Source of the DNA: Terribacillus aidingensis | GTDB lineage: Bacteria; Bacillota; Bacilli; Bacillales; Amphibacillaceae | DNA: 64,000 nt | Reading direction: 5' to 3' | Assembly (NCBI RefSeq): GCF_040703035.1 | Contig: NZ_CP159996.1 | Span: forward strand, 158,001 to 222,000 | Part shown: positions 1-64,000 of the stretch, in pieces | Numbering within the stretch: the stretch's first letter is position 1 | Layout: every line of letters starts with the position of its first letter | Program-made: the position numbers and the translations under genes | Notes under the pieces: model-generated | Told to the model about the DNA's origin: nothing | The model's database searches: none | What the model saw: the letters and a program-made list of their open reading frames with translations, nothing else

Positions 1-87
1 GTCGGAAGTCTGTTAGTAATCTTATCGCTTGCTTTTGCAGTTTGGTCATTCCGAAGTGTAAATAAGTCGGCTTTACGTTCCAGATAG
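1..87 (+). CDS. C-terminal end of a membrane protein (partial)
   Basis: An open frame runs in from the left edge and stops with TAG at 85-87. The 28 visible residues form one hydrophobic helix (GSLLVILSLAFAVWSF) followed by a short basic tail ending RSR, which is typical of the last membrane segment and cytoplasmic end of a transporter or other polytopic protein. The body of the gene is outside the window, so the family cannot be named. No other frame here is as coding-like. Confidence 0.55.
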   Translation, partial: VGSLLVILSLAFAVWSFRSVNKSALRSR

Positions 88-151
88 AGGTGTTCGTATA
101 GGTCGTGTCGAATCTTCCCTTCAGACTGTTTCTTGCGAAAGGATGAACTGA

Positions 152-466
152 ATGGAGAAATTCGGCTTGTACGGGAGATTTCTAGTCCATAAAGATAATA
201 GAGAAGAATTGAGTTCGATACTGCTGGATGCAGCGGAGGCTATGGGGCATATAGATGGCTGTGAAATATATCAGGTCAGTGTGTCTCATGATGAGCCGCA
301 AGCAGTATATGTATACGAAGTATGGAAGGATGAAGCAGCTCATCAAGCCTCACTTGCTTTAGATGCGACACAAACATTAATCCGACGGGCAAAGCCTCTT
401 ATAACAGGAATGGAACGTATCAATACCCTGCAAACGCTCGGAGGGAAAGGTCTTCCTACTACATGA
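152..466 (+). CDS. antibiotic biosynthesis monooxygenase (ABM) family protein
   Basis: This 104-residue protein has the size and pattern of the ABM / YgiN dimeric alpha-beta barrel family: an N-terminal strand (FGLYGRFLVH), a helix with regular Glu/Leu, a middle strand with the VYVYEVWKDEAAH pattern (strand, then E-x-W, then a His-containing helix), and a C-terminal helix. Members include quinol monooxygenases and many proteins of unknown substrate that act in the cytoplasm. The start is supported by AAAGGATG about ten bases upstream. It is monocistronic, closed by a hairpin shared with the convergent phosphoesterase gene. The precise substrate cannot be told. Confidence 0.75.
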   Translation: MEKFGLYGRFLVHKDNREELSSILLDAAEAMGHIDGCEIYQVSVSHDEPQAVYVYEVWKDEAAHQASLALDATQTLIRRAKPLITGMERINTLQTLGGKGLPTT

Positions 467-497
467 AAAGCGGACAATCAGTTGTCCGCTTTTTTTA
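467..497. terminator. bidirectional rho-independent terminator
   Basis: The stem AGCGGACAA / TTGTCCGCT with a four-base loop is followed by seven T on the plus strand and preceded by AAAA. It lies between the ABM gene and the convergent metallophosphoesterase and can serve both. Confidence 0.85.
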
Positions 498-1241
498 TTT
501 CTGCAGCTGTCCTCCATGAAAGATTTTCAGAATGATAGCCCATTCTGGCACTTCTAATCTTTCATATCCTCTTAAATAAGCTCTGTTGTCATAAGGTACT
601 TCTATTACGGTTGTTCTAATATCTTCTTCTATCTCTGCAATTGCATAAGGTGCGATCGGTTTTGGCTGGCAGCCGAGAGAGCCTGGATTCAGAAAGATTT
701 TTCGATCGTTACGAAAATGATGAAGTGGGTGATGATGACCAAAACAAATGAGTTCTGTATCCTTTTGTTCCTGAAACAGCATCTCTAGATTTTCAAGAGA
801 AGGTGCAACAATACGAGAGAAAGGATCCTCGCTTATGTGGGCATTCACTTTATCTGGGTGGATATGGTAGTGCGTGAACAAAACGGCATGCCCCTTGATA
901 TGCTGATTGATTTGGCGTGGCTGCTTATGAAGTATGTCAAGGTAACCTGGATCAGTTCGGTCGGCAATCCACTGGTGATGTGCTCTTTCGTTCTTGTGGC
1001 TTTCGGGGTAAGTCTCCTGTCTGCTTAGTGCCAGCACAGCTTCATCATGATTTCCGGTAATGATTGATATGTCATCTCTGCCAAATAAAAGCTCCAGTAC
1101 ACGATCAGTTTCATAACCGATCGCCAGCATATCACCGAGGCAGTATATGTGCTCGACATCTCCACGCTTGTCTATATCTCCTAGCACAGCCTGCAGTGCA
1201 GCAAGGTTTCCGTGTATATCTGTCAGGACAGCAATGCGCAT
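495..1241 (-). CDS. metallophosphoesterase (YfcE/calcineurin-like)
   Basis: This 248-residue protein carries the calcineurin-like phosphoesterase signature in order: D8-x-H10 in TDIHGN, G36-D37, G63-N-H-D66, a His in FTHYH and a final GHHHP. These ligate two metal ions, so hydrolysis of a phosphomonoester or phosphodiester is expected; the natural substrate is unknown. The frame stays open upstream to 1364, but I choose the ATG at 1241 because GGGG lies nine bases before it and the first strand (MRIAVLTDIHG) begins there as in the family. It is divergent from the next gene, with only 89 bases between them. Confidence 0.85.
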   Translation of the reverse strand: MRIAVLTDIHGNLAALQAVLGDIDKRGDVEHIYCLGDMLAIGYETDRVLELLFGRDDISIITGNHDEAVLALSRQETYPESHKNERAHHQWIADRTDPGYLDILHKQPRQINQHIKGHAVLFTHYHIHPDKVNAHISEDPFSRIVAPSLENLEMLFQEQKDTELICFGHHHPLHHFRNDRKIFLNPGSLGCQPKPIAPYAIAEIEEDIRTTVIEVPYDNRAYLRGYERLEVPEWAIILKIFHGGQLQK

Positions 1242-1330
1242 ACAATCAGCCCCATTCATACTTTTTATATCCTTCATATATTTCCAATTATGGTAACATG
1301 GTTTGTGAGTGGAGAATAGGGGTTGATTGC

Positions 1331-1798
1331 ATGAGTGTGAAAGGAATGATTGTTGGAGCTGCATTCAGTATCACAGCTGCTGTACTTTGTACCTTTATTT
1401 TTGTGATTGTTGTTAGTACCTCTCTTCTAATGGCCGCCCCCTCGATAATGTATATCGGGGTATTTCTTCAGGTCGTTGTGCCCTTTCTGATGGTTTTCAG
1501 TATTGCTGGAGCACAATTCAAAAGAATTGAACGGGTCAGTGAAGGGGTTAAATGGGCTATCAGCAGCATCATGGCTTTTATTGTGGTCGCCTATGCCGGT
1601 ACGATTGGTTCCCTGACGACTCATATGGTCGTGTGGGGAAATAAACTGGAAAACTTAGCGGTCGGCGATATTATTGTGTGGGGTTTCATCTACGGGTTTC
1701 TGCTGCTGCCGTTGGCGGCACCGGTCGGTCGATGGCTGATCCTTTTACTAGTAGACTGCTGTAAGTTTTTTGAAGATTCTAAAGAGAGAGGTGTTTGA
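1331..1798 (+). CDS. hypothetical four-helix membrane protein
   Basis: The 155-residue product has about four hydrophobic segments (roughly residues 7-32, 38-58, 73-95 and 115-142) separated by short charged loops, and a charged tail (FFEDSKERGV). I do not recognise the family. The frame is open far upstream across the divergent gene, so the start is set by AGGGG nine bases before the ATG at 1331. It ends three bases before the serine hydrolase gene and probably belongs to the same transcript. Confidence 0.6.
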   Translation: MSVKGMIVGAAFSITAAVLCTFIFVIVVSTSLLMAAPSIMYIGVFLQVVVPFLMVFSIAGAQFKRIERVSEGVKWAISSIMAFIVVAYAGTIGSLTTHMVVWGNKLENLAVGDIIVWGFIYGFLLLPLAAPVGRWLILLLVDCCKFFEDSKERGV

Positions 1799-1801
1799 AG
1801 T

Positions 1802-2821
1802 ATGAGCGGATTAGAGAGTAAATTGGAAAAGGTAGCAGAGGAAGTGGATTTCTCAGGTGTGGCATATGTTGTAGAAGAAAATCAAGAAAGCTTTTTCTTC
1901 CAAAATGGCTATGCCAATAAGCAAGATAAGCTAGCATTTGATAAGCAAACAAGGTTTGGAATAGCTTCTGGAGCAAAGATCTTCACAGCTGTGGCGATTG
2001 CCAAGCTAGTGGACCAAGGACGACTGGATTTCCAGACCAAGTTAATAGATTGTCTCCCGGTAGCATTTCCGCATTTTCATAAGGACGTAACAATTCACCA
2101 GCTGCTGACGCATACGTCTGGTATACCGGATTATTTTGATGAAGAAGAAATGGATGACTTTGAGGAGCTGTGGCAAACGTTGCCGATGTATCGAGTAAGA
2201 TCGGGTGCGGATTTTCTGCCATTGTTCCAAGATAAGAAGATGATGTTTTTGCCTGGTGAACGGTTCCATTATAACAACGCTGCTTTCATCGTGTTGGGAT
2301 TAGTGATAGAAGAACTTGCTAAAGAACCATTTACGGTTTTTGTCCAAAAGCATATCTTTGAAGCCGCTGGAATGACAGAGGCTGGATATTTTACATTTGA
2401 TAAACTGCCAGGGAATACAGCAATTGGTTATATCAAGGAAGATGATGAGTATCGTTCCAATATTTATGCGTTACCAGTAAGGGGCGGTGCAGATGGCGGG
2501 GTGTATGTGAGTGTTACTGATATGGCGCGTTTTTGGGATGCACTGACTCAGTATAAACTGCTGAACGCAGAACTTACCGAGGCGCTGCTGAAGCCGTATG
2601 TCCAAGTCGATGAGGAGACATCATACGGATATGGGATATGGATAAAAAAAGAGGAGGGAAAAATCAAAAAGTATTATGTTGTCGGCTTTGATCCGGGCGT
2701 GAGTTTCCATTCTGCTTATTATCCAGAGACGGGAAGAAAGATAGTGGTACCTTCAAACCATGGAACTGGCCCGTATTACATAGTTCAAGCAATCGAAGAA
2801 TCGGAGGAAAGAAGCAAATGA
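1802..2821 (+). CDS. serine hydrolase, class C beta-lactamase / penicillin-binding-like
   Basis: This 339-residue protein has the beta-lactamase class C fold signature: S56-G-A-K59 as the S-x-x-K nucleophile motif, Y157-N-N159 as the Y-x-N motif, and the LLTHTSGIPDY block typical of these hydrolases. The third motif is less clear (GFDPG near residue 297). No signal peptide is visible, so the enzyme is probably cytoplasmic and more likely an esterase or peptidase than a resistance beta-lactamase. The ribosome site GAGAGGTG precedes the ATG. The stop overlaps the next start (ATGA), so translation is coupled with the NUDIX gene. Confidence 0.82.
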   Translation: MSGLESKLEKVAEEVDFSGVAYVVEENQESFFFQNGYANKQDKLAFDKQTRFGIASGAKIFTAVAIAKLVDQGRLDFQTKLIDCLPVAFPHFHKDVTIHQLLTHTSGIPDYFDEEEMDDFEELWQTLPMYRVRSGADFLPLFQDKKMMFLPGERFHYNNAAFIVLGLVIEELAKEPFTVFVQKHIFEAAGMTEAGYFTFDKLPGNTAIGYIKEDDEYRSNIYALPVRGGADGGVYVSVTDMARFWDALTQYKLLNAELTEALLKPYVQVDEETSYGYGIWIKKEEGKIKKYYVVGFDPGVSFHSAYYPETGRKIVVPSNHGTGPYYIVQAIEESEERSK

Positions 2822-3309
2822 CACAGGACTTGACCATCGATTTAGGTGAACAGATGCTGAATTGCCGGACAGCAGGCATTATTGTAAAAGATAATCATGT
2901 GCTGCTGCACAAGAACAAGAAAGATCCGTTTTGGACACTAATTGGCGGACGTATTCAGTTAGGAGAAGATTCAGGACAGGCTGTAAAAAGGGAATTCGAA
3001 GAGGAACTCGGCATTCCTGTAAGGGCAGAGCGGCTGTTATGTTCAGTGGAGAATTTCTTCACCTACAAAGGTCAGCCCTATCATGAATATAGTTTTATTT
3101 ATCTAATACAGGGTGTTGAAAACAGGCTGTGCGGAATAGGAGAAGTCATATCACCAGAAGGAGGAGAGTTCCATTATGAATGGATTCCCTTAGAAAAAAT
3201 CGGGGAGCTTTCGATTAAACCTGATTTCCTAGGTGAGAAGCTAGTCAACTTGCCATCTGCACCAGTGCATCTGATTCATAAAGAAAAGATATCTGTGGAA
3301 GCAAAATGA
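2818..3309 (+). CDS. NUDIX hydrolase
   Basis: The 163-residue protein contains a full Nudix box, G44-x5-E50-x7-R58-E59-x2-E62-E63-x-G65, which binds Mg2+ and positions the diphosphate of nucleoside-diphosphate-linked substrates. Nothing in the flanking sequence identifies the substrate. It overlaps the upstream hydrolase by four bases and the downstream DinB gene by four bases, so the three form a tightly coupled unit. Such NUDIX/DinB/hydrolase groupings are common in bacilli as small accessory detoxification or housekeeping sets, but that role is inference. Confidence 0.88.
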   Translation: MTQDLTIDLGEQMLNCRTAGIIVKDNHVLLHKNKKDPFWTLIGGRIQLGEDSGQAVKREFEEELGIPVRAERLLCSVENFFTYKGQPYHEYSFIYLIQGVENRLCGIGEVISPEGGEFHYEWIPLEKIGELSIKPDFLGEKLVNLPSAPVHLIHKEKISVEAK

Positions 3310-3848
3310 AAAGCAGCTATATGCAGGAACATTTTGAGACTATATATCTGCAAAGGAGAAGGTTTGAGGAAAATATCCGTAAATACAGCAATAGAGAATG
3401 GATGAGGCCTCAACCAGACAAATGGTCTATCGGAGAAACATATTACCATCTTTATTTGCTGCTAAAACGATTCAGGCAGCTAAATAAAGTTTATATCCCT
3501 GTTAGTAAACCATTCTCTGTATTTAAGAAGCGAGCTAGCTACCAAACGAAGATAGAAGATATCTATAGAGCATACCGGGAAAAACACGGTAAACCGATGA
3601 AAGCACCTTCCATTCTGCTGCCGCCAAAAGGGATAGAGAGCAAGGTGAAATTTGATCAGCTAAAGCATGATCTTCATAAGGAAACAATTCTGCTCAAAAT
3701 CATGGTCTCTGAAATAGATAATGCTATTGCCGGACATATCCGCTATCCTGACCCACTCGCGCATTACCCCAACTTAATCCAAAGTGTGCAGTTGATAGGG
3801 ATTCATGAGCAGCACCATTTTCGCCTCTGTCAGAAATATTACCTTTAG
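3306..3848 (+). CDS. DinB superfamily protein
   Basis: This 180-residue protein matches the DinB/YfiT four-helix bundle pattern: a first helix with a W-S-I-G-E-x-x-x-H-L motif (YYHLYLLL; first metal His) and a C-terminal G-I-H-E-Q-H-H-F-R helix bearing the other metal-ligating His residues. Family members are metal-binding, often thiol-transferase related; most have no assigned substrate. The start ATG overlaps the stop of the NUDIX gene (ATGA). A second DinB protein lies at 28442, only distantly similar in the metal motif. Confidence 0.75.
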   Translation: MKSSYMQEHFETIYLQRRRFEENIRKYSNREWMRPQPDKWSIGETYYHLYLLLKRFRQLNKVYIPVSKPFSVFKKRASYQTKIEDIYRAYREKHGKPMKAPSILLPPKGIESKVKFDQLKHDLHKETILLKIMVSEIDNAIAGHIRYPDPLAHYPNLIQSVQLIGIHEQHHFRLCQKYYL

Positions 3849-3854
3849 ATTTAG

Positions 3855-3879
3855 TGAACATACTAATTGTATATGTTCA
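3855..3879. repeat. perfect inverted repeat after the DinB gene
   Basis: TGAACATA and TATGTTCA are perfect 8-base arms around a nine-base spacer, seven bases after the DinB stop. There is no real T-tract, so it may be a weak terminator hairpin or a protein-binding dyad. Confidence 0.4.
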
Positions 3880-3950
3880 ATAAAAGTTTTAGCACAGTTG
3901 CAAATAGCTTGCTGTATCTTCTTCAAAGGTGTAAGCTCTTACATATGAAG

Positions 3951-3966
3951 TAGGTAAATTAACCTA
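3951..3966. promoter_or_regulatory. operator-like imperfect palindrome upstream of SDR pair
   Basis: TAGGTAAATTAACCTA has a 14 of 16 symmetric match and sits about 30 bases before the first SDR start, where a repressor or activator of the tandem dehydrogenases could bind. No regulator gene is adjacent. Assignment is inference from symmetry and position. Confidence 0.35.
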
Positions 3967-3994
3967 TTTATACATATTGAAGGGAGCTTTGCTT

Positions 3995-4747
3995 ATGAAT
4001 GAGCAGAAAGTAGCAGTCATCACAGGAGGCGGCAGTGGTCTTGGACAAGCAGCAGCATTGCGACTGGCAGAAGAAGGTATCGCAATCAGTGTCGTTGACG
4101 TTTCTGAGGCAGCCGGTAAAGAGACGGTTCGCTTAATAGAAGAGAAAGGGTCAAAAGCTATTTTCATCAAATCGGATGTAAGCAAGGCAGAAGAAGTGAA
4201 ACATTATGTAGATAAAACGGTCGAGGCATTTGGTACTATCGATATGTTCTATAATAATGCAGGTATTTCTGGTCCTGGCGTAAAATTCGTGGATAATACG
4301 ATTGAGCAAATCGATATGGTATTAGGAATTAATCTAAACGGCGCCCTTTACGGGTTGAAATATGTATTGGAAGTAATGCTTGCTAATGGCGGCGGGCGAA
4401 TTGTCAACACGTCATCCACAGCAGGTGTTGTAGGACAAGCCACAGTTGGTACATATTCAGCTACGAAGCATGCAATGGTTGGGATTACGAAAACGTTGGC
4501 TGCTGAGTATGCCGAGCAAGGCATTGTAGTAAATGCAATTGCTCCAGGTACGACAGAAACGCCAATGGTTCGAGAATACAAGGAAAAGAATCCTGATGCA
4601 TTCAAAAATGCGACAGAACCGATTCCGCAGAAGCGCCTTGGCCAGCCGGAGGAAGTAGCAGAGCTTGTCACATTCCTATTGACTGGTAAAGCACCTTATA
4701 TTAATGGTGTAGTTGTACCGATCGATGGCGGATTTACTGCAATTTAA
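3995..4747 (+). CDS. short-chain dehydrogenase/reductase (SDR)
   Basis: A classical 250-residue SDR. Residues 10-17 give the TGGGSGLG dinucleotide loop, D36 at the end of strand two favours NAD(H), NNAG is at 87-90, and the catalytic set is S140/S141, Y154 and K158 in YSATK. The C-terminal IDGGF is typical of the family. The frame is open to 3977, but AGGGAG with nine-base spacing supports the ATG at 3995. It is followed by a paralogue 25 bases downstream, so the two are probably co-transcribed and may form a heteromeric or two-step dehydrogenase set. Substrate unknown. Confidence 0.88.
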   Translation: MNEQKVAVITGGGSGLGQAAALRLAEEGIAISVVDVSEAAGKETVRLIEEKGSKAIFIKSDVSKAEEVKHYVDKTVEAFGTIDMFYNNAGISGPGVKFVDNTIEQIDMVLGINLNGALYGLKYVLEVMLANGGGRIVNTSSTAGVVGQATVGTYSATKHAMVGITKTLAAEYAEQGIVVNAIAPGTTETPMVREYKEKNPDAFKNATEPIPQKRLGQPEEVAELVTFLLTGKAPYINGVVVPIDGGFTAI

Positions 4748-4772
4748 CAGAATCAGAAAAGGAGAGATTTCG

Positions 4773-5555
4773 ATGAAACGTTTTGACGATAAAGTAGTAT
4801 TGATTACAGGTGGGGGTTCTGGATTAGGACGCGCAGCAGCTTTGCAAGTAGCAAAAGAAGGTGCAAAGCTTTCTCTTGTTGATTTGAGTGAAAAAGGTAT
4901 GGAAGAAACGAAGCAGGAAATATTGGCTGTAGCCCCTGAAGCAGATGTTCTTACGATTGTGGCAAACTGTGCAAATGAGCCGGAAGTTGAGGCGTATGTA
5001 AAACAAACAATTGATCAATTTGGTAAGATCGATAGTTTCTTTAACAACGCTGGTGTGGAAGGAACGCAAAATCTGACAGAAGAGTATCCTGTAGACGAAT
5101 TCGAACGCGTTGTGAACATCAACTTGAATGGCGTATTCTACGGCATGCGCCACGTATTGAAAGTAATGAAGGAGCAGGGCTATGGTTCTGTAGTAAATAC
5201 AGCATCTGTAGGTGGTATCCGCGGAATCGGCAACCAGTCCGGTTATGCAGCAAGTAAGCATGGTGTAGTAGGTCTTACGAAAAACTCCGGTATCGAATAC
5301 GGACAATTCGGTGTGAGCATCAAAGCCATTGCTCCAGGTGCCATCATGACTCCAATGGTTGAAGGATCCCTTCGTCAGCTTGGCGGAGATAACTGGGAAG
5401 AAGCGGGCAAGGAATTTGTCAGCGTTAACCCAATGAAACGCTTTGGTAAGCCGGAAGAAGTCGGTTATCTTGTTGCATTCCTTCTTTCCGATCAAGCAAA
5501 CTTCATCAATGCTACTGTTGTACCAATTGATGGCGGACAATCTTATAAGTACTGA
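4773..5555 (+). CDS. short-chain dehydrogenase/reductase (SDR), paralogue
   Basis: The 260-residue protein repeats the SDR plan: TGGGSGLG at 12-19, D37 after strand two (NAD-type), NNAG at 91-94, and Y158-A-A-S-K162. It is clearly a duplication relative of the gene just upstream (similar N-terminus and C-terminal VVPIDGG). AAAGGAGAG nine bases upstream supports the ATG at 4773 over earlier in-frame starts that would overlap the previous gene. It ends in a strong terminator, closing a two-gene operon. Confidence 0.88.
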   Translation: MKRFDDKVVLITGGGSGLGRAAALQVAKEGAKLSLVDLSEKGMEETKQEILAVAPEADVLTIVANCANEPEVEAYVKQTIDQFGKIDSFFNNAGVEGTQNLTEEYPVDEFERVVNINLNGVFYGMRHVLKVMKEQGYGSVVNTASVGGIRGIGNQSGYAASKHGVVGLTKNSGIEYGQFGVSIKAIAPGAIMTPMVEGSLRQLGGDNWEEAGKEFVSVNPMKRFGKPEEVGYLVAFLLSDQANFINATVVPIDGGQSYKY

Positions 5556-5566
5556 GTCAGGCGCAG

Positions 5567-5607
5567 AAAAGACCATCTGGATAAAACCAGATGGTCTTTT
5601 CTTTTTT
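5567..5607 (+). terminator. rho-independent terminator of the SDR operon
   Basis: AAAAGACCATCTGG and CCAGATGGTCTTTT are perfect 14-base arms around a six-base loop, followed by a T-rich run. Confidence 0.92.
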
Positions 5608-5619
5608 GTAATCAGAATC

Positions 5620-5647
5620 TTGCATAAAATGCTATTTATGTTACGAT
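5620..5647 (+). promoter_or_regulatory. candidate sigma-A promoter for the thiamine leader
   Basis: TTGCAT at 5620-5625, a 16-base spacer and TACGAT at 5642-5647 lie about 30 bases before the TPP aptamer. The match is moderate. Confidence 0.45.
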
Positions 5648-5673
5648 GTGGGTAAATTCATAATAAGTTTTCA

Positions 5674-5772
5674 CACTAGGGGATCCCTTCATAAGGGCTG
5701 AGATGAAGAGTAGTGACTCTTTAAACCCTCAAAACCTGAACAGGTTCGGACCTGCGTAGGAAAGTGTAGACA
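5674..5772 (+). ncRNA. TPP riboswitch (thi box)
   Basis: The conserved thi-box elements occur in order: GGGGATCCC-type P1 strand, AGGGCTGAGATGAA (5694-5706), ACCCTC, AACCTGAACAGGTT (5733-5747) and GACCTGCGTAGGAAAGTG. These form the TPP aptamer. A terminator hairpin follows at 5817, and thiamine genes follow that, so thiamine pyrophosphate should cause premature termination. Confidence 0.96.
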
Positions 5773-5816
5773 CTCGGGTTTACATGCTCTTTTGTATGTA
5801 TTCATTCGCAAGTTTC

Positions 5817-5849
5817 ACACCACTTTCCTTTGGGGAGTGGTGTTTTTTG
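5817..5849 (+). terminator. TPP riboswitch expression-platform terminator
   Basis: ACACCACT and AGTGGTGT pair around a C/T/G-rich loop and run into TTTTTT, 45 bases after the aptamer and 30 bases before the first thiamine gene. This is the off-state terminator. Confidence 0.88.
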
Positions 5850-5879
5850 CATGTCCGGCCTGTTCGTATTCAGGAGGTG

Positions 5880-6497
5880 ATGGCAATCAAATTGATGGCA
5901 GTAACTGATGATGCATATGAGGCAGCAGATTTAAGACGTATCTTGATGGAGATACACCCTTATGTCGACCATGTGCAGATCAGGGAGAAACGTAAGCCTG
6001 CTGGTACAGTGTATCAGCTTTGTAAGGAGCTTTTGGCCGAAGGGCTGCCAGCACACAAGCTTTGGCTTAATGACCGAGTGGATATAGCTTTGCTGCTTGG
6101 CTTGAAGCAAGTGCATATACCAGGTCATGGTCTTCCACCGGAAGAATTGAAAAAGCTGTATCCTGATTTGCGGATTGGTGCGCCTGTCCATTCGTTTGAA
6201 GAAGCAATACAGGCGGAGTCTGTCGGGGTGGCATACGCGCTGTATGGGCATTGTTTTCCGACAGCTAGTAAGAAGGGGAAATCACCGCAGCCATTAGCCA
6301 ATTTAGGGTATATCCGTCAGAATACCCACATTCCGTTATACGCAATAGGAGGAATTGATGTGGAGCGATTGGCTTTTTTGAAAGCGTTTGAATTAGATGG
6401 GGTTGCTGTTATGAGTAGTATCTTTTCTGCTGCAAACCCGCTTGATGCCGTGAAGAAATTAAGGGAGGAGTGTCTGCGTCTTGAAGAGATCCACTGA
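5880..6497 (+). CDS. tenI: thiazole tautomerase TenI (ThiE-like fold)
   Basis: The roughly 205-residue TIM-barrel protein has the TenI/ThiE signatures: AVTDD near the N-terminus, HVQIREK, LWLNDRVDIALLLG, a GxP-V-HS block, LYGHCFPT and the AIGGID ... GVAVMSS phosphate-binding end. Its place ahead of thiO-thiS-thiG-thiF favours TenI, which aromatises the thiazole product of ThiG, over ThiE. The start is ambiguous: AGGAGG at 5872-5877 is only two bases from the ATG at 5880, while in-frame ATC (5886), TTG (5892) and ATG (5895) have better or longer spacing. It overlaps thiO by 17 bases. Confidence 0.85.
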   Translation: MAIKLMAVTDDAYEAADLRRILMEIHPYVDHVQIREKRKPAGTVYQLCKELLAEGLPAHKLWLNDRVDIALLLGLKQVHIPGHGLPPEELKKLYPDLRIGAPVHSFEEAIQAESVGVAYALYGHCFPTASKKGKSPQPLANLGYIRQNTHIPLYAIGGIDVERLAFLKAFELDGVAVMSSIFSAANPLDAVKKLREECLRLEEIH

Positions 6498-7599
6498 AGT
6501 AGCAATTGTTGGAGGAGGTATCATCGGCAGTGCAATCGCTTATTATTTAGCGAAAGCAGGCCATCAAGTCGATTTGCTGGAAGCAGGCCAAGTCGGATCA
6601 GGCTCGACGCAAGCAGCAGCTGGTATGCTAGGTGCCCATTCAGAATATAAGGAATTCGGTGCTTCCCTTTATCCCTTTGCCCGTACTAGTCAAAGGCTCT
6701 ATGAACAGGCAGAAGAGGATATTCGCTCTCTGACAGGGATAGACATGGAACGTCGCCCAGGTGGTTTATTACAGCTTGTTTTTACAGAAGAAGAAACATT
6801 GAACTCTCCGTTCTCTTCGTTGGAAGGAGTAACATGGCTGGATCGTGCAACTGTGTTAAAGAAAGTACCTGGTCTGTCAGAAGCGGTTTCAGGCGCTCTT
6901 CATATGGCAGAAGATGTGCATGTCACACCTTCAATTGCCTGCAAAGGATTCCATACAGCTGCCCGTATGCTAGGTGCCCGGATTAACGCTTATACCCGGG
7001 TCGATGAGATTGTGAAGGAATCCGCTCATTATCGGTTACGGACTTCCAAGGGAGAATGGCAAGCGGATCGTGTGGTGATTGCCAGCGGAGTTTGGAGTAA
7101 TGCTCTGCTCCAGCGTTCAGGGTTGGGGACGCCGATTTTTCCAGTGAAGGGTGAGTGCATTGCTGTTACGAATACGCAAACTCCTCTTACATGCAGTTTA
7201 TTCCATGATCAGCATTATATTGTTCCGCGTAACAACAATGAGCTGATCATAGGTGCAACAAAGGTCAAGAATGATTGGAGCACTGAGCCCACGCTTGGAG
7301 GATTACAGACTATCATGGAGAAAGTGAGAAGGATGCTGCCAGAGGTTGATAAAATGCCGTTCCTCAGAAGCTGGGCAGGTCTCAGACCTCAGACATACGA
7401 TGGCAAGCCGCTGATTGGTGAGCATCCAGAAATGAATGGCTTGTATATCGCTGCTGGCCATCAGCGCAATGGCATTCTGCTTGCCCCAGCTACGGGCAAG
7501 ATGATTTGTGATTTGATAAGCAGCAATGAAGTTCTGGAAGAATGGAAGGAAGCATTTCGTGTCGATAGATTGAACACTGGCGAGGAGGTATTGATGTGA
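6481..7599 (+). CDS. thiO: glycine oxidase ThiO
   Basis: This 372-residue FAD enzyme of the DAO family oxidises glycine to the imine used in thiazole synthesis. It starts with the FAD-binding GGGIIG at 11-16 followed by E34 at the end of strand two, and ends with a GLRPQTYDGKPLIG / AAGHQRNGILLAPATG pair that forms the C-terminal FAD-binding region. The start is TTG at 6481, with GGGAGGAG about ten bases upstream; the gene overlaps tenI. It also overlaps thiS by four bases (GTGA). Presence of ThiO rather than ThiH marks the aerobic route. Confidence 0.93.
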   Translation: MKRSTEVAIVGGGIIGSAIAYYLAKAGHQVDLLEAGQVGSGSTQAAAGMLGAHSEYKEFGASLYPFARTSQRLYEQAEEDIRSLTGIDMERRPGGLLQLVFTEEETLNSPFSSLEGVTWLDRATVLKKVPGLSEAVSGALHMAEDVHVTPSIACKGFHTAARMLGARINAYTRVDEIVKESAHYRLRTSKGEWQADRVVIASGVWSNALLQRSGLGTPIFPVKGECIAVTNTQTPLTCSLFHDQHYIVPRNNNELIIGATKVKNDWSTEPTLGGLQTIMEKVRRMLPEVDKMPFLRSWAGLRPQTYDGKPLIGEHPEMNGLYIAAGHQRNGILLAPATGKMICDLISSNEVLEEWKEAFRVDRLNTGEEVLM

Positions 7600-7799
7600 A
7601 TATTCAGCTGAATGGCAGGCAGCAGGAATTATCTGCTGATATCAAGACTATAGCTCAGCTGTTAGCATCACTTTCCCTGGAGAAAAGGATTGTGATTGTC
7701 GAACTGAACAAAGAGATCATTAATAAAGCTTCATATGCAGATCAGCCGATTAGAAATGGCGATAAAGTCGAGCTGATTCATTTTGTAGGAGGAGGATGA
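7596..7799 (+). CDS. thiS: sulfur carrier protein ThiS
   Basis: The 67-residue ubiquitin-fold carrier begins MNIQLNGRQQEL and ends in the Gly-Gly pair (HFVGGG) that ThiF adenylates and that becomes a thiocarboxylate. It starts at GTG 7596 inside the thiO stop, with GAGGAGG eight bases upstream. It is followed by thiG three bases later. Confidence 0.95.
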   Translation: MNIQLNGRQQELSADIKTIAQLLASLSLEKRIVIVELNKEIINKASYADQPIRNGDKVELIHFVGGG

Positions 7800-7802
7800 A
7801 GA

Positions 7803-8567
7803 ATGTTACAGATTGCAGATAAGACATTTGCTTCCCGCTTATTATTGGGAACAGGCAAATACCCGTCATTTGAGGTACAGGTAGAGGCGGTCGATATTTC
7901 GAAGGCAGAGATACTGACATTTGCTGTGAGGCGGATGGATATCTTTGAGCCATCTCAGCCAAATTTCCTGGAACAGCTGGATCTGGAAAAGTACTCTTTA
8001 CTTCCGAATACAGCAGGGGCAAAGACAGCAGAAGAGGCTGTTCGTATTGCCAAACTGGCTAAAGCTTCGGGTTTATGCGATATGGTGAAGGTGGAAGTGA
8101 TTGGCTGTGACCGGACATTGCTTCCTGATCCAGTTGAGACACTGCGGGCATCTGAAATGCTGTTGGAGGAGGGCTTCATTGTCCTGCCTTACACGTCGGA
8201 TGATGTTGTATTGGCCAAGCGGCTCGTGGATCTGGGAGTACATGCGATTATGCCAGGTGCATCGCCAATTGGTTCGGGAAAAGGTATCATCAATCCTTTC
8301 AACCTGCGTATGATCATTGAACAGAGCAGTGTACCGGTCATTGTTGATGCTGGTATTGGTTCTCCTAAAGATGCTGCGTATGCAATGGAGCTCGGGGCTG
8401 ATGGTGTCTTGTTGAATACAGCTGTGTCCGGAGCTGCAGACCCTGTTCGAATGGCATATGCGATGAAGCTGGCTATTGAAGCAGGTCGTTTAGGTTTTGA
8501 AGCAGGAAGAATTCCTGAAAAAAATTACGCAGTAGCTAGCAGCCCGAATGAAGGTTTGTTTACCTGA
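7803..8567 (+). CDS. thiG: thiazole synthase ThiG
   Basis: The 254-residue TIM barrel condenses deoxyxylulose phosphate, dehydroglycine and ThiS thiocarboxylate. [10 protein letters not shown] at the N-terminus, [15 protein letters not shown], the VKVEVIGD-type strand with the Schiff-base lysine K96, [14 protein letters not shown] and [14 protein letters not shown] are all diagnostic. GGAGGAGG precedes the ATG. It overlaps thiF by one base (TGATG). Confidence 0.97.
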
Positions 8568-9577
8568 TGAAGGATCGTTATCGGAAACAGGAGCTGTTCA
8601 TCGGCAAGGATGGGCAGGCACAGGTGGAAAACGGTAAAATTGTCTTAATTGGGATGGGAGCATTAGGCTCTGCTTCTGCAGAGATGCTTGTACGTGCTGG
8701 TATTGGAGAACTGATGCTTATTGATCGGGATTATGTTGAATTCCATAATCTCCAGCGCCAGCAGCTGTATACAGAGCAAGATGCTGCTGCCTATTTGCCG
8801 AAAGCTTCTGCAGCAAAGGAGCGACTACAGGCAATCAATCAACAAGTGACGCTGCATACCGTGATTGAAAATGTTGATTACCATAATATCGAGCGCTTGA
8901 TTGAAGATGCTGATGTAATTGTGGATGCTACCGATAATTTCGAGACACGTTTAATCGTCAATGATGCAGCATTGAAGCACGGTATTCCGTACTTATATGG
9001 TGCATGTGTGGGCAGCTACGGGATAACCTACCCAGTGCTCGCCGATAAAGATACTCCATGTCTTCACTGTCTCTTGGAACAGCTTCCGCAGCAAAGCGAA
9101 ACATGTGATACGGCAGGAATCATCAGCCCGATTGTCCAATGGGTGGCGGCGATGCAAGTGACACAAGCATTACGAATCTTATGCGGTCAGGAAGTAAAGG
9201 CAGAACTATGTGCATTTGATATTTGGACAGGGGATTATACGAGAGTGGACGTGAAAAACCTTCGCAATTCAAGTTGTCCCAGCTGCGGCACACATGCAGT
9301 ATTGCCTTTTTTGAATGGCTCCTCCCAGACGAGACTGGATGTCCTTTGCGGAAGAGAGGCAGTCCATATAAGGCCTAGCGCCAAAAAATCATTGAACCTG
9401 CGAGCTTTATCTGAAGAGTGGGTTTGTGCAGTCGACCAGATCACTGTTAATGAATACTTGCTGGCTTTTCAATACAAGGGTCATAGATTTGTGCTATTTG
9501 CTGATGGCAGAGCAATCATTCATGGTGTGGCTGACATAAGCCGGGCGCGTTCCCTTTATGACAGTCTTGTCGGATAA
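8567..9577 (+). CDS. thiF: adenylyltransferase ThiF (MoeB/ThiF family)
   Basis: The 336-residue E1-like enzyme activates the ThiS C-terminus with ATP. It has GMGALG at 29-34, the R-Q-Q nucleotide element, DATDNFETR, and two zinc Cys pairs, CLHC and CPSC, that hold the Zn site. The C-terminal 90 residues after the second Cys pair form an extra domain like that of other Bacillus ThiF proteins. No thiD, thiE or tenA follows, so the operon makes only the thiazole half. No clear terminator was seen after it. Confidence 0.92.
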   Translation: MKDRYRKQELFIGKDGQAQVENGKIVLIGMGALGSASAEMLVRAGIGELMLIDRDYVEFHNLQRQQLYTEQDAAAYLPKASAAKERLQAINQQVTLHTVIENVDYHNIERLIEDADVIVDATDNFETRLIVNDAALKHGIPYLYGACVGSYGITYPVLADKDTPCLHCLLEQLPQQSETCDTAGIISPIVQWVAAMQVTQALRILCGQEVKAELCAFDIWTGDYTRVDVKNLRNSSCPSCGTHAVLPFLNGSSQTRLDVLCGREAVHIRPSAKKSLNLRALSEEWVCAVDQITVNEYLLAFQYKGHRFVLFADGRAIIHGVADISRARSLYDSLVG

Positions 9578-9595
9578 TGTTGTTAGAATTTTCAG

Positions 9596-9624
9596 TTGAC
9601 TCTGTATCTTATTCATGCTAAACT
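9596..9624 (+). promoter_or_regulatory. sigma-A promoter for SAM riboswitch transcript
   Basis: TTGACT at 9596-9601, a 17-base spacer and TAAACT at 9619-9624, the latter preceded by an extended -10 TGC. It begins a transcript about 25 bases before the SAM aptamer. Confidence 0.7.
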
Positions 9625-9650
9625 CCTTCATAACAAATGAATATATAAAA

Positions 9651-9748
9651 CTCTTATCAAGAGCGGCGGAGGGACTGGCCCGATGATGCCCGGCAACCTG
9701 CAAGTGTAACTTTGACTTGTATAGGTGCTAATTCCTGTAGATGAGAGA
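9651..9748 (+). ncRNA. SAM-I riboswitch (S-box)
   Basis: The S-box core is present in order: CTCTTATCAAGAGcGGcGGAGGGA, CTGGCCCGATGA-GCCCGGCAACC, a variable P3/P4 hairpin, GGTGCTAATTCC and GATGAGAG closing P1. S-adenosylmethionine should promote the downstream terminator and shut off the homoserine dehydrogenase. Confidence 0.97.
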
Positions 9749-9769
9749 AGACACAGTACGGTACATTCG

Positions 9770-9801
9770 TCTCCCTGTCCTCTCAGGGAGGCTTTTTTTT
9801 T
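9770..9801 (+). terminator. SAM riboswitch terminator
   Basis: TCTCCCTG and CAGGGAGG arms around a six-base loop, followed by nine T, 22 bases after the aptamer and 30 bases before the ORF start. Confidence 0.9.
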
Positions 9802-9832
9802 ATGCAGAAAATCATTCGAGGAGGCAAAACAG

Positions 9833-10960
9833 ATGACAGCAGTGAAGATTGGATTGATAGGATACGGCACAGTAGGAAGCGCTGTAGGGAGGACGATCCG
9901 CTCCCATCAGGAGAACCTGCAGACGATTTTCGGGAAGGAGGTACATGTGGCAGGTGTCTTGGTGCGGGAAAAGAAGAAGTATGCGCAGCAAGTGACGGAC
10001 GCATTGCTGACAGATGATGCAGATGAGTTGTTCTCCATATCTGATCTTGATGTGATCATCGAAGCGAGTGTCGGAATTGAGCCTGCTTTCAGTTATCTAA
10101 CGGAAGCAATCCAGCACGGCTGTCATATAATCACAGCGAATAAAGAATTGATTGCTTCCCGGGGCGCGGAGCTGAAGCAATTGGCAAAGGATAAAGGTGT
10201 TCGGTTGGAATATGAAGCAGCAGTCGCGGGCGGTGTACCGGTGATTGGGACGTTGAAGCAGCTTCTGCATATTAACCATGTCGTCAAAGTAGAGGCGATT
10301 TTAAATGGCACATCCAATTTCATTCTGACGGAAATGTCCGATAAGGGCCTTCCATTTGGAGAGGCGCTGCGTCTCGCGCAGGAAGCTGGTTTTGCAGAAG
10401 CAGATCCCGCCAATGATGTTGATGGCTGGGATGCGTTTTATAAACTAATGGTGTTGAGTGATTTGTTATTTGAAGCTCAGCCGTTTTGGGAGAAGGTCAC
10501 GCGCAGGGGAATCCGTTCGGTTTCCTCACAGGATATCCGTGCAGCCGCAGAACAAGGGTGGAAAATTAAACATGTTGCCACGCTTGAAAACGCGGGCGGA
10601 GAAGTGACGGCATCTGTAGAACCAGTCATCCTAACAGCTGCACACCCGTTGTACAGTGTAGATGGAGTAGATAATGCTGTATGTGTGGAAGGTGATCTGG
10701 TTGGCAAGCTGAAGCTTCAAGGGCCAGGTGCCGGCGCCCTGCCGACGGCCAGTGCCATCGTCGAGGACTTGGCGAACCTCGTCCATCAGCGGAAAGAAAT
10801 CAGTGTAAAACGCGAAATCAAATTCACGGAGAAACGGGAGGCAGTTCCTTATGTTCACTTGCCGTCTGGTGAGACAGTTCTTCTTCACGGAGAAAACGTT
10901 GCATCTGATGGTCGCTATTATCGACTTGCTGCAAGAGCACAGGCTAAGGCAGAGGCTTAA
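9833..10960 (+). CDS. hom: homoserine dehydrogenase without ACT domain
   Basis: The 375-residue protein reduces aspartate semialdehyde to homoserine, the branch point to methionine and threonine. G10-Y-G-T-V-G15 is the NAD(P) loop; ITANKEL, AAVAGGVPVIGTL, LNGTSNFILTEM, EADPANDVDGWDA and QGPGAGALPTASAIVEDL are family blocks. The usual Bacillus enzyme is about 430 residues with a C-terminal ACT domain for threonine inhibition; here the protein ends soon after the catalytic domain. GAGGAGG precedes the ATG at 9833. Control by SAM rather than threonine fits a methionine-dedicated isozyme. Confidence 0.9.
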   Translation: MTAVKIGLIGYGTVGSAVGRTIRSHQENLQTIFGKEVHVAGVLVREKKKYAQQVTDALLTDDADELFSISDLDVIIEASVGIEPAFSYLTEAIQHGCHIITANKELIASRGAELKQLAKDKGVRLEYEAAVAGGVPVIGTLKQLLHINHVVKVEAILNGTSNFILTEMSDKGLPFGEALRLAQEAGFAEADPANDVDGWDAFYKLMVLSDLLFEAQPFWEKVTRRGIRSVSSQDIRAAAEQGWKIKHVATLENAGGEVTASVEPVILTAAHPLYSVDGVDNAVCVEGDLVGKLKLQGPGAGALPTASAIVEDLANLVHQRKEISVKREIKFTEKREAVPYVHLPSGETVLLHGENVASDGRYYRLAARAQAKAEA

Positions 10961-11125
10961 TGTAGGAAGACGATAAGATGGACAAAAAGAAGGTGTACAT
11001 ATGATGACTTATGTATGCCTTTTTACATGCTTATTCTAATAAGCACTGCCTCTTTTGACCTATTTTTTGTATAATGAGGAAGTACATAGAGAAATGTGCA
11101 ATATTTTAGGTAAGGGGTAGATTTT

Positions 11126-11950
11126 ATGGTAGCTTGTCCGTCATGTGGACACAACAATACGGAGGGGAGTAAGTTTTGCGAGAATTGCGGTGCAGCTTTA
11201 CAAGGGCAAACTGCAGCAGGTCACACACAGCAAGAAGCAGTTTCATCGGGTGAAAGTGCCAAGGCGAATGAGTACCTTGAGGTCACAAAACAGGCATCAT
11301 TATCATTTTTCCATTATTTTGCTGATGTGATTAAACACCCATTTAGCTCAGGTAAGCGCTACGGTGTTAGCAATCTGACGAATAGCATCATCACGATGAT
11401 TCTCTTCGCTGTGTTTTTAGGATTGACAGTTTATATCGGGATGAAGAATTTATTAAAGGAAATAAGCACTGTACCTCTTTTTGGAGACATGCTAAGTGCG
11501 GATGAACTAGACATTGAGTTATCATTTGTCGAGTTTGCCATCAAGCCGTTCATTTTCTTTGCATTTTTTGTTTTCGTGGTGGCAGTTTTGGTATTTGCTG
11601 CGAGCAAACTCTCAAAGATTGAAACAAGCTTCAAATCTATAATAGTTAGGTACGGGAGCTATTTAATTCCTTTCCTAGGATTAGTAGCATTAGGTTTCCT
11701 GCTTGCACTAGTAAATATTAATCTTTTCTTGTGGTTTACTACTATTGGTTTCGTTGGCACGTTTTTCATTGTGCCTGTGCTTGTGCTGGTAAGCTTATAT
11801 CGTGATAGCAGAAGTGGCTTGGATATTGTATACAGCTCTTTATTTGTTACTATCTGTACAATGATTGTTTTGTATATCGCTCAAAGAATGTATTTGGAAG
11901 AACTAATAGAACAAATGGAAGAACTCATGAATCAATTTTCAATCTTTTAA
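11126..11950 (+). CDS. zinc-ribbon multi-pass membrane protein
   Basis: The 274-residue protein starts with a zinc ribbon, C4-x2-C7 and C18-x2-C21, followed by a linker of about 50 residues and then five to six hydrophobic segments (from about residue 85 to 260). This is the pattern of bacterial zinc-ribbon/Yip1-like membrane proteins of unknown function. AAGGGG precedes the ATG. A TATAAT at 11071 lies upstream, but no good -35 was found. It converges on another zinc-ribbon membrane protein with the same Cys spacing, sharing a terminator. Confidence 0.65.
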   Translation: MVACPSCGHNNTEGSKFCENCGAALQGQTAAGHTQQEAVSSGESAKANEYLEVTKQASLSFFHYFADVIKHPFSSGKRYGVSNLTNSIITMILFAVFLGLTVYIGMKNLLKEISTVPLFGDMLSADELDIELSFVEFAIKPFIFFAFFVFVVAVLVFAASKLSKIETSFKSIIVRYGSYLIPFLGLVALGFLLALVNINLFLWFTTIGFVGTFFIVPVLVLVSLYRDSRSGLDIVYSSLFVTICTMIVLYIAQRMYLEELIEQMEELMNQFSIF

Positions 11951-11955
11951 TTAGG

Positions 11956-11983
11956 AAAAGAGACAGGAAATCCTGTCTCTTTT
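11956..11983. terminator. bidirectional rho-independent terminator
   Basis: AAAAGAGACAGG and CCTGTCTCTTTT are perfect 12-base arms around AAAT, placed between two convergent genes. Confidence 0.92.
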
Positions 11984-11986
11984 GTT

Positions 11987-13585
11987 TTACTCAATATTCG
12001 TCAGCTTCCAATCGTCTCCCGATTTCTCTGCTGTGTATGTCCAATCATAATCCTGTTGTTCGGAGGTTCCATCGCTGTATGAGATTGTAATTGTTTCTTT
12101 TGTTGTGATAGTTGCCGAATCACCGTCTTCTTCATAGCTTGTAATCTCGTAATCATCCAGGGATTCTGTGATGCTTTTGGATGTCAAATTATCAACAAGT
12201 GTCTGTTGGGATTCGTATAACGCTGATCCTTCTGCCATATATGGAGAAACGCTGCTGAAGCTATCATAATTAATTGCGTCTATTAAGCCATACAGGTAGT
12301 TGTCCATCAATGTGACTGCTGTGTCAGGAATATCTCCTTCAGCACTGCTGTCAGCCGTTTTTGTTTCATCGGATTTACTGGATCCATCCGCTTCATATAA
12401 CGTAGGCTTCTTGTTCTCCACTATCTCGGTGTTTTCACCGATGGAGCTGAAATAGTTATAATCTGCGTCATATGCTTGCCATTTCTTTGCTTTTTCATCA
12501 TAGATCATGACGTAATTGAGTTCATGGGACTGCTCTTCTAGCTCAGTTGATGCTCCATCATAAATCTCAGCTTCATTGAACATTTGGCTGACATCAGCTG
12601 TTACCGCCCAGCCGGTGTCCAATTTGGTTACATTAAATGTATCCAGGTCGAATTCCGATGATAGGTAGGAACCCTCGTAGGAATAATCCCAAGAATCCAA
12701 ACTGTCGATTTCGTCTTGGACCATCTGCTTAAATGGTTTTCCGGCATCTTTTAGCAGACTTGTGTCTTTTGCAGCTTTGGCATTTGCCAGCTGATCACCT
12801 ACTGCATTGATCTGATCCATGATTTGTTTTCTCGTATCTTCTGTTATAGAACCTTCCACTTGCAGGTCACTGTATGGATTCGTATCCTCGCTGTAGAGGT
12901 CCATACTTTCTGTTGCAGCCATTTCTATCATATCGTGTGTCAGTTCAGCTGATACTTCGTGAGTACCTGGTACAAATGGGCCATATGTCTTTTCGAAGTC
13001 ATCTGCGTCTGCTTGTCCAACTTCTTTCCCATCTACTTTAAGCACCGTATCTTTATAAGCAGTAGCTAGGGTTATGTAATATGGCTGAACGTTAATTTCG
13101 TAATTATCATACAGAAGAAGTTTTTTCCCATCCTTAGAAAGGTGGATAGGACCAGTGGCATACGCAACTGTTTCCTCTGTTTGGCTTCTCATATCCGCTA
13201 CTAAAATGTCCAATTCTTCCGGATTTTCATTGTAGTAAGCTATGAGTCCCTGTACGGAATCCTCATCAATCTTGAGCTCTTTATCATCTGTAGTAAGGAC
13301 CTTCGCGAGTTTCTTTGCATCTTTCTCTGCTAAAGCCGTTTCAAACTCGTCGATCACCTTATCTTTACTGGTCATTGCTTCACCAGTCTTGTAGCCGACA
13401 AACAAGATAATCAGTACTGCGATGACACTCGCTAGGATGATCTTGTTCTTCTTACTCATTTTCTTCTTGGGTGCGGTTTGCTGCTGGCGCTGGGGAGTGG
13501 GTGTTCCGCTTGCGCTTGTGCCGCAGTTATTACAGAACTGGGCGCCAGGCTTCAGTTCTTTACCGCATTCTTTACAGAACTTCAT
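11987..13585 (-). CDS. TcaA/YvbJ-like zinc-ribbon membrane protein
   Basis: This 532-residue protein has an N-terminal zinc ribbon (C4, C7, C18, C21), a basic linker (PKKKMSKKNK), one membrane helix at about residues 41-60, then a long extracytoplasmic part rich in Asp, Glu, Ser and Lys. The order matches TcaA/YvbJ proteins, whose extracellular domains end in an NTF2-like module (here about residues 425-532). Staphylococcal TcaA influences glycopeptide response; whether that role holds here is unknown. GGAAAGGAG precedes the ATG at 13585; the longer upstream frame lacks a ribosome site. Confidence 0.75.
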   Translation of the reverse strand: MKFCKECGKELKPGAQFCNNCGTSASGTPTPQRQQQTAPKKKMSKKNKIILASVIAVLIILFVGYKTGEAMTSKDKVIDEFETALAEKDAKKLAKVLTTDDKELKIDEDSVQGLIAYYNENPEELDILVADMRSQTEETVAYATGPIHLSKDGKKLLLYDNYEINVQPYYITLATAYKDTVLKVDGKEVGQADADDFEKTYGPFVPGTHEVSAELTHDMIEMAATESMDLYSEDTNPYSDLQVEGSITEDTRKQIMDQINAVGDQLANAKAAKDTSLLKDAGKPFKQMVQDEIDSLDSWDYSYEGSYLSSEFDLDTFNVTKLDTGWAVTADVSQMFNEAEIYDGASTELEEQSHELNYVMIYDEKAKKWQAYDADYNYFSSIGENTEIVENKKPTLYEADGSSKSDETKTADSSAEGDIPDTAVTLMDNYLYGLIDAINYDSFSSVSPYMAEGSALYESQQTLVDNLTSKSITESLDDYEITSYEEDGDSATITTKETITISYSDGTSEQQDYDWTYTAEKSGDDWKLTNIE

Positions 13586-13788
13586 AAGTTCTCCTTTCCC
13601 TGTCTCATCAGGATAATAGTATAAAAATAATAAAGACAGCATTATTATTATAATCTTATCCTACTAAATATCTAGATGGTTAAGGGAATTAAATTGGAAA
13701 AATGGAAGTTTTATTAAATAAATCCAGTCAAAAGGGCCTTGGTGACTGTAGAAATTGATAATATAAATTAAACAAGAATTAAAGCCGT

Positions 13789-14241
13789 TTACAGGTTATA
13801 GTCAAAACGGACCATATCTCGGCACTGAATACCGTTTTCAAAAATAGGTTCTTCATAGTGGCGAAGAAAGAAATCATGCTCTATTGTTTTCATTCGGAAA
13901 CCGCATTTTTGGTAGAAGGCGATTTGATCTATACTTGAATTGCCTGTCCCTACTTCCAATTTAGTATAGCCTTGTATGCGGGCTTGCCCAATGGCGTGGT
14001 GGATGAGTTTTTTACCGACCCCCTTACCTTGATCGGCTTCTCTTACTGAAATATTAACTACTTCCGCGGTGTCTGATCTAGTCTGCAATAGAACATAGAT
14101 GCCGGAGATTTGATTGCCTATTTCTGCAATAAAACTGCTTCCAGAACGAAGGTATGCCTCTATCTTTGTTTTAGAAGGGTCTGCTTCGAGCAAAAGGTCC
14201 ATGGGCGGGGTTTCAGTTGGGTGGAGCTTTCGTATCTTCAT
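13789..14241 (-). CDS. GNAT family N-acetyltransferase
   Basis: The 150-residue protein has the GNAT core: strand VVNISVREADQGKGVGKKLI with the Q/R-x-x-G-x-G/A acetyl-CoA pyrophosphate loop (QGKGVG), then a helix and the FYQKCGFR motif near the C-terminus. The acceptor substrate is unknown. GAGGAGTGAT before the ATG at 14241 sets the start; the longer frame to 14295 lacks a site. It lies downstream of the usp gene but a hairpin separates them. Confidence 0.85.
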   Translation of the reverse strand: MKIRKLHPTETPPMDLLLEADPSKTKIEAYLRSGSSFIAEIGNQISGIYVLLQTRSDTAEVVNISVREADQGKGVGKKLIHHAIGQARIQGYTKLEVGTGNSSIDQIAFYQKCGFRMKTIEHDFFLRHYEEPIFENGIQCRDMVRFDYNL

Positions 14242-14276
14242 TACATCACTCCTCTTAGGTACTATAGTAGTTATTA

Positions 14277-14308
14277 AAAAGGCTGCCGAAATCATTCAGC
14301 AGCCTTTT
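14277..14308. terminator. terminator after uspA-like gene
   Basis: AAAAGGCTGC (14277-14286) and GCAGCCTTTT (14299-14308) pair around a 12-base loop. On the minus strand the stem is followed by TTTAATAA just past the usp stop. Confidence 0.8.
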
Positions 14309-14309
14309 A

Positions 14310-14738
14310 TTACGGCAGGTATTTGACAATCATGACAGAACATTTCGCGCGTTTCGCTACACGGCTGCTGACACTTCCGAGGACGATTTCCTGGAGGGGA
14401 TTCAGTCCGCGGCTGCCCATGATAATGAGATCAGCTCGGGTATCACGTGCATGCTCTAAGATCATGGGTACAGGTTCGCCGTGTTTCATGATCAGTTTGT
14501 AATGGATGGATGCTGCTTCGAACGCATCGCGGAAACGCTGGAGCTTTTCGTCACGTTTGCTTTGCAGTTGAATTGGATCCGTGCTGTGCAGAACATCTGC
14601 TTTTGTCTTTTCATAATCAAGTACTTGAATTCCTTCTACGTGGGTTCCCGGCTGTAGCTTTGCCAACTGTATGGCATGCTCTGCTGCAAGGAAGGAGTGG
14701 TCGGATCCGTCAATTGCCACTACGATCTTCTTATACAT
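14310..14738 (-). CDS. universal stress protein, UspA family
   Basis: The 142-residue protein shows the ATP-binding UspA pattern: VVAIDGSDHS at the N-terminus, DLIIMGSRGLNPLQEIVLGS (G-x2-G-x9-G-S) and CSVMIVK at the end. Such proteins bind ATP and are induced by growth arrest. The minus-strand ribosome site AAAGGCGGTG lies about ten bases before the ATG. No sigma-B promoter was seen upstream. Confidence 0.93.
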   Translation of the reverse strand: MYKKIVVAIDGSDHSFLAAEHAIQLAKLQPGTHVEGIQVLDYEKTKADVLHSTDPIQLQSKRDEKLQRFRDAFEAASIHYKLIMKHGEPVPMILEHARDTRADLIIMGSRGLNPLQEIVLGSVSSRVAKRAKCSVMIVKYLP

Positions 14739-15027
14739 GGATGCACCGCCTTTTAATGGTTTGATACGTTCACATGTGCTGAATCGCTAGTTGTCAATTT
14801 GTGCATGAGTGCTTGGCTATCCTTGTTCAACCCCTCTAAGTAACGTAGGAGTCCTTCTCCCTGAATTTTAGCACGATTTTGTCAATGGCTGCCACTGCGG
14901 AGTCATCCTATACATGCGTGTTGGTGAAAGTGAGTGTTACTTGTTTTGCTGTATTCCCATATTAGTACTCAAAGCGATGAACAGAGAACCTTTGATAGTG
15001 TAGGGGTGTAATCGATAATTGTTGTTA

Positions 15028-15076
15028 CTTTTTTCGACTTTCATTTTATTTTTAGAAGAAAAGTTGTCGAAAAAAG
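15028..15076. repeat. 11-base inverted repeat
   Basis: CTTTTTTCGAC at 15028-15038 and GTCGAAAAAAG at 15066-15076 are perfect arms separated by 27 bases. In RNA it would form a hairpin with an A/T-rich loop; no adjacent gene explains it. Confidence 0.6.
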
Positions 15077-15082
15077 AGTGCA

Positions 15083-15096
15083 TACAAACGTTTGTA
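15083..15096. promoter_or_regulatory. operator-like palindrome TACAAACGTTTGTA
   Basis: A perfect 14-base palindrome with an AAACGTTT core. The same core is found in the palindrome at 18019-18032, about 2.9 kb away on the other side of the LytTR/ABC operon. Confidence 0.45.
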
Positions 15097-15160
15097 CAAT
15101 TAATTCAACTTTACAATATCGGGTAGACAGTGGAATGGGCGCTTTATAAGCATATATAGT

Positions 15161-15202
15161 AAAAAGGCAGTACACATTTTTTCGCATGTGTACTGCCTTT
15201 TT
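15161..15202. terminator. strong bidirectional terminator
   Basis: AAAAAGGCAGTACACA and TGTGTACTGCCTTTTT are perfect 16-base arms around ten bases. It lies 39 bases beyond the ABC permease stop, so it terminates the minus-strand operon. Confidence 0.92.
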
Positions 15203-15241
15203 GAGTGTATGCCCTTCCAAAGTGAATGGCTGATGCAAATG

Positions 15242-16114
15242 TTACAGCCGCACAGATCGCATCCAGACACCGATGCTTAAAAATATAACCCCTGTCAAAA
15301 GAAGAATACTAATAATGACGGGCGTTTGAGCTGCGGCATCGAATAAAGTGATCTGCAGACCGAACGTTTCTTTGAATTCATCCAAAATGGGGGCGGGAGC
15401 ACCGGCAAAGGTAGTTTCCATAGCAGGCTGCATCAGAACGTCACGCAGTGCTGCAACCCCATAAGTCGGGGGAAAGAACTTGGTTATTTCCTGTACGAAT
15501 ACTGGCAGCTGTCCGATAGGAATATAGATTCCAAGCAGGAATCCGGATAGGGTGCCAACCAGAGTACCCATGGAAGAGAATGATTTCCGGGATCGGATTA
15601 AAACTGTAATGGCAAATAGGAAGGCGGCTGAAGAAAAAGTGATTAGCATGATTAAAACGATTGCCAATAGCAAGCTGTTCCAACTGACGGTAGGTTTGTC
15701 AGTCAGCCAAAAGTAGCTTTGGGCCAGCAATAATGCGCCTACAGAAAATAGAACAGCTATAAGCCAAGCGGATAATAAATATCCGATAACCAATTGGGTC
15801 CGGGTGATAGGTGTAATCAGCAGTGCGTGCAGCTGATTGCTCGCAGCATCCTCGATCATTGTGCCCAATACGGAAAGCGTGACTGTCAGTGAAATAACAA
15901 CGATGATCCCGGCTAGAAGCCAGCTTTGCATGAGCTCTTTCATGCCGGCGGCTCCCTGCGCTGCTTGCTGGGCACTATCAGTTGTCACATCAGCGAGAAA
16001 AAGCAGATAAAGAACGATGATGATACCAGTCGTGAGTAAAGACATGAAGACAGCAGTTTTGTCACGAAAATATAGTCGGTTAGAGCGCTTTGTCAGCTGC
16101 CAGATTGTGTGCAT
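15242..16114 (-). CDS. ABC-2 type transporter permease
   Basis: The 290-residue protein has about six hydrophobic segments (around residues 22-42, 66-90, 109-133, 142-168, 175-195 and 262-282) and the ABC-2 permease family layout, with a large loop after the first helix. It pairs with the ATPase just upstream, overlapping it by 35 bases. AAAGGAG precedes the ATG at 16114. Together they should form an exporter. LytTR/DUF3021-linked ABC systems often respond to membrane-active compounds, but the cargo here is unknown. Confidence 0.88.
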   Translation of the reverse strand: MHTIWQLTKRSNRLYFRDKTAVFMSLLTTGIIIVLYLLFLADVTTDSAQQAAQGAAGMKELMQSWLLAGIIVVISLTVTLSVLGTMIEDAASNQLHALLITPITRTQLVIGYLLSAWLIAVLFSVGALLLAQSYFWLTDKPTVSWNSLLLAIVLIMLITFSSAAFLFAITVLIRSRKSFSSMGTLVGTLSGFLLGIYIPIGQLPVFVQEITKFFPPTYGVAALRDVLMQPAMETTFAGAPAPILDEFKETFGLQITLFDAAAQTPVIISILLLTGVIFLSIGVWMRSVRL

Positions 16115-17018
16115 GTATATTCTCCTTTACTAAGTTAATGAATACATCGTCCAGACTGCCTTTGATTAATTCAAAATCTGTGACAATACCTTCTAAATCT
16201 CGGAGGATATGGTATGCTTGCAAGCTATTTGAAACTAAAATCTGGAAAAAATCGTTCTTTAGGCTATAGCTGTAACGATGTTCACCTAAATACCTTACTG
16301 TTAATTCGTTATCGTTCACTTGTAAGCGCAATGTATCTGAAGCGTAAAGCCGTTTTAACTCTGCGGGTGTTCCTTGTGCTTTGATTCTGCCTTTATCAAT
16401 GACAACAATTTGATCGGCTTCTGCTGCTTCTTCCATGTAATGCGTTGTCAGAAAAACAGTCATCTGGAGTTGCTGCTGCAGACTTGCAATGGTCTTCCAT
16501 ACATCGACTCTTGTTTGTGGATCCAGACCCGTTGTCGGTTCATCTAAAAATAGAATTGCTGGCCGGTGAAGGAGAGCCCGGGCGATTTCTGCACGCCGTT
16601 TCTGTCCGCCTGACAGCTGCCGGAATTGCTTTATAAGGATCGGTTCCAGCTGCAGGGTTTCGGTTACCCAGGAGATACTCTTCTGAGTCTCGTTTTTTGA
16701 CAACCCATAGAACCTCCCCCACATGTCGAGATTCTCCTTTACGGTCAAAACATCATCCAGTACGTTATCTTGAAAAACCAAGCCGATCCGCTTGCGAATT
16801 TCTGCATCATTCTTGCCTGCTTGGAAGCCATCGACGAAGATAGATCCCTTTGACTGCTGGAGGCGGGTGGCGATCATATGGATGGTCGTCGATTTTCCCG
16901 CGCCATTTACGCCTAGAAATGCGAAAAGATGCCCTTTCTCCACATCAAAGGATATGTCATCCACCGCTTTAAACTTGCCATAGCTTTTCGTTAGATTTTT
17001 AATTCTAATTATTTTCAT
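16080..17018 (-). CDS. ABC transporter ATP-binding protein
   Basis: The 312-residue ATPase has Walker A GVNGAGKS at 36-43, a Q-loop near VFQDN, signature LSGGQKRRAEIARAL, Walker B ILFLDEPTTGLD and the H-loop TTHYMEEA, in drug-exporter (DrrA-like) style. The tail after about residue 220 resembles the DUF4162 extension of these proteins. The start at 17018 is chosen because the ABC fold begins MKIIRIKNLTKSYG there and GGAG lies just upstream; it overlaps the DUF3021 gene by 14 bases. The frame is open to 17060. Confidence 0.92.
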   Translation of the reverse strand: MKIIRIKNLTKSYGKFKAVDDISFDVEKGHLFAFLGVNGAGKSTTIHMIATRLQQSKGSIFVDGFQAGKNDAEIRKRIGLVFQDNVLDDVLTVKENLDMWGRFYGLSKNETQKSISWVTETLQLEPILIKQFRQLSGGQKRRAEIARALLHRPAILFLDEPTTGLDPQTRVDVWKTIASLQQQLQMTVFLTTHYMEEAAEADQIVVIDKGRIKAQGTPAELKRLYASDTLRLQVNDNELTVRYLGEHRYSYSLKNDFFQILVSNSLQAYHILRDLEGIVTDFELIKGSLDDVFINLVKENIHAHNLAADKAL

Positions 17019-17448
17019 TCGCTCCAGCCTTCTTCCTTTTATAATTAGCCAGTTCTTCATTCAATTGCTTTGCTTCAACACTATGAATAAGGCGGTAGAT
17101 GATCCACAGGACAATATAAATGAAGATAACAAGAGCAAATAATAACGCGAGCAGCTTCCAGTTACTTGTATCAAACCAGCCGAAGAGGGCAGCGGAACCT
17201 GTGAAAGTACCCAACACAACAAAGAGGAACAGAAGTGAGCGTGTAAAGATGTTAGACTCATTTGCTCGACCCAGAATCAAAATCTGTATCCACGTAAGGA
17301 CAAAGGTAATAAGCAGGTTTTGAGGTACAAGGGCAATATCCATTGTGCTATTTCCGATAAAGAGATAAATGTATATGCTTGTTGCCAAAATAGAGAACAT
17401 AAACATGATGCCCCATGATTGGATGAAACTTACAAAAGTCTTCATCAT
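17005..17448 (-). CDS. DUF3021 family membrane protein
   Basis: The 147-residue protein has four hydrophobic helices in two hairpins and a charged tail rich in Lys and Glu. This size and topology, directly after a LytTR regulator and before an ABC exporter, is that of DUF3021 proteins, which are thought to modulate their LytTR partner at the membrane. AAGGAGG lies before the ATG pair at 17448/17445, and the LytTR stop abuts the first ATG. The role is inference from context. Confidence 0.8.
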   Translation of the reverse strand: MMKTFVSFIQSWGIMFMFSILATSIYIYLFIGNSTMDIALVPQNLLITFVLTWIQILILGRANESNIFTRSLLFLFVVLGTFTGSAALFGWFDTSNWKLLALLFALVIFIYIVLWIIYRLIHSVEAKQLNEELANYKRKKAGANENN

Positions 17449-17901
17449 TCATTCCTCCTTGCCAATTCCGAGTTTATGTTTGAGCTGCGGTACGTATTGC
17501 CTGGAAATCATTACTTTTTCTCCGTTCGTGAGGGTGGCTGTAAGTTTACGGCCCAGTGCGGGCTTTAGTTTTTCCACCTTGGAGAGATTGACGATAACAG
17601 ATTTGGATATACGTATAAGATCGGGACTGAAATGCGACTCCTCAATTTGGTACAGCTTTAATGAGGATTGATATACAGCGTTCTTATCATAAAGAAATAC
17701 AGAATTATCTACTGACTCGATATAGTAGATAGAGTCAGGCTGCAGAAGATGCACTTCTCCATTCCTCTCTCCAGACAATCTTTCCTTGCTGGAGGCCGAT
17801 AAGATTTTGGCGAGCTCCAAAATGCGAGAGTCTGTTTGACGGCAAGTGATTTGCACTTCGGTTTCGAGGCAATTATCGTCCTCTTGAATTGTGATTTTCA
17901 T
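17449..17901 (-). CDS. LytTR-type DNA-binding regulator
   Basis: The 150-residue protein has a short N-terminal segment followed by a LytTR domain (about residues 45-145): DSIYYIESVDNSVFLY, a variable strand, FSPDLIRISKSVIVNLSKV and a C-terminal GEKVMISRQYVPQLK. No receiver domain is present, so it is a stand-alone LytTR of the type that pairs with DUF3021. AGGAGG precedes the ATG. It heads the four-gene operon and probably controls it. Confidence 0.9.
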   Translation of the reverse strand: MKITIQEDDNCLETEVQITCRQTDSRILELAKILSASSKERLSGERNGEVHLLQPDSIYYIESVDNSVFLYDKNAVYQSSLKLYQIEESHFSPDLIRISKSVIVNLSKVEKLKPALGRKLTATLTNGEKVMISRQYVPQLKHKLGIGKEE

Positions 17902-18015
17902 TGAGCGCCTCCTGTCTTTTATTTATTCGTATTTCCAGTGTAACGGTCAGCAGAGGAAAAACAATACCAGATGGTGTATCCTGCCAATAAGAGCAGTTAA
18001 GCTGCCATCTATGTA

Positions 18016-18035
18016 TTGATCAAACGTTTGATAAA
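18016..18035. promoter_or_regulatory. operator-like palindrome before the aldo-keto reductase
   Basis: ATCAAACGTTTGAT (18019-18032) is a perfect palindrome extended by TT and AA on the outside. It lies about 45 bases before the aldo-keto reductase start, as expected for a repressor operator. It shares AAACGTTT with the site at 15083-15096. Confidence 0.5.
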
Positions 18036-18079
18036 GATCGCTGACCGGGAAAAAGTAAATGATGAAGGAGGAGAATACA

Positions 18080-18922
18080 ATGAAAACTGTTACCCTGCCG
18101 GATGGAACGGAACTCACTGCGATCGGACAAGGAACTTGGAATATGGGGGATGAAGACTCAAGGCGTCATAATGAAATTCAGGCTTTGCGCACAGGCATTG
18201 ATCAGGAACTCCAGGTGATTGATACAGCAGAAATGTATGGAGACGGCCGCTCGGAACGCCTGGTACGGGAGGCGATAGCTAACCGCCGGGGGAATGTATT
18301 CCTTGTTTCGAAGGTGCTGCCATCCAATGCATCGTACGATGATGTGCTAGCAGCCTGCGACCGTTCCTTGGAGCGGCTAGGAACTGACTATCTGGATTTG
18401 TATCTGCTTCATTGGCGAGGAAGAGTGCCACTGGCAGAAACAGTGGCGGCTTTTGAACAGTTGAAGGAAGAAGGAAAGATTAAGCGCTGGGGTGTATCGA
18501 ATTTCGATACAGATGATATGGAAGAGCTGTGGAATGTAGAAGACGGACAGAATTGTGCAGTCAATCAAGTGCTCTATAATCTTACTGCGCGAGGAATTGA
18601 ATATGATCTGATTCCATGGCAGAAGGAAAAAGGTATTCCAATTATGGCGTATTGTCCGTTAGCGCAAGGTGATCGTAAGGAGATTCTGCACAATGCTGAA
18701 GTTCGTGAACTGGCAAAAACATATGATGTGTCCGTTTCCCAGATTGCTTTAGCGTGGACGATTCAGTCAGGACATGTGCTCAGTATTCCAAAAGCGGGAC
18801 AGGCTCCTCATGCGGTAGAAAATGCGGAAGCTGCAAATCTTGTATTAAATAAAGAAGATCTTGCAAAATTAGACAAGGAATTCCCGCCACCGACGTCGAA
18901 AGTACCGTTGGAGGTCGTGTGA
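18080..18922 (+). CDS. aldo/keto reductase
   Basis: The 280-residue (alpha/beta)8 NAD(P)H oxidoreductase has the catalytic tetrad D48, Y53, K78 and H111 (VIDTAEMYG, VSKV, LLHW) and the IPKAGQ coenzyme motif near the C-terminus. Substrate is unknown; such enzymes reduce aldehydes and ketones. AAGGAGGAG six bases upstream sets the ATG at 18080 rather than the in-frame ATG at 18059. A palindromic operator candidate lies upstream. It is followed by a second, different aldo-keto reductase with its own promoter. Confidence 0.9.
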   Translation: MKTVTLPDGTELTAIGQGTWNMGDEDSRRHNEIQALRTGIDQELQVIDTAEMYGDGRSERLVREAIANRRGNVFLVSKVLPSNASYDDVLAACDRSLERLGTDYLDLYLLHWRGRVPLAETVAAFEQLKEEGKIKRWGVSNFDTDDMEELWNVEDGQNCAVNQVLYNLTARGIEYDLIPWQKEKGIPIMAYCPLAQGDRKEILHNAEVRELAKTYDVSVSQIALAWTIQSGHVLSIPKAGQAPHAVENAEAANLVLNKEDLAKLDKEFPPPTSKVPLEVV

Positions 18923-18939
18923 ATGCATAGGCATTTTAC

Positions 18940-18968
18940 ATGACAGTTTATTCAGGCAACGCTATACT
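18940..18968 (+). promoter_or_regulatory. sigma-A promoter
   Basis: ATGACA at 18940-18945, an exact 17-base spacer and TATACT at 18963-18968, 34 bases before the next aldo-keto reductase start. Confidence 0.7.
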
Positions 18969-19001
18969 AAACGAGAAAAACTGCTAAAGGAGTGCTTTTA
19001 A

Positions 19002-19826
19002 ATGAACTATGTAACACTGAACAATGGCGTGAAAATGCCACAGCTTGGCTTTGGAGTTTGGCAGGTTGGAGATGAAGAAGCAACTGCAGCAGTAGCGAAA
19101 GCACTTGAAGTTGGTTATAAAAGCATCGACACAGCAATGATTTATAAAAATGAAGCCGGCGTCGGCAAAGCAATCAAAGAAGCAAACGTGAACAGAGAAG
19201 ATTTGTTCATTACAACAAAAGTCTGGAACTCCGATCAAGGTTTCGACAACACAATTGCAGCTTTTGAAGCGAGTCTTGAACGTCTTGGTCTTGAATACGT
19301 GGATCTTTATCTTATCCACTGGCCGACACCGCAGTACGATGAGTACGTGGATACATTCAAAGCATTAGAAAAACTTTACAAAGACGGTCGCGTGAAAGCA
19401 ATCGGCGTATGTAACTTCGAAATCGAGCATTTGGAGCGTCTATTGAAAGAAACAGAGATCGTGCCAGTCTTGAACCAAGTGGAGTGCCACCCGTACTTGG
19501 CGCAAAACGAACTAAAAGACTTCTGTAAAAAGCATGATATCTTTGTAGAAGCATGGAGCCCGCTTGATCAGGGCGGCGATGTTCTTAAGGATGAAGTTGT
19601 GACAGCAATTGCTGAAAAGCTTGGTAAAACAGCTGCACAAGTTGTGCTTCGCTGGCACCTTCAGAATGACACAATCGTCATTCCGAAATCTGTAACGCCA
19701 TCCCGTATCGAAGAGAACTTCCAAGTATTCGACTTCGAGCTTTCTGCAGAGGATATGGATGCAATCAATAAATTGGATTCAGGCCGCCGTAAAGGTGCAC
19801 ATCCAAATGATATGAATAAACGATAA
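19002..19826 (+). CDS. aldo/keto reductase (YvgN/YtbE-type)
   Basis: The 274-residue enzyme has tetrad D43, Y48, K73 and H106 (SIDTAMIY, TTKVW, LIHWP), NQVECHPYL and the NADPH motif IPKSVTPSRIEEN. It matches the Bacillus YvgN/YtbE group that reduces methylglyoxal and related aldehydes; that specificity is a family inference. AAAGGAG precedes the ATG. The gene has its own promoter and a strong terminator, so it is monocistronic. Its codons are more uniform than those of its neighbours, suggesting good expression. Confidence 0.92.
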   Translation: MNYVTLNNGVKMPQLGFGVWQVGDEEATAAVAKALEVGYKSIDTAMIYKNEAGVGKAIKEANVNREDLFITTKVWNSDQGFDNTIAAFEASLERLGLEYVDLYLIHWPTPQYDEYVDTFKALEKLYKDGRVKAIGVCNFEIEHLERLLKETEIVPVLNQVECHPYLAQNELKDFCKKHDIFVEAWSPLDQGGDVLKDEVVTAIAEKLGKTAAQVVLRWHLQNDTIVIPKSVTPSRIEENFQVFDFELSAEDMDAINKLDSGRRKGAHPNDMNKR

Positions 19827-19831
19827 GTGAG

Positions 19832-19861
19832 AAAGAGCGCCGAAATGGCGCTCTTTTTTTG
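19832..19861 (+). terminator. rho-independent terminator
   Basis: AAGAGCGCC and GGCGCTCTT arms around GAAAT, followed by eight T. Confidence 0.92.
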
Positions 19862-19932
19862 CGTTGACAGTTATAGGGGGAAGTGATTGTATGGATGTAG
19901 AAATATGAGTGTAGGAAGGACTGGATTATGTA

Positions 19933-20331
19933 TTGTCAGACATCATCGGTTTTATCATAATCATTTTGATTTTCGCGGTGCTGGTTAAATTCAGGGTGAT
20001 TAGGATAGTTAGTAAGAATGGATATAAGTATAAGCAAACGAAGCACGAGTTAAATCTTACTTATAAGAAATTCAACGGTTTCGATTACTATTATTTTAAA
20101 TTCAACCAAGGCAAGCTGATAACACTCTCTTATGATGTGGAAGTCCAGGAAGGAGAACTGATATTGGAATGGCATGATCGTAAACAGTTGCTCTGGAAAG
20201 AAGCATTTACTGAAAACACACAAGGATCTTTTACAGCTCAGACACATTACAGGCGTTACTCCGTCAGGATCGAAGGCAAACATACAAAGGGCGGATGTCG
20301 TTTACAGTTTACGGAAAATGGTTCGCAGTAA
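19933..20331 (+). CDS. hypothetical membrane-anchored protein
   Basis: A 132-residue frame begins at TTG 19933. Residues 4-24 form one hydrophobic helix, followed by a soluble part rich in aromatic residues and beta-type pattern (LTLSYDVEVQEGELILEWHDR), which suggests a small extracellular or periplasm-facing beta domain. I do not recognise the family. The ribosome site (AGGAAGG) is rather far from the TTG, so the start is uncertain. Confidence 0.55.
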   Translation: MSDIIGFIIIILIFAVLVKFRVIRIVSKNGYKYKQTKHELNLTYKKFNGFDYYYFKFNQGKLITLSYDVEVQEGELILEWHDRKQLLWKEAFTENTQGSFTAQTHYRRYSVRIEGKHTKGGCRLQFTENGSQ

Positions 20332-20585
20332 CTCTTGCTAACGGGTTTCGACAGAACACAGTTTTTATATGAAGCATTGAAATATTTTAGATTTTCAATT
20401 GCTAATACAATCCGATTCTGCTCGCTGTAATCTCTTTTCCGTTCTTTCCGGTTGAGGTAACTTGGCAAAAAATCGCAGGAGCGAGTGTGATGCTGCTTTC
20501 GATTTTTCTTCTTACCTCGAATAAAAAAATAAATATCATTCATCTAAAAAGAGTACGGGTTGATGGTAAGGTCTGTGCATGTCTA
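20332..20585. other. gene-free stretch with nested inverted repeats
   Basis: No gene is seen. GAGGTAA (20454-20460) pairs with TTACCTC (20512-20518), enclosing AAAAATCG (20468-20475) with CGATTTTT (20500-20507). The inner hairpin runs into a T-rich stretch on the plus strand. It could be a late terminator of the upstream gene or a small structured RNA. Confidence 0.45.
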
Positions 20586-20594
20586 TGCTATAGT
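20586..20594 (+). promoter_or_regulatory. extended -10 promoter
   Basis: TGCTATAGT forms an extended -10 box 29 bases before the ATG of the acetyltransferase gene. TTGATG lies upstream but at 23-base spacing, so activity would rest on the extended -10. Confidence 0.5.
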
Positions 20595-20622
20595 AAAAGG
20601 GAAAATTAGAGGAGGGATCAGG

Positions 20623-21774
20623 ATGCAGACAGAACGGTTACAGAAGCAGGATTTGGAAGCGGCAATGCAGATGTCAGAGTATGCTTTCCGGTACCGCATA
20701 CCGGAAGATAAGCGAGACGCAAGACTGGAGCAGATGGATCAGCACCAGCAGCTTTTTGGTATCAAGGAAAATGGGAAGCTGGCTGCCAAGCTGCAGCTGC
20801 TGCCGCTTTCGATCAAACTTGGTGAGCAGACAATGCTGATGGGTGGGATTGCCGGGGTGGCTACTTATCCGGAATATCGCCGGAATGGATATATAAAGCG
20901 ACTATTAACTGATACGCTTTATCATATGCGCGAGCAAGGGATGCCTGTTTCGATGCTGCATCCATTCTACGTCGATTTCTATCGCAGGTTTGGGTACGAG
21001 TTATTTGCGGACCGAACGATTTATACATTGAAGAAGAAAGATCTCATGCGCCTGACACCGGTGGACGGCACAATTGAGCGTATAAAGAAAGAGGAACATA
21101 CACAGGAAATTGAAGATATCTACAATGCTTACTCCTCTACATACAGCGGCATGCTTGCACGAGAAGATTTTTGGTGGAAGCATCGGGTATACCGCGACCA
21201 TGATTTTATTGCCCTTTATCGTGACGCTGAAGGTAAAGCGCAAGGGTATATCATTTATGAGATCGCTTCACGTGACAAGCTGGATGTGTCGGAATTCGTT
21301 GCCCTTACGGCTGATTCTCGTATCGGGTTGTGGAATTTCCTTGCGCAGCATGATTCCATGTTTGAGGAAGTAAAGTTGGACCTGCCACCGCATGATCCGC
21401 TTATCTTTATGCTGCCGGATCCGCAGCTTGAGGTGAAGCATTATCCGTACTTTATGGCGCGTATTTTAGATGTGCCTGCCTTCTTTGAGAAATATGATTG
21501 GCAAGGAAGTCCTGCGGGTGTTGTGCTGCACGTAGAGGATACAATCATTCGGGAAAATAATGATACGTTTACTTTTAAAGACGAAAACACAGAAATCTCA
21601 TCAGAGACGAAAGGCATTAAGCTATCTATCAACATGCTTGCTGCCATTGCGTTTGGTTACAAGCGACCGTTTGTCCTTTGGCAGGCAGGGTTGATAGACG
21701 GACCAGAGGAAATGATTCGGAAATTCGAGCAAAGTATCCCAAGGCGTGAACCATACATCTATGATTTCTTCTAA
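20623..21774 (+). CDS. Eis-like GNAT acetyltransferase
   Basis: The 383-residue protein has an N-terminal GNAT domain with the acetyl-CoA loop (GVATYPEYRRNGYIKRLL, R-R-N-G-Y), then a second degenerate GNAT-like part and a C-terminal SCP2-like region ending in LWQAGLIDGP and DFF. This is the Eis family layout: Eis acetylates amines such as aminoglycosides in other bacteria, but many Bacillus members have unknown substrates. GAGGAGGG seven bases upstream sets the start at 20623. A NUDIX gene follows 15 bases later. Confidence 0.85.
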   Translation: MQTERLQKQDLEAAMQMSEYAFRYRIPEDKRDARLEQMDQHQQLFGIKENGKLAAKLQLLPLSIKLGEQTMLMGGIAGVATYPEYRRNGYIKRLLTDTLYHMREQGMPVSMLHPFYVDFYRRFGYELFADRTIYTLKKKDLMRLTPVDGTIERIKKEEHTQEIEDIYNAYSSTYSGMLAREDFWWKHRVYRDHDFIALYRDAEGKAQGYIIYEIASRDKLDVSEFVALTADSRIGLWNFLAQHDSMFEEVKLDLPPHDPLIFMLPDPQLEVKHYPYFMARILDVPAFFEKYDWQGSPAGVVLHVEDTIIRENNDTFTFKDENTEISSETKGIKLSINMLAAIAFGYKRPFVLWQAGLIDGPEEMIRKFEQSIPRREPYIYDFF

Positions 21775-21789
21775 GGAGATTACCATTAT

Positions 21790-22224
21790 ATGAAAAAGAA
21801 AGAGTTCCACCGGCTTGCCCGTGCTGTGATCCGTAAAGGAGACAGCATCCTGCTGGCTAAGGCGGAAGGATGGCAAAACAGCTTCCTGCCAGGCGGTCAT
21901 GTGGAAATTGGAGAAGGTGCTGAAGCTGCCTTGTTGCGTGAACTGCAGGAGGAGCTTGGCGTAAAGGGAAAGATTAGTAGCTTTCTCGGAGACTTCGAGC
22001 ACAGCTGGCAGTATGAAGATACAGTACATTTCGAATTGACACATGTATTTGAAGCAGTGATTGATAAGGAGCAGATTGAGAGCCAGGAACCGCATCTTCA
22101 ATTCTTCTGGGCAACTCCAGAAGAATTCGAAGAGCTGGATCTGCAGCCTTATCCACTTATCAATGCCTTGCGAGAAGGCCAGCTTCCTAAGTCTGTGTGG
22201 CGGAGCACATTGGAGACAAACTGA
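21790..22224 (+). CDS. NUDIX hydrolase
   Basis: The 144-residue protein contains the full Nudix box G36-x5-E42-x7-R50-E51-x2-E54-E55-x-G57. It looks like an MutT-type NTP or ADP-sugar pyrophosphohydrolase; the substrate is unknown. AAGGAGA lies before the ATG. It follows the Eis-like gene in the same operon, and the terminator overlaps its stop. Confidence 0.88.
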   Translation: MKKKEFHRLARAVIRKGDSILLAKAEGWQNSFLPGGHVEIGEGAEAALLRELQEELGVKGKISSFLGDFEHSWQYEDTVHFELTHVFEAVIDKEQIESQEPHLQFFWATPEEFEELDLQPYPLINALREGQLPKSVWRSTLETN

Positions 22225-22246
22225 TTTTATCGGTTTGTCTTTTTTC
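22213..22246 (+). terminator. rho-independent terminator overlapping the NUDIX stop
   Basis: GACAAACTGAT and ATCGGTTTGTC pair around TTT and lead into six T; the 5' arm contains the last codons of the gene. Confidence 0.85.
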
Positions 22247-22264
22247 TTTAAAAAATACTTGCGG

Positions 22265-22295
22265 TTGACGCTGCGTCAGCGTTTATCGTTATAAG
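22265..22295 (+). promoter_or_regulatory. MerR-type promoter with 19-base spacer and dyad
   Basis: TTGACG at 22265-22270 and TATAAG at 22290-22295 are separated by 19 bases, the over-long spacing typical of MerR-activated promoters. Within it lies a perfect dyad ACGCTG-CGT-CAGCGT (22268-22282). The regulator gene follows directly, so autoregulation is expected. Confidence 0.8.
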
Positions 22296-22310
22296 CATAA
22301 GGAGGGAAGC

Positions 22311-23075
22311 ATGATGACATACACTGTTCAAAAGCTGGCAGAGCTTGCTGGGGTGAGCAAGCGTACATTGCGCTATTACGATCAAATCGGTTTGCTGCAT
22401 CCGGCTGAAATCAATGTGAGCGGATATCGGATCTATACGGAAAAAGAGGTGGATCTGCTGCAGCAAATTCTTTTTTTTAGGGAGTTGGATGTGGATCTGG
22501 ATACAATCAAATCCATTATTTATTCTCCGGATTTCGATAGGAAGAAAGCTTTAGAAGAGCACCGCGACAGTTTACTGGAAAAGCAGGAGCATATCCGTAT
22601 GCTTCTTGGAAACGTTGAAAAAAGTATTCAAGCGATAGAAAGGAAGGTAGAAATGACCGATCACGAAAAATTCACAGGCTTCAAGGAACAGAAAATTGCT
22701 GAAAATGAAGCCAATTATGGAGAAGAAATCAGAGAAGCATATGGCAAAGAAGCAGTGGAAGCTTCCAATCAAAAATTCCGTGGTTTGACGGAGGAACAGT
22801 ACAAGAAAATGAACGAAGTCGAGCAGCGTTTATTCGAAAAGCTGAAGACTGCAATGCAGGCAGGAGATCCAACTGCACCAGAAGCATTGCACGCAGCTGA
22901 ACTGCATCGGGAATGGCTGTCATTCACTTGGTCTGCCTACTCTAAAGAAGCACATGCAGGTTTAGCGGAGATGTATGTCGAAGATGAACGATTCGCAGCT
23001 TATTATGAAAATAAAATTCGAGAAGGAGCAGCTCAATTTCTTCGGGATAGCATCCGTTATTATACAAAGCTTTGA
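22311..23075 (+). CDS. MerR family regulator with TipAS ligand domain
   Basis: The 254-residue protein has a MerR winged helix-turn-helix (residues 1-75: VQKLAELAGVSKRTLRYYDQ), a coiled-coil dimer helix (about 76-115) and a TipAS-type C-terminal domain (about 130-254; the EHxxWLSFTW ... YYENKIREGAAQFL pattern), which traps drugs in TipA and Mta. AAGGAGG precedes an ATG pair at 22311/22314. It sits behind its own MerR-type promoter. No efflux pump is adjacent, so any target other than itself is elsewhere. Confidence 0.92.
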   Translation: MMTYTVQKLAELAGVSKRTLRYYDQIGLLHPAEINVSGYRIYTEKEVDLLQQILFFRELDVDLDTIKSIIYSPDFDRKKALEEHRDSLLEKQEHIRMLLGNVEKSIQAIERKVEMTDHEKFTGFKEQKIAENEANYGEEIREAYGKEAVEASNQKFRGLTEEQYKKMNEVEQRLFEKLKTAMQAGDPTAPEALHAAELHREWLSFTWSAYSKEAHAGLAEMYVEDERFAAYYENKIREGAAQFLRDSIRYYTKL

Positions 23076-23090
23076 CGTCATGCGCAGCTT

Positions 23091-23120
23091 TTGTATTCCA
23101 AAGCGAAGAGGTGATACACT
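23091..23120 (+). promoter_or_regulatory. candidate sigma-A promoter
   Basis: TTGTAT at 23091-23096, an 18-base spacer and TACACT at 23115-23120, 22 bases before the DUF3219 gene. Moderate match. Confidence 0.45.
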
Positions 23121-23141
23121 AATTGGAAAAGGAGAGATGAC

Positions 23142-23447
23142 ATGAACAGAAAAGTTGTAGTGAACGGTATGGAACTGGCTGCTTATGATTATGAACATAA
23201 ATATGTCACGAAAAACGGGAAGGAATTGAACGAAATCAGCTTCAAGTTCCCAGTGACAAGTGAAGCTTACCATGATGTGGCTGTTATGCTGTATAAAGAT
23301 GATTTCCAAGTGGAGGTTCCGGAAGAAAACATTGCTTTCGAAGCAGCAATCAAACAGTACAGCACAAGTATCACGAATCTGTATGAGAAAGAACAGGTAG
23401 GCGAATATTCCCTCGTGCTGGAGGAGAAGGCAGGAGCTGCGCTATGA
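23142..23447 (+). CDS. DUF3219 family protein (YkvR-like)
   Basis: The 101-residue protein, starting MNRKVVVNGMELAAYDYEH and containing the FKFPVTSEAYHDVAVMLY block, matches the DUF3219 family known from Bacillus (YkvR). It has a small beta-rich pattern and no known activity. AAAGGAGAG precedes the ATG. It overlaps the glycerate kinase gene by four bases. Confidence 0.75.
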   Translation: MNRKVVVNGMELAAYDYEHKYVTKNGKELNEISFKFPVTSEAYHDVAVMLYKDDFQVEVPEENIAFEAAIKQYSTSITNLYEKEQVGEYSLVLEEKAGAAL

Positions 23448-24583
23448 AGATTGTCGTAGCTCCTGACTCCTTTAAGGAGAGCATGACAGCATTGGAAGCG
23501 GCGTCTGCTTGCGAGCGGGGAATCCGCCGGGCAATTCCGGATGCAGAAGTCGTAAAGGTTCCGATGGCTGATGGCGGTGAAGGGACTGTGCAATCATTAG
23601 TGGATGCGACGGGCGGGAGGCTGCATACCTGTGAAGTAACAGGACCGCTTGGAAATAAGGTAAGTGCGGTATTTGGTATGCTTGGTGGTGGAAAAACGGC
23701 TGTTATCGAAATGGCTGAGGCATCGGGTCTCCATCTTGTCCCGCGTGACAAGCGGGATCCGCTCCGTGCTACAACGCGCGGAACAGGCGAATTGATGATG
23801 AAAGCATTAGATGCAGGAGCAGAGCATTTGATTATCGGTCTTGGCGGCAGTGCAACGAATGATGGCGGCGCAGGGATGGCTGCTGCTCTGGGAGTGAAAT
23901 TCCTGGATGCAGAGGGGAAGCAGCTGGAAGATGGTGCACTTGCGTTGAAAGAGCTCTCCGAAGTGAAAGCAGAAGGACTAGATCCACGCTGGCAGCATGT
24001 TCAAGTGGAAGTAGCCTGCGATGTGGAAAACCCGCTGACGGGTGAAAATGGCGCATCCTTTGTGTTCGGACCACAAAAAGGTGCAAACGACGAAATGGTC
24101 ATTCAACTGGATGACATACTCACACATTACGCTGCAAAAGTGGAACAGACTGTCGGTAAGCAGATTGACCAGCTGCCAGGTGCAGGAGCTGCAGGTGGAT
24201 TAGGAGCCGGATTAGTGGCTTTTATGCCAGCAGAACTGAAAAGTGGCATCACCATTGTGAAGGAAGCAGCAGGGCTGGCAGATCATATCAAGGGTGCAGA
24301 TTTGGTTATTACAGGCGAAGGGAAAATCGATGGCCAGACGATTTACGGAAAGACACCGATCGGGGTAGCCAAATCAGCGAAACAATTCGGAGTGCCAGTC
24401 ATCGCCATCGCCGGAAATGTAGGGGAAGGAAGCGACGCAGTCTATGCACATGGTATAGATGCTGTGTTCAGTATCATGCCAGGTGTAATGAACTTGTCAG
24501 ATGCACTTTCCAATGGGGAAACAAATATTGAACAGACTGTCTACAATATCTGTAAAACGATGCAAATTTCCCGGTCATTCTAA
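23444..24583 (+). CDS. glxK: glycerate kinase, GlxK family
   Basis: The 379-residue kinase phosphorylates D-glycerate. The N-terminal KIVVAPDSFKESM with MADGGEGTVQSL, the GLGGSATNDGGAGMAAALG block (glycine-rich phosphate loop) and the C-terminal GEGKIDGQTIYGKTPIGVA are diagnostic of the GlxK/GarK type-2 family. Translation is coupled to the DUF3219 gene (ATGA). Product phosphoglycerate enters glycolysis. No pathway partner lies nearby. Confidence 0.95.
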   Translation: MKIVVAPDSFKESMTALEAASACERGIRRAIPDAEVVKVPMADGGEGTVQSLVDATGGRLHTCEVTGPLGNKVSAVFGMLGGGKTAVIEMAEASGLHLVPRDKRDPLRATTRGTGELMMKALDAGAEHLIIGLGGSATNDGGAGMAAALGVKFLDAEGKQLEDGALALKELSEVKAEGLDPRWQHVQVEVACDVENPLTGENGASFVFGPQKGANDEMVIQLDDILTHYAAKVEQTVGKQIDQLPGAGAAGGLGAGLVAFMPAELKSGITIVKEAAGLADHIKGADLVITGEGKIDGQTIYGKTPIGVAKSAKQFGVPVIAIAGNVGEGSDAVYAHGIDAVFSIMPGVMNLSDALSNGETNIEQTVYNICKTMQISRSF

Positions 24584-24735
24584 AAGAAATCTTTCCTTGG
24601 AAAACTAGATATGAAAGATACCTTTCTTTATGTATAAAACTTCACAAATTGGTCACACTGTTATGTGTAAGCGGTTACTTTATAGCGTATACTAACAGTA
24701 TAAAGTGGAGGGTATACAGAAAGGAGAGGCTGAGA

Positions 24736-24918
24736 ATGATCTTGAAAGCGCTTAAGGAAACGGGTGATATGACGATCTCTTATTATGAGAACGGCATGCT
24801 GCATACCTTTACCGGAAGATATCATAATCTGAATCTCTTGGACCAAACGCTTTGCCTGGAAAATGATGAAAAGAAACGAATGATAATCCATATCGCGGGT
24901 ATTCAGCAAATACATTAA
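24736..24918 (+). CDS. small hypothetical protein
   Basis: A 60-residue frame (MILKALKETGDMTISYY...) with GAAAGGAGAGG before the ATG. Strand-rich pattern with a G-R-Y ... LDQTLCLEND block hints at a small Sm-like or YolD-like barrel, but I do not recognise it. An earlier in-frame ATG at 24649 lacks a ribosome site. A terminator follows closely. Confidence 0.6.
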   Translation: MILKALKETGDMTISYYENGMLHTFTGRYHNLNLLDQTLCLENDEKKRMIIHIAGIQQIH

Positions 24919-24922
24919 CAAA

Positions 24923-24961
24923 CAGCCGAAAGCATCTCTTGATGTTTTTCGGCGTTTTTTT
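24923..24961 (+). terminator. rho-independent terminator
   Basis: GCCGAAAGCATC and GATGTTTTTCGGC pair with one mismatch around TCTT, followed by seven T. Confidence 0.85.
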
Positions 24962-25081
24962 ATGTTTTTTACCATTTTTGCGGTACAATAGATGGAACAA
25001 ATAAGATACCCGTTTCCTTATGTAAACGGATACGGGAAAACAGCTGTCAGAAGAACGGGCTGATTAGTGGAGGTTTCAAGC

Positions 25082-26551
25082 ATGGGTTCGCAATATCCAG
25101 ATGATGGACTGACTTTACATACAGATCTTTATCAAATCAATATGGCGGAGACGTATTGGAGTGATGGGGTCCACGAAAGAAAGGCAGTGTTCGAGGTTTC
25201 GTTCCGCAAGCTGCCGTTCGGTAATGGCTTTGCCATATTTGCAGGATTGGAGCGTGTTATAGAATATTTACAGCAATTTCGTTTCACAGAGAGTGATCTG
25301 GCGTACTTAAAGGATGAGCTTGGTTATGGGGAAGACTTCCTTGCTTATCTGAAGGATTTGCGTTTTACAGGGACTGTTTACTCCGTTGTTGAAGGAGAGC
25401 TTGTCTTCAGCAATGAGCCGCTTATGCGGATCGAAGCACCGCTGGCTGAGGCGCAGCTGGTAGAGACGGCAATTTTGAATATCGTCAATTACCAGACGCT
25501 GATTGCGACAAAGGCATCCAGAATCAAGCTCCTGCTTGGCGATGAGATTGCACTGGAGATGGGCAGCCGTCGTGCGCATGAGCTGGATGCAGCAGTCTGG
25601 GGTACGAGAGCAGCTTATATTGGCGGGTTTGAGGCAACTTCGAATGTCCGTGCAGGCAAGAAATTCGGCATTCCGGTAGCAGGGACATTGGCACACTCGA
25701 TGATTCAAGCTTATCGCGACGAATACACTGCATTCACTAAGTATGCGGAGCGGCATACGAATTGTACATTCCTTGTCGACACATATGATACGCTTCGTTC
25801 TGGTGTACCGAACGCTATCCGGGTTGCGAAGGAACAGGGTGATAAAATCAAGTTCACTGCAATCAGACTTGATAGCGGAGACTTGGCTTACTTATCCAAG
25901 AAGGCTCGGAAAGCATTGGACGAGGCTGGATTTACGGAGACGAAGATTTCCGCATCGAATGATTTGGACGAAGAAACGATTCAGAGCTTGAAATCCCAAG
26001 GAGCGAAGATCGACATCTGGGGTATAGGGACAAAGCTGATTACTGCTTATGATCAGCCGGCTTTAGGTGCGGTGTACAAGATGGTGAGCATCGAGGATGA
26101 AGGCGCGATGCAGGATACTATCAAGATCAGTGCCAATCCGGAGAAGGTATCGACGCCAGGCTTGAAGAAGGTATACCGAATCGTCAATCGAATTAGTAAA
26201 AAATCCGAAGGCGATTACATCGCGATGGAGGATGAAAATCCACAGGAAGAGGATCATCTGAAGATGTTCCACCCAGTCCATACGTATGTGAGCAAGTTCG
26301 TGACAAATTACGATGCAGTTAATCTGCATCAGACGATATTCAAAGACGGCAATCTTGTCTACGAGCTGCCTGCTATTGAGGATATCAAGGCTTATGCGAA
26401 AGACAATCTTTCTCTGCTATGGGATGAATATAAACGTCCAAAAGCGCCGGAGGAATATCCTGTCGATCTCAGTCAGAAGTGCTGGGATAATAAGATGGCG
26501 AATATCCAAAAAGTGAAAGAGCATGTAAAATCTTTGCACACAACAACTTAA
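25082..26551 (+). CDS. pncB: nicotinate phosphoribosyltransferase
   Basis: The 489-residue enzyme makes nicotinate mononucleotide in NAD salvage. LHTDLYQINMA at the N-terminus, EMGSRRAHE, GTLAHSMIQAYRDE (the phosphorylatable-His region), VDTYDT, RLDSGDLAYLSKKARK and WGIGTKL are family blocks. TGGAGG eight bases before the ATG at 25082 sets the start. A TACAAT lies at 24984 but no good -35 was seen. Monocistronic. Confidence 0.95.
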   Translation: MGSQYPDDGLTLHTDLYQINMAETYWSDGVHERKAVFEVSFRKLPFGNGFAIFAGLERVIEYLQQFRFTESDLAYLKDELGYGEDFLAYLKDLRFTGTVYSVVEGELVFSNEPLMRIEAPLAEAQLVETAILNIVNYQTLIATKASRIKLLLGDEIALEMGSRRAHELDAAVWGTRAAYIGGFEATSNVRAGKKFGIPVAGTLAHSMIQAYRDEYTAFTKYAERHTNCTFLVDTYDTLRSGVPNAIRVAKEQGDKIKFTAIRLDSGDLAYLSKKARKALDEAGFTETKISASNDLDEETIQSLKSQGAKIDIWGIGTKLITAYDQPALGAVYKMVSIEDEGAMQDTIKISANPEKVSTPGLKKVYRIVNRISKKSEGDYIAMEDENPQEEDHLKMFHPVHTYVSKFVTNYDAVNLHQTIFKDGNLVYELPAIEDIKAYAKDNLSLLWDEYKRPKAPEEYPVDLSQKCWDNKMANIQKVKEHVKSLHTTT

Positions 26552-26681
26552 TAGGGTTACAATTCATCTTATTGGGAATAACTGTATCATCCAGTTCTTA
26601 TCTTCTAAATGGAATTCCTGTGAAAATGCTGTTGCAGCAATGTTAAGAATGCAGATTAATAGCCATGAACACCGGGATGCA

Positions 26682-26690
26682 TGCTATAAT
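26682..26690 (+). promoter_or_regulatory. extended -10 promoter for HU gene
   Basis: TGCTATAAT is a perfect extended -10 element about 100 bases before the HU ATG. The -35 region is weak. Confidence 0.6.
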
Positions 26691-26793
26691 AAGGAAATAC
26701 GGGAACAGCCATGTTCCTGCATATTAATCTAAAACATACAGCTTTTACATCAGGTGAAGGTTATGTATAAATTTATCAAATGAGGTGTTTTTC

Positions 26794-27066
26794 ATGAACA
26801 AAGCAGAATTAGTAGAAGCAGTAGCGCAACAAGCAGAACTATCTAAAAAAGATGCAAGCAAAGCAGTTGATGCACTACTTGAAACAATCTCTGAAACACT
26901 TGCAAAAGAAGAAAAAGTACAGCTTGTAGGCTTCGGTACTTTCGAAGTGAGAGAGCGTGCAGCACGTACTGGCCGTAATCCGCAGACAGGCGAAGAAATC
27001 ACAATCCCTGCTTCCAAAGCGCCAGCTTTCAAGGCGGGTAAAGATTTCAAAGAAGCTGTAAAATAA
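26794..27066 (+). CDS. hbs: HU family DNA-binding protein
   Basis: The 90-residue histone-like protein has the full HU plan: an N-terminal two-helix dimer body starting [11 protein letters not shown], the beta arm with R-N-P-Q-T-G at about 60-65, and a C-terminal GKDFKEAVK helix. It binds and bends DNA in the nucleoid. GAGGTG eight bases upstream sets the start at 26794. Codons are uniform (many GCA, GAA, AAA), as for an abundant protein. It ends in a long perfect terminator. Confidence 0.97.
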
Positions 27067-27087
27067 GAAAGATTCCTTTTAGGAAAT

Positions 27088-27125
27088 AAAAACTGCCGAC
27101 GCACTAGTGCGTCGGCAGTTTTTTT
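27088..27125. terminator. bidirectional terminator after HU gene
   Basis: AAAACTGCCGACGCACT and AGTGCGTCGGCAGTTTT form a nearly loop-free palindrome, then T. The convergent gene ends in it. Confidence 0.93.
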
Positions 27126-27534
27126 ATAGCTTGCTAATATGGATGATCGACAGTTGTCCGTTGTTTGCTTCGATTTTCCATAACGGTTCAAACATTGTAC
27201 GTAAGGTGACGACTGTATCTTCATCTGTCTTTAGACCTTGGACCGTCTTGTCCTCTACCGTATAATCTTTACCTTCCTCTAAACCGAAACGCAGATGCAG
27301 AAGATTCCGTACGCCGTTAAAGGTAGGGAAGGAAATGCTGTAGCCCTCTTTTAAAGCAGATGTTAGCTTGTTTTGCTGTGACTGGAGCATCTCTGGATCG
27401 ACTTTTGGATAGCTGTCCTGAATTACTCTCCATTCGCCTTCTTCAATTAGTTTTGCGGTTTGCTCTCTTCCCAGGCCGCTTTGGGCGATACGTTCGATTT
27501 GATAGGCTTCTGCTTGAGATATTGTGATTGTCAT
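27124..27534 (-). CDS. hypothetical protein
   Basis: The 136-residue cytoplasmic protein is helical at the N-terminus (SQAEAYQIERIAQSGLG) and strand-rich afterwards; no signal peptide or membrane segment. I do not recognise the family. AAAGGAG before the ATG at 27534 is a good site; the longer frame has none. Its gene begins 14 bases after the kinase-like gene stops, so they form an operon. Confidence 0.6.
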   Translation of the reverse strand: MTITISQAEAYQIERIAQSGLGREQTAKLIEEGEWRVIQDSYPKVDPEMLQSQQNKLTSALKEGYSISFPTFNGVRNLLHLRFGLEEGKDYTVEDKTVQGLKTDEDTVVTLRTMFEPLWKIEANNGQLSIIHISKL

Positions 27535-27547
27535 GTTTATGTCTCCT

Positions 27548-28186
27548 TTAGTGAATGGCTTTATTCGATGGTGCTTGGATGGTGTAGGATTTCCGTCTTT
27601 TGTACAGGTAGGCAATCAGCTCCAGCAAAAAGCCAGGTACCTTTTTCGGAAATAATTTTTTCTTGTAGAATCTTTCATAAGCCCGGTGAAGGTCTTCCCA
27701 TTGCGTGCAATGCTTTTGCTGGCGGAATCGGGCAGGATCGATTAAGCGGATGTTTCCATCAGGTGTGATCAGGATGTTACGCAGATGAATGTCGGATGGA
27801 TTCAATCCTTCTGCTGCTGCTGCGGCCAGGGCCTTGTCAATATCGGCTATATGATGATCTGTTATGGGGATTCCCTCACGTAGGCAATCGTACAATGTAT
27901 GGCCAGGAATGTAATCCATTACCAAATAACCGTTACCGGCTGCGTGAAGAGCAGGAAAGAAATGGTTGCTCTCAAGTGTTTTATAGATTTCCGCTTCTTC
28001 CGCTGCAATGTGACGGAAGGCAGGGAAAAATACCTTCATTACTTTAGAAGATTCCGTAAGGCGGAATGCGAATGCGCTCCTGCCAGTCCCGATTAATACG
28101 AGAGAGGAAGGGTACGCTGTTAAATGGGGCATCGTATCAGAACCAGACATGTGAATCTGCTCAGCAATCTGTTCAAAATCAGCCAT
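27548..28186 (-). CDS. protein kinase-like protein (YrzF-type)
   Basis: The 212-residue protein is a compact kinase fold: the IGTGRSAFAFRL nucleotide loop (residues ~32-43), the VMKVF strand with the ATP lysine, YLVMDYIPGHTLYD hinge, GLNPSDIHLRNILIT catalytic loop (D, N present) and RLIDPARF in place of DFG. This resembles the YrzF/Rio-like small kinases of bacilli rather than the Hanks PASTA kinases. Substrates are unknown. AGGAGT precedes the ATG at 28186. It heads a two-gene minus-strand operon. Confidence 0.75.
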   Translation of the reverse strand: MADFEQIAEQIHMSGSDTMPHLTAYPSSLVLIGTGRSAFAFRLTESSKVMKVFFPAFRHIAAEEAEIYKTLESNHFFPALHAAGNGYLVMDYIPGHTLYDCLREGIPITDHHIADIDKALAAAAAEGLNPSDIHLRNILITPDGNIRLIDPARFRQQKHCTQWEDLHRAYERFYKKKLFPKKVPGFLLELIAYLYKRRKSYTIQAPSNKAIH

Positions 28187-28441
28187 TTCCAGCACTCCTT
28201 TTCTTTGGAACAAGGGCTTGTACAGTTATCATACGCACGAACTCGGGAGTAGGTGCATAAAAATAGTAAAAAAGCTAGTCCATCCTCCGTGATCCCAATC
28301 TTGGATTTCCTGCTTTCTGGCTATTTTCATCGTAACAGGGACTGTTTTCTTTACCTTTCGGGAAAATAACTATATCGTCAATCTATAAAGCTCCTCTTTT
28401 TTCAACCCAATCAAAATCATATAAAGAGAAAAGGTGATTAC

Positions 28442-28984
28442 ATGCAAGAGAGACCTAGTACAACGGAATATCCTGCTTATTTCCAAGATTACATGAAACT
28501 TGTGCCTGAGGGAAACATAGTAGCTTTGTTTAAGGAACAAGAAAGACAAACATCCAATTTACTGCAAGGCCTGACTGATGAACAAGCCTGCTTCGCTTAC
28601 GATACGGAGAAATGGACGATCAAGGAAGTGATTGGCCACCTGACAGACACAGAAAGAATTATGTCTTATCGCTTGCTTACCATTGCACGAGGAGATGTGA
28701 CGCCGCTGCCAGGATTCCATGAAGATTCCTATGTGCTGCAAGCGAAGTTCACGGAGATGACAGTAGCGAGCCTTCTGGCGCAATATAAGGCAGTGCGTTC
28801 CTCCACGATTGCTTTGCTGGAGTCACTGAATGATCAGGATTGGATCAGGCAGGGAATGGCAAACGGTCATGTAACGTCGGTTCGGGCGCTAGCGTATATA
28901 ATGCTTGGCCATGAACGTCATCACCACAATATCCTCCATGATCGTTACTTTGCTTCTGCTACGTATCCGCTGAACCGTATGTGA
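28442..28984 (+). CDS. DinB superfamily protein
   Basis: The 180-residue four-helix bundle has the DinB motif W-T-I-K-E-V-I-G-H-L (first His) and a C-terminal GHERHHHNIL helix carrying the other metal ligands. This subgroup (F-A-Y-D-T-E-K-W-T at the N-terminal side) is common in bacilli. Function unassigned, possibly thiol-related. AAAGGTGAT precedes the ATG. Confidence 0.85.
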   Translation: MQERPSTTEYPAYFQDYMKLVPEGNIVALFKEQERQTSNLLQGLTDEQACFAYDTEKWTIKEVIGHLTDTERIMSYRLLTIARGDVTPLPGFHEDSYVLQAKFTEMTVASLLAQYKAVRSSTIALLESLNDQDWIRQGMANGHVTSVRALAYIMLGHERHHHNILHDRYFASATYPLNRM

Positions 28985-28995
28985 GTTGGGGTATA

Positions 28996-29024
28996 TTGAC
29001 AGAATTACTTAACTCGTGTATGCT
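28996..29024 (+). promoter_or_regulatory. sigma-A promoter for the Mn riboswitch transcript
   Basis: Perfect TTGACA at 28996-29001, a 17-base spacer and TATGCT at 29019-29024, 35 bases before the aptamer. Confidence 0.8.
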
Positions 29025-29058
29025 ATATTGCAGATTAATAGAATAGGATTGTGATTGC

Positions 29059-29180
29059 TCCAAAGGGGAGTAGCTTCCAGTTAAGTCGACAATACGTGAT
29101 AGCTTGCTATCGCCGGTTTAACTGACAACGTCAAGTTGTTTGCCAGACCTTTGCCAATTTGGTGAAGGCTGATTACAGAC
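29059..29180 (+). ncRNA. yybP-ykoY (Mn2+) riboswitch
   Basis: The yybP-ykoY landmarks occur in order: AAAGGGGAGTAGC (29062-29074), long helices with CAACAATACG-type loops, and the CCAGACCTTTGCC (29142-29154) closing loop, followed by GGTGAAGGCTGATTACAGAC. The family senses Mn2+ and usually switches on metal exporters (MntP, TerC, P-type ATPases). Here it precedes a Spo0M-like gene and a CNNM transporter. Confidence 0.88.
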
Positions 29181-29212
29181 GGGACCTTCACTCTGTGGGG
29201 GTCCTTTTCGTT
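29181..29212 (+). terminator. riboswitch terminator (weak)
   Basis: GGGACC and GGGTCC can pair around an 11-base loop, followed by a short CTTTTCG tract just past the aptamer. Probably the off-state terminator. Confidence 0.6.
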
Positions 29213-29241
29213 TAGTACACACAAATGGAGGAATTATTTCC

Positions 29242-29631
29242 GTGTTGAAGAAATGCTTAGAACTGATGCAGCTGCGGGCACCATCGATAAGGCTCGAACT
29301 TAATCAGGCAAGCTATCATGCAGGAGAAAAAATTGAGGGACATTTTCAGCTTCTTGGAGGCTGGAAGGACCAAAATTTGAACAGATTAGATTGTGATTTA
29401 GTTATAAAAAACAGCGCAAACGATAAAATAGTGAATATAAAGAATGTATTAAGCATTTTTATGTCCAAGCAATTGAAATCGAATGAGCAAATGAAGAAGC
29501 CGTTCACATTCCGTTTGCCGGAGGAACTGGAACCAAGCTCTGGAACATTGGTCTATGAACTGCAGACGAAGCTTGTGTTCGCCAATGAAAAATGCGCGAA
29601 GGATGATAGGCAAGTACAGATATTAGCGTAG
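29242..29631 (+). CDS. short Spo0M family (arrestin-fold) protein
   Basis: The 129-residue protein has the Spo0M arrestin-like start (IRLELNQASYHAGEKIEGHFQLLGG) with strand repeats, ending FRLPEELEPSSGTLVYELQTKLVF. Full Spo0M proteins are about 250 residues, so this is half-size: one arrestin lobe. It begins at GTG 29242 with TGGAGG ten bases upstream. It lies directly behind the Mn2+ riboswitch, so it is probably metal-regulated; its role in that setting is unknown. Confidence 0.7.
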   Translation: MLKKCLELMQLRAPSIRLELNQASYHAGEKIEGHFQLLGGWKDQNLNRLDCDLVIKNSANDKIVNIKNVLSIFMSKQLKSNEQMKKPFTFRLPEELEPSSGTLVYELQTKLVFANEKCAKDDRQVQILA

Positions 29632-29809
29632 ACGCTAAGAGAAGGAGGAGATTGCATTGGGAAGGCTTTGCTGAAAATAACAACTTTATATAACAGAAGT
29701 TTTGCTGACGCTGCTCCTCGTCGAGGTGTCGCAGCTATTTTATTAATCTGCTTGTAAACTATCAAACAAATAAGCGAGGTGAGTCCCTTCATTCAAAGAA
29801 GGGAATTAA
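29632..29809 (+). other. leader before the CNNM gene with SD-bearing hairpin
   Basis: This stretch holds a perfect AAGGAGG (29642) that is followed only by ATT (29656, opening 33 sense codons) or TTG (29657, 5 codons), and a hairpin CCCTTC-N7-GAAGGG (29785-29803) whose 3' arm is the ribosome site of the CNNM gene. Confidence 0.5.
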
Positions 29810-31138
29810 TTGGACCCATCAATAGTCATTAATTTAAGTTTAGTAGTGTTATTCATCATTTTTACGGCCTTTTTCGTAGGTGCAGAGTTTTCAGTCGTGA
29901 AGGTACGTATGTCCCGGATCGACCAGCTTGTTGCGGAAGGGAATAAACGGGCAATCATTGTCAGTAAGCTAGTGAATAATCTTGATTATTACTTGTCAGC
30001 CTGTCAGTTGGGTATCACTGTAACGGCGCTAGTACTAGGTGCGTTAGGTGAACCTACAGTAGAGAAAATACTACACCCGCTGTTCAATGATTTAGGATTG
30101 TCTGAATCTGTTTCCACCTTGCTTTCCTACGCCATTGCTTTTGCGTCGGTCACTTTCTTGCATGTTGTGATTGGGGAATTGGCGCCAAAAACACTGGCAA
30201 TCCAGTACACAGAGCAATTGACTTTAATTCTAGGTCCGCCTCTGTATTGGTTTGGTAAGCTGATGGCTCCGTTCATTTATTTACTGAATGGTTCTGCTCG
30301 TGTATTTCTGAAGTTGTTCGGCGTGAAGCCGGCTACGCATGAATCAGCACACTCGGAAGAGGAATTGCGCATCATCATGACGCAAAGTTATCAAAGTGGT
30401 GAAATCAACAAAACAGAACTTAGTTATATGGAAAATATTTTTACATTCGACGAACGTGTGGCGAAGGATATCATGGTGCCGCGGACACAAGTGGTCACCT
30501 TGGAGAAATCCATGACAGCTGCAGAAGTGATCGAGATCATCGATGAACATCAGTTCACACGATACCTTGTGACAGAGGATGGAGATAAAGACCATATCAT
30601 CGGTTTCGTCAATGTGAAGGAAATGCTTACGGATTTTGCAGCGGGCAGAAGACAAAGCCTGCCTAACTTCATCCATGAGCTGCCGCTTATCCATGAAGGA
30701 ACGTCGTTGCAGGATGCTCTTTTGAAGATGCAGACTGAACGCGTGCATATTGCACTCGTAGTGGATGAATACGGTGGAACCGCAGGTATTCTGACGATGG
30801 AGGACATTCTGGAAGAGATCGTCGGGGAGATCCATGACGAATTCGATGAAGATGAAGTGCCGGATATCCAGGAAGTGTCTGATCGTACGTATCATATCAA
30901 TGGTCGGGTACTGCTGGATGATCTAGAGGATCAATTCGGCTCTGTGTTTGACAATCGAGAAGACGTTGATACGATCGGCGGCTGGATTTTCGTCAAAAAT
31001 GACGACGTAGATTCTCAAACCACTGTTGTGGATGTAGCAGGAAATGAGTGGGAGGTTATCGAAATGGATAACCATCAGATCCTTAAGATTGAACTGCGCA
31101 TCCTGGAACAAGAACAGCTTCCGAGGCTGGAAGCTTAA
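29810..31138 (+). CDS. CNNM/CorC-HlyC family cation transporter
   Basis: The 442-residue protein has an N-terminal CNNM (DUF21) membrane domain of about four helices (residues 1-190; includes ITVTALVLGALGEPTVE and HVVIGELAPKTLAIQ), a pair of CBS domains (about 205-330; DIMVPRTQVV, DEYGGTAGILTMEDILEEIVGEI) and a C-terminal CorC_HlyC domain. Family members move or control Mg2+ and other divalent ions at the membrane (MpfA in B. subtilis). It starts at TTG 29810 with AAGGGA upstream, inside a hairpin arm. It lies in the Mn2+ riboswitch transcription unit. Confidence 0.92.
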   Translation: MDPSIVINLSLVVLFIIFTAFFVGAEFSVVKVRMSRIDQLVAEGNKRAIIVSKLVNNLDYYLSACQLGITVTALVLGALGEPTVEKILHPLFNDLGLSESVSTLLSYAIAFASVTFLHVVIGELAPKTLAIQYTEQLTLILGPPLYWFGKLMAPFIYLLNGSARVFLKLFGVKPATHESAHSEEELRIIMTQSYQSGEINKTELSYMENIFTFDERVAKDIMVPRTQVVTLEKSMTAAEVIEIIDEHQFTRYLVTEDGDKDHIIGFVNVKEMLTDFAAGRRQSLPNFIHELPLIHEGTSLQDALLKMQTERVHIALVVDEYGGTAGILTMEDILEEIVGEIHDEFDEDEVPDIQEVSDRTYHINGRVLLDDLEDQFGSVFDNREDVDTIGGWIFVKNDDVDSQTTVVDVAGNEWEVIEMDNHQILKIELRILEQEQLPRLEA

Positions 31139-31157
31139 GAATCGTGAATAAAAAAAG

Positions 31158-31197
31158 AAAGGCCGGGATGCCTCTTATGCATCCCGGCCTTTTTTTA
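31158..31197 (+). terminator. rho-independent terminator
   Basis: AGGCCGGGATGC and GCATCCCGGCCT pair around CTCTTAT, followed by eight T. Confidence 0.93.
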
Positions 31198-31217
31198 TTG
31201 GAGGTAAACAAATCAAG

Positions 31218-32000
31218 ATGATCAGACTTTATGAAAATAAGCATCAGGAAAAGAATGAGGTTGCCAGGCATCAGCATGACACCCATCAGCTGCTTTATGT
31301 CCTGGATGGCGAAGGGAAATGTGAATTGGATACTAGGAGCCAGAAGCTGCATCGTGACAGCATCGTGCTAATCTCTCCTCATACAGAGCATGCGATCCAA
31401 GCTCATTCGAAGATGACGGTGCTCGTATTGGAATTCGATATCCGTCAATTAACGGACGATGTCGTTTCTTATCTCGTTGAACCAGTATTCACAGTATCGC
31501 GTGTCTTGAACCTATCTCTTTTCGAAAGCAGTGAGATCCGTCAGCTGCTGCGGAAGATGCTATTCGAACAATCACAGAACCACCCGATTCATGCGATGGG
31601 GCTGAAGCTCATGCTTGCTCAAGTACTTTACCAGCTTGCAATCATGCAGCAGGAAGATACGACACAGGATACAAATACGAGACGTGCAAGGTGGCTCAAG
31701 CATCACCTGGAAACACGATATTTTGAGATTGCCAGTATGGAAGAAGTTGCAGCCAAAGCTGGTGTAAGCAGCCGTTATATGAATCAGATATTTAAAGAAA
31801 TGTATGATACGACTCCTTATCAGTTCCTGACGGAGGTAAGGCTGCTTAAGGTGAAGAAAATGCTGCGTGAGTCCGATAGGGAAATTGTTTCCATCTGCTT
31901 CGAAGTTGGGTTTGAAGCTGTCTCGACATTTTATCGTGTCTTTAAAAAATATGTCGGTGTAACGCCGAATGTCTATCGGCGCACAACAGATGATTTCTGA
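31218..32000 (+). CDS. AraC family transcriptional regulator
   Basis: The 260-residue protein has an N-terminal cupin-type ligand domain (H-Q-H-D-T-H-Q-L-L-Y-V-L-D-G-E-G) and a C-terminal AraC double helix-turn-helix (about 160-260; VAAKAGVSSRYMNQIFKEM and ICFEVGFEAVSTFYRVFKKYVGVTP). The cupin domain is expected to bind a small sugar-like effector. GGAGG lies 14 bases before the ATG. It is followed 87 bases later by the oxidoreductase operon in the same direction, so it is the probable local activator. Confidence 0.9.
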   Translation: MIRLYENKHQEKNEVARHQHDTHQLLYVLDGEGKCELDTRSQKLHRDSIVLISPHTEHAIQAHSKMTVLVLEFDIRQLTDDVVSYLVEPVFTVSRVLNLSLFESSEIRQLLRKMLFEQSQNHPIHAMGLKLMLAQVLYQLAIMQQEDTTQDTNTRRARWLKHHLETRYFEIASMEEVAAKAGVSSRYMNQIFKEMYDTTPYQFLTEVRLLKVKKMLRESDREIVSICFEVGFEAVSTFYRVFKKYVGVTPNVYRRTTDDF

Positions 32001-32034
32001 AATTGAGAATATCAGAAAAGAATGATAAGAAAAA

Positions 32035-32048
32035 TGTAAACGCTTTAC
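32035..32048 (+). promoter_or_regulatory. cre-like CcpA site
   Basis: TGTAAACGCTTTAC matches 12 of 14 positions of TGWAANCGNTNWCA, 39 bases before the first operon gene. Catabolite repression is expected. Confidence 0.65.
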
Positions 32049-32086
32049 TTATACTATCCTTAATATGGATAATGGGAGGCGTAAGT

Positions 32087-33238
32087 ATGGCGACGAAGAA
32101 AATTGGGATAATCATGAACGGTGTAACAGGAAGAATGGGAACAAATCAGCATCTTATCAGGTCCATTGCGGCAATCCGCGCAGAAGGCGGTGTGCTGCTT
32201 TCGAACGGAGACCGTCTGCTGCCGGATCCGATTCTTGTCGGACGGAATGAAGAAAAGCTTGCGAAGCTTGCCCAGGAAAATAGTGTAGAGCGCTACAGTA
32301 CTGATTTGGAAGCGGCTTTGGCCGATGACTATAACCTGATTTATTTTGATTCGCAAACGACGAATCGAAGGGAAGCAAGTATCAAGCAGGCAATTGAAGC
32401 AGGTAAGCATATTTATTGTGAGAAGCCGACTGCTACAAGCTTAGAGGGTTCCTTGGAACTGGCTAGATTGGCACGGGAGGCTGGTGTGAAAAACGGGGTC
32501 GTGCAAGATAAGCTTTTCTTACCAGGATTGCTGAAGCTGAAGCATTTGATCGACAGCGATTACTTCGGAGAAATTCTATCCGTAAAACTGGATTTTGGCT
32601 ATTGGGTATTCGAAGGCGATTGGCAGGAAGCGCAGCGCCCGAGCTGGAATTACCGAGCGGAGGACGGTGGCGGCATCATTGTTGATATGTTTGCACACTG
32701 GCGTTATGTCATCGATCATCTTTTCGGGGAAATCGACAGCCTGACTTGTCTTGGAGCAACTCATATCCCGTACCGGGTGGATGAAGCAGGCAATCGCTAC
32801 AAAGCGACAGCTGATGATGCGGCATATGCCATTTTTGCCCTTAAAAACGGGATAGTGGTACAGGCAAACTCCTCTTGGACGACTAGAGTCGACCGAGATG
32901 ATCTGGTTACCTTCCAAGTGGATGGGACGTTGGGAAGCGCGGTGGCTGGTCTTAGGGATTGCAAGGTACAGCATCGTGTCACCACACCGAAGCCAGTGTG
33001 GAATCCGGATATCCCTAATGCAATTGATTTCCGTTCCCAGTGGGAGACATTGCCGGAGAATCGTTCGTATGACAATGGATTCAAAATTCAATGGGAACTA
33101 TTTTTAAAGCATGTGGAAGAAGCTGCAGCGTTTCCGTGGGACTTGCTGGAGGGCGCGAAAGGTACCCAGCTGTCAGATTTGGGGCTGGAAGCATGGCGTG
33201 AGAAGAAGTGGGTCTCTGTTCCGAGTCTGGAAGTATAA
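32087..33238 (+). CDS. Gfo/Idh/MocA family oxidoreductase
   Basis: The 383-residue protein has an N-terminal NAD(P)-binding Rossmann part (MNGVTGRMG, an unusual DapB-like GxxGRMG loop), the family C-E-K-P motif at about residue 108-111 and the C-terminal domain with the D-M-F-A-H-W-R-Y-V-I-D-H-L-F-G helix (conserved H). Such enzymes oxidise or reduce a sugar hydroxyl or ketone with a Lys-His pair. GGGAGG before the ATG at 32087 sets the start; an earlier ATG at 32003 has none. It opens the five-gene catabolic run. Confidence 0.88.
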   Translation: MATKKIGIIMNGVTGRMGTNQHLIRSIAAIRAEGGVLLSNGDRLLPDPILVGRNEEKLAKLAQENSVERYSTDLEAALADDYNLIYFDSQTTNRREASIKQAIEAGKHIYCEKPTATSLEGSLELARLAREAGVKNGVVQDKLFLPGLLKLKHLIDSDYFGEILSVKLDFGYWVFEGDWQEAQRPSWNYRAEDGGGIIVDMFAHWRYVIDHLFGEIDSLTCLGATHIPYRVDEAGNRYKATADDAAYAIFALKNGIVVQANSSWTTRVDRDDLVTFQVDGTLGSAVAGLRDCKVQHRVTTPKPVWNPDIPNAIDFRSQWETLPENRSYDNGFKIQWELFLKHVEEAAAFPWDLLEGAKGTQLSDLGLEAWREKKWVSVPSLEV

Positions 33239-33251
33239 AGGAGGAAGCAGT

Positions 33252-34427
33252 ATGACAACGATACTTTTACCAACGCAAGGTCGTTCATTGGAGGCGTACA
33301 CACTAGTCCATTCAGCTTCAACCTATCCGATAGAAGGAGCTTTCCGGACAAGGACAGCCTATTCTGCTGCTCACGTTGTTGCGGATGCACAATCTGAAGC
33401 ACATCCTATCTTAGGAGGGGCAATTGATTGGGAGGCAACATTGAATTATCGGAAAGCATTGTGGAAGCTTGGTTTCGGTGTGGCAGAGGCAATGGATACG
33501 GCACAGCGAGGCATGGGACTCACATATGAGATGGCAAAGGAACTGATTTCTATAAGTGCAGAGGAAGCGAAAAAAGAGAATGTGTTGCTCGCTTCTGGTG
33601 CAGGGACGGATCATTTGCCGGCTGACAGTTCGTTTACGACGTCAGAGATTAAGCAGGCTTACGAAGAGCAGTGCGCATTCGTCGAAGGTACCGGAAGCCG
33701 GATCATCCTGATGGCAAGCCGTGCGCTGGCTGCTAGTGCACGATCGGCAGCGGATTACAAGGATGTGTACGGGCATGTGCTTAGCGGAGTAAAAAAGCCG
33801 GTTATCCTCCATTGGCTCGGGCCAATGTTTGACCCAAAATTGACTGGCTACTGGGGATCGGAAACGATCAGCCGTGCGATGGACGACTGTCTGGAACTGA
33901 TCCATCAGTATGAAGGGAAGATCGACGGTATTAAGATTTCTCTACTCGATAAGGACAAGGAAATCGAAATGAGAGCGAAGCTTCCTGCTTCGGTTCGGAT
34001 GTATACAGGAGATGATTTTAATTACCCAGAGCTGATCCAAGGTGATGGAGAGCAGTACAGCCATGCGTTGCTCGGTATCTTTGATGCAATTGCACCAGCT
34101 GCTTCCGAGGCGCTGCGAGCACTTGATGCAGAAGATCTTGACCGATACCGGAAAATCTTCGATAAGACAGTGCCGCTTTCCAGGCACATCTTTGAGACAC
34201 CAACGTACGCCTACAAAACAGGCGTTGTTTTCCTGGCATATTTGAATGGGTATCAATCACATTTCCGGATGATCGGCGGTGCAGAAGGAGCTCGGTCGGT
34301 TCTTCATTTGAGTGAGCTATTCAGACTGGCTGATCAAGCGGGAGTCCTCGTGGACCCGGCACTTGCAGCAGAACGGATGCAGCTCGTACTGAAGCTGGCT
34401 GGTATCGAACAGAAGGTAATGTCATGA
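33252..34427 (+). CDS. DUF993 family protein (DapA-like TIM barrel)
   Basis: The 391-residue protein matches the DUF993 family, distantly related to dihydrodipicolinate synthase. The GIKISLLDK block (about residue 225-233) contains a lysine placed like the Schiff-base lysine of DapA-type lyases, and LHWLGPMFDP and RMYTGDDFNYPELIQG follow the barrel strand order. An aldolase or lyase reaction on a keto sugar is inferred. GGAGGAAG precedes the ATG. It overlaps the isomerase gene by four bases. Confidence 0.78.
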   Translation: MTTILLPTQGRSLEAYTLVHSASTYPIEGAFRTRTAYSAAHVVADAQSEAHPILGGAIDWEATLNYRKALWKLGFGVAEAMDTAQRGMGLTYEMAKELISISAEEAKKENVLLASGAGTDHLPADSSFTTSEIKQAYEEQCAFVEGTGSRIILMASRALAASARSAADYKDVYGHVLSGVKKPVILHWLGPMFDPKLTGYWGSETISRAMDDCLELIHQYEGKIDGIKISLLDKDKEIEMRAKLPASVRMYTGDDFNYPELIQGDGEQYSHALLGIFDAIAPAASEALRALDAEDLDRYRKIFDKTVPLSRHIFETPTYAYKTGVVFLAYLNGYQSHFRMIGGAEGARSVLHLSELFRLADQAGVLVDPALAAERMQLVLKLAGIEQKVMS

Positions 34428-35242
34428 CAAAAGCGGATCTGCAGCTTCTCAGTCTCAATCAGATTACGACAGAAAACTGGTCGCTGACCGAAGCAATCCA
34501 AGGCTGCGCCCGTCATGATATTCATTGGATATCCATATGGAGGCATAAGCTGGAAGAAATCGGTGTAAAAGAAGCGAAAAAATTGTTAACGGAATACGGC
34601 CTTCAAGTCTCAAGTCTTTGCCGTGGCGGCATGTTTCCGGCAGCTACAGAGCGGGAGAGGCAGCAGCGAATAGATGATAACAAACGGGCAATAGAAGATG
34701 CGAAGGCATTGGGGACAGATGTGCTGGTGCTTGTATGTGGTCCGGCTTCGGATAAAGATATCGCCAAGGCTCGTCATTGGGTGGAGGCAGGGATAGAAGC
34801 AATCCTTCCATATGCGGAGGATCTAGGTGTAAAGCTTGGCATTGAGCCGCTTCATCCGATGTATGCAGCAGATCGTTCTGTCATCAATACATTGGGGCAG
34901 GCCAACACTCTGGCAGAGAAGCTGCAATCCGAGCATCTTGGAGTTGTGGTAGATGCCTTCCACGTATGGTGGGATCCAGAGCTGCGTCACCAGATTGATC
35001 GGGCTAAGGGTAAGATACTCGGCTTCCATGTATCAGATTGGAAGGTGCCGATGAAGGATATGTTCAAAGGGCGAGCCATGATGGGCGAAGGCGTCATCAA
35101 TTTACGCGAGATGCGCAGCATGGTGGAGGAAGCAGGCTATCAGGGCCCGATCGAAGTAGAGATCATCAATCAGGAGATTTGGGATCAGCCAGGCGATGAG
35201 GTGCTTCATCAAATGAAGCGCTGCTACCAGGAACATGTATAA
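34424..35242 (+). CDS. sugar phosphate isomerase/epimerase-like TIM barrel
   Basis: The 272-residue protein belongs to the xylose-isomerase-like TIM-barrel (AP_endonuc_2) superfamily: LSLNQITTENW, ISIWRHKL, LGIEPLHPMY (metal Glu), GVVVDAFHVWWDPE (metal Asp/His), GFHVSDWK and IEVEIIN (metal Glu) form the divalent metal site. Members isomerise or epimerise sugars, or beta-eliminate from 3-keto glycosides. It overlaps DUF993 by ATGA, so translation is coupled. Confidence 0.88.
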   Translation: MTKADLQLLSLNQITTENWSLTEAIQGCARHDIHWISIWRHKLEEIGVKEAKKLLTEYGLQVSSLCRGGMFPAATERERQQRIDDNKRAIEDAKALGTDVLVLVCGPASDKDIAKARHWVEAGIEAILPYAEDLGVKLGIEPLHPMYAADRSVINTLGQANTLAEKLQSEHLGVVVDAFHVWWDPELRHQIDRAKGKILGFHVSDWKVPMKDMFKGRAMMGEGVINLREMRSMVEEAGYQGPIEVEIINQEIWDQPGDEVLHQMKRCYQEHV

Positions 35243-35257
35243 AAGGAGAGCTGATAA

Positions 35258-36352
35258 ATGGCACTGCTGAATCAATTGGAGGAGCTAGCTCAAGAAGCTG
35301 CAATAGCTGCTGACACTCAGACAACAGCACCTTTCATTTTTTCTGCTGCGGGTCTGGATCATCCGCATATTTACGGTATGGTGCAAGGTCTCCTGGATGC
35401 TGGGGCACAGCTTATGCACATCTATGATCGAAATACAAATCAGGCAAATGCCCTTCAACAAAGATTTCGAACAGGAGAAGTCGTCTCAGAGCTGTCCCAA
35501 ATCCTGCATAGCGAGGTTGATTTGATAGTAACAAGCATTGTGCCATCCGTGCGCGGGGCTTTAGGCATTCAAGTATTGGAGCACAACAAGCATTTTCTTT
35601 CCGCAAAGGCGCCTTTTACGACAATGGCTCAATTGCATGCGGCAGAGGAAGCGGTGCGCCGTACAGGGAAAAAATGGGCGGTGTTTTATAGTGAGCGATT
35701 GGCTGTAGAGGCAGCCCTGCTGGCAGATAACATTATACAAGAGGGGCTGATCGGTGATTTATTCCAGCTTACTGGTTCAGGGCCTCACCGACTCCAGGCA
35801 GACACAAGGCCGGATTGGTTTTTCGATCCGCAGAAAAATGGCGGTATTTTATGTGACATCGGCAGCCATCAAATTGAGCAGCTGCTTCATTATACGAGAA
35901 GTAAAGAAGCTGAGGTACTGCATAGCAAGGTGGCGAACTATGCTCATCCGCAATATGGTTTCTGGCAGGATTTCGGTGACGCAACACTTGTTACTAACAC
36001 AGGAGTCAGCCAATATTTCCGTGTCGATTGGTTCACGCCCGATGGACTTCGGGTCTGGGGAGACGGACGAACGGTGCTGCACGGCACAAACGGGTATGTG
36101 GAACTGCGAAAATACACGGATGTGGCACGCTCGGCAGAAGGAGAACATCTGTATGTGGTGACGGATCGGGAGGAAGTTTATTTCTCAGCTAAGGGAAAGG
36201 TAGGATTTCCGTATTTCAGACAATTGATTACTGATTGTCAGCAGGGAACGGAAACAGCGATGAGTCAGGAGCATACATTCCAGGCAGCGGCTCTGGCTAT
36301 CCAAGCACAGGAGCAGGCAATCAGCCTGACAAAGGTGGGGGAAAAGCAATGA
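35258..36352 (+). CDS. Gfo/Idh/MocA oxidoreductase with degenerate motifs
   Basis: The 364-residue protein has the Gfo/Idh/MocA two-domain pattern, ending with a CDIGSHQIEQLLHYTRS helix with the conserved His. The usual E-K-P motif is replaced (SAKAPF), and the Rossmann loop is GLDHPHIYG instead of GxGxxG. So cofactor binding or chemistry may differ from its two neighbours. AAAAGGAGAG precedes the ATG. It overlaps the next oxidoreductase by four bases. Confidence 0.82.
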   Translation: MALLNQLEELAQEAAIAADTQTTAPFIFSAAGLDHPHIYGMVQGLLDAGAQLMHIYDRNTNQANALQQRFRTGEVVSELSQILHSEVDLIVTSIVPSVRGALGIQVLEHNKHFLSAKAPFTTMAQLHAAEEAVRRTGKKWAVFYSERLAVEAALLADNIIQEGLIGDLFQLTGSGPHRLQADTRPDWFFDPQKNGGILCDIGSHQIEQLLHYTRSKEAEVLHSKVANYAHPQYGFWQDFGDATLVTNTGVSQYFRVDWFTPDGLRVWGDGRTVLHGTNGYVELRKYTDVARSAEGEHLYVVTDREEVYFSAKGKVGFPYFRQLITDCQQGTETAMSQEHTFQAAALAIQAQEQAISLTKVGEKQ

Positions 36353-37539
36353 AGCATGCAGTCGTTTTAATCGGAATGAATGGATATGGGGAGCATTACT
36401 TGGATGCATTGCTGAAGCGGGAGGACATCACATTCGCCGGAATCGTGGAAATCTATCCAGAAAGAAGCAGTCTGTTGGAAAAAGTAAAGCAGCGTGGGAT
36501 TCCGATATTTTCGGCGGTGGACGCTTTCTATCAATACAACCGAGCAGATTTAGCCATCATTGCCACCCCTATTCATCTGCACACAGAGCAAGCACTATAT
36601 GCGCTTCAACATGGCTCAAATGTTCTTTGTGAAAAGCCGATTTTTGCCGATATGCGGGATCAATTGAAGTGGGATCAAGCAATCTCTGAATCCGGAAAGT
36701 GGGCTGCCATTGGCTTCAACTGGTCGTTTACTGCTCCAATCTTGGAGCTTAAGGAAGATATCCAGAAAGGACTCTATGGAAAGCCGAAGCAGCTGAAAAC
36801 ATTGGTGCTGTGGCCGCGGAATGAAGCATACTTTTCCCGTTCGGCTTGGTCGGGTAAACTGATGGCGCCGGATGGACGGCAAATTCGCGATAGTGTAGCC
36901 AATAATGCCGCTGCTCACTTCATCCATAATATGCTTTACATGCTCGGGCATGAGCTCAAGGAAACGGTGCATATCAAACGTCTGGAAGCTGAGTTGTATC
37001 GAGCCAATGATATCGAAACCTTTGATACATGTGCCATTCGCATGCATGCGGAATCTGGGTGTGAGCTGCTCTTTTATGGATCGCATGCAACAGCAACAGA
37101 GCAAGGCCCCCAATTCTTGTACACTTTTGAAAAAGGCTATATCGTATATGATTGCAATCTCGATCAAGGCATCATCACAGCGTATACAGAGGATGGTCAG
37201 GAAAGAATCTATGGAAATCCGCAGACCAATCATCTGGATAAATTGGATTATTGCATCGCTGCACTTACAGATGGAAGGGATATTCCGTGCACATATGAAA
37301 CAGCGCTTGGCCACGCATCGATTATTGAGGCACTGCACCAGAATATTGCGGCTGGGCAGCCTTTCCCTAAAGAAGCAATCAAACAGACAGCGGGCAATCT
37401 TAGAACCGTTATCGATTTAGAGCAGACGATGAATGCATGTTTTATGAGTGGTAAACTGCCTTATGAATTACAGATACCTTGGAGCAAACCAGCTAAACAG
37501 GCTGATGTGATCCTGACACTTCAGAAGGGGAGCGTCTGA
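36349..37539 (+). CDS. Gfo/Idh/MocA family oxidoreductase
   Basis: The 396-residue protein has VVLIGMNGYGEHYLD (Rossmann loop), ADLAIIATPIHLHTEQ, the CEKPIFAD motif and a C-terminal domain with AAAHFIHNMLYMLG as the His helix. It is the third such enzyme in the operon. GTGGGGG lies before the ATG at 36349, which overlaps the previous stop; longer upstream frames overlap that gene. A cre-like site follows it, before the TRAP genes. Confidence 0.85.
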   Translation: MKHAVVLIGMNGYGEHYLDALLKREDITFAGIVEIYPERSSLLEKVKQRGIPIFSAVDAFYQYNRADLAIIATPIHLHTEQALYALQHGSNVLCEKPIFADMRDQLKWDQAISESGKWAAIGFNWSFTAPILELKEDIQKGLYGKPKQLKTLVLWPRNEAYFSRSAWSGKLMAPDGRQIRDSVANNAAAHFIHNMLYMLGHELKETVHIKRLEAELYRANDIETFDTCAIRMHAESGCELLFYGSHATATEQGPQFLYTFEKGYIVYDCNLDQGIITAYTEDGQERIYGNPQTNHLDKLDYCIAALTDGRDIPCTYETALGHASIIEALHQNIAAGQPFPKEAIKQTAGNLRTVIDLEQTMNACFMSGKLPYELQIPWSKPAKQADVILTLQKGSV

Positions 37540-37564
37540 TCACGCCCAGTCGAATGCTGATATT

Positions 37565-37578
37565 TGTAAGCGCTTTAT
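37565..37578 (+). promoter_or_regulatory. cre-like CcpA site before the TRAP genes
   Basis: TGTAAGCGCTTTAT matches the cre consensus core (TGTAAGCGCT) 23 bases before the dctP start. It suggests separate catabolite control of the transporter genes. Confidence 0.6.
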
Positions 37579-37600
37579 AATACCTTGTGGAGGGTGAAAC

Positions 37601-38611
37601 ATGAATCGAGCGAAAACGACGTGGCTAATTCTTTCTGTTTTGCTGCTTGGAATAGTTGTGCTGATGGTTGTCGCTCCTGCTACAGATGCTGCAGGTCAGG
37701 AGGCGAGGAAGCTGACGATGGGGCACATCCATAACCCGAATAGTCCGGTTTATGCGAGTCTGGAGGAATTCAGCGGGGAGCTTGAGAAGCGTACTGACGG
37801 TGTGCTGACAACGGATATTTATACCGAAGGCGGTCTTGGTGACGAGAGGGTAATGCTGGAGCTTGTCCAGAATGGAGTAGTCGACATGGCTAAAGTAAAT
37901 GGCGGTGTACTGGAGAGCTTCTATTCCGATTTCTCCGTCTTCAGTTTGCCTTATGTATTTGAGGATGAAGAGCATTTTAAACGAGTTATGGTGTCCGATA
38001 TTGTAAAAGACCTTTATGAAGAACTGGAATCCATTGGTCTGCATGGTATCGCTTATTACGATGCGGGGGCAAGGAGTTTCTATACAGCAGACACGCCGAT
38101 TCAGAAGCCAGAAGACCTACATGGACTGAAAATACGTACGATGACGAATACAACATCAATCCGGACGATGGAGCTGCTTGGAGCTTCCCCTACACCGCTT
38201 CCTGCGCCGGAAGTATATACAGGGCTGCAGCAAGGTGTGATAGACGGAGCGGAGAGCAGTCCGATTGCCCTTACGGATGCGAACCATGGCGAGGTAGCCA
38301 AATACTTTTCTTACGACGAACATACGCGAATTCCTGATTTCCTCATTATGAGTGAGAAGACGTGGAATAGTCTGAGCCCGGAGCAGCAGCAGGCAGTCGA
38401 GGAATCAGCAGCGATCTCTTCGGAAAATCATAATGCGCGCTGGGACCAGCTAATCGAAGAAAGCATCAAGAAAGCAGAGGATGAGATGGGTGTTACCTTC
38501 AATGAGCTTGATCAGGAGCCATTCAAGGAACTGGTGCAGCCGCTGATCGAAGAAAGGCGGGAAGATCCGGAAATAGCGAAAGTGCTGGATGACATCGCGG
38601 CGTTACAGTAA
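37601..38611 (+). CDS. TRAP transporter substrate-binding protein DctP
   Basis: The 336-residue protein has an N-terminal signal or anchor (residues 5-30) and DctP blocks: GHIHNPNSPVY, IYTEGGLGDERVMLELVQNG, FSLPYVFEDEEHF, IAYYDAGARSFYT, LHGLKIRTMTN (Arg that binds the carboxylate), PEVYTGLQQGVIDGAE and the D-F-L-I-M-S-E-K-T-W tail. The YDAGARSFY block is seen in acid-sugar (uronate-type) TRAP receptors as I recall them. No lipobox Cys was seen after the signal. GTGGAGGGTG precedes the ATG. Confidence 0.92.
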   Translation: MNRAKTTWLILSVLLLGIVVLMVVAPATDAAGQEARKLTMGHIHNPNSPVYASLEEFSGELEKRTDGVLTTDIYTEGGLGDERVMLELVQNGVVDMAKVNGGVLESFYSDFSVFSLPYVFEDEEHFKRVMVSDIVKDLYEELESIGLHGIAYYDAGARSFYTADTPIQKPEDLHGLKIRTMTNTTSIRTMELLGASPTPLPAPEVYTGLQQGVIDGAESSPIALTDANHGEVAKYFSYDEHTRIPDFLIMSEKTWNSLSPEQQQAVEESAAISSENHNARWDQLIEESIKKAEDEMGVTFNELDQEPFKELVQPLIEERREDPEIAKVLDDIAALQ

Positions 38612-38631
38612 ACGAAAAGGAGCTGAACGAG

Positions 38632-39123
38632 GTGGAAAAAGTACGGAATTGGGTTGATAGATGCATTTTGCTCGTGACGTGTACGCTGACGGTCTTCTTA
38701 GTCGCAGGTGCAATATGGCAGGTATTCACTCGATTTGTCCTGCAAAATCCGAGCGTGTTCACAGAAGAGGTGCTTCGGTTTTCCTTCATCTGGGTCGGGT
38801 TGCTTGGAGCCAGTTATGCTTTCGGAGTGAAAGAACATATCGCGCTGACGTTCCTAATGTCCAAATGGAAACATGCAAAGGACAAAAAAGCTGCCGAGTT
38901 GATCATAGAAGTGACGGTGCTGGTGTTTATGGTAGTTGTCTTTATTATCGGCGGGACACAGCTGATGCTTGCCTCGATGACACAGACTTCACCAGTCCTT
39001 GGTCTCCCGATGGGCTACGTATATGCTGCACTGCCGCTGTCTGGCTTGCTGAGTGTTTACTATATAGTCACGAATCGATTAATGGCACGCAAGGAAGCCG
39101 CTAGAGGGAGGGACGCAGCATGA
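38632..39123 (+). CDS. TRAP transporter small permease DctQ
   Basis: The 163-residue protein has four hydrophobic helices and the DctQ pattern W-Q-V-F-T-R-F ... TEEVLRFSFIWVGLLGASYA. It starts at GTG 38632 with AAAGGAG nine bases before it. It overlaps the DctM gene by four bases. It forms the membrane complex with the large permease. Confidence 0.92.
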   Translation: MEKVRNWVDRCILLVTCTLTVFLVAGAIWQVFTRFVLQNPSVFTEEVLRFSFIWVGLLGASYAFGVKEHIALTFLMSKWKHAKDKKAAELIIEVTVLVFMVVVFIIGGTQLMLASMTQTSPVLGLPMGYVYAALPLSGLLSVYYIVTNRLMARKEAARGRDAA

Positions 39124-40430
39124 CGAGTGTCGTTCTTGCAGGTATCGTCTTATTCGGGTTGTTTTTTCTCTTGATTTTCTTCGGTGTTCCGATTGCAATC
39201 AGCATTGGCTTGTCGTCGTTGGCAGCTGGAGCCATGCTGCTGCCATTTGATGAGATTTTAATGGTCGTTTCACAGCAGTTTGTCGCTGGTATCGATAGCT
39301 TTGTCTTGTTATCCCTTGTCTTCTTTACATTGGCTGGAAGTATCATGAATACGGGCGGAATCGCTTTGCGTTTGATCAATTTGGCCAAACTTTTGGCGGG
39401 GCGCCTTCCAGGTTCCTTGGCTCACACAAACGTCATCGGAAACACTCTTTTCGGAGCCTTATCTGGTTCTGCTATTGCATCAGCTGCAACGATGGGGAAA
39501 ATCATGGCACCTATGCAGAAGAAAGAAGGCTATGATCCATCTTATTCTGCAGCAGTCAACGTAGCTTCTGCACCGGCTGGTTTGATCATTCCGCCAAGCG
39601 GTACGCCAATTTTATACTCTGTTCTAAGTGGTGGTACGTCGATTGGCGCACTGTTCATTGCGGGTTATTTGCCTGGTATTTTGATGTCTGTTCTGATTAT
39701 GGTAACGGCTTACATAGTTGCAAAAAGACAGGGATATACGGTATCTGAACCAATCCGCTTCTCTCAGGCTGCCAAAGTTATCCTGGATGCTATCCCGAGT
39801 TTGATGCTGATTGTGGTCGTCATCGGAGGAATTTCTTTTGGGGTCTTTACGGCTACAGAGGGAGCGGCTGTAGCAATCCTGTACGCTCTGGTGCTTAGCA
39901 TGATCTATCGCAGTCTGAAATGGAAGGATATCCCGGTGATTCTTCGTGATACAGTCATGTTCTCCGGCGTCATCCTTCTGTTAATTGGAGCCTCAGGGGC
40001 TATGTCTTGGATTCTATCATACTCCAAGCTGCCGCAGATGCTTTCATCTGGGATACTTGATTTCAGTGGTAATGCAGCCGTGCTGATGCTGATTATTGTT
40101 CTGATTCTATTGCTTGTCGGCACTTTTATGGATATCGCTCCTGCATTGCTGATTTTCACACCCATCCTGCTGCCTGTTGCTCTGGAATTCGGTGTGGATC
40201 CAGTCCATTTTGGGACAATTATGTCGATGGGACTTGCTATCGGTACAATTACACCACCGGTGGGAACGGTACTCTTTATTGGATCCAAGGTTGGCAATGT
40301 TACTGTGGAACAAATGACAAAACCATTACTGCTGTTCTACATTCCTGTGTTCGTTGCTTTCCTTGCAGTAGCTTATATTCCGGCACTGAGTCTATGGCTG
40401 CCTGAGCTTATGGGTGTACTCAATAAATAA
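39120..40430 (+). CDS. TRAP transporter large permease DctM
   Basis: The 436-residue protein has about twelve hydrophobic segments and DctM blocks: F-G-V-P-I-A-I-S-I-G, LLSLVFFTLAGSIMNTGGIALRL, LFGALSGSAIASAATMG, ASAPAGLIIPPSGTPILY and ITPPVGTVLFIG. Na+-driven uptake is the family mechanism. Start overlaps DctQ (ATGA). It closes the operon in front of a strong terminator. Confidence 0.95.
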   Translation: MTSVVLAGIVLFGLFFLLIFFGVPIAISIGLSSLAAGAMLLPFDEILMVVSQQFVAGIDSFVLLSLVFFTLAGSIMNTGGIALRLINLAKLLAGRLPGSLAHTNVIGNTLFGALSGSAIASAATMGKIMAPMQKKEGYDPSYSAAVNVASAPAGLIIPPSGTPILYSVLSGGTSIGALFIAGYLPGILMSVLIMVTAYIVAKRQGYTVSEPIRFSQAAKVILDAIPSLMLIVVVIGGISFGVFTATEGAAVAILYALVLSMIYRSLKWKDIPVILRDTVMFSGVILLLIGASGAMSWILSYSKLPQMLSSGILDFSGNAAVLMLIIVLILLLVGTFMDIAPALLIFTPILLPVALEFGVDPVHFGTIMSMGLAIGTITPPVGTVLFIGSKVGNVTVEQMTKPLLLFYIPVFVAFLAVAYIPALSLWLPELMGVLNK

Positions 40431-40431
40431 G

Positions 40432-40466
40432 AAACAGGCCTTCTCGCAGGAAGGCCTGTTTTTTCG
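40432..40466. terminator. bidirectional terminator after TRAP genes
   Basis: AAACAGGCCTT and AAGGCCTGTTT pair around eight bases, then TTT. The minus-strand gene at 40468 ends directly beside it. Confidence 0.93.
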
Positions 40467-40467
40467 C

Positions 40468-40932
40468 TTAATAGCAGCTAAATGCTGCAACTCGTCTGAG
40501 GTCAATGCCAAAGTACTGCCAACGGAACTGCTGCGGACGCCAGCGGAAGCCGGCAATCGAAGTACGGCCGACAAATACTGGGTAGTACCAGAAGCGCTGT
40601 CCGTTCTCAAGCTCCAAATAAGTGTAACGGAATAGACAGAAACGGATACCGCCTGGATCTACAGCAAATGCAGAAGGTCCTCCGGCACCTACTGACTGCA
40701 GCTGCGGAATTTGAGATGGAGGAGGTCCAGGAGGTCCGAACTGCCCTTGCTGACCGCCTTGCCCTCCAGTTCCTGGAGGACCGAATGGAAAGCCGCCTTG
40801 CCCACCGCCGAACCCAGGACCACCGAATCCAGGTCCGCCTGAGCCAGGGCCGCCGGGACCGCCAAAACCAGGGCCGCCTGGAAATTGAATTTGTCGTTGC
40901 TGCTCTTTTTTATCATCATTTTCGTAATACAT
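40468..40932 (-). CDS. Gly/Pro-rich protein with conserved C-terminal domain
   Basis: The 154-residue protein has a charged start (YYENDDKKEQQRQ), a low-complexity Gly/Pro/Phe/Gln stretch (about residues 17-70, repeats such as GPGFGG) and an aromatic C-terminal domain with RFCLFRYTYLELENGQRFWY, FVGRTSIAGFRW and FGIDLRRVAAFSCY. The C-terminal part is common in Bacillaceae proteins annotated as transporter or collagen-like; function unknown. Three ATGs occur in a row; the one at 40932 has best spacing from GGGAG. Confidence 0.7.
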   Translation of the reverse strand: MYYENDDKKEQQRQIQFPGGPGFGGPGGPGSGGPGFGGPGFGGGQGGFPFGPPGTGGQGGQQGQFGPPGPPPSQIPQLQSVGAGGPSAFAVDPGGIRFCLFRYTYLELENGQRFWYYPVFVGRTSIAGFRWRPQQFRWQYFGIDLRRVAAFSCY

Positions 40933-41011
40933 CATCATTCTCCCTTCTTGCTTCTTCTTCATCGTATGTAGGCGCCTGTGCAAGGGTAGCTTGCCTATCC
41001 TATTTTTACCG

Positions 41012-41037
41012 GTTTCTCTTTTACACGGCATGGGTAT
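41012..41037 (+). promoter_or_regulatory. sigma-B-type promoter
   Basis: GTTTCT at 41012-41017, a 14-base spacer and GGGTAT at 41032-41037 fit the general stress sigma-B consensus, 30 bases before the DUF1206 gene. Confidence 0.65.
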
Positions 41038-41066
41038 AGCTTTTAAAACAGGAGAGGAAGACGACT

Positions 41067-41921
41067 ATGGCCGATAAACAAGAAGCTAAACAAAAAGCAA
41101 AGGAGACAAAGGAAGAAACAAAGCCATGGATTCGGAGGTTTGGTCGAATCGGTTATATGTCTCAGGGGATAGTCTATGCCCTCATCGGTGTTCTTGCACT
41201 CTTAGCCGCGCTTCATGTGGGAGGAGATACGACTGACACAGGTGGTATGCTGCAAAAACTGGCGGGTATGCCCTTTGGAAATGTTTTGTTATGGCTGATC
41301 GGAATAGGATTAATCGGGTATGTATGCTGGGATGCGATACTAGCCATCAAGGACCCGAACAAAGAAGGAAACGGAAACCGTACAAAAGGGATCATTATTC
41401 GCATAGGCTATGGCGTCAGCACGGTCATATATGCCAGTATTGCATTTAATGCGCTTCGTTTTGCTGCCACGAATCAAGGAAGCGGCGGAGGGAGCGAGCA
41501 ATCCCTGACAGCAAAGCTTCTTACATATCCCTTCGGACAGTGGCTGGTTGCAGCAGTCGGACTTATTATCATCGGATACGGCATCTATGAATTTTTCAGT
41601 GGTGTGTCTGGAAGCTTTATGAATCGATTCAAGACAGCTGAAATGAATAAGCACGAAAAACGTGCTGCCCGCCAAGCAGGCCGCATCGGTTTGATAAGCA
41701 GAGGCATTGTTTTCGGCATAGTTGGATTCTTCTTCGTCCTTACAGCTATTCAGTCTGATCCAGATGAAGCGAAAGGACTGGATGGGGCGCTGGCAGAAGT
41801 TTCGCAGCAGCCATACGGACGCTGGCTCCTTGCAATTGTATCTGTTGGGTTCATTTTGTTCGGGGTGTATAGTATCATTCGAGGCCGGTATGAGAGCATG
41901 AGCTTCGGGAAGAATGCATAA
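41067..41921 (+). CDS. DUF1206 domain membrane protein
   Basis: The 284-residue protein has three repeats of a two-helix DUF1206 unit (each starting R-x-G-x-x-S/G-x-G-I-V-Y/F: residues ~26, ~108, ~206), giving six membrane segments, plus a charged Lys/Glu N-terminus of 20 residues. The family is linked to stress in bacilli but has no known activity. CAGGAGAGG precedes the ATG. A sigma-B-type promoter lies upstream. Confidence 0.85.
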   Translation: MADKQEAKQKAKETKEETKPWIRRFGRIGYMSQGIVYALIGVLALLAALHVGGDTTDTGGMLQKLAGMPFGNVLLWLIGIGLIGYVCWDAILAIKDPNKEGNGNRTKGIIIRIGYGVSTVIYASIAFNALRFAATNQGSGGGSEQSLTAKLLTYPFGQWLVAAVGLIIIGYGIYEFFSGVSGSFMNRFKTAEMNKHEKRAARQAGRIGLISRGIVFGIVGFFFVLTAIQSDPDEAKGLDGALAEVSQQPYGRWLLAIVSVGFILFGVYSIIRGRYESMSFGKNA

Positions 41922-42049
41922 TAATTTTAATATTTTTCCGGAACAGGGGAAAGCTACGTTAGCAGAAGAGTGAAAGGGCTTTTATTATGTCTTTTTTTCG
42001 AATATATAATAGGAAATGAAAAAAATCATTAACGTGTGTGAAATAACTT

Positions 42050-42078
42050 TTGACAAGATCTCCAAGTAGGAGTAAAGT
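42050..42078 (+). promoter_or_regulatory. sigma-A promoter, distal, upstream of DUF1641-ndh
   Basis: TTGACA at 42050-42055, a 17-base spacer and TAAAGT at 42073-42078. A Rex-like half site (TGTGAA at 42036-42041) lies just upstream. Confidence 0.65.
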
Positions 42079-42115
42079 TGTAGGTGGATATTTTGAGCAA
42101 TTTGTGAACGTACAG

Positions 42116-42133
42116 TTGTGAACAAATTCACAA
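42116..42133. promoter_or_regulatory. Rex operator
   Basis: TTGTGAACAAATTCACAA is a perfect TTGTGAA-N4-TTCACAA Rex site. Its left half is also the -35 box of the proximal promoter. Confidence 0.88.
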
Positions 42134-42144
42134 CAAAGTATAAT
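42116..42144 (+). promoter_or_regulatory. proximal sigma-A promoter overlapped by Rex site
   Basis: TTGTGA at 42116-42121, a 17-base spacer and perfect TATAAT at 42139-42144. Repression by Rex at low NADH should block this promoter. Confidence 0.8.
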
Positions 42145-42191
42145 GTTTACGTATAAATATAATGCATTACCATAGCAAAGGAGAATACGTT

Positions 42192-42608
42192 ATGTCAGAA
42201 ACAAACGAAAGTGTTAGCCAGAGCCAACAGGACCTAGCTGCGCAATTGCTAAAACCTGAAGTGCAAGAATCATTGACTTCTTTGATTGAACAGCTTCCAA
42301 AAATCAATGAACTTGTGAACGCTTTGACTGCTTCTTACGACTTCGCACAAGCTGTAGCAACAGATGATGTGTTGAAATCCGATACAGTTAATGCAATTAC
42401 AGAAGTACTTCATCCAGTGACAGATTCTGTGAAAACAGTTGCCCAAACTGCGATTGAAGCTAAAGACCGTGCAGAAACAAGCAACGAAACAATCGGCCTT
42501 TTTGGTCTGCTTCGTCTGATGAAGGATCCACAAGCGCAGAAGATGTTCCGTTTTGTTCAGAGCTATCTTGAAGTAGCGAACGAAAAAGAAAGACAAAAAC
42601 AAAAATAA
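42192..42608 (+). CDS. DUF1641 family protein (YjlC-like)
   Basis: The 138-residue protein is helical and acidic, with the DUF1641 pattern (KPEVQESLTSLIEQLPKINELVNALT ... GLFGLLRLMKDPQAQKMFRFV). In B. subtilis the homologue yjlC precedes ndh under Rex control, and the same order is seen here. AAAGGAG before the ATG at 42192 sets the start. Function is unknown, perhaps a partner of NDH-2. Confidence 0.88.
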   Translation: MSETNESVSQSQQDLAAQLLKPEVQESLTSLIEQLPKINELVNALTASYDFAQAVATDDVLKSDTVNAITEVLHPVTDSVKTVAQTAIEAKDRAETSNETIGLFGLLRLMKDPQAQKMFRFVQSYLEVANEKERQKQK

Positions 42609-42639
42609 GAGCTTATAAGGTAAGGACGGAGGATTAAGT

Positions 42640-43818
42640 ATGGCAAAGAATATCGTTATTTTAGGCGCCGGTTACGGCGGAGTCTTAGCCGCTCAAACCG
42701 TACGTAAGTATTACAGCAAAGCGCAAGCAAATGTAACGCTTATCAATAAAACACCTACACACCAAATCATCACTGAGCTTCACCGTCTTGCAGCGGGCAG
42801 CATTTCCGAGCAAGCAGTGGCAATGCCAGTTGAGAAGCTTTTGAAAGGTTTGGATGTAGACTTCAAAGTAGCAACAGTAGATAGCTTTAATGTCGACAAG
42901 AAGGAAGTAGTTCTTGCTGGCGGAAATACACTTTCTTACGATGCTTTAGTAGTAGGTCTTGGAAGTAAGACTGCTTACTTTGGTATCCCTGGATTGGAAG
43001 AAAACAGCCTTGTTTTGAAATCAGCAGATGATGCAAACAAAGTTTACAACCAAATCCAAGATAAAATTAAAGCATATGCAGCATCTAAGAATCCTGCAGA
43101 CGCGACTATCCTTATCGGTGGCGGTGGTTTGACTGGTGTTGAGCTAGTCGGCGAAATCGCGGACAAGCTAGCTTCTTTCTGCTTGCCTCACGGTGTGGAT
43201 CCAAAAGAAATCAAGCTTCAGCTTGTTGAAGCTGGTCCGAAGATCCTTCCGATGCTTCCACAGCATCTAATTGACCGTGCGCAATCCAGCTTGGAAAAAC
43301 GCGGCGTAGAATTCTTGCTTGGCTTGCCTGTAACGAACGTAGTAGGCAATGTCGTAGAATTAAAAGACGGTCAGAAAATCGAAACAAATACATTTGTATG
43401 GACAGGCGGCGTACAAGCGCTTCCAATGGTAGCTGAATCTGGATTGGAAACAGATCGCGGTCGTGCGACTGTGAACAATTTCCTTCAGTCTAAGAGCCAC
43501 CAAGATGTATTCGTTGTCGGTGACAGTGCTGTATACTTCGGTGAAGACGGTCGTCCTTGGCCTCCAACAGCACAGATCGCTTGGCAAATGGGCGAGCTAG
43601 TAGGATATAACCTATTCGCTTACCTTGAAGGCAAAACAATGGAAAACTTCAGCCCGATCAACTCCGGTACACTTGCGAGCCTTGGCCGCAGGGACGCTGT
43701 AGCATTCATCGGTGCGAACCAAACACCATTGAAAGGTCTTCCTGCTACAATGATGAAAGAAGCAAGTAACATCCGCTACTTGACTCACGTAAAAGGACTA
43801 TTCAGCCTAGCTTACTAA
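42640..43818 (+). CDS. ndh: type II NADH dehydrogenase (NDH-2)
   Basis: The 392-residue flavoprotein oxidises NADH and passes electrons to quinone at the inner membrane face without proton pumping. Features: FAD loop ILGAGYGG at 6-13, second Rossmann ILIGGGGLTGVELVGE, FVVGDSAV and WPPTAQIAWQMGE quinone-site region. GACGGAGG precedes the ATG. Co-transcribed with DUF1641 under the Rex site. Confidence 0.93.
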   Translation: MAKNIVILGAGYGGVLAAQTVRKYYSKAQANVTLINKTPTHQIITELHRLAAGSISEQAVAMPVEKLLKGLDVDFKVATVDSFNVDKKEVVLAGGNTLSYDALVVGLGSKTAYFGIPGLEENSLVLKSADDANKVYNQIQDKIKAYAASKNPADATILIGGGGLTGVELVGEIADKLASFCLPHGVDPKEIKLQLVEAGPKILPMLPQHLIDRAQSSLEKRGVEFLLGLPVTNVVGNVVELKDGQKIETNTFVWTGGVQALPMVAESGLETDRGRATVNNFLQSKSHQDVFVVGDSAVYFGEDGRPWPPTAQIAWQMGELVGYNLFAYLEGKTMENFSPINSGTLASLGRRDAVAFIGANQTPLKGLPATMMKEASNIRYLTHVKGLFSLAY

Positions 43819-43832
43819 ACATAAACATATCG

Positions 43833-43863
43833 AAAGCACCTCCCCATCGGAGGTGCTTTTTTG
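43833..43863 (+). terminator. rho-independent terminator after ndh
   Basis: AAAGCACCTCC and GGAGGTGCTTT pair around CCATC, followed by T. Confidence 0.92.
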
Positions 43864-43937
43864 TATGTTACGAAATGTAAGATATCGGTCATTTTTCTTA
43901 TTTTTCCAGTTATAATGGAAGTCTAGGAGGAGAGACT

Positions 43938-44972
43938 ATGCTAATTTTCATTCGTTTATGGAAGAGCATCACTGGGTTCAATTTTCTGGCAATAGCTTTA
44001 GCGTCTGTCCTTGTCGTGCTGATAGGAACCGTCGGTATTCATGTAATCGAAAAAGATAATTTCCCATCTTTGTTCGATGGATTCTGGTGGACGATGACAA
44101 CTGTAACCACAGTCGGATATGGAGATTTTTATCCAGAGACGGTACGCGGAAGACTGCTTGGAATCTTTTTGTTCTTATTCGGAATCGGCGTAATTGGTGT
44201 ATTGATCGGAAAGATTGTAGACGGTGCCTCAGCTTATAATCGCATGCAAAGGGAGGGGAAATTGATGATCAAAAGGAAGGGGCATTATATCTATATCGGT
44301 TGGTCAAAAAAGGTGAAGAGATCAATTGAGGAAGTGCTGGCAAGTGAAGAAAATGCCTTTATTGTCGTTGTTGATGATAGGAAAGAGCATCCATTCGATC
44401 ATGAACAAGTTGCTTTTGTACAAGGAGATCCATCTGATGAAACGACTTTGATACAAGCAAATCTCCTGGAAGCAGCACGCGTTGCTGTGTTCTCAGATCC
44501 CGAACTGGAATCTACACTATTAGCAGATGCTAAAACACTTCTGATAGCTTCAGCGGTCGAAGGGCTTTCCAAAAAAGAAAATACGAATATACATACTGTT
44601 GTAGAAATCAATAATGAAACACATATTCCTAAGTTTGAGCATATATCCATTGACGATTTTATTCTATCCAATGACTCCGTTTCCCTTTTGATGGCCAAAG
44701 CTGTGATGGCGCCGGGAACATCCAATCTCTTCCGTCAGCTATTGAGCAAACAGTACGGGACTAATATTTTTGAGATACATCCTGACTCTGTTTGGAAAAC
44801 ATATCAAGATGCGCAGGAAGCGCTGACGAGAGAGGGGATGGTCCTGCTTTGTATCAATCAGGATATGAACTACCTAAATAAAAGAGAAACCTCCCTTCAA
44901 TCTGAAGACAGGCTGTATATCCTGGCAAGTGATGAAACTTATGAAAAATTCTCACAACGTGTTGTACAGTAG
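43938..44972 (+). CDS. potassium channel with TrkA-N (RCK) domain
   Basis: The 344-residue protein has two membrane helices (residues ~15-37 and ~70-92) around the pore with selectivity filter T58-V-G-Y-G-D63, then an RCK Rossmann domain (IYIGWSKKVKRSIEEVLA ... FVQGDPSDETTLIQANLLEAARVAV) and a C-terminal regulator lobe. This is the YugO/MthK arrangement. AGGAGGAG precedes the ATG. Monocistronic; the T-box promoter of the next unit lies in its last codons. Confidence 0.92.
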   Translation: MLIFIRLWKSITGFNFLAIALASVLVVLIGTVGIHVIEKDNFPSLFDGFWWTMTTVTTVGYGDFYPETVRGRLLGIFLFLFGIGVIGVLIGKIVDGASAYNRMQREGKLMIKRKGHYIYIGWSKKVKRSIEEVLASEENAFIVVVDDRKEHPFDHEQVAFVQGDPSDETTLIQANLLEAARVAVFSDPELESTLLADAKTLLIASAVEGLSKKENTNIHTVVEINNETHIPKFEHISIDDFILSNDSVSLLMAKAVMAPGTSNLFRQLLSKQYGTNIFEIHPDSVWKTYQDAQEALTREGMVLLCINQDMNYLNKRETSLQSEDRLYILASDETYEKFSQRVVQ

Positions 44973-44990
44973 CTCCTTACATGATATTAT
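44962..44990 (+). promoter_or_regulatory. promoter of the T-box transcript
   Basis: TTGTAC at 44962-44967, a 17-base spacer and TATTAT at 44985-44990. It overlaps the end of the channel gene. Confidence 0.65.
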
Positions 44991-45002
44991 AGAAAAAATT
45001 TA

Positions 45003-45240
45003 CAAGTGATGATGCGAAATAGTACAGCATGGACGCTCCTTTTACAGAGAATCCCTGTAATGCTGAAAAGGGTGAAGGAGTTCAGCTGGAACAAACCGTG
45101 GAGCTGTCTGCCGGATGAAGATGATGGCAGACCGGGAAGTGCCCGTTAACGCACAAGGGTCTACGCAGCAATGCGTGTACTTATCTGAGCCTGGCTGGGT
45201 GACCTGCCGGGGAAACTAGGGTGGCACCGCGATGGTATCT
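45003..45240 (+). ncRNA. T-box leader
   Basis: Conserved stem I elements occur (AGTA at 45024, TTACAGAGA at 45042) and the T-box proper AGGGTGGCACCGCG is at 45218-45231, followed by a terminator. Uncharged tRNA should switch on the MFS gene. By register with the GAAC-codon pattern in stem I (45089-45101), the specifier may be AAA (Lys), but AAC or ACC are possible. Confidence 0.92.
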
Positions 45241-45242
45241 CG

Positions 45243-45282
45243 CCCCTAAGATGACAATCATCTTTGGGGTGGGATTTTTTTT
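45243..45282 (+). terminator. T-box terminator
   Basis: CCCCTAAGATGA and TCATCTTTGGGG pair around CAA, followed after GTGGGA by nine T. Confidence 0.9.
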
Positions 45283-45316
45283 TGGCTTCACTTCAAACAG
45301 AGAGAGGGGAATGAAG

Positions 45317-46519
45317 ATGAAAAACTACCGTTTACGTGCTATTGGAATGCTGATAGCAATTGCGTGTGCATCCTGTGGGGATTGGCTGTATTTGATTGCT
45401 TTGAATTTAAAGGTATACGAGCAGGCAGATCATGCTGCGGCAGCTGTTGCAATTCTTTATATGATCAAACCGGCAGCTGGATTACTTATGAATAGCTGGG
45501 CTGGCAGTATCATTGACCGGCTGGATAATCGGAAGCTGATGATTTTGTTATATGGTATAAGGATTGCAGGAATAACCGGTATGATCATGGCCGCTTCTCT
45601 CTGGCAAATATATGTGCTGGTTTTTATCGTTGCTGCTGCAGGTGCTATCTTCGAACCTGCCAGTTTACCGTATATAACGGGTTTGATTCATAAAAGACAC
45701 TGGAAGAGATTCAATTCCTATCGTGCAATTGCAGATGGCAGTGGCTTTGTATTAGGGCCGGCAGCTGCAGGGATTTTAGTTGGCGCAGGATCTGTTGAGG
45801 TTGCATTAGGCGCTAATATCCTATTGTTACTGGCAGCAGTTAGTATATGCATAGCTTTGCCATCTGTAAAAGTTAGCTTGGAAGAAAGGGCGGAGAAGGG
45901 TTGGCTAAAAGTTTGGAGAAAGGATTGGTATCTTGTTACAGCATTCAGTAAAAAATTCGTCATGCTGACCCTGTTGCTGCTGTTGTTCAGCTGCATCACT
46001 GTCATGACTGCAGCTGTCGATTCTATGGAAGTTGCGTTTTCTGCAGAAGCAATCGGATTATCAGAATCTGCTTACGGACTGCTTGTAAGTATTGCTGGAA
46101 TCGGTTTTATTTCGGGTTCTGTACTGTTGACTATCGTGAGTCACCATTTCCGTTCCATTCAACTGCTTTCTTACGGAGGAGCTGGAGGGGCCTTAGGGTA
46201 TATATTGTTTGCTTATTCTCAAAGCTTTCTCCCTGCAAGTGTGGGTGTATTCATATTATCTGGTGCACTGGCTTTTGCGAATGCTGGGTATATGACTTAT
46301 ATGCAGGAGCATATTCCAATCGAGCAAATGGGCCGGATGATGAGTATGTATCAATCAATAGAAGCCATACTGATTATCGTGATGACAGCAGTTTTGGCCG
46401 TTATCAATCAGCTGACGGATGTAGCTGCAGCGGTGCAAATCGGCTGCCTGATCATGCTCTCGCTGGCGGTAGTATTAATCTTAATCAGCAAAAGTGCATC
46501 AGTGCGAGGAGAAGCCTGA
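45317..46519 (+). CDS. MFS transporter under T-box control
   Basis: The 400-residue protein has about twelve hydrophobic segments and the MFS A-like loop (IIDRLDNRKLMI, D-R-x-x-R-K) after helix two, plus the second-half counterpart. It resembles the small DHA/enterobactin-exporter-like MFS group. Start: the ATG at 45317 has GGGG with good spacing; ATG 45311 is too close. Control by a T-box suggests import or export of an amino acid or a compound linked to one. No operon partner. Confidence 0.85.
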   Translation: MKNYRLRAIGMLIAIACASCGDWLYLIALNLKVYEQADHAAAAVAILYMIKPAAGLLMNSWAGSIIDRLDNRKLMILLYGIRIAGITGMIMAASLWQIYVLVFIVAAAGAIFEPASLPYITGLIHKRHWKRFNSYRAIADGSGFVLGPAAAGILVGAGSVEVALGANILLLLAAVSICIALPSVKVSLEERAEKGWLKVWRKDWYLVTAFSKKFVMLTLLLLLFSCITVMTAAVDSMEVAFSAEAIGLSESAYGLLVSIAGIGFISGSVLLTIVSHHFRSIQLLSYGGAGGALGYILFAYSQSFLPASVGVFILSGALAFANAGYMTYMQEHIPIEQMGRMMSMYQSIEAILIIVMTAVLAVINQLTDVAAAVQIGCLIMLSLAVVLILISKSASVRGEA

Positions 46520-46548
46520 TATCCTTTCGGATACCAGGCTTCTTTTTA
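46511..46548 (+). terminator. terminator overlapping the MFS stop
   Basis: GAAGCCTGATATCC and GGATACCAGGCTTC pair with one mismatch around TTTC, then T5. The 5' arm includes the stop codon. Confidence 0.88.
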
Positions 46549-46615
46549 TGCACAATTAGGGCCTGGACTGACGACCAACAGTATAAACTGATCGATTTTG
46601 GCGAATTTGATAATA

Positions 46616-47797
46616 CTATAAAATAATACCGCACGCGGCGCCGAACAATACGATAACCCAAGCTGGAACCTTCCAGAAATTCAGAAGACTGAAGAAAATA
46701 GCGGCAAATGCAATATCAATTGATGAATGGATCGTCGATGACCAGATAGGAATAAAGAATGCACTGATCAAAATTCCTACAACTGCGGCATTGATACCGG
46801 CAAAGGCTTTGCGGAAGCTGCTGTTTTTCTGCAGACTCGACCAGAATGGCAAGGCTCCGATTAAGAGCAGAAAAGCTGGCAGAAAAATAGCTGCGGTAGC
46901 TAGCAATCCACCTTGCCACCCATAAAGAACTGTCCCTAGATACGCTGCAAATGTGAAGAGTGGTCCGGGGACTGCCTGGGCGGCTCCGTATCCAGCAAGG
47001 AAGTCTTGCTGACTGATTAAACCAGTTGGGACGAATTCACGCTCTAAAAGCGGAAGGACAACATGACCGCCTCCAAAAACGAGTGAGCCTGCACGATAGA
47101 AGCTGTCGGCCATAGCAAGAAGCGGAGCATCTGTTATCGCACGCAGCGCAGGAAGACCGGCTAATAAAAGGAAAAAAAGACTAAGACAGATTACTCCGGT
47201 CTTCTTACTGATAGAAATGTGTAAATGACCTGATTCCTCTTCGTTTAGTTTCGGATGAAACAGGAGGTATCCAACACCAGCCGCAAGCAATAGTGCCAGC
47301 AGCTGTGCCAATTGATGAGGCCATAAAAGTGTAAGAACTAGGGTGCCTAAGGCAATTCCCTTTGTGAGGGGGTTTGCTGTGAGCTTTTTGCTCATTCCAA
47401 GTATGGCATGAGCAACGACTGCAACGGCGACGAGCTTCAGGCCCTGAATCCAGCCTGCATTTGAAAGATTCGTTTGTCCAAGAAATAGAGCGAACAGAAT
47501 GAGTATCAGAACTGAAGGCAAGGTAAACCCGATAAACGAGATAATTCCTCCTACAATACCGCCTCTTATAATTCCGATGCCAATACCGACTTGACTGCTG
47601 GCAGGTCCGGGAAGGAACTGGCTCAGTGCAACCAAATTGGCATATGTGTGTTCATCGATCCAGCGTTTATTCCGTACATACGTCTCCTGAAAATAACCGA
47701 GATGGGCAATCGGGCCACCGAACGATGTACAGCCTAAACGAAAAGAAATAATAAAGATTTCAAGAAGAGATGATATCTTTTTTTGGTCATGCGTCAT
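46616..47797 (-). CDS. chrA: chromate transporter family (ChrA), two-domain
   Basis: The 393-residue protein is a fused duplicate of the CHR domain: first half with FRLGCTSFGGPIAHLGYF and GPASSQVGIGIGIIRGG, second half with RAGSLVFGGGHVVLPLLE and GYGAAQAVPGPLFTFAAY, each of about six membrane segments. It exports chromate in characterised members; other anions are possible. GGAAAGGAG precedes the ATG. It is divergent from the LmrA-like gene. Confidence 0.93.
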   Translation of the reverse strand: MTHDQKKISSLLEIFIISFRLGCTSFGGPIAHLGYFQETYVRNKRWIDEHTYANLVALSQFLPGPASSQVGIGIGIIRGGIVGGIISFIGFTLPSVLILILFALFLGQTNLSNAGWIQGLKLVAVAVVAHAILGMSKKLTANPLTKGIALGTLVLTLLWPHQLAQLLALLLAAGVGYLLFHPKLNEEESGHLHISISKKTGVICLSLFFLLLAGLPALRAITDAPLLAMADSFYRAGSLVFGGGHVVLPLLEREFVPTGLISQQDFLAGYGAAQAVPGPLFTFAAYLGTVLYGWQGGLLATAAIFLPAFLLLIGALPFWSSLQKNSSFRKAFAGINAAVVGILISAFFIPIWSSTIHSSIDIAFAAIFFSLLNFWKVPAWVIVLFGAACGIIL

Positions 47798-47936
47798 ATT
47801 TGGAGCTCCTTTCCATATATTAATCGTTGGAACAGCGTGAAACGTGCTATAAAATTCATTTGTACTATAACATTACCTTTTCTACAGTACTTTGGAATTT
47901 ACAATAACTTTATAAACTAAATTGCAGATCACATTC

Positions 47937-47980
47937 TTGACAGGTTAAACGAAAAAAATTATTATTATCTAGACCAATCG
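47937..47980 (+). promoter_or_regulatory. promoter and LmrA-type operator
   Basis: TTGACA at 47937-47942, a 17-base spacer and TATTAT at 47960-47965. Just downstream, TAGACCAATCG (47970-47980) resembles the TAGACC half of LmrA/YxaF operators. It precedes the TetR gene, which likely represses itself. Confidence 0.7.
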
Positions 47981-48002
47981 TTATAATTTAAGGAGTGCAA
48001 GG

Positions 48003-48584
48003 TTGTATGGGACAGTGAAAAAGAAGGAAAGCACAAAAGAACTCATCTTACGTACCGCTTCAGAGCTGTTCCAGCGACAAGGCTATCATGGCACAGGCTT
48101 GAATCAGATTATTGAGGAAAGCGGTGCTCCTAAAGGTTCGCTGTACTATCATTTCCCGAATGGGAAAGAAGAGATTGCAGTAGAAGCAATTAAGCTGATG
48201 AAGGAGCATCTCCTCGTAGGAGCCGAAAATGATCTTAACGAGAAGGATACTGCAGCAGAGGCTTTTCAGTACCATATCCATAAGATTGCTTCCGATTTTG
48301 AAAAAAAACATCAAATGGAAGGTGTTCAAATCGGACTGATTGCGTCAGAAACTGCGTCAACTCATGAAGTGCTGCGAAACAGCTGCCAGCATGCCTATGC
48401 GGACTGGCAGGCATTATACGCAAATCGATTGATTGCTTTTGGCTATGAAAAGGAAATGGCGAAGGATCTGGCAGTTACGATAAATGCCTTGATAGAAGGT
48501 GCAGTGACCCTGGCTCTGACAAGTGCATCGGGAAGCCCGCTGTATAGTGTGGCAAGACAGCTTCCGTCATTACTTAAACAATAA
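48003..48584 (+). CDS. TetR family regulator, LmrA/YxaF-type
   Basis: The 193-residue protein has the TetR helix-turn-helix with the LmrA-type block GYHGTGLNQIIEESGAPKGS and LYYHFPNGKEEIAVE, then a ligand domain. It starts at TTG 48003 with AAGGAG eight bases upstream. The multidrug pump gene follows 22 bases later, so the pair mirrors LmrA-LmrB of B. subtilis, where LmrA represses the pump. Confidence 0.9.
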   Translation: MYGTVKKKESTKELILRTASELFQRQGYHGTGLNQIIEESGAPKGSLYYHFPNGKEEIAVEAIKLMKEHLLVGAENDLNEKDTAAEAFQYHIHKIASDFEKKHQMEGVQIGLIASETASTHEVLRNSCQHAYADWQALYANRLIAFGYEKEMAKDLAVTINALIEGAVTLALTSASGSPLYSVARQLPSLLKQ

Positions 48585-48606
48585 TTCCACATTGGAGGAG
48601 AAAGCT

Positions 48607-50067
48607 TTGCAAATGGATAGTAATAATACAGCTACAACAGCTGTGAACAACAGTAATATCAAAGCTATGCCAATCATCATCTCATTTTTGATTGCTGGTT
48701 TTGTTGGTCTTTTCAGTGAGACAGCGCTGAATATTGCGCTGCAGAATATCATTAATGGATTTGGTATCTCAGCCTCCTCAGCTCAATGGCTGACTACAGG
48801 TTACCTTTTGACACTTGGTGTGCTTGTGCCGGTATCCGGTCTAATCATGCAGTGGTTCACGACACGTCAGCTATTTTTGACATCTTTGGTGTTCTCAATC
48901 ATCGGTACTATCATAGCTGCTGTTGCACCGTCATTCAGCGTGCTGTTAATTGCGCGTGTTGTGCAGGCAATAGGTACTGCTCTATTGCTTCCGTTAATGT
49001 TCAATACGATTCTTAACATCATCCCGCCGCATCGACGCGGAAAAGCGATGGGATTAATCGGTCTAGTTATAATGTTCGCACCTGCAGTAGGTCCGACGAT
49101 CTCAGGTCTGATCATCGATAAACTTACTTGGCATTGGATTTTCTGGTTCTCCTTGCCATTACTAGTAGTGGCACTTGTATTCGGGGCATTCTTCATGCAA
49201 AATGTTACACAATTGACAAAGCCTAAAATCGATATTCTATCTATCGTCTTATCGACTATCGGTTTTGGTGGTGTGGTTTACGGATTCAGCCATGCTGGTG
49301 AAGGCGGCGGTTGGGGCGATCCAATCGTTATCGTTACCATTGCAGTCGGCGTTTTGAGCCTTATTTTATTCTCTGTTCGTCAGGTTAAGATGGAACAGCC
49401 GATGATGAACTTGAACGCGTTCAAGTACCCGATGTTCGTATTAGGCTTGGTGCTCATCTTAGTAAGTATGATGGTTATGCTTTCCTCTATGATCTTGCTG
49501 CCATTGTACCTGCAAACATCCCTAGCGCTTACTCCGCTAGTTGCCGGTCTTACAATGCTTCCTGGCGGTGTTATCAATGGTTTGCTTTCTCCTGTCATGG
49601 GAGGACTATTTGATAAGTTCGGACCGAGATTCCTTGTTACTCCTGGTCTTATCATTGTCACTTTGGTTATGTTCGGGTTCTCTACCATTTCCCTGGACAC
49701 GTCCACTGGCTTCATCATTGGATTGCATATCGCTTTGATGATTGGTATCTCCATGATTATGATGCCGGCACAGACAAATGGCTTGAACCAGCTGCCTCCT
49801 AGTCTGTACCCAGATGGAACAGCTATCATGAACACATTACAGCAGGTTGCTGGTGCAATTGGTACTGCTGTAGCAATCTCTATTATGACTGCTGGACAGA
49901 AGAGCTTCATGGAAGATGCGGCCAATCCGCAAGATCCAGCTACAATGATTCAAGCATTTACAGAAGGTGTCCAAGGTTCATTTATCTTTGGTATCATTGT
50001 TGCTATTATTGGTGTGGTCATCAGTTTCTTCATCCGACGAGTGAAAGTGGATCATCAAGCAAATTAA
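48607..50067 (+). CDS. MFS multidrug efflux transporter, DHA2 family (LmrB-like)
   Basis: The 486-residue protein has 14 hydrophobic segments, with FSETALNIALQNI and QWLTTGYLLTLGVLVPVSG (helix one to two), RVVQAIGTALLLPLM (motif B) and FAPAVGPTISGLI (motif C), as in EmrB/LmrB. It should export drugs or toxins by proton antiport. TTG 48607 has ideal spacing from GGAGG; an ATG two codons later is an alternative. Confidence 0.92.
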   Translation: MQMDSNNTATTAVNNSNIKAMPIIISFLIAGFVGLFSETALNIALQNIINGFGISASSAQWLTTGYLLTLGVLVPVSGLIMQWFTTRQLFLTSLVFSIIGTIIAAVAPSFSVLLIARVVQAIGTALLLPLMFNTILNIIPPHRRGKAMGLIGLVIMFAPAVGPTISGLIIDKLTWHWIFWFSLPLLVVALVFGAFFMQNVTQLTKPKIDILSIVLSTIGFGGVVYGFSHAGEGGGWGDPIVIVTIAVGVLSLILFSVRQVKMEQPMMNLNAFKYPMFVLGLVLILVSMMVMLSSMILLPLYLQTSLALTPLVAGLTMLPGGVINGLLSPVMGGLFDKFGPRFLVTPGLIIVTLVMFGFSTISLDTSTGFIIGLHIALMIGISMIMMPAQTNGLNQLPPSLYPDGTAIMNTLQQVAGAIGTAVAISIMTAGQKSFMEDAANPQDPATMIQAFTEGVQGSFIFGIIVAIIGVVISFFIRRVKVDHQAN

Positions 50068-50070
50068 TTA

Positions 50071-50102
50071 AAATCCTGCCGTATAATCGGCAGGATTTTT
50101 TT
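50071..50102 (+). terminator. rho-independent terminator
   Basis: AAATCCTGCCG and CGGCAGGATTT pair around TATAAT, then seven T. Confidence 0.93.
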
Positions 50103-50155
50103 GTGTGGAAAATTAAGGTATGATAAGTGAGTAAACAGAGATTGGGGGGATATGT

Positions 50156-50980
50156 TTGCTTACAATAGAACAATTAAAAGAAATAAAAAAACTTCAGCAA
50201 ATTGTGGAGCAATATGACAGTATAAATCTGAAGCTGAATTGGGATATGCTCGAGAATAGGAGTGATGAGGATCAGACTGATTTTTTGTCATATGATTCGG
50301 GCCAGCTTGTCGGTTTTCTTGGCTTATATAGCTTCGGGAGCAAAATTGAAGTATGCGGTATGGTGCATCCAGATCATCGGAGGAAAGGCATCTTCAGCAG
50401 ACTATTTCATAACAGCCATCCTGCCCTGGAAAAAGCTCGGAAAATCTTGTTAAACGTTCCGGCGGATAGTCAATCGGGAAAACAATGGTTGGACTCAATA
50501 GCTTGTACATATGAAGAATCAGAGTACATGATGAAATGGGAGGGAAACATACTTCCGGAATTGGATAAATCCATTCGTTTGCGACCTTCACGTAAAGAAG
50601 ATATCGAAATGAAAATGAAATTGGATATCGTCTGTTTTGAGTTTAAGCCGGATGAAGCAAAAGTTTACAATGATAGATTGGAGAGGAATGGATTTCAACA
50701 GGAATTTTTCATGATTGAGGCAGAAGATAAGATAGTCGGGAAGATTCGTATTCATCGTGAGAAAGAACGAAGTGAGATATATGGTTTTGCAATCCTTCCC
50801 GAATTCCAAGGAAAGGGATATGGGAGAATGGCTTTGCAGGAAGCTGTGCGGATGGAGGCACAGCGAGGGCAAACGGTTTATCTGGAAGTCCAGCCAGAGA
50901 ATGAAAAGGCGCTGTCTTTATATACGTCGACCGGATTCAAGAAAGAAAGCCAGCAGGATTATTATCTTTATTCCATATAA
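50156..50980 (+). CDS. GNAT acetyltransferase, two-domain
   Basis: The 274-residue protein has two GNAT-like halves: an N-terminal one with MVHPDHRRKGIFSRLFH (R-R-K-G-I) and a C-terminal one with GFAILPEFQGKGYGRMALQ (Q-G-K-G-Y-G), ending FKKESQQDYYLY. Both carry acetyl-CoA loops. Substrate unknown. Start is TTG 50156 with a run of six G before it; ATG 50152 is out of frame. Confidence 0.85.
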   Translation: MLTIEQLKEIKKLQQIVEQYDSINLKLNWDMLENRSDEDQTDFLSYDSGQLVGFLGLYSFGSKIEVCGMVHPDHRRKGIFSRLFHNSHPALEKARKILLNVPADSQSGKQWLDSIACTYEESEYMMKWEGNILPELDKSIRLRPSRKEDIEMKMKLDIVCFEFKPDEAKVYNDRLERNGFQQEFFMIEAEDKIVGKIRIHREKERSEIYGFAILPEFQGKGYGRMALQEAVRMEAQRGQTVYLEVQPENEKALSLYTSTGFKKESQQDYYLYSI

Positions 50981-50981
50981 A

Positions 50982-51005
50982 TAGGCCGCCTTAAAGGCGG
51001 CCTAA
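50982..51005. terminator. bidirectional hairpin terminator
   Basis: TAGGCCGCC and GGCGGCCTA pair around TTAAA between convergent genes. The T-tract is short on the plus strand. Confidence 0.75.
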
Positions 51006-51007
51006 CT

Positions 51008-52291
51008 TTATTTCTGTAATAAGCGATTGATGCTTACCATCTCGACGCACAAGCATAGTACATCGATGGCTTTTTTCAGTTCTTCAGTTGGTGGAAGTGT
51101 TGGTGCAATACGGATGTTCCGGTCATATGGATCCTTACCGTAAGGGTAGGTTGCACCAGCGCCAGTTAAGGTTACACCAGCTTTTTTGGCAAGCTCCACG
51201 ACATCCTTCGCGCAGCCTCCCATCGTGTTCAAGCTGATGAAGTAGCCGCCGTTCGGATTCGTCCAATCGGCAATTCCTTTACCACCCAGTTTCTCCTCCA
51301 GGATTGTCAAGACGGTCTTGAATTTTGGCGCAATGATTGCGGCATGCTTTTTCATATGGGCAGCAAGGGTGTCTTTATCTTTTAAAAATGCTACGTGGCG
51401 CATTTGATTCAGCTTATCCGACCCAATGGATTGAACGGATAGATGCTTTTTATAGAAAGTAATATTCTTTTCGCTGGAAGCCAGAGCAGCAACACCAGAG
51501 CCTGGGAAAGTTACTTTAGAAGTAGAAGTGAATTCCATGACACGATCCGGATTCCCCGCAACCGCAACTGCCGTCATGATATTTTTAAGTTCATCTGGTT
51601 CTTCTGTAAGATGATGGACGATATAAGCATTGTCCCAGAAAATCCGGAAATCATCTGCAGCTGTTTTCATTCCAGCAAGACGATCAACAACAGCATCGGT
51701 GTATGTAAAACCATCCGGATTGCTGTATTTAGGTACACACCAGATTCCTTTGATTTGCGGATCAGCTGCGACGAGCTTTTCTACTTCATCCATGTCAGGA
51801 CCTTCTGGAGTCATCGCAACACGGATCATCTCGATTCCCAATGCTTCGCAAATTGTGAAATGACGGTCATAGCCAGGGCTAGGGCAGAGGAATTTCACGT
51901 TATCTTGCTTGATCCATGGTGTCGCGTCTTCTGATACACCATGCAGCAAAAATTGAACGATGGAATCATGCATCAATGTCAGACTGCTGTTTCCTCCAAC
52001 GATTACTTGCTTCGGTTCAACATCTAGGATGGAAGCAAAAAATGCCTTTGCTTCTGGAATACCGTCCAATACACCGTAATTCCGTGCATCTGTTCCATTT
52101 TCCGTTTTAACAGTGCTGCTAGACGTAATGATATCGAGCATCGGCTGGGAAAGATCAAGCTGCTCAGTGCATGGTTTCCCGCGCGACATATCCAGCTGCA
52201 GCTGCTGACTGGCGATTGCCTCATATGCATCCTGCAGCGTATTGTATTTCTGTTGTAACGCTTCATTCGAAAGATCTTGATAATTAGCCAT
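51008..52291 (-). CDS. PLP-dependent aminotransferase (MocR/aspartate-type, PF12897-like)
   Basis: The 427-residue protein has the class I fold with DMSRGKPCTEQLDLS, GGNSSLTLMHDSI, CPSPGYDRHF, D220-N-x-Y223 and the PLP lysine K259 in TSTSKVTFPG. This subgroup acts on aspartate or alanine in characterised members. The gene is on the minus strand with GGAGG ten bases before the ATG. Divergent from the FMN enzyme gene. Confidence 0.92.
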   Translation of the reverse strand: MANYQDLSNEALQQKYNTLQDAYEAIASQQLQLDMSRGKPCTEQLDLSQPMLDIITSSSTVKTENGTDARNYGVLDGIPEAKAFFASILDVEPKQVIVGGNSSLTLMHDSIVQFLLHGVSEDATPWIKQDNVKFLCPSPGYDRHFTICEALGIEMIRVAMTPEGPDMDEVEKLVAADPQIKGIWCVPKYSNPDGFTYTDAVVDRLAGMKTAADDFRIFWDNAYIVHHLTEEPDELKNIMTAVAVAGNPDRVMEFTSTSKVTFPGSGVAALASSEKNITFYKKHLSVQSIGSDKLNQMRHVAFLKDKDTLAAHMKKHAAIIAPKFKTVLTILEEKLGGKGIADWTNPNGGYFISLNTMGGCAKDVVELAKKAGVTLTGAGATYPYGKDPYDRNIRIAPTLPPTEELKKAIDVLCLCVEMVSINRLLQK

Positions 52292-52408
52292 GGTTGCCGC
52301 CTCCGTTGCTTATTTTTCAATGATTATCTTAACACGAAAAGAGTGGAATTCCTAACGTGTTCGAATTATTCTATTAATATTACAAAGAAAGGAATGGGGG
52401 TTAAGTCA

Positions 52409-53536
52409 ATGGGAAATGTTTTTACAAGAATTGGAGAAAAGATAAGTGATTATCCGTTATTTGCAGCGGAGTGGGAAGAGAGGGCTCGGGAAATTCTGCC
52501 GGCTGGTCCTTTTGGATTTTTGCAAAGCGGGGCCGGAGATGAAGAGACGCTCGGGCAGAATAGAGAAGCATTCAGCGAGTACGACCTCCTGCCGCGAGTT
52601 CTGCGGGATGTCTCCAATGTAGATACTTCTATCCAGCTGTTCGGGCAGGAGCAAAGTATGCCTGTGATGCTGGCGCCAGTAGGTTTCCAAGGAATCTTCC
52701 ATCCGGAGAAGGAGCTTGGCAGTGTGAAAGCTGCAGCAGCTGCCGGTATTCCGTTTGTTGCAAGTACGGTTACATCGGCTTCCTTGGAAGAGATTGCAGC
52801 AGCAGCACCGAAAGCAGTGAAATGGTTCCAATTGTATTGGTCTAGGAATCGTGCTTTAACTGCCAGTATGGCAAAACGGGCTGAAATAGCGGGCTATAAG
52901 GCAATTGTAGTGACGGTCGATACAGGTCTGCTTGGGTGGCGAAAACGAGATTACCGGAATGGCTATTCGCCGTTGAAGCTGTTAAAAGGAACAGCAAATT
53001 ACATAAGTGATCCTGTTTTTCAGGAATTGGTGCCACAGCTTACAGAGGAACATGTAAGAGAGGCTATACTGGAGAATATCCATCACCCGAACCTTACATG
53101 GGATGATTTACTATTCTTGCGGGAACAGACAAACTTGCCGATTGTGGTGAAAGGCATCTTGCACCCAGCAGATGCCAAGCAGGCAATTGAATTAGGAATG
53201 GATGCTATCGTTGTGTCCAACCATGGGGGAAGGCAGCTTGATAGTGCCATTGCTTCTTTACGGGCACTGCCTGCAATCGCGGAAACAGTAAATGGAGCAG
53301 TGCCGATATTGTTGGATGGCGGTGTGCGGAGCGGATCAGATGTATTTAAGGCAATTGCCTTGGGAGCGGACAGCGTCCTGATCGGCCGTCCTTATGTATA
53401 CGGACTCGCTGCGGGCGGACAAGCTGGAGTGAGCCGTGTGATCGAGGATATGCGTACAGAGCTTCAATTGACCTATGCACTGTCAGGTATATCATGCACG
53501 AAGGAAATTGATGCAGCTTATCTAGTGAAAAGATAG
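52409..53536 (+). CDS. FMN-dependent alpha-hydroxy acid oxidase (lactate oxidase-like)
   Basis: The 375-residue TIM barrel uses FMN to oxidise L-2-hydroxy acids. PVMLAPVGFQG, QLYW (Y143), K248 in VVKGIL, S270-N-H272-G-G-R275 and DGGVRSGSDVFKA plus IGRPYVYGLA give the active site. It is closest in layout to lactate oxidase/2-monooxygenase. GGGGG eight bases before the ATG at 52409 sets the start. The psiE-like gene follows 27 bases later. Confidence 0.9.
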   Translation: MGNVFTRIGEKISDYPLFAAEWEERAREILPAGPFGFLQSGAGDEETLGQNREAFSEYDLLPRVLRDVSNVDTSIQLFGQEQSMPVMLAPVGFQGIFHPEKELGSVKAAAAAGIPFVASTVTSASLEEIAAAAPKAVKWFQLYWSRNRALTASMAKRAEIAGYKAIVVTVDTGLLGWRKRDYRNGYSPLKLLKGTANYISDPVFQELVPQLTEEHVREAILENIHHPNLTWDDLLFLREQTNLPIVVKGILHPADAKQAIELGMDAIVVSNHGGRQLDSAIASLRALPAIAETVNGAVPILLDGGVRSGSDVFKAIALGADSVLIGRPYVYGLAAGGQAGVSRVIEDMRTELQLTYALSGISCTKEIDAAYLVKR

Positions 53537-53563
53537 AGAAATAGGAATCTTAGAGGTGAAGTT

Positions 53564-54001
53564 ATGCGGATAGAAACACATACAAAGAAAAAACGGACGA
53601 AGGCAACCATTGCAACCGTCCTGCAGTACGTATTGAATGTAGCCTTGATTCTTTTGGCTATCGCCATTTCCATATTGCTAGTGAAGGAATTGATTGATAT
53701 TATCACCAACTCCTTGTTCAATGAAGGCAATACTTCCAGGTTGGCATTTTTGAATAATATCCTGGTATTTTTCCTGTATTTCGAGTTTATTGCCATGATC
53801 GTGAAGTATTTTCAGGAGGATTATCACTTTCCGATCCGGTATTTCCTTTATATCGGTATCACAGCGTTAATTCGTCTGATTGTCGTTTATCATGAGAGTG
53901 CGCTATATACATTGTATTACTGTGGTGCGATACTCCTGCTTGTTATGTGTTATTTCATTATGAATAGAGCTAATGAAAGATCAAAGAAAGAAGACTTTTA
54001 A
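53564..54001 (+). CDS. PsiE family membrane protein
   Basis: The 145-residue protein has four hydrophobic helices and the PsiE pattern (VLQYVLNVALILLAIAISILL, NNILVFFLYFEF, HFPIRYFLYIGITALIRLI). PsiE in E. coli is phosphate-starvation-inducible, role unclear. GAGGTGAAG precedes the ATG. Probably co-transcribed with the oxidase gene. Confidence 0.82.
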   Translation: MRIETHTKKKRTKATIATVLQYVLNVALILLAIAISILLVKELIDIITNSLFNEGNTSRLAFLNNILVFFLYFEFIAMIVKYFQEDYHFPIRYFLYIGITALIRLIVVYHESALYTLYYCGAILLLVMCYFIMNRANERSKKEDF

Positions 54002-54047
54002 AAAGAGAAGTATGCCGCTTTAAGAGCCGGCATGCTTCTCTTTTTTT
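54001..54047. terminator. bidirectional terminator
   Basis: AAAGAGAAGTATGCCG and CGGCATGCTTCTCTTT pair with one mismatch around a ten-base loop, then T. The stop of the minus-strand membrane protein lies in the loop. Confidence 0.92.
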
Positions 54048-54568
54048 GGAAACAGGGTATAGCTGAAGCTGATGAGAAAATCAATACCAAGAATAATTGA
54101 CCAGATGCGCAGGACGCTGCTGAGTGCCTCTGTTCGCTCCCCGTCGCTGATCCAATAGATGACAGCAAGCAGCAGACCAGCGCCGATGATATATGCAAGC
54201 AAGTGCTGCAGCCAACCCTTCACTTCTTTCTTAGCATGTTCTTTGCCGTAAAGTTTCTTCGGTTTCTCGCCTTGTTTTGTAATGTAATAGGCAAAGCGCT
54301 GATCGGCCCAGCGTATCATGGATTTTCCATATGCCAGGCTGACGCCGATATAGATGGCAGCAATGGCGTGGGGAACAGTTGCTGTTGCGCCGCGTGCAAG
54401 ATCAAAGCCGGTAGCTAATAGCAATATCAAGTCAATCAGAGGGGTCGCACCGAGCAGGATCATACCGACTTTTGGAAGCTTGAACACATAGCGGGCAATT
54501 AGTCCGGCAGCAATAAAAACCCAAAAACCGACTTCACATAGAATGATTAAAACAATGATACTGTTCAT
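54020..54568 (-). CDS. hypothetical membrane protein
   Basis: The 182-residue protein has five hydrophobic segments (approximately 5-28, 33-53, 64-82, 116-138, 149-170) and a basic loop (KQGEKPKKLYGKEHAKKEV). I do not recognise the family. AAAAGGAG precedes the ATG. It is divergent from a TetR gene, with paired operator-like dyads between. Confidence 0.65.
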   Translation of the reverse strand: MNSIIVLIILCEVGFWVFIAAGLIARYVFKLPKVGMILLGATPLIDLILLLATGFDLARGATATVPHAIAAIYIGVSLAYGKSMIRWADQRFAYYITKQGEKPKKLYGKEHAKKEVKGWLQHLLAYIIGAGLLLAVIYWISDGERTEALSSVLRIWSIILGIDFLISFSYTLFPKKEKHAGS

Positions 54569-54588
54569 TTTCCATCTCCTTTTTATAG

Positions 54589-54637
54589 TACAGATGTATT
54601 ATTATGCTAACATGGGAACCTTTGTGATACAAGTGTA
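54589..54637. promoter_or_regulatory. two TACA-N2-TGTA operator-like dyads
   Basis: TACAGATGTA (54589-54598) and TACAAGTGTA (54628-54637) are 39 bases centre to centre, both followed by TTA. They lie between the divergent membrane protein and TetR genes, as expected for TetR binding sites. Confidence 0.6.
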
Positions 54638-54681
54638 TTAAATAAATTGATTTCATATAATCTTTTTGCTACAGTAAAGCT

Positions 54682-55284
54682 ATGCCAAAAAAAATAGATC
54701 ATGAAGCAAGAAAGCAAGATATAGCCAAAGCAACTTGGAAGGTCATCATGGATGGCGGGATGGAGGCAGCCTCTGTCCGGAACATTGCCAAAGAAGCAAA
54801 TCTGTCACTAGGTGCTCTTCGTCATTATTTCACGACACAGGAAGAGCTGCTTCAATATGCGATGGAGCTTGTTAAATCCCGTTGTGAAGCTCGGATCATG
54901 CAAGTGATTCAACAAGTATTGCAGCCGAAACAGCTTGTGACAAAGGTATTGTTGGAGCTTATCCCAATTGATAAGGAAACAATGGCAGAAATGCAAGTAT
55001 GGTTTATGTTCACGCTGCATTTCAAATACAAGCAAGGAGATGCTTTCCGTCAGACAGATGGTATCCGGGAAACTGTGCTGCGTGTGTTGGTATTCCTTTC
55101 GGAAAGTGGATATATGAAGGAGGGGAGAGATCTGCAAAAGGAAACGGAAAAGTTATATGCGTTAATTGATGGATTGGCTTTCCACCGTTTCATTGATCCT
55201 GAGCATTTTTCCGGTGAATATGCCGCAGAACTTCTAACTGAATATGTAGATGATTTGTGCCGGGAAGAGAAGGGGAGTAATTGA
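54682..55284 (+). CDS. TetR family regulator (BetI-like)
   Basis: The 200-residue protein has a TetR DNA-binding domain with AKEANLSLGALRHYFTTQEELL and a helical ligand domain. It starts at ATG 54682 with no clear ribosome site; TATAAT at 54656-54661 is close, so the mRNA may be nearly leaderless. It likely represses itself and the divergent membrane protein via the TACA-N2-TGTA dyads. Confidence 0.88.
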   Translation: MPKKIDHEARKQDIAKATWKVIMDGGMEAASVRNIAKEANLSLGALRHYFTTQEELLQYAMELVKSRCEARIMQVIQQVLQPKQLVTKVLLELIPIDKETMAEMQVWFMFTLHFKYKQGDAFRQTDGIRETVLRVLVFLSESGYMKEGRDLQKETEKLYALIDGLAFHRFIDPEHFSGEYAAELLTEYVDDLCREEKGSN

Positions 55285-55301
55285 TACTCCTCTTTTTTTA
55301 G
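55270..55301 (+). terminator. terminator overlapping the TetR stop
   Basis: AGGGGAGTA and TACTCCTCT pair around ATTGA, followed by seven T. Confidence 0.85.
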
Positions 55302-55552
55302 TTAAAAAAAGGTGCGTATCTAGCTAAAATTTATAGATTGGTTTTTACGGTGGGAGAGAATTTGATAACAAAAATGACATACTAATCTTATATGTTATAT
55401 ACTTAGAAACCTTGATATGATGGAAAAAATTTAATTATATTTTTTGAGCAAAATGATTCCATTATAAAAATGTTAGTAGTAGAATGAGTGTCAGAAACTT
55501 TTTTAAGTTTTTTAATTAAATAAACTAACTGCAACACGAGGAGGAAAAAGTA

Positions 55553-56998
55553 GTGGAGTCAACATTAACAGCACAACGTTATTATGTGAATGGCGAATGG
55601 AAAGAAAGCAACACTGGAAATGTCGTGGAAATTATGTCTCCGTACAAAGAGGGCGTCGTTGGTACTGTGCAGGCATTGTCTCAGGAAGAGGCTGCAGCAG
55701 CAATTCAATCAGCGAAGCAAGCACAAAAAGCATGGGCAAAGGTTTCCTTGCAGGAAAAAGCAGATCTGCTTTATAAATGGGCTGATGAACTGCTTGCAAT
55801 GCAGGATGAACTTGCGCATACGATGATGCTTGAAGTCGGTAAGAGCCTGAAGGATGCTAAAAGCGAAGTGCAGCGGACGTATGACTATATCCGTTACACT
55901 GCACAGGAAGCATTGCACACTAATGGCGAAAGCATGAGAGGCGATCGTTTCCCAGGTGGTTCCAGCTCTAAAGTTGGTATTGTGGACAGAGTACCATTAG
56001 GTGTTGTTCTTGCAATTGCGCCTTTCAACTACCCAGTAAACTTATCAGCATCCAAACTGGCTCCAGCACTTATTTCCGGTAATACGGTCATCTTCAAGCC
56101 TGCTACGCAAGGCGCTTTGAGCGGTATCAAGATGATGGAGGCATTCGACCGAGCTGGCTTCCCAGCGGGTGTTGTCAATATCGTCACTGGCCGTGGTTCT
56201 GTCATCGGTGACTTCCTTGTGGAGCATAAAGATATAAGCATGGTTTCTTTCACTGGGGGAACTAAAACAGGTGAGAATCTGGCGAAAGTTGCTGGCATGA
56301 AGCCTGTCGTTCTTGAGCTTGGCGGTAAAGATCCTGGTATTGTCCGCGAAGATGCAGATCTTGATAAAGCTGTGAAGAATATCATCAGCGGAGCATATTC
56401 TTATTCAGGTCAGCGTTGTACAGCGATCAAACGTGTACTTGTCCATGATAATGTGGCAAATGAATTGGTTGCTAAATTGCAGGCTGAAGTGGAGAAATTG
56501 GCTGTTGGTTCTCCAGAAGACGGCAATACAGTTGTTCCATTGATTGATAGTAAATCAGCAGATGGCGTGCAAGCGCTAATCGATGATGCATTGGAAAAAG
56601 GCGCGACACTTCTTGCAGGTAACAAACGCGAAGGCAATCTGATTCATCCGACATTGCTTGATCATGTAACCGAAGATATGGATGTTGCATGGGTAGAACC
56701 ATTCGGTCCAGTATTACCTGTCATCCGTGTTGGTTCTGATGAGGAAGCAATCGAAATTGCTAATAAATCCGAGTACGGCTTGCAGGCGAGCATCTTCACA
56801 CGTGATGTGGATAAAGCCTTCTATATTGCGAACGAATTGGAAACTGGGGCTGTCCAAATCAATGGACGTACAGAGCGTGGTCCTGACCACTTCCCGTTCC
56901 TTGGAGTAAAAGGTTCTGGTATGGGAACACAAGGTATCGCAAACAGCATTCTTTCTATGACAAGAGAGAAGCTGACTGTATTGAACCTGGATAAATAA
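55553..56998 (+). CDS. gapN: NADP-dependent glyceraldehyde-3-phosphate dehydrogenase, non-phosphorylating
   Basis: The 481-residue aldehyde dehydrogenase oxidises glyceraldehyde-3-phosphate straight to 3-phosphoglycerate, giving NADPH but no ATP. APFNYPVNL, FTGGTKTGE, E255 in LELGGKDPG and C289 in SGQRCT are catalytic; the RTERGPDHFPF C-terminal block is typical of GapN. GTG start at 55553 with AGGAGG upstream. Monocistronic and convergent with malic enzyme, which can also make NADPH. Confidence 0.95.
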   Translation: MESTLTAQRYYVNGEWKESNTGNVVEIMSPYKEGVVGTVQALSQEEAAAAIQSAKQAQKAWAKVSLQEKADLLYKWADELLAMQDELAHTMMLEVGKSLKDAKSEVQRTYDYIRYTAQEALHTNGESMRGDRFPGGSSSKVGIVDRVPLGVVLAIAPFNYPVNLSASKLAPALISGNTVIFKPATQGALSGIKMMEAFDRAGFPAGVVNIVTGRGSVIGDFLVEHKDISMVSFTGGTKTGENLAKVAGMKPVVLELGGKDPGIVREDADLDKAVKNIISGAYSYSGQRCTAIKRVLVHDNVANELVAKLQAEVEKLAVGSPEDGNTVVPLIDSKSADGVQALIDDALEKGATLLAGNKREGNLIHPTLLDHVTEDMDVAWVEPFGPVLPVIRVGSDEEAIEIANKSEYGLQASIFTRDVDKAFYIANELETGAVQINGRTERGPDHFPFLGVKGSGMGTQGIANSILSMTREKLTVLNLDK

Positions 56999-57001
56999 AA
57001 T

Positions 57002-57036
57002 AAAAAAGAGGAATCCCGTAGGATTCCTCTTTTTTG
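57002..57036. terminator. bidirectional terminator
   Basis: AAAAAGAGGAATCC and GGATTCCTCTTTTT pair around CGTA between the convergent gapN and malic enzyme genes. Confidence 0.93.
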
Positions 57037-57043
57037 TGTTGAT

Positions 57044-58282
57044 TTAGTCTTCGTCGATGATTGTAAGCTGACGCGTTTTCTCAGCCACTTCTTCTGGATC
57101 AACTGTAATGCGGTTGACGCCAGTATCCATCGCAGCTTTCGCTACTGCTTTAGCAACAGCTGGAGCAACACGCGGATCGAATGGAGCTGGGATAACGTAG
57201 TCTTCGTTCAAATCGCTTTCGTCGATCAATTCAGCGATCGCTTTAGCAGCTGCAATCTTCATTTCCTCGTTGATGCCAGTTGCGCGAACATCCAGCGCAC
57301 CACGGAAGATACCAGGGAAGGCAAGTACGTTATTCACTTGATTCGGGAAGTCAGAGCGGCCAGTACCGATTACGCGGGCACCTGCTTCTTTTGCATCAGC
57401 TGGCAGGATTTCCGGATCAGGATTAGCCATTGCGAAGATGATAGGATCCTTCGCCATAGTGCGTACGTCGTCTTTTGACAATAGGTTTGCCAAAGATACA
57501 CCGATGAACACGTCCGCATCCTTGATCGCATCAGATAGGCTACCTTCCTGACGGTCACGGTTCGTGATTTTCGCTACGCGGTCTTTCATTTTGTTCATGC
57601 CTTCTGGACGGCCTTCGTAAATCATACCTTTGGAGTCACACATGATAACGTTGTTCACACCAAGGCTGTGCAGCAATTCGATGATTGCGATACCTGCAGC
57701 GCCAGCACCGTTAGCTACCACTTTGATGTTATCGAAGCTTTTGCCAACCAATTTCAATGCGTTCAGCAACCCAGCAACCGTTACGATTGCAGTACCATGC
57801 TGATCATCATGGAATACTGGAATGTCCGTTTCCGCTTTCAAGCGCTCTTCGATTTCGAAGCAGCGAGGAGCGGAGATGTCCTCTAGGTTCACGCCGCCGA
57901 ATGTTGGTGCCATCAATTTCACAGTGCGAACGATTTCGTCCACGTCATTTGTGTCAAGCACGATTGGGAAGCTGTCAACTCCTGCGAAGCTTTGGAATAG
58001 GACGGATTTTCCTTCCATTACCGGAAGCGATGCTTCTGGACCGATGTTTCCAAGACCAAGCACGGCAGAGCCGTCACTGACAACTGCAACCATGTTGCCT
58101 TTCATTGTGTATTCGTATACGTCATCCTTGTTTTGGTGGATTTCTTTACAAGGTTCAGCTACACCAGGAGAATAAGCAAGGCTCAAATCCGTTGCATTAC
58201 GGACAGGGATCTTCGACTTCATCGTCAGTTTCCCTTTATTTTCGCGGTGTATTCTCAGTGCATCTTCTCGTAGATTACTCAT
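57044..58282 (-). CDS. NAD(P)-dependent malic enzyme
   Basis: The 412-residue enzyme decarboxylates malate to pyruvate. SLAYSPGVAEPC (Tyr and Cys of the site), VVSDGSAVLGLGNIGP, VFHDDQHGTA (metal Asp), NGAGAAGIA (NAD(P) loop) and FAMANPDPEI are diagnostic of the small bacterial type (YtsJ-like), which commonly uses NADP. The minus-strand site AAGGGATGTAAGAGG precedes the ATG. Monocistronic. Confidence 0.95.
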   Translation of the reverse strand: MSNLREDALRIHRENKGKLTMKSKIPVRNATDLSLAYSPGVAEPCKEIHQNKDDVYEYTMKGNMVAVVSDGSAVLGLGNIGPEASLPVMEGKSVLFQSFAGVDSFPIVLDTNDVDEIVRTVKLMAPTFGGVNLEDISAPRCFEIEERLKAETDIPVFHDDQHGTAIVTVAGLLNALKLVGKSFDNIKVVANGAGAAGIAIIELLHSLGVNNVIMCDSKGMIYEGRPEGMNKMKDRVAKITNRDRQEGSLSDAIKDADVFIGVSLANLLSKDDVRTMAKDPIIFAMANPDPEILPADAKEAGARVIGTGRSDFPNQVNNVLAFPGIFRGALDVRATGINEEMKIAAAKAIAELIDESDLNEDYVIPAPFDPRVAPAVAKAVAKAAMDTGVNRITVDPEEVAEKTRQLTIIDED

Positions 58283-58456
58283 CCTCTTACATCCCTTCTT
58301 TATATGTAAATATCTAATAGTAGATTTCTATACCAGCTTCGATTATACCTTTCTGCAGAGGAGGAAAGCGATTAATTGGCTTGTAATTCCCATTTTATAA
58401 TTAAAATAACTGATAGTTAAACTAAAGAAAGTGAAATGCAGCCTCTTTTAGTCAGA

Positions 58457-58503
58457 TTGACAGGAAATATCTGTTATGATATTTTCTATATAAAGCGTTT
58501 ACA
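58457..58503 (+). promoter_or_regulatory. licT promoter and cre-like site
   Basis: TTGACA at 58457-58462, a 17-base spacer and TATTTT at 58480-58485; a cre-like ATAAAGCGTTTACA (58490-58503, 12 of 14) follows near the expected start point. Confidence 0.65.
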
Positions 58504-58512
58504 AGTGAACGA

Positions 58513-58544
58513 GGATTGTTACCGCATTGCGGGCAAAACCTGAA
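58513..58544 (+). ncRNA. RAT antiterminator sequence (LicT family), first
   Basis: GGATTGTTACCGCATTGCGGGCAAAACCTGAA fits the ribonucleic antiterminator that LicT binds; it overlaps the 5' arm of the terminator behind it. Autoregulation of licT is expected. Confidence 0.92.
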
Positions 58545-58588
58545 TTTACACAAGCAGCCAGCTGCTATGTGTGAATTTGGGTTTTTTT
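58539..58588 (+). terminator. terminator controlled by RAT
   Basis: CCTGAATTTACACA and TGTGTGAATTTGGG form a long stem (with G-U), then seven T. The 5' arm overlaps the RAT. Confidence 0.9.
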
Positions 58589-58616
58589 CATTCTGTTAAG
58601 AAAGAGGGGGAAATCA

Positions 58617-59474
58617 ATGAAGATAGAAAAGATCCTGAACAATAGTGTTGTGGTTACAAGGAATGATAAAAATCAGGAACTGGTCGTGATGGGAAAAGGC
58701 TTGGCTTTCAAGAAGAAGATTGGAGATCCGATAGATGTATCTCAGATTGAGAAGAAATTCATCTTGGAAAAATCAGGTGTGGCCGATAAACTAGAGACAC
58801 TTTTGCGGGATGTTTCTCCTTTTTATCTTTCTATTGCCGCTAAAATAGTAGAATATGCTCGCGGTCATCTCCCGTACGATTTGGATGAATATCTTTATGT
58901 AGCATTGACTGATCATCTTAGTTTTGCCATCAGCAGAGAGAAACAGGGTATTACCCTGAAGAACCCGCTTGTTTGGGAAATACGAAAATATTATAAGCAA
59001 GAATATAAGATTGCGTGGAAAGCGCTGGACATCATCGAAGAGGATACAGGCTATCATTTAAGGGAAGATGAAGCTGCATCCATCGCATTGCATTTGGTCA
59101 ATAGTCAGCTGACAGGTGAACACATGCTGACGGCTGTACAAGTAACGGAAATAGTCAGCAACCTGCTGAATATAGTTACCTACTATTTGAAAGGTAATGT
59201 AGATGAGAACTCGGTCAATTATGAGAGATTCCTGACACACTTGCGTTTTTTTGCAGTACGTTTTCTGCGGGATGAGAGATTACCTGAACTGGCTGAATCA
59301 TTCCTTTATGATCAAGTGCGGCTGAAGTACAAGCATGCATTTCAATGTACAGAAAGAATGGATATTTACTTAAAGGAAAAGTTTGATTCTGGACTTACAC
59401 AGGATGAGCAATTGTATCTGACTGTCCATATACATCGCCTTACAGAACAGTCGCAGAAAAATAAAAGTAAATAA
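58617..59474 (+). CDS. licT: transcription antiterminator LicT/BglG family
   Basis: The 285-residue protein has the CAT RNA-binding domain (residues 1-58; KILNNSVVVTRNDKNQELVVMGKGLAFKKK) and two PTS regulation domains with their conserved His residues (ALTDHLSFA, SIALHLVN, HLRFFAVRF). PTS phosphorylation would control its dimer state. It is translated from a transcript that carries its own RAT. GAGGGGG precedes the ATG. BglP and the hydrolase follow. Confidence 0.95.
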   Translation: MKIEKILNNSVVVTRNDKNQELVVMGKGLAFKKKIGDPIDVSQIEKKFILEKSGVADKLETLLRDVSPFYLSIAAKIVEYARGHLPYDLDEYLYVALTDHLSFAISREKQGITLKNPLVWEIRKYYKQEYKIAWKALDIIEEDTGYHLREDEAASIALHLVNSQLTGEHMLTAVQVTEIVSNLLNIVTYYLKGNVDENSVNYERFLTHLRFFAVRFLRDERLPELAESFLYDQVRLKYKHAFQCTERMDIYLKEKFDSGLTQDEQLYLTVHIHRLTEQSQKNKSK

Positions 59475-59482
59475 ATTGTAAA

Positions 59483-59519
59483 TGTAAGCGTTGACATTTT
59501 GGGGTGAAGGTGATAAATT
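59483..59519 (+). promoter_or_regulatory. bglP promoter overlapped by perfect cre
   Basis: TGTAAGCGTTGACA (59483-59496) fits all 14 positions of the cre consensus. Its right half is the -35 TTGACA (59491-59496); after 17 bases comes TAAATT (59514-59519). CcpA binding should block the promoter. Confidence 0.88.
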
Positions 59520-59546
59520 TTACTTATCAGCTGAATATCCTTCGAA

Positions 59547-59577
59547 GGAATGTTACCTTAATAGGGCATAACCTGAT
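59547..59577 (+). ncRNA. RAT antiterminator sequence, second
   Basis: GGAATGTTACC ... GGGCATAACCTGA matches the LicT RAT pattern, just ahead of a terminator in front of bglP. Confidence 0.88.
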
Positions 59578-59622
59578 TAGCTTGGCAGCACACACTTGTG
59601 CGCCAATCTGATCAGGTTTTTT
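59571..59622 (+). terminator. terminator before bglP controlled by RAT
   Basis: ACCTGATTAGCTTGGC and GCCAATCTGATCAGGT pair with mismatches, enclosing GCACA/TGTGC, followed by T6. Confidence 0.88.
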
Positions 59623-59657
59623 ATTTGCCAAATTCCAATAATAAAGGTGGGATTAAG

Positions 59658-61574
59658 ATGAAGTATGAGCAACTGGCCAAAGATATCATCGAGCAAGTCG
59701 GAGGCCGCGAAAATGTTAACAGCGTTGTCCATTGTATCACTCGTTTACGCTTTAAGTTGAAGGATGAGAATAAAGCCAACACCGAAGCACTAAAGAACAT
59801 GGACGATGTTGTTACCGTTCTGAAGAGCGGTGGACAATATCAAGTTGTCATCGGCAATCATGTGCCGGATGTATATAAAGCAGTAGCGCATGTTGGCGGG
59901 TTCACTGGTAACGAGCAAGCGTCTCAAGAGGAAGACAAGGATACAAATCCATTCAATAAGTTTATCGATATTATCTCTAGTATCTTTACGCCGGTATTAG
60001 GAGTATTAGCTGCAACTGGTATGATTAAAGGTTTCAATGCTATGTTTCTCGCATTTGGTTGGTTAAAAGCAGAATCTGGTACCTATCAGATCCTTAATGC
60101 TGTTGGCGATTCTTTGTTCTATTTCTTCCCCATTTTCTTAGGCTACACTGCAATGAAAAAGTTCGGCGGAAGTCATTTTATCGGGATGGCTATCGGGGCT
60201 GCGCTCGTTTATCCGACACTATCCGGTCTTACAACAGGCGATCCACTGTATACGTTATTTAGTGGTACGCTGTTTGAATCACCAGTGCATATTACATTCT
60301 TGGGGATGCCAGTAATCTTGATGACTTATTCATCATCTGTTATTCCTATCATTCTGGCGACGTTCTTTGCAGCAAAAGTTGAAAGAGGCTTCGCAAAGAT
60401 TGTACCTGATGTTATCAAGACCTTTGTTGTACCGTTCTTGACATTGTTAGTGGTTGTACCGTTGACATTCATGATTATCGGTCCGATTGCGACTTGGGCA
60501 GGTCAGCTTATCGGGCAAGCGACACTTAGCATCTATGACTTAAGCCCAATCATTGCTGGTTTGTTCTTAGGGGCCTTCTGGCAGATATTCGTTATTTTCG
60601 GTTTGCATTGGGGACTTGTACCAATCTCGATCAATAACTTGTCCGTCTACGGCGGAGACCCTGTGTTAGCACTCGTCTTTGCTGCTTCCTTTGCGCAAAT
60701 CGGTGCAGTATTGGCTGTTTGGATCCGTATCAAGCAGAGAAAGCTTAAAACATTGAGCATACCAGCCTTTATCTCTGGAATCTTTGGTGTGACAGAGCCG
60801 GCGATTTACGGTATTACATTGCCGCTGAAGCGACCATTTATCATTAGTTGTATCGGTGGTGCTTTAGGTGGAGCTGTTCTAGGTATTTTCAAAACAACTG
60901 GCTATATGACAGGAGGATTGGGTATATTCCAGATCCCTACATTCATTGGTCCAAATGGTTTTGATATGGGATTCTGGGGTTCATTCGTTTCAATTGGTGT
61001 AGCGTTTGGGGCTGCATTTGTACTGACAATGCTATTCGGATTCACCAAGGAAAACAACAAACCAGACACAGTACAAGAGCCAACAACACCGATTCAGAAA
61101 GAAGAAAAGCTCGCTATTGGTAATGAGGTGATTGCCAGTCCATTCCAAGGTTCTATCGTTTCTTTATCTGAAATCAAGGATGAGGCGTTTGCGACAGGTG
61201 CACTCGGCAAGGGCGTGGCAATCATTCCATCAGAAGGGAAGCTATATGCTCCTGCTTCTGGAGTTGTGTCGGTATTGTTCCCAACGAAACACGCAATTGG
61301 CATCACAACGGATAACGGGGCTGAAATCCTGATTCATATCGGAATGGATACGGTTCAGTTGGACGGCAAATTCTTTGAAGCTCAAGTAAAGCAAGGAGAT
61401 CGCGTGGAAAAAGGCCAGCTGCTAATAGAATTTGATTTGGAAAGTATCCAGAGTGCCGGTTTCGATATCACGACACCAGTTGTGGTGACAGATGTAAGGG
61501 GTTACAACCTGGTTGCGGCAACAGAGGAGAAGCAAGTGAAATGGGGAGAGCCGCTCCTTACTTTGAATATTTAA
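59658..61574 (+). CDS. bglP: PTS beta-glucoside transporter, EIIBCA
   Basis: The 638-residue permease imports and phosphorylates beta-glucosides. EIIB with C26 in HCITRLRF, EIIC with about ten membrane helices (residues ~105-460; GITLPLKRPF and TEPAIYG), and C-terminal EIIA with the phosphorylated His near residue 560 (LIHIGMDTV). The domain order B-C-A is BglP type. AAGGTGGG before the ATG at 59658 sets the start. LicT-dependent antitermination and CcpA control are expected. Confidence 0.96.
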   Translation: MKYEQLAKDIIEQVGGRENVNSVVHCITRLRFKLKDENKANTEALKNMDDVVTVLKSGGQYQVVIGNHVPDVYKAVAHVGGFTGNEQASQEEDKDTNPFNKFIDIISSIFTPVLGVLAATGMIKGFNAMFLAFGWLKAESGTYQILNAVGDSLFYFFPIFLGYTAMKKFGGSHFIGMAIGAALVYPTLSGLTTGDPLYTLFSGTLFESPVHITFLGMPVILMTYSSSVIPIILATFFAAKVERGFAKIVPDVIKTFVVPFLTLLVVVPLTFMIIGPIATWAGQLIGQATLSIYDLSPIIAGLFLGAFWQIFVIFGLHWGLVPISINNLSVYGGDPVLALVFAASFAQIGAVLAVWIRIKQRKLKTLSIPAFISGIFGVTEPAIYGITLPLKRPFIISCIGGALGGAVLGIFKTTGYMTGGLGIFQIPTFIGPNGFDMGFWGSFVSIGVAFGAAFVLTMLFGFTKENNKPDTVQEPTTPIQKEEKLAIGNEVIASPFQGSIVSLSEIKDEAFATGALGKGVAIIPSEGKLYAPASGVVSVLFPTKHAIGITTDNGAEILIHIGMDTVQLDGKFFEAQVKQGDRVEKGQLLIEFDLESIQSAGFDITTPVVVTDVRGYNLVAATEEKQVKWGEPLLTLNI

Positions 61575-61582
61575 ATACTTGA

Positions 61583-63046
<1,464 letters not shown>

Positions 63047-63047
63047 T

Positions 63048-63088
63048 AGAACAGCACCTCCCGGATCAGCCGGAGAGGTGCTGTTCTG
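63048..63088. terminator. hairpin between convergent genes
   Basis: AGAACAGCACCTC and GAGGTGCTGTTCT are 13-base arms, with an internal CGG/CCG. The T-tract is poor. Confidence 0.75.
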
Positions 63089-63106
63089 TTCTATTGTAGG
63101 AAAAAC

Positions 63107-63850
63107 TCAGCCTTTCTGTTTCGTTGGACGAATCAGCAGTTCATTGACTGCAACGTCATCCGGCTCGCTCAGAGCATAACGGACTGCTCGTGCAATGCTG
63201 TCAGGTGTAACAGCTGCTCCTAATGTCTCGCCCATGCTTTCGCGGATTTCATCATCTGTGATACTATCCGGGAGTTCGGTTTTAATGGCTCCTGGAGAAA
63301 TGATTGTTGTGCGGATATTGTTTTCTGCTTCTTCCTGGCGCAAGCCTTCCGTGATGGCACGCACAGCGAATTTCGTACCGGAATAAACAGCAGTTCCCGG
63401 ACCAGATTTATGCCCCGCAACAGAGGATGTATTGATGATATGGCCTTGCTTGCGCTCACGCATATGCGGCAGCACAGCAGCAATGCCATACAATACACCT
63501 TTGATGTTAACGTCTACCATCGTATCCCATTCAGAGATTTGCTTTTTATGCAGGTAGGATAGCGGCATTAGACCGGCATTGTTGAAGATGGCATCAATCT
63601 GGCCGTACGTTTCCAAAGCCAGCTGTGCCAGCTGTTCAACCTCTTCCTGTTTTGTTACGTCTGTGACTTGATAGATAGCTTCTCCGCCATCCTGCTTGAT
63701 GGAATCTGCCAGCTCTTGCAAACGCTCTTCGCGTCGGGCAGCAAGGACAACCTTAGCACCATGCTGCGCCAATTCTTTAGCTGTTGCCTCTCCAATACCG
63801 CTTGATGCACCTGTAATAATGACAACTTTACCTTGAATATTTTCGCTCAT
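63107..63850 (-). CDS. short-chain dehydrogenase/reductase (SDR)
   Basis: The 247-residue SDR has ITGASSGIG at 12-20, NNAG at about 91, catalytic S142 in NTSSVAG and Y-S-G-T-K. The A-R-R-E-E-R after strand two favours NADP(H). Substrate unknown. AAAGGAGC precedes the ATG. Monocistronic on the minus strand. Confidence 0.9.
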   Translation of the reverse strand: MSENIQGKVVIITGASSGIGEATAKELAQHGAKVVLAARREERLQELADSIKQDGGEAIYQVTDVTKQEEVEQLAQLALETYGQIDAIFNNAGLMPLSYLHKKQISEWDTMVDVNIKGVLYGIAAVLPHMRERKQGHIINTSSVAGHKSGPGTAVYSGTKFAVRAITEGLRQEEAENNIRTTIISPGAIKTELPDSITDDEIRESMGETLGAAVTPDSIARAVRYALSEPDDVAVNELLIRPTKQKG

Positions 63851-63918
63851 GATTCGATTGCTCCTTTCGGATGTCTAGTTCTCCTAACTAATAACCCGTT
63901 TGGAAAATCTGAAACATA

Positions 63919-63946
63919 AAAAAAGAGCCTCCTATAGGAGACTCGT
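63919..63946 (-). terminator. terminator of the gene entering from the right
   Basis: On the minus strand GAGTCTCC and GGAGGCTC pair with one mismatch around TATA, followed by seven T. Confidence 0.8.
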
Positions 63947-63953
63947 GTCATTC

Positions 63954-64000
63954 TTAGTCATCATCACCATCATCATCTTGATCGTCATCGATGGATTCTT
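63954..64000 (-). CDS. C-terminal acidic tail of a minus-strand gene (partial)
   Basis: The frame enters from the right edge and ends ESIDDDQDDDGDDD with a TAA at 63954-63956. Only 14 residues are visible, mostly Asp. The family cannot be told; acidic tails like this occur on several Firmicute surface and ribosome-associated proteins. A terminator follows. Confidence 0.55.
   Translation of the reverse strand, partial: ESIDDDQDDDGDDD

Follow-up and report, generated by a model that had tools for sequence, protein, structure and literature searches.

The closest described systems are pathways in which a sugar is oxidised, undergoes β-elimination and hydration, and is finally reduced. These four steps are proven, with the same enzyme classes, in Bacillus smithii (LgdA-LgdB1-LgdB2-LgdC; PMC7676230, PMC10066097), and they are described for Agrobacterium glucosides (PMC10628242). 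The levoglucosan pathway resembles the operon described here in its Gfo/Idh/MocA oxidation, its sugar-isomerase-type barrel that eliminates or hydrates, its Gfo reductase and its clustered transporter, but B. smithii has two sugar-isomerase-type barrels and an ABC transporter, whereas the operon has one PF01261 barrel plus a DUF993 protein, and a TRAP transporter. The Agrobacterium glucoside pathway (GlycDH/AtOGE/AtHYD/Gfo) and the PUE C-glycoside pathway (both PMC10628242) share with our proposal the order of the steps, a metal TIM-barrel eliminase and a Gfo reductase; unlike the operon, the Agrobacterium pathway starts with a flavin dehydrogenase and uses two sugar-isomerase barrels. The main text of that paper nowhere mentions 'dihydrodipicolinate'. 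Compared with the levoglucosan and flavonoid-glucoside pathways, our proposal would put DUF993 in the place of one barrel.

The window, that is, the whole stretch of DNA analysed, comprises 64,000 nt of Terribacillus aidingensis (GCF_040703035.1, NZ_CP159996.1, positions 158,001-222,000, forward strand), and all coordinates below are positions within it. Nine colinear genes, all on the + strand, occupy 31218-40430, and Pfam places each of them where an earlier note, made from the sequence alone, had put it: AraC, GfoA, DUF993, XI (a xylose-isomerase-like barrel), GfoB, GfoC, DctP, DctQ and DctM. The AraC-family regulator (31218-32000), likely the activator of the operon, has HTH_18 and AraC_binding domains above cut-off. 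The three core enzymes follow, namely GfoA (32087-33238), predicted to be an NAD(P)-dependent Gfo/Idh/MocA dehydrogenase, DUF993 (33252-34427; PF06187 over its full length, E 6e-176) and XI (34424-35242; PF01261, a TIM barrel, E 5.5e-40). Two further Gfo/Idh/MocA oxidoreductases, GfoB (35258-36352) and GfoC (about 36343-37539), are regarded as accessory. The last three genes form a TRAP transporter, with the solute receptor DctP (37601-38611; PF03480, E 2e-78), the small permease DctQ (38632-39123; PF04290, far above cut-off) and the large permease DctM (39120-40430; PF06808, E 5e-108). GfoA, GfoB and GfoC score 40.6, 29.9 and 57.9 bits against PF01408, all above its cut-off of 24 bits, and the C-terminal domain of GfoC scores 22.9 bits against PF22725, under the cut-off of 27. 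The GfoA reading frame opens with TTG at 32003, and the ATG at 32087 is preceded by GGGAGG; that of GfoC opens with TTG at 36235.

From GfoA onward the genes overlap or are separated by gaps of at most 61 bp, in agreement with the close spacing reported earlier. The same gene order is found in other genera, which excludes chance for the gene set, and the operon is real. DUF993 was present in all 10 genomes of the window's genus that were searched, two of which belong to this species.

Catabolite repression of the operon is suggested by two cre-like sites, candidate targets of CcpA, one before GfoA (TGTAAACGCTTTAC, 32035-32048, + strand) and one before DctP (TGTAAGCGCTTTAT, 37565-37578, + strand), each matching a hand-typed consensus at 12 of 14 positions. 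Cre-like sites had been pointed out earlier, and they recur in relatives: scores of at least 12/14 were found in 9/13 GfoA, 8/9 DctP and 0/11 AraC upstreams, counts that include the window's own sites and come from loci related to one another, against a background in which 79 of 2000 pieces of 230 bp, drawn at random from the window, had a best score of at least 12. Neither operon site matched a stricter 15-base cre pattern at zero mismatches. A promoter-like match (32044-32073, + strand, 9/12) has its -35 element at 32044, overlapping the GfoA cre-like site, in a region that holds 17 such matches against 13.1 in shuffles. Terminator-like inverted repeats close the operon (40432-40461, 12 pairs) and separate the upstream gene from AraC (31158-31192, 14 pairs, the longest there), the region having 11 such matches against 8.4 in shuffles. 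By tblastn, an AraC-type gene lies within 7.5 kb of DUF993 in 33 of 96 loci.

These 96 distinct loci, counted after removal of three duplicates, are not independent, 18 being titled Bradyrhizobium. GfoA and XI both lie within 7.5 kb of DUF993 in 89 of them (tblastn), across seven phyla as judged by record title. A search for DUF993 next to TRAP genes, suggested in the earlier note, found the two together in 9/96 loci, while the GfoB-GfoC pair occurs in 10, a GfoC homologue in 18 and the full gene set in five. The conserved unit is GfoA-DUF993-XI, and TRAP, GfoB and GfoC are local additions. The earlier view of the operon as a single unit is corrected accordingly. Locus counts are from tblastn; earlier cluster tallies used a crude choice of non-overlapping ORFs, and the tree omits 7 of 112 rows because they had stops or matched over a short stretch. 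The genome collection contains at least 584 confirmed DUF993-encoding stretches, and DUF993 is found in 147 plasmid records. In a hand-picked sample of 15 plasmid loci (from 17 annotated-match rows among 60 of the 147 records listed), the three core genes are together in 11, and in three a gene annotated as 3-ketoacyl-ACP reductase stands in place of GfoA.

In two Gemmatimonadetes contigs (L051 and L098), GfoA and DUF993 are fused in one reading frame, with about 24 and 49 linker residues between them, which suggests that DUF993 acts next after the oxidation. GfoA is missing from five of the 96 loci, four of which show another oxidoreductase: L025 and L056 (clusters c25 and c110) have a different Gfo together with a Zn-ADH, L093 has a PQQ dehydrogenase with cytochrome c, and L114 an isocitrate-type dehydrogenase with GMC. 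In the fifth, L097, the sequence ends 1.2 kb upstream. L025 and L056 lack XI as well as GfoA, and their DUF993 genes adjoin genes for a CoA-transferase and an acyl-CoA dehydrogenase. L055 has GfoA and DUF993, with XI absent within the 16.4 kb examined, and at L127, on a plasmid, DUF993 is accompanied neither by an XI match nor by a GfoA match above 61 bits. Elsewhere the core is constant, and the transporters and neighbouring genes differ between loci.

The structure model of DUF993 (pLDDT 91.8) was compared with solved structures using Foldseek. It matches 4dnh with a TM score of 0.94, and DHDPS structures with up to 0.83 on target length, among them 7loy (0.83 on target length, E 5.5e-11), which makes it a DHDPS-type TIM barrel. 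HHalign gives moderate support for the same relationship (E 3e-6, probability 76-88%), and aligns Lys228 with the Schiff-base lysine of the VKEAS motif. DUF993 is thus a probable Schiff-base enzyme with the DHDPS fold, as judged from model and alignment. It has in common with the DHDPS/N-acetylneuraminate lyase family (PF00701) the TIM barrel, the Schiff-base lysine, a TGDD following the lysine, and the first Thr of the Thr-Thr pair, which is Thr83. It differs in having Asp82-Thr83-Ala84 for Gly-Thr-Thr, His187 for Tyr and Leu197 for Arg, as well as about 90 extra residues, and Pfam assigns it to PF06187 only. HHalign pairs Ala84 with the second Thr of GTTGE, His187 with the catalytic Tyr and, after a five-residue gap, Leu197 with the Arg of IPGR; Lys228, Ala84, His187 and Leu197 are invariant in a 35-row alignment. 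The DHDPS equivalents are Thr44 (Thr83), Thr45 (Ala84), Tyr133 (His187) and Arg138 (Leu197). One of the four positions of the keto-acid site (the Thr-Thr pair, the catalytic Tyr and the Arg of IPGR) is therefore kept. The three replacements argue against an ordinary keto-acid substrate, although the retention of Thr83 means that the loss of this site is incomplete.

GfoA has a solved homologue in 3oqb (E 1.4e-165), and Lys113, Asp200 and His204 are invariant across 83 homologues. XI has solved relatives in 7vpf (E 4e-115), 3ju2 and 3qc0; its Glu141, Asp177, His180, Arg217 and Glu244 are invariant across 82 homologues, and His202 nearly so. These residues presumably form a full epimerase-type metal site, and XI is probably metal-dependent.

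DctP carries the block YDAGARSFYT, which had been likened earlier to that of acid-sugar receptors; the five nearest solved TRAP receptors indeed have a similar, though not identical, GARSFYT block, and have ENN where DctP has ESS. The nearest solved chain is 4n91 (E 3.6e-63), with 4ovr and 4n8y also near, and we take these relatives to be uronate-binding receptors. The structure model of DctP is poor (pLDDT 51.4, four sequences in the alignment). The similar block and these relatives make DctP a putative acid-sugar-type TRAP receptor. DUF2264, which we assume to be a glucuronidase-like family (GH154), was given no weight, the literature search having confirmed nothing.

Putting these results together, the most far-reaching interpretation, at somewhat less than an even chance, is that DUF993 represents a new class of DHDPS-fold Schiff-base lyase or hydratase acting on keto-sugars rather than keto-acids, and that with GfoA and XI it would form an undescribed core for oxidative breakdown of sugars or glycosides, spread over many phyla and combined with five or more types of transporter and varied downstream genes. 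For the operon itself our preferred explanation, at slightly lower odds, is a catabolite-repressed, AraC-controlled route of oxidation, Schiff-base cleavage of a keto-sugar by DUF993, and hydration or isomerisation by XI. DctPQM would import an acidic sugar or glycoside. GfoA with NAD(P)+ would oxidise one secondary hydroxyl, probably at C3 of the sugar ring, and the ketone would be passed directly to DUF993, where Lys228 may form an iminium, His187 could take the neighbouring proton, and a leaving group at the β-position would be expelled, by breakage of a glycosidic or ring-substituent C-O bond. The unsaturated keto-sugar would then be hydrated or isomerised at the metal of XI. Reduction to a common sugar might be carried out by GfoB or GfoC, or by GfoA in reverse where these are absent; homologues of GfoB or GfoC, the Gfo genes counted besides GfoA, are lacking at the majority of loci, many of which may therefore be without a dedicated reductase.

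In support of this oxidation-elimination scheme we note the linkage of the core, the fusion, the alternative oxidoreductases at loci without GfoA, the DHDPS fold of DUF993 with its Schiff-base lysine and altered pocket, the metal site of XI, and the precedents in B. smithii and Agrobacterium, while the variation of transporters and neighbours around a fixed core is what would be expected if the leaving group varies. The oxidation-first carbohydrate route with an isomerase or lyase barrel, put forward in the earlier note, is likewise supported. L055 and L127, without XI, count against the scheme, as do the retained Thr83 and the many loci without GfoB or GfoC, and the CoA-transferase and acyl-CoA dehydrogenase genes at L025 and L056 are unexplained by it.

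The main rival, possible though doubtful, is retro-aldol cleavage towards glycerate. Here DUF993 would be a class I retro-aldolase that splits a C-C bond of a keto-sugar acid made by GfoA, with XI isomerising a fragment and a C3 product leading to glycerate. The DHDPS/NAL fold, the Schiff-base lysine and the one kept Thr would suit such an enzyme, and a reductase would not be required; however, on the alignment three pocket residues of the DHDPS/NAL family are missing, namely the second Thr, the catalytic Tyr and the Arg. A glycerate kinase gene is found within 10.5 kb in 8/96 loci (one, L040, in the window's genus) and in 6/15 plasmid loci, and the MOFRL type alone accounts for eight cases (2 + 6), where our own estimate, from 15 copies over about 131 Mb of sequence in 19 genomes, predicts about 0.3. 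This enrichment near the core fits C3 cleavage at least as well as elimination. A D-2-hydroxyacid dehydrogenase of the hydroxypyruvate-reductase class is present in 9/96 loci, and ALDH and glycolate-oxidase-type genes adjoin the core in L023. Nevertheless, loci with glycerate kinase are a minority, the window's own copy (23444-24583) lies outside the operon, and among the tabulated loci no downstream gene is constant.

The remaining explanations are much less probable. A cyclitol route, with GfoA as an inositol-type dehydrogenase, XI as a keto-inositol dehydratase or isomerase and DUF993 as a ring-opening lyase, draws on the superfamilies shared with IolG and IolE/IolI, and XI is a distant match to IolI (1i60, E 3e-10); but the listed Iol equivalogs score far under their cut-offs and IolB, IolC and IolD are assigned to none of the annotated neighbours, making this route unlikely. 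Classical inositol catabolism was rejected, GfoA, GfoB and GfoC scoring 45.5, 34.5 and 57.8 bits against the IolG model TIGR04380, with a cut-off of 355. The comparison with inositol routes made in the earlier note is weak. It is slightly less probable still that the operon substitutes for the uronate isomerase (UxaC) pathway on free glucuronate or galacturonate. This genome has no UxaC match and we take the receptors nearest to DctP to be uronate binders, yet of 20 DUF993-bearing Bacillales genomes 14 have UxaC, and this co-occurrence makes a stand-in role unlikely; in six other tested genomes with the triad plus TRAP, it is present in G176, G186, G196 and G160 and absent from G013 and G075. 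A rearranged version of the known levoglucosan dehydrogenase pathway is very improbable. Levoglucosan dehydrogenase is the best NCBIfam match of GfoA (E 3e-15), but against the LgdA model NF052479 GfoA, GfoB and GfoC reach 55.8, 36.2 and 29.6 bits, with a cut-off of 650, and the operon has one PF01261 barrel rather than two, and TRAP rather than ABC transport.

For the keto-sugar core, no described pathway with the GfoA-DUF993-XI set was found in the literature searched (family-name combinations, levoglucosan, keto-glycosides and TRAP receptors), in keeping with the earlier remark that no named pathway has this set, and searches for DUF993 and PF06187 returned no papers. In the accessible text of the literature on 4DNH, 7VPF and the SMc tags, the structures and tags covered, no substrate was found. 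Treating the three core proteins as one pathway, with DUF993 directly after the dehydrogenase, gives several structures of unassigned function a common hypothesis that can be tested. If true, the metal-dependent eliminations known for keto-glycosides would be joined by a Schiff-base route, and the annotation of many bacteria would be helped. The solved homologues 3oqb, 4dnh, 3ju2, 3qc0 and 7vpf carry generic names only (oxidoreductase, uncharacterized protein, sugar isomerase, Xylose isomerase). Two of them are 4dnh, which is SMc04132, and 3ju2, which is SMc04130. It may be added that SMc04130, SMc04132 and SMc04133 are near-consecutive tags, the last being given as a putative oxidoreductase.

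Nine colinear genes lie on the + strand at 31218-40430 of the window, in the order AraC, GfoA (start ATG 32087), DUF993 (PF06187), XI (a xylose-isomerase-like barrel, PF01261), GfoB, GfoC, DctP, DctQ and DctM, with GfoA, GfoB and GfoC all being Gfo/Idh/MocA dehydrogenases and the last three genes forming a TRAP transporter. This is the gene set read in the earlier note, and every member has Pfam support, the weakest being GfoC, whose N-terminal domain scores above the cut-off and C-terminal domain below it. The interpretation of the earlier note, carbohydrate oxidation followed by lyase/isomerase steps, was right in outline, but its unit was wrong: what is conserved is GfoA-DUF993-XI, and not the whole operon. 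Among 99 DUF993 loci compared, 96 of them distinct, a GfoA gene is found no more than 7.5 kb from DUF993 in 91/96, an XI gene in 90/96 and both in 89/96, and of the loci lacking GfoA or XI, L097 and L101 end at a contig edge on the relevant side. Annotated plasmid loci give 11/15 for GfoA, 14/15 for XI and 11/15 for both.

The neighbours of this core vary. The complete set of the window is found in only five of the 96 loci (L027, L034, L039, L040 and L090), GfoB together with GfoC in 10 and GfoC in 18. Close DctP and DctM homologues occur together in 9/96 loci (13/96 when any DctM homologue is counted); elsewhere the core stands beside other transporters, these being NMT1-type ABC (23/96), tripartite tricarboxylate TctA (8/96), MFS carrier (6/96) and sugar ABC systems. 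Because the TRAP-bearing loci are scattered over at least three separate Bacillales groups on the DUF993 tree (branch support values not considered), the transporter must have joined or been lost several times. A frequent proteobacterial partner (30/96) is an enolase-superfamily protein, identified from the plasmid annotation of homologues; the copy tested had no match in Pfam, NCBIfam or the PDB.

The core enzymes resemble known structures. GfoA is like 3oqb (E 1.4e-165), with K113, D200 and H204 kept across all 83 aligned homologues. XI is like 7vpf (E 4e-115), with 3ju2 (named SMc04130) as a further relative; E141, D177, H180, R217 and E244 are kept in all 82 aligned sequences and H202 in nearly all, residues that in the epimerase branch make up the metal site and the proton shuttle. 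For DUF993, the predicted structure (pLDDT 91.8) is nearest to 4dnh, titled hypothetical protein SMc04132 (TM 0.94), followed by dihydrodipicolinate synthases (DHDPS) and sialic acid lyases (TM up to 0.83, by target length). A plain PDB profile search with the same alignment gave 4dnh as the sole significant match, and HHalign of 35 DUF993 proteins against 18 DHDPS-family proteins gave E 3e-6. Its columns pair K228 with the Schiff-base lysine, TGDD with SGDD, Asp82-Thr83-Ala84 with Gly-Thr-Thr, His187 with the catalytic Tyr and, after a gap, Leu197 with the Arg of IPGR. DUF993 is an uncharacterised enzyme family, probably of Schiff-base type, and our reading of the alignment is that the covalent chemistry would be kept and the keto-acid pocket largely lost, with one Thr left.

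The favoured route is one in which GfoA would oxidise the substrate, DUF993 would then carry out an iminium-assisted β-elimination, XI would hydrate or isomerise the product, and GfoB/GfoC or GfoA would perform the final reduction. The best single clue that DUF993 takes the product of GfoA comes from L051 and L098, two contigs of Gemmatimonadetes metagenome assemblies in which both proteins are encoded by one open reading frame, with linkers of ~24 and ~49 residues; these loci are sisters on the tree, so the fusion may have been one event. A constant core with changing neighbours also fits a deglycosylating core acting on differing leaving groups. The main rival is that DUF993 is a retro-aldolase, as supported by glycerate kinase genes near the core in 8/96 loci and in 6/15 hand-picked plasmid loci (two being similar Paracoccus plasmids), a frequency far above that expected from ~0.11 MOFRL copies per Mb, by D-2-hydroxyacid dehydrogenases near the core in 9/96, and by the fact that most loci lack a reductase of the GfoC type. 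However, the partial loss of the keto-acid site of DUF993 speaks against it.

The system is read as an oxidise-then-cleave sugar pathway in a new form, built on the uncharacterised, probably Schiff-base, DUF993 family. The same reaction plan is proven, with other enzymes, for the conversion of levoglucosan to glucose by LgdA/B1/B2/C (PMC7676230), and a flavonoid glucoside pathway is described in Agrobacterium, with preliminary evidence for the hydration and reduction steps (PMC10628242). In these accounts, both pathways have two sugar-isomerase barrels, whereas the system here has one plus DUF993. The earlier note knew of no named pathway with this set, and no description of it was found in searches of an open-licence literature collection, the scope of which leaves out most subscription papers.

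As for the substrate, DctP is closest to 4n91, 4ovr, 4n8y and their relatives, presumably uronate-bound entries. It has ESS at the position of ENN in five aligned relatives, and therefore the same ligand should not be assumed. D-glucuronate and D-galacturonate are among the newly found TRAP ligands listed in a review (PMC5812351). Bacillales cores have as neighbours polysaccharide lyase 8 and GH43 (L050) or an α-L-rhamnosidase (L044), and DUF2264 proteins lie near the core in five of the 96 loci, four of these Bacillales. An aldolase/short-chain dehydrogenase fusion, which we take to be a rhamnose enzyme, adjoins it in L045 and L090. Together these neighbours weakly indicate plant or algal acidic glycans as the source. 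Free uronates are unlikely as the sole role of the core, since UxaC also occurs in 14 of 20 DUF993-bearing Bacillales.

Terminator-like repeats stand 5′ of AraC and 3′ of DctM. The cre-like sites of the earlier note are borne out as two, in the gaps upstream of GfoA and of DctP, each 12/14, although neither matches a stricter cre pattern. Counting the window, equally good sites recur in 9/13 GfoA and 8/9 DctP upstream regions of related loci, compared with 0/11 AraC upstream regions and 79/2000 random pieces of the window, so the enzyme part and the transporter part are both likely to be under catabolite repression. Two further cre-like sites (24666 and 24743, two mismatches each) lie just 3′ of a glycerate kinase gene (PF02595, 23444-24583), which is ~8.7 kb upstream of DUF993 with unrelated genes between. 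The N-terminus of DctP (37601-37710) lacks a lipobox cysteine, present in some relatives (L025, L033, L035); the bacterium is expected to be Gram-positive, and the receptor may therefore be anchored through an N-terminal helix that is not cleaved off.

DUF993 is also found outside the core. In L025 and L056 it lies without GfoA or XI among CoA-transferase III, acyl-CoA dehydrogenase and TRAP genes, with electron-transfer flavoprotein genes in the former and enoyl-CoA hydratase in the latter. Three plasmids carry 3-ketoacyl-ACP reductase, DUF993 and XI with CoA-transferase genes close by, and in a further plasmid locus (L127) DUF993 adjoins glycerate kinase and CoA-transferase, again without GfoA or XI. 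Either the substrate differs in these contexts or the core reaction is wider than proposed.

Outside the window, the same genome has a second TRAP receptor locus (L137, G000:C1:2468000-2484000). It combines an FCD/GntR regulator and another Gfo/Idh/MocA protein with a PF01261 barrel, an aldehyde dehydrogenase, a TPP enzyme and a protein resembling citryl-CoA lyase; this set differs from that of the window operon and is reminiscent of inositol routes. Another locus (L136, G000:C1:1171000-1188000) encodes mannonate dehydratase UxuA, D-mannonate oxidoreductase, a KDPG-type aldolase and a galactonate-type MFS carrier. No UxaC was found in this genome, so this branch probably serves aldonates.

One contig of 3.58 Mb makes up the genome. 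DUF993 was found in 10/10 genomes searched for the genus, in 20/199 sampled from the order and in 147 plasmid records. A scan of genome contigs gave at least 584 stretches encoding a relative, of which the best 80 were kept, a sample biased to close relatives of the window's DUF993; as inferred from record titles, the kept matches cover Bacillota, Pseudomonadota, Chloroflexota, Gemmatimonadota, Acidobacteriota, Actinomycetota and Deinococcota. One contig, titled Frankia sp. RB7 (L069), has a DUF993 that branches among those of Bradyrhizobium on the tree, as well as an enolase-type gene with 81% identity to a Bradyrhizobium one, and is therefore probably mislabelled or contaminated.
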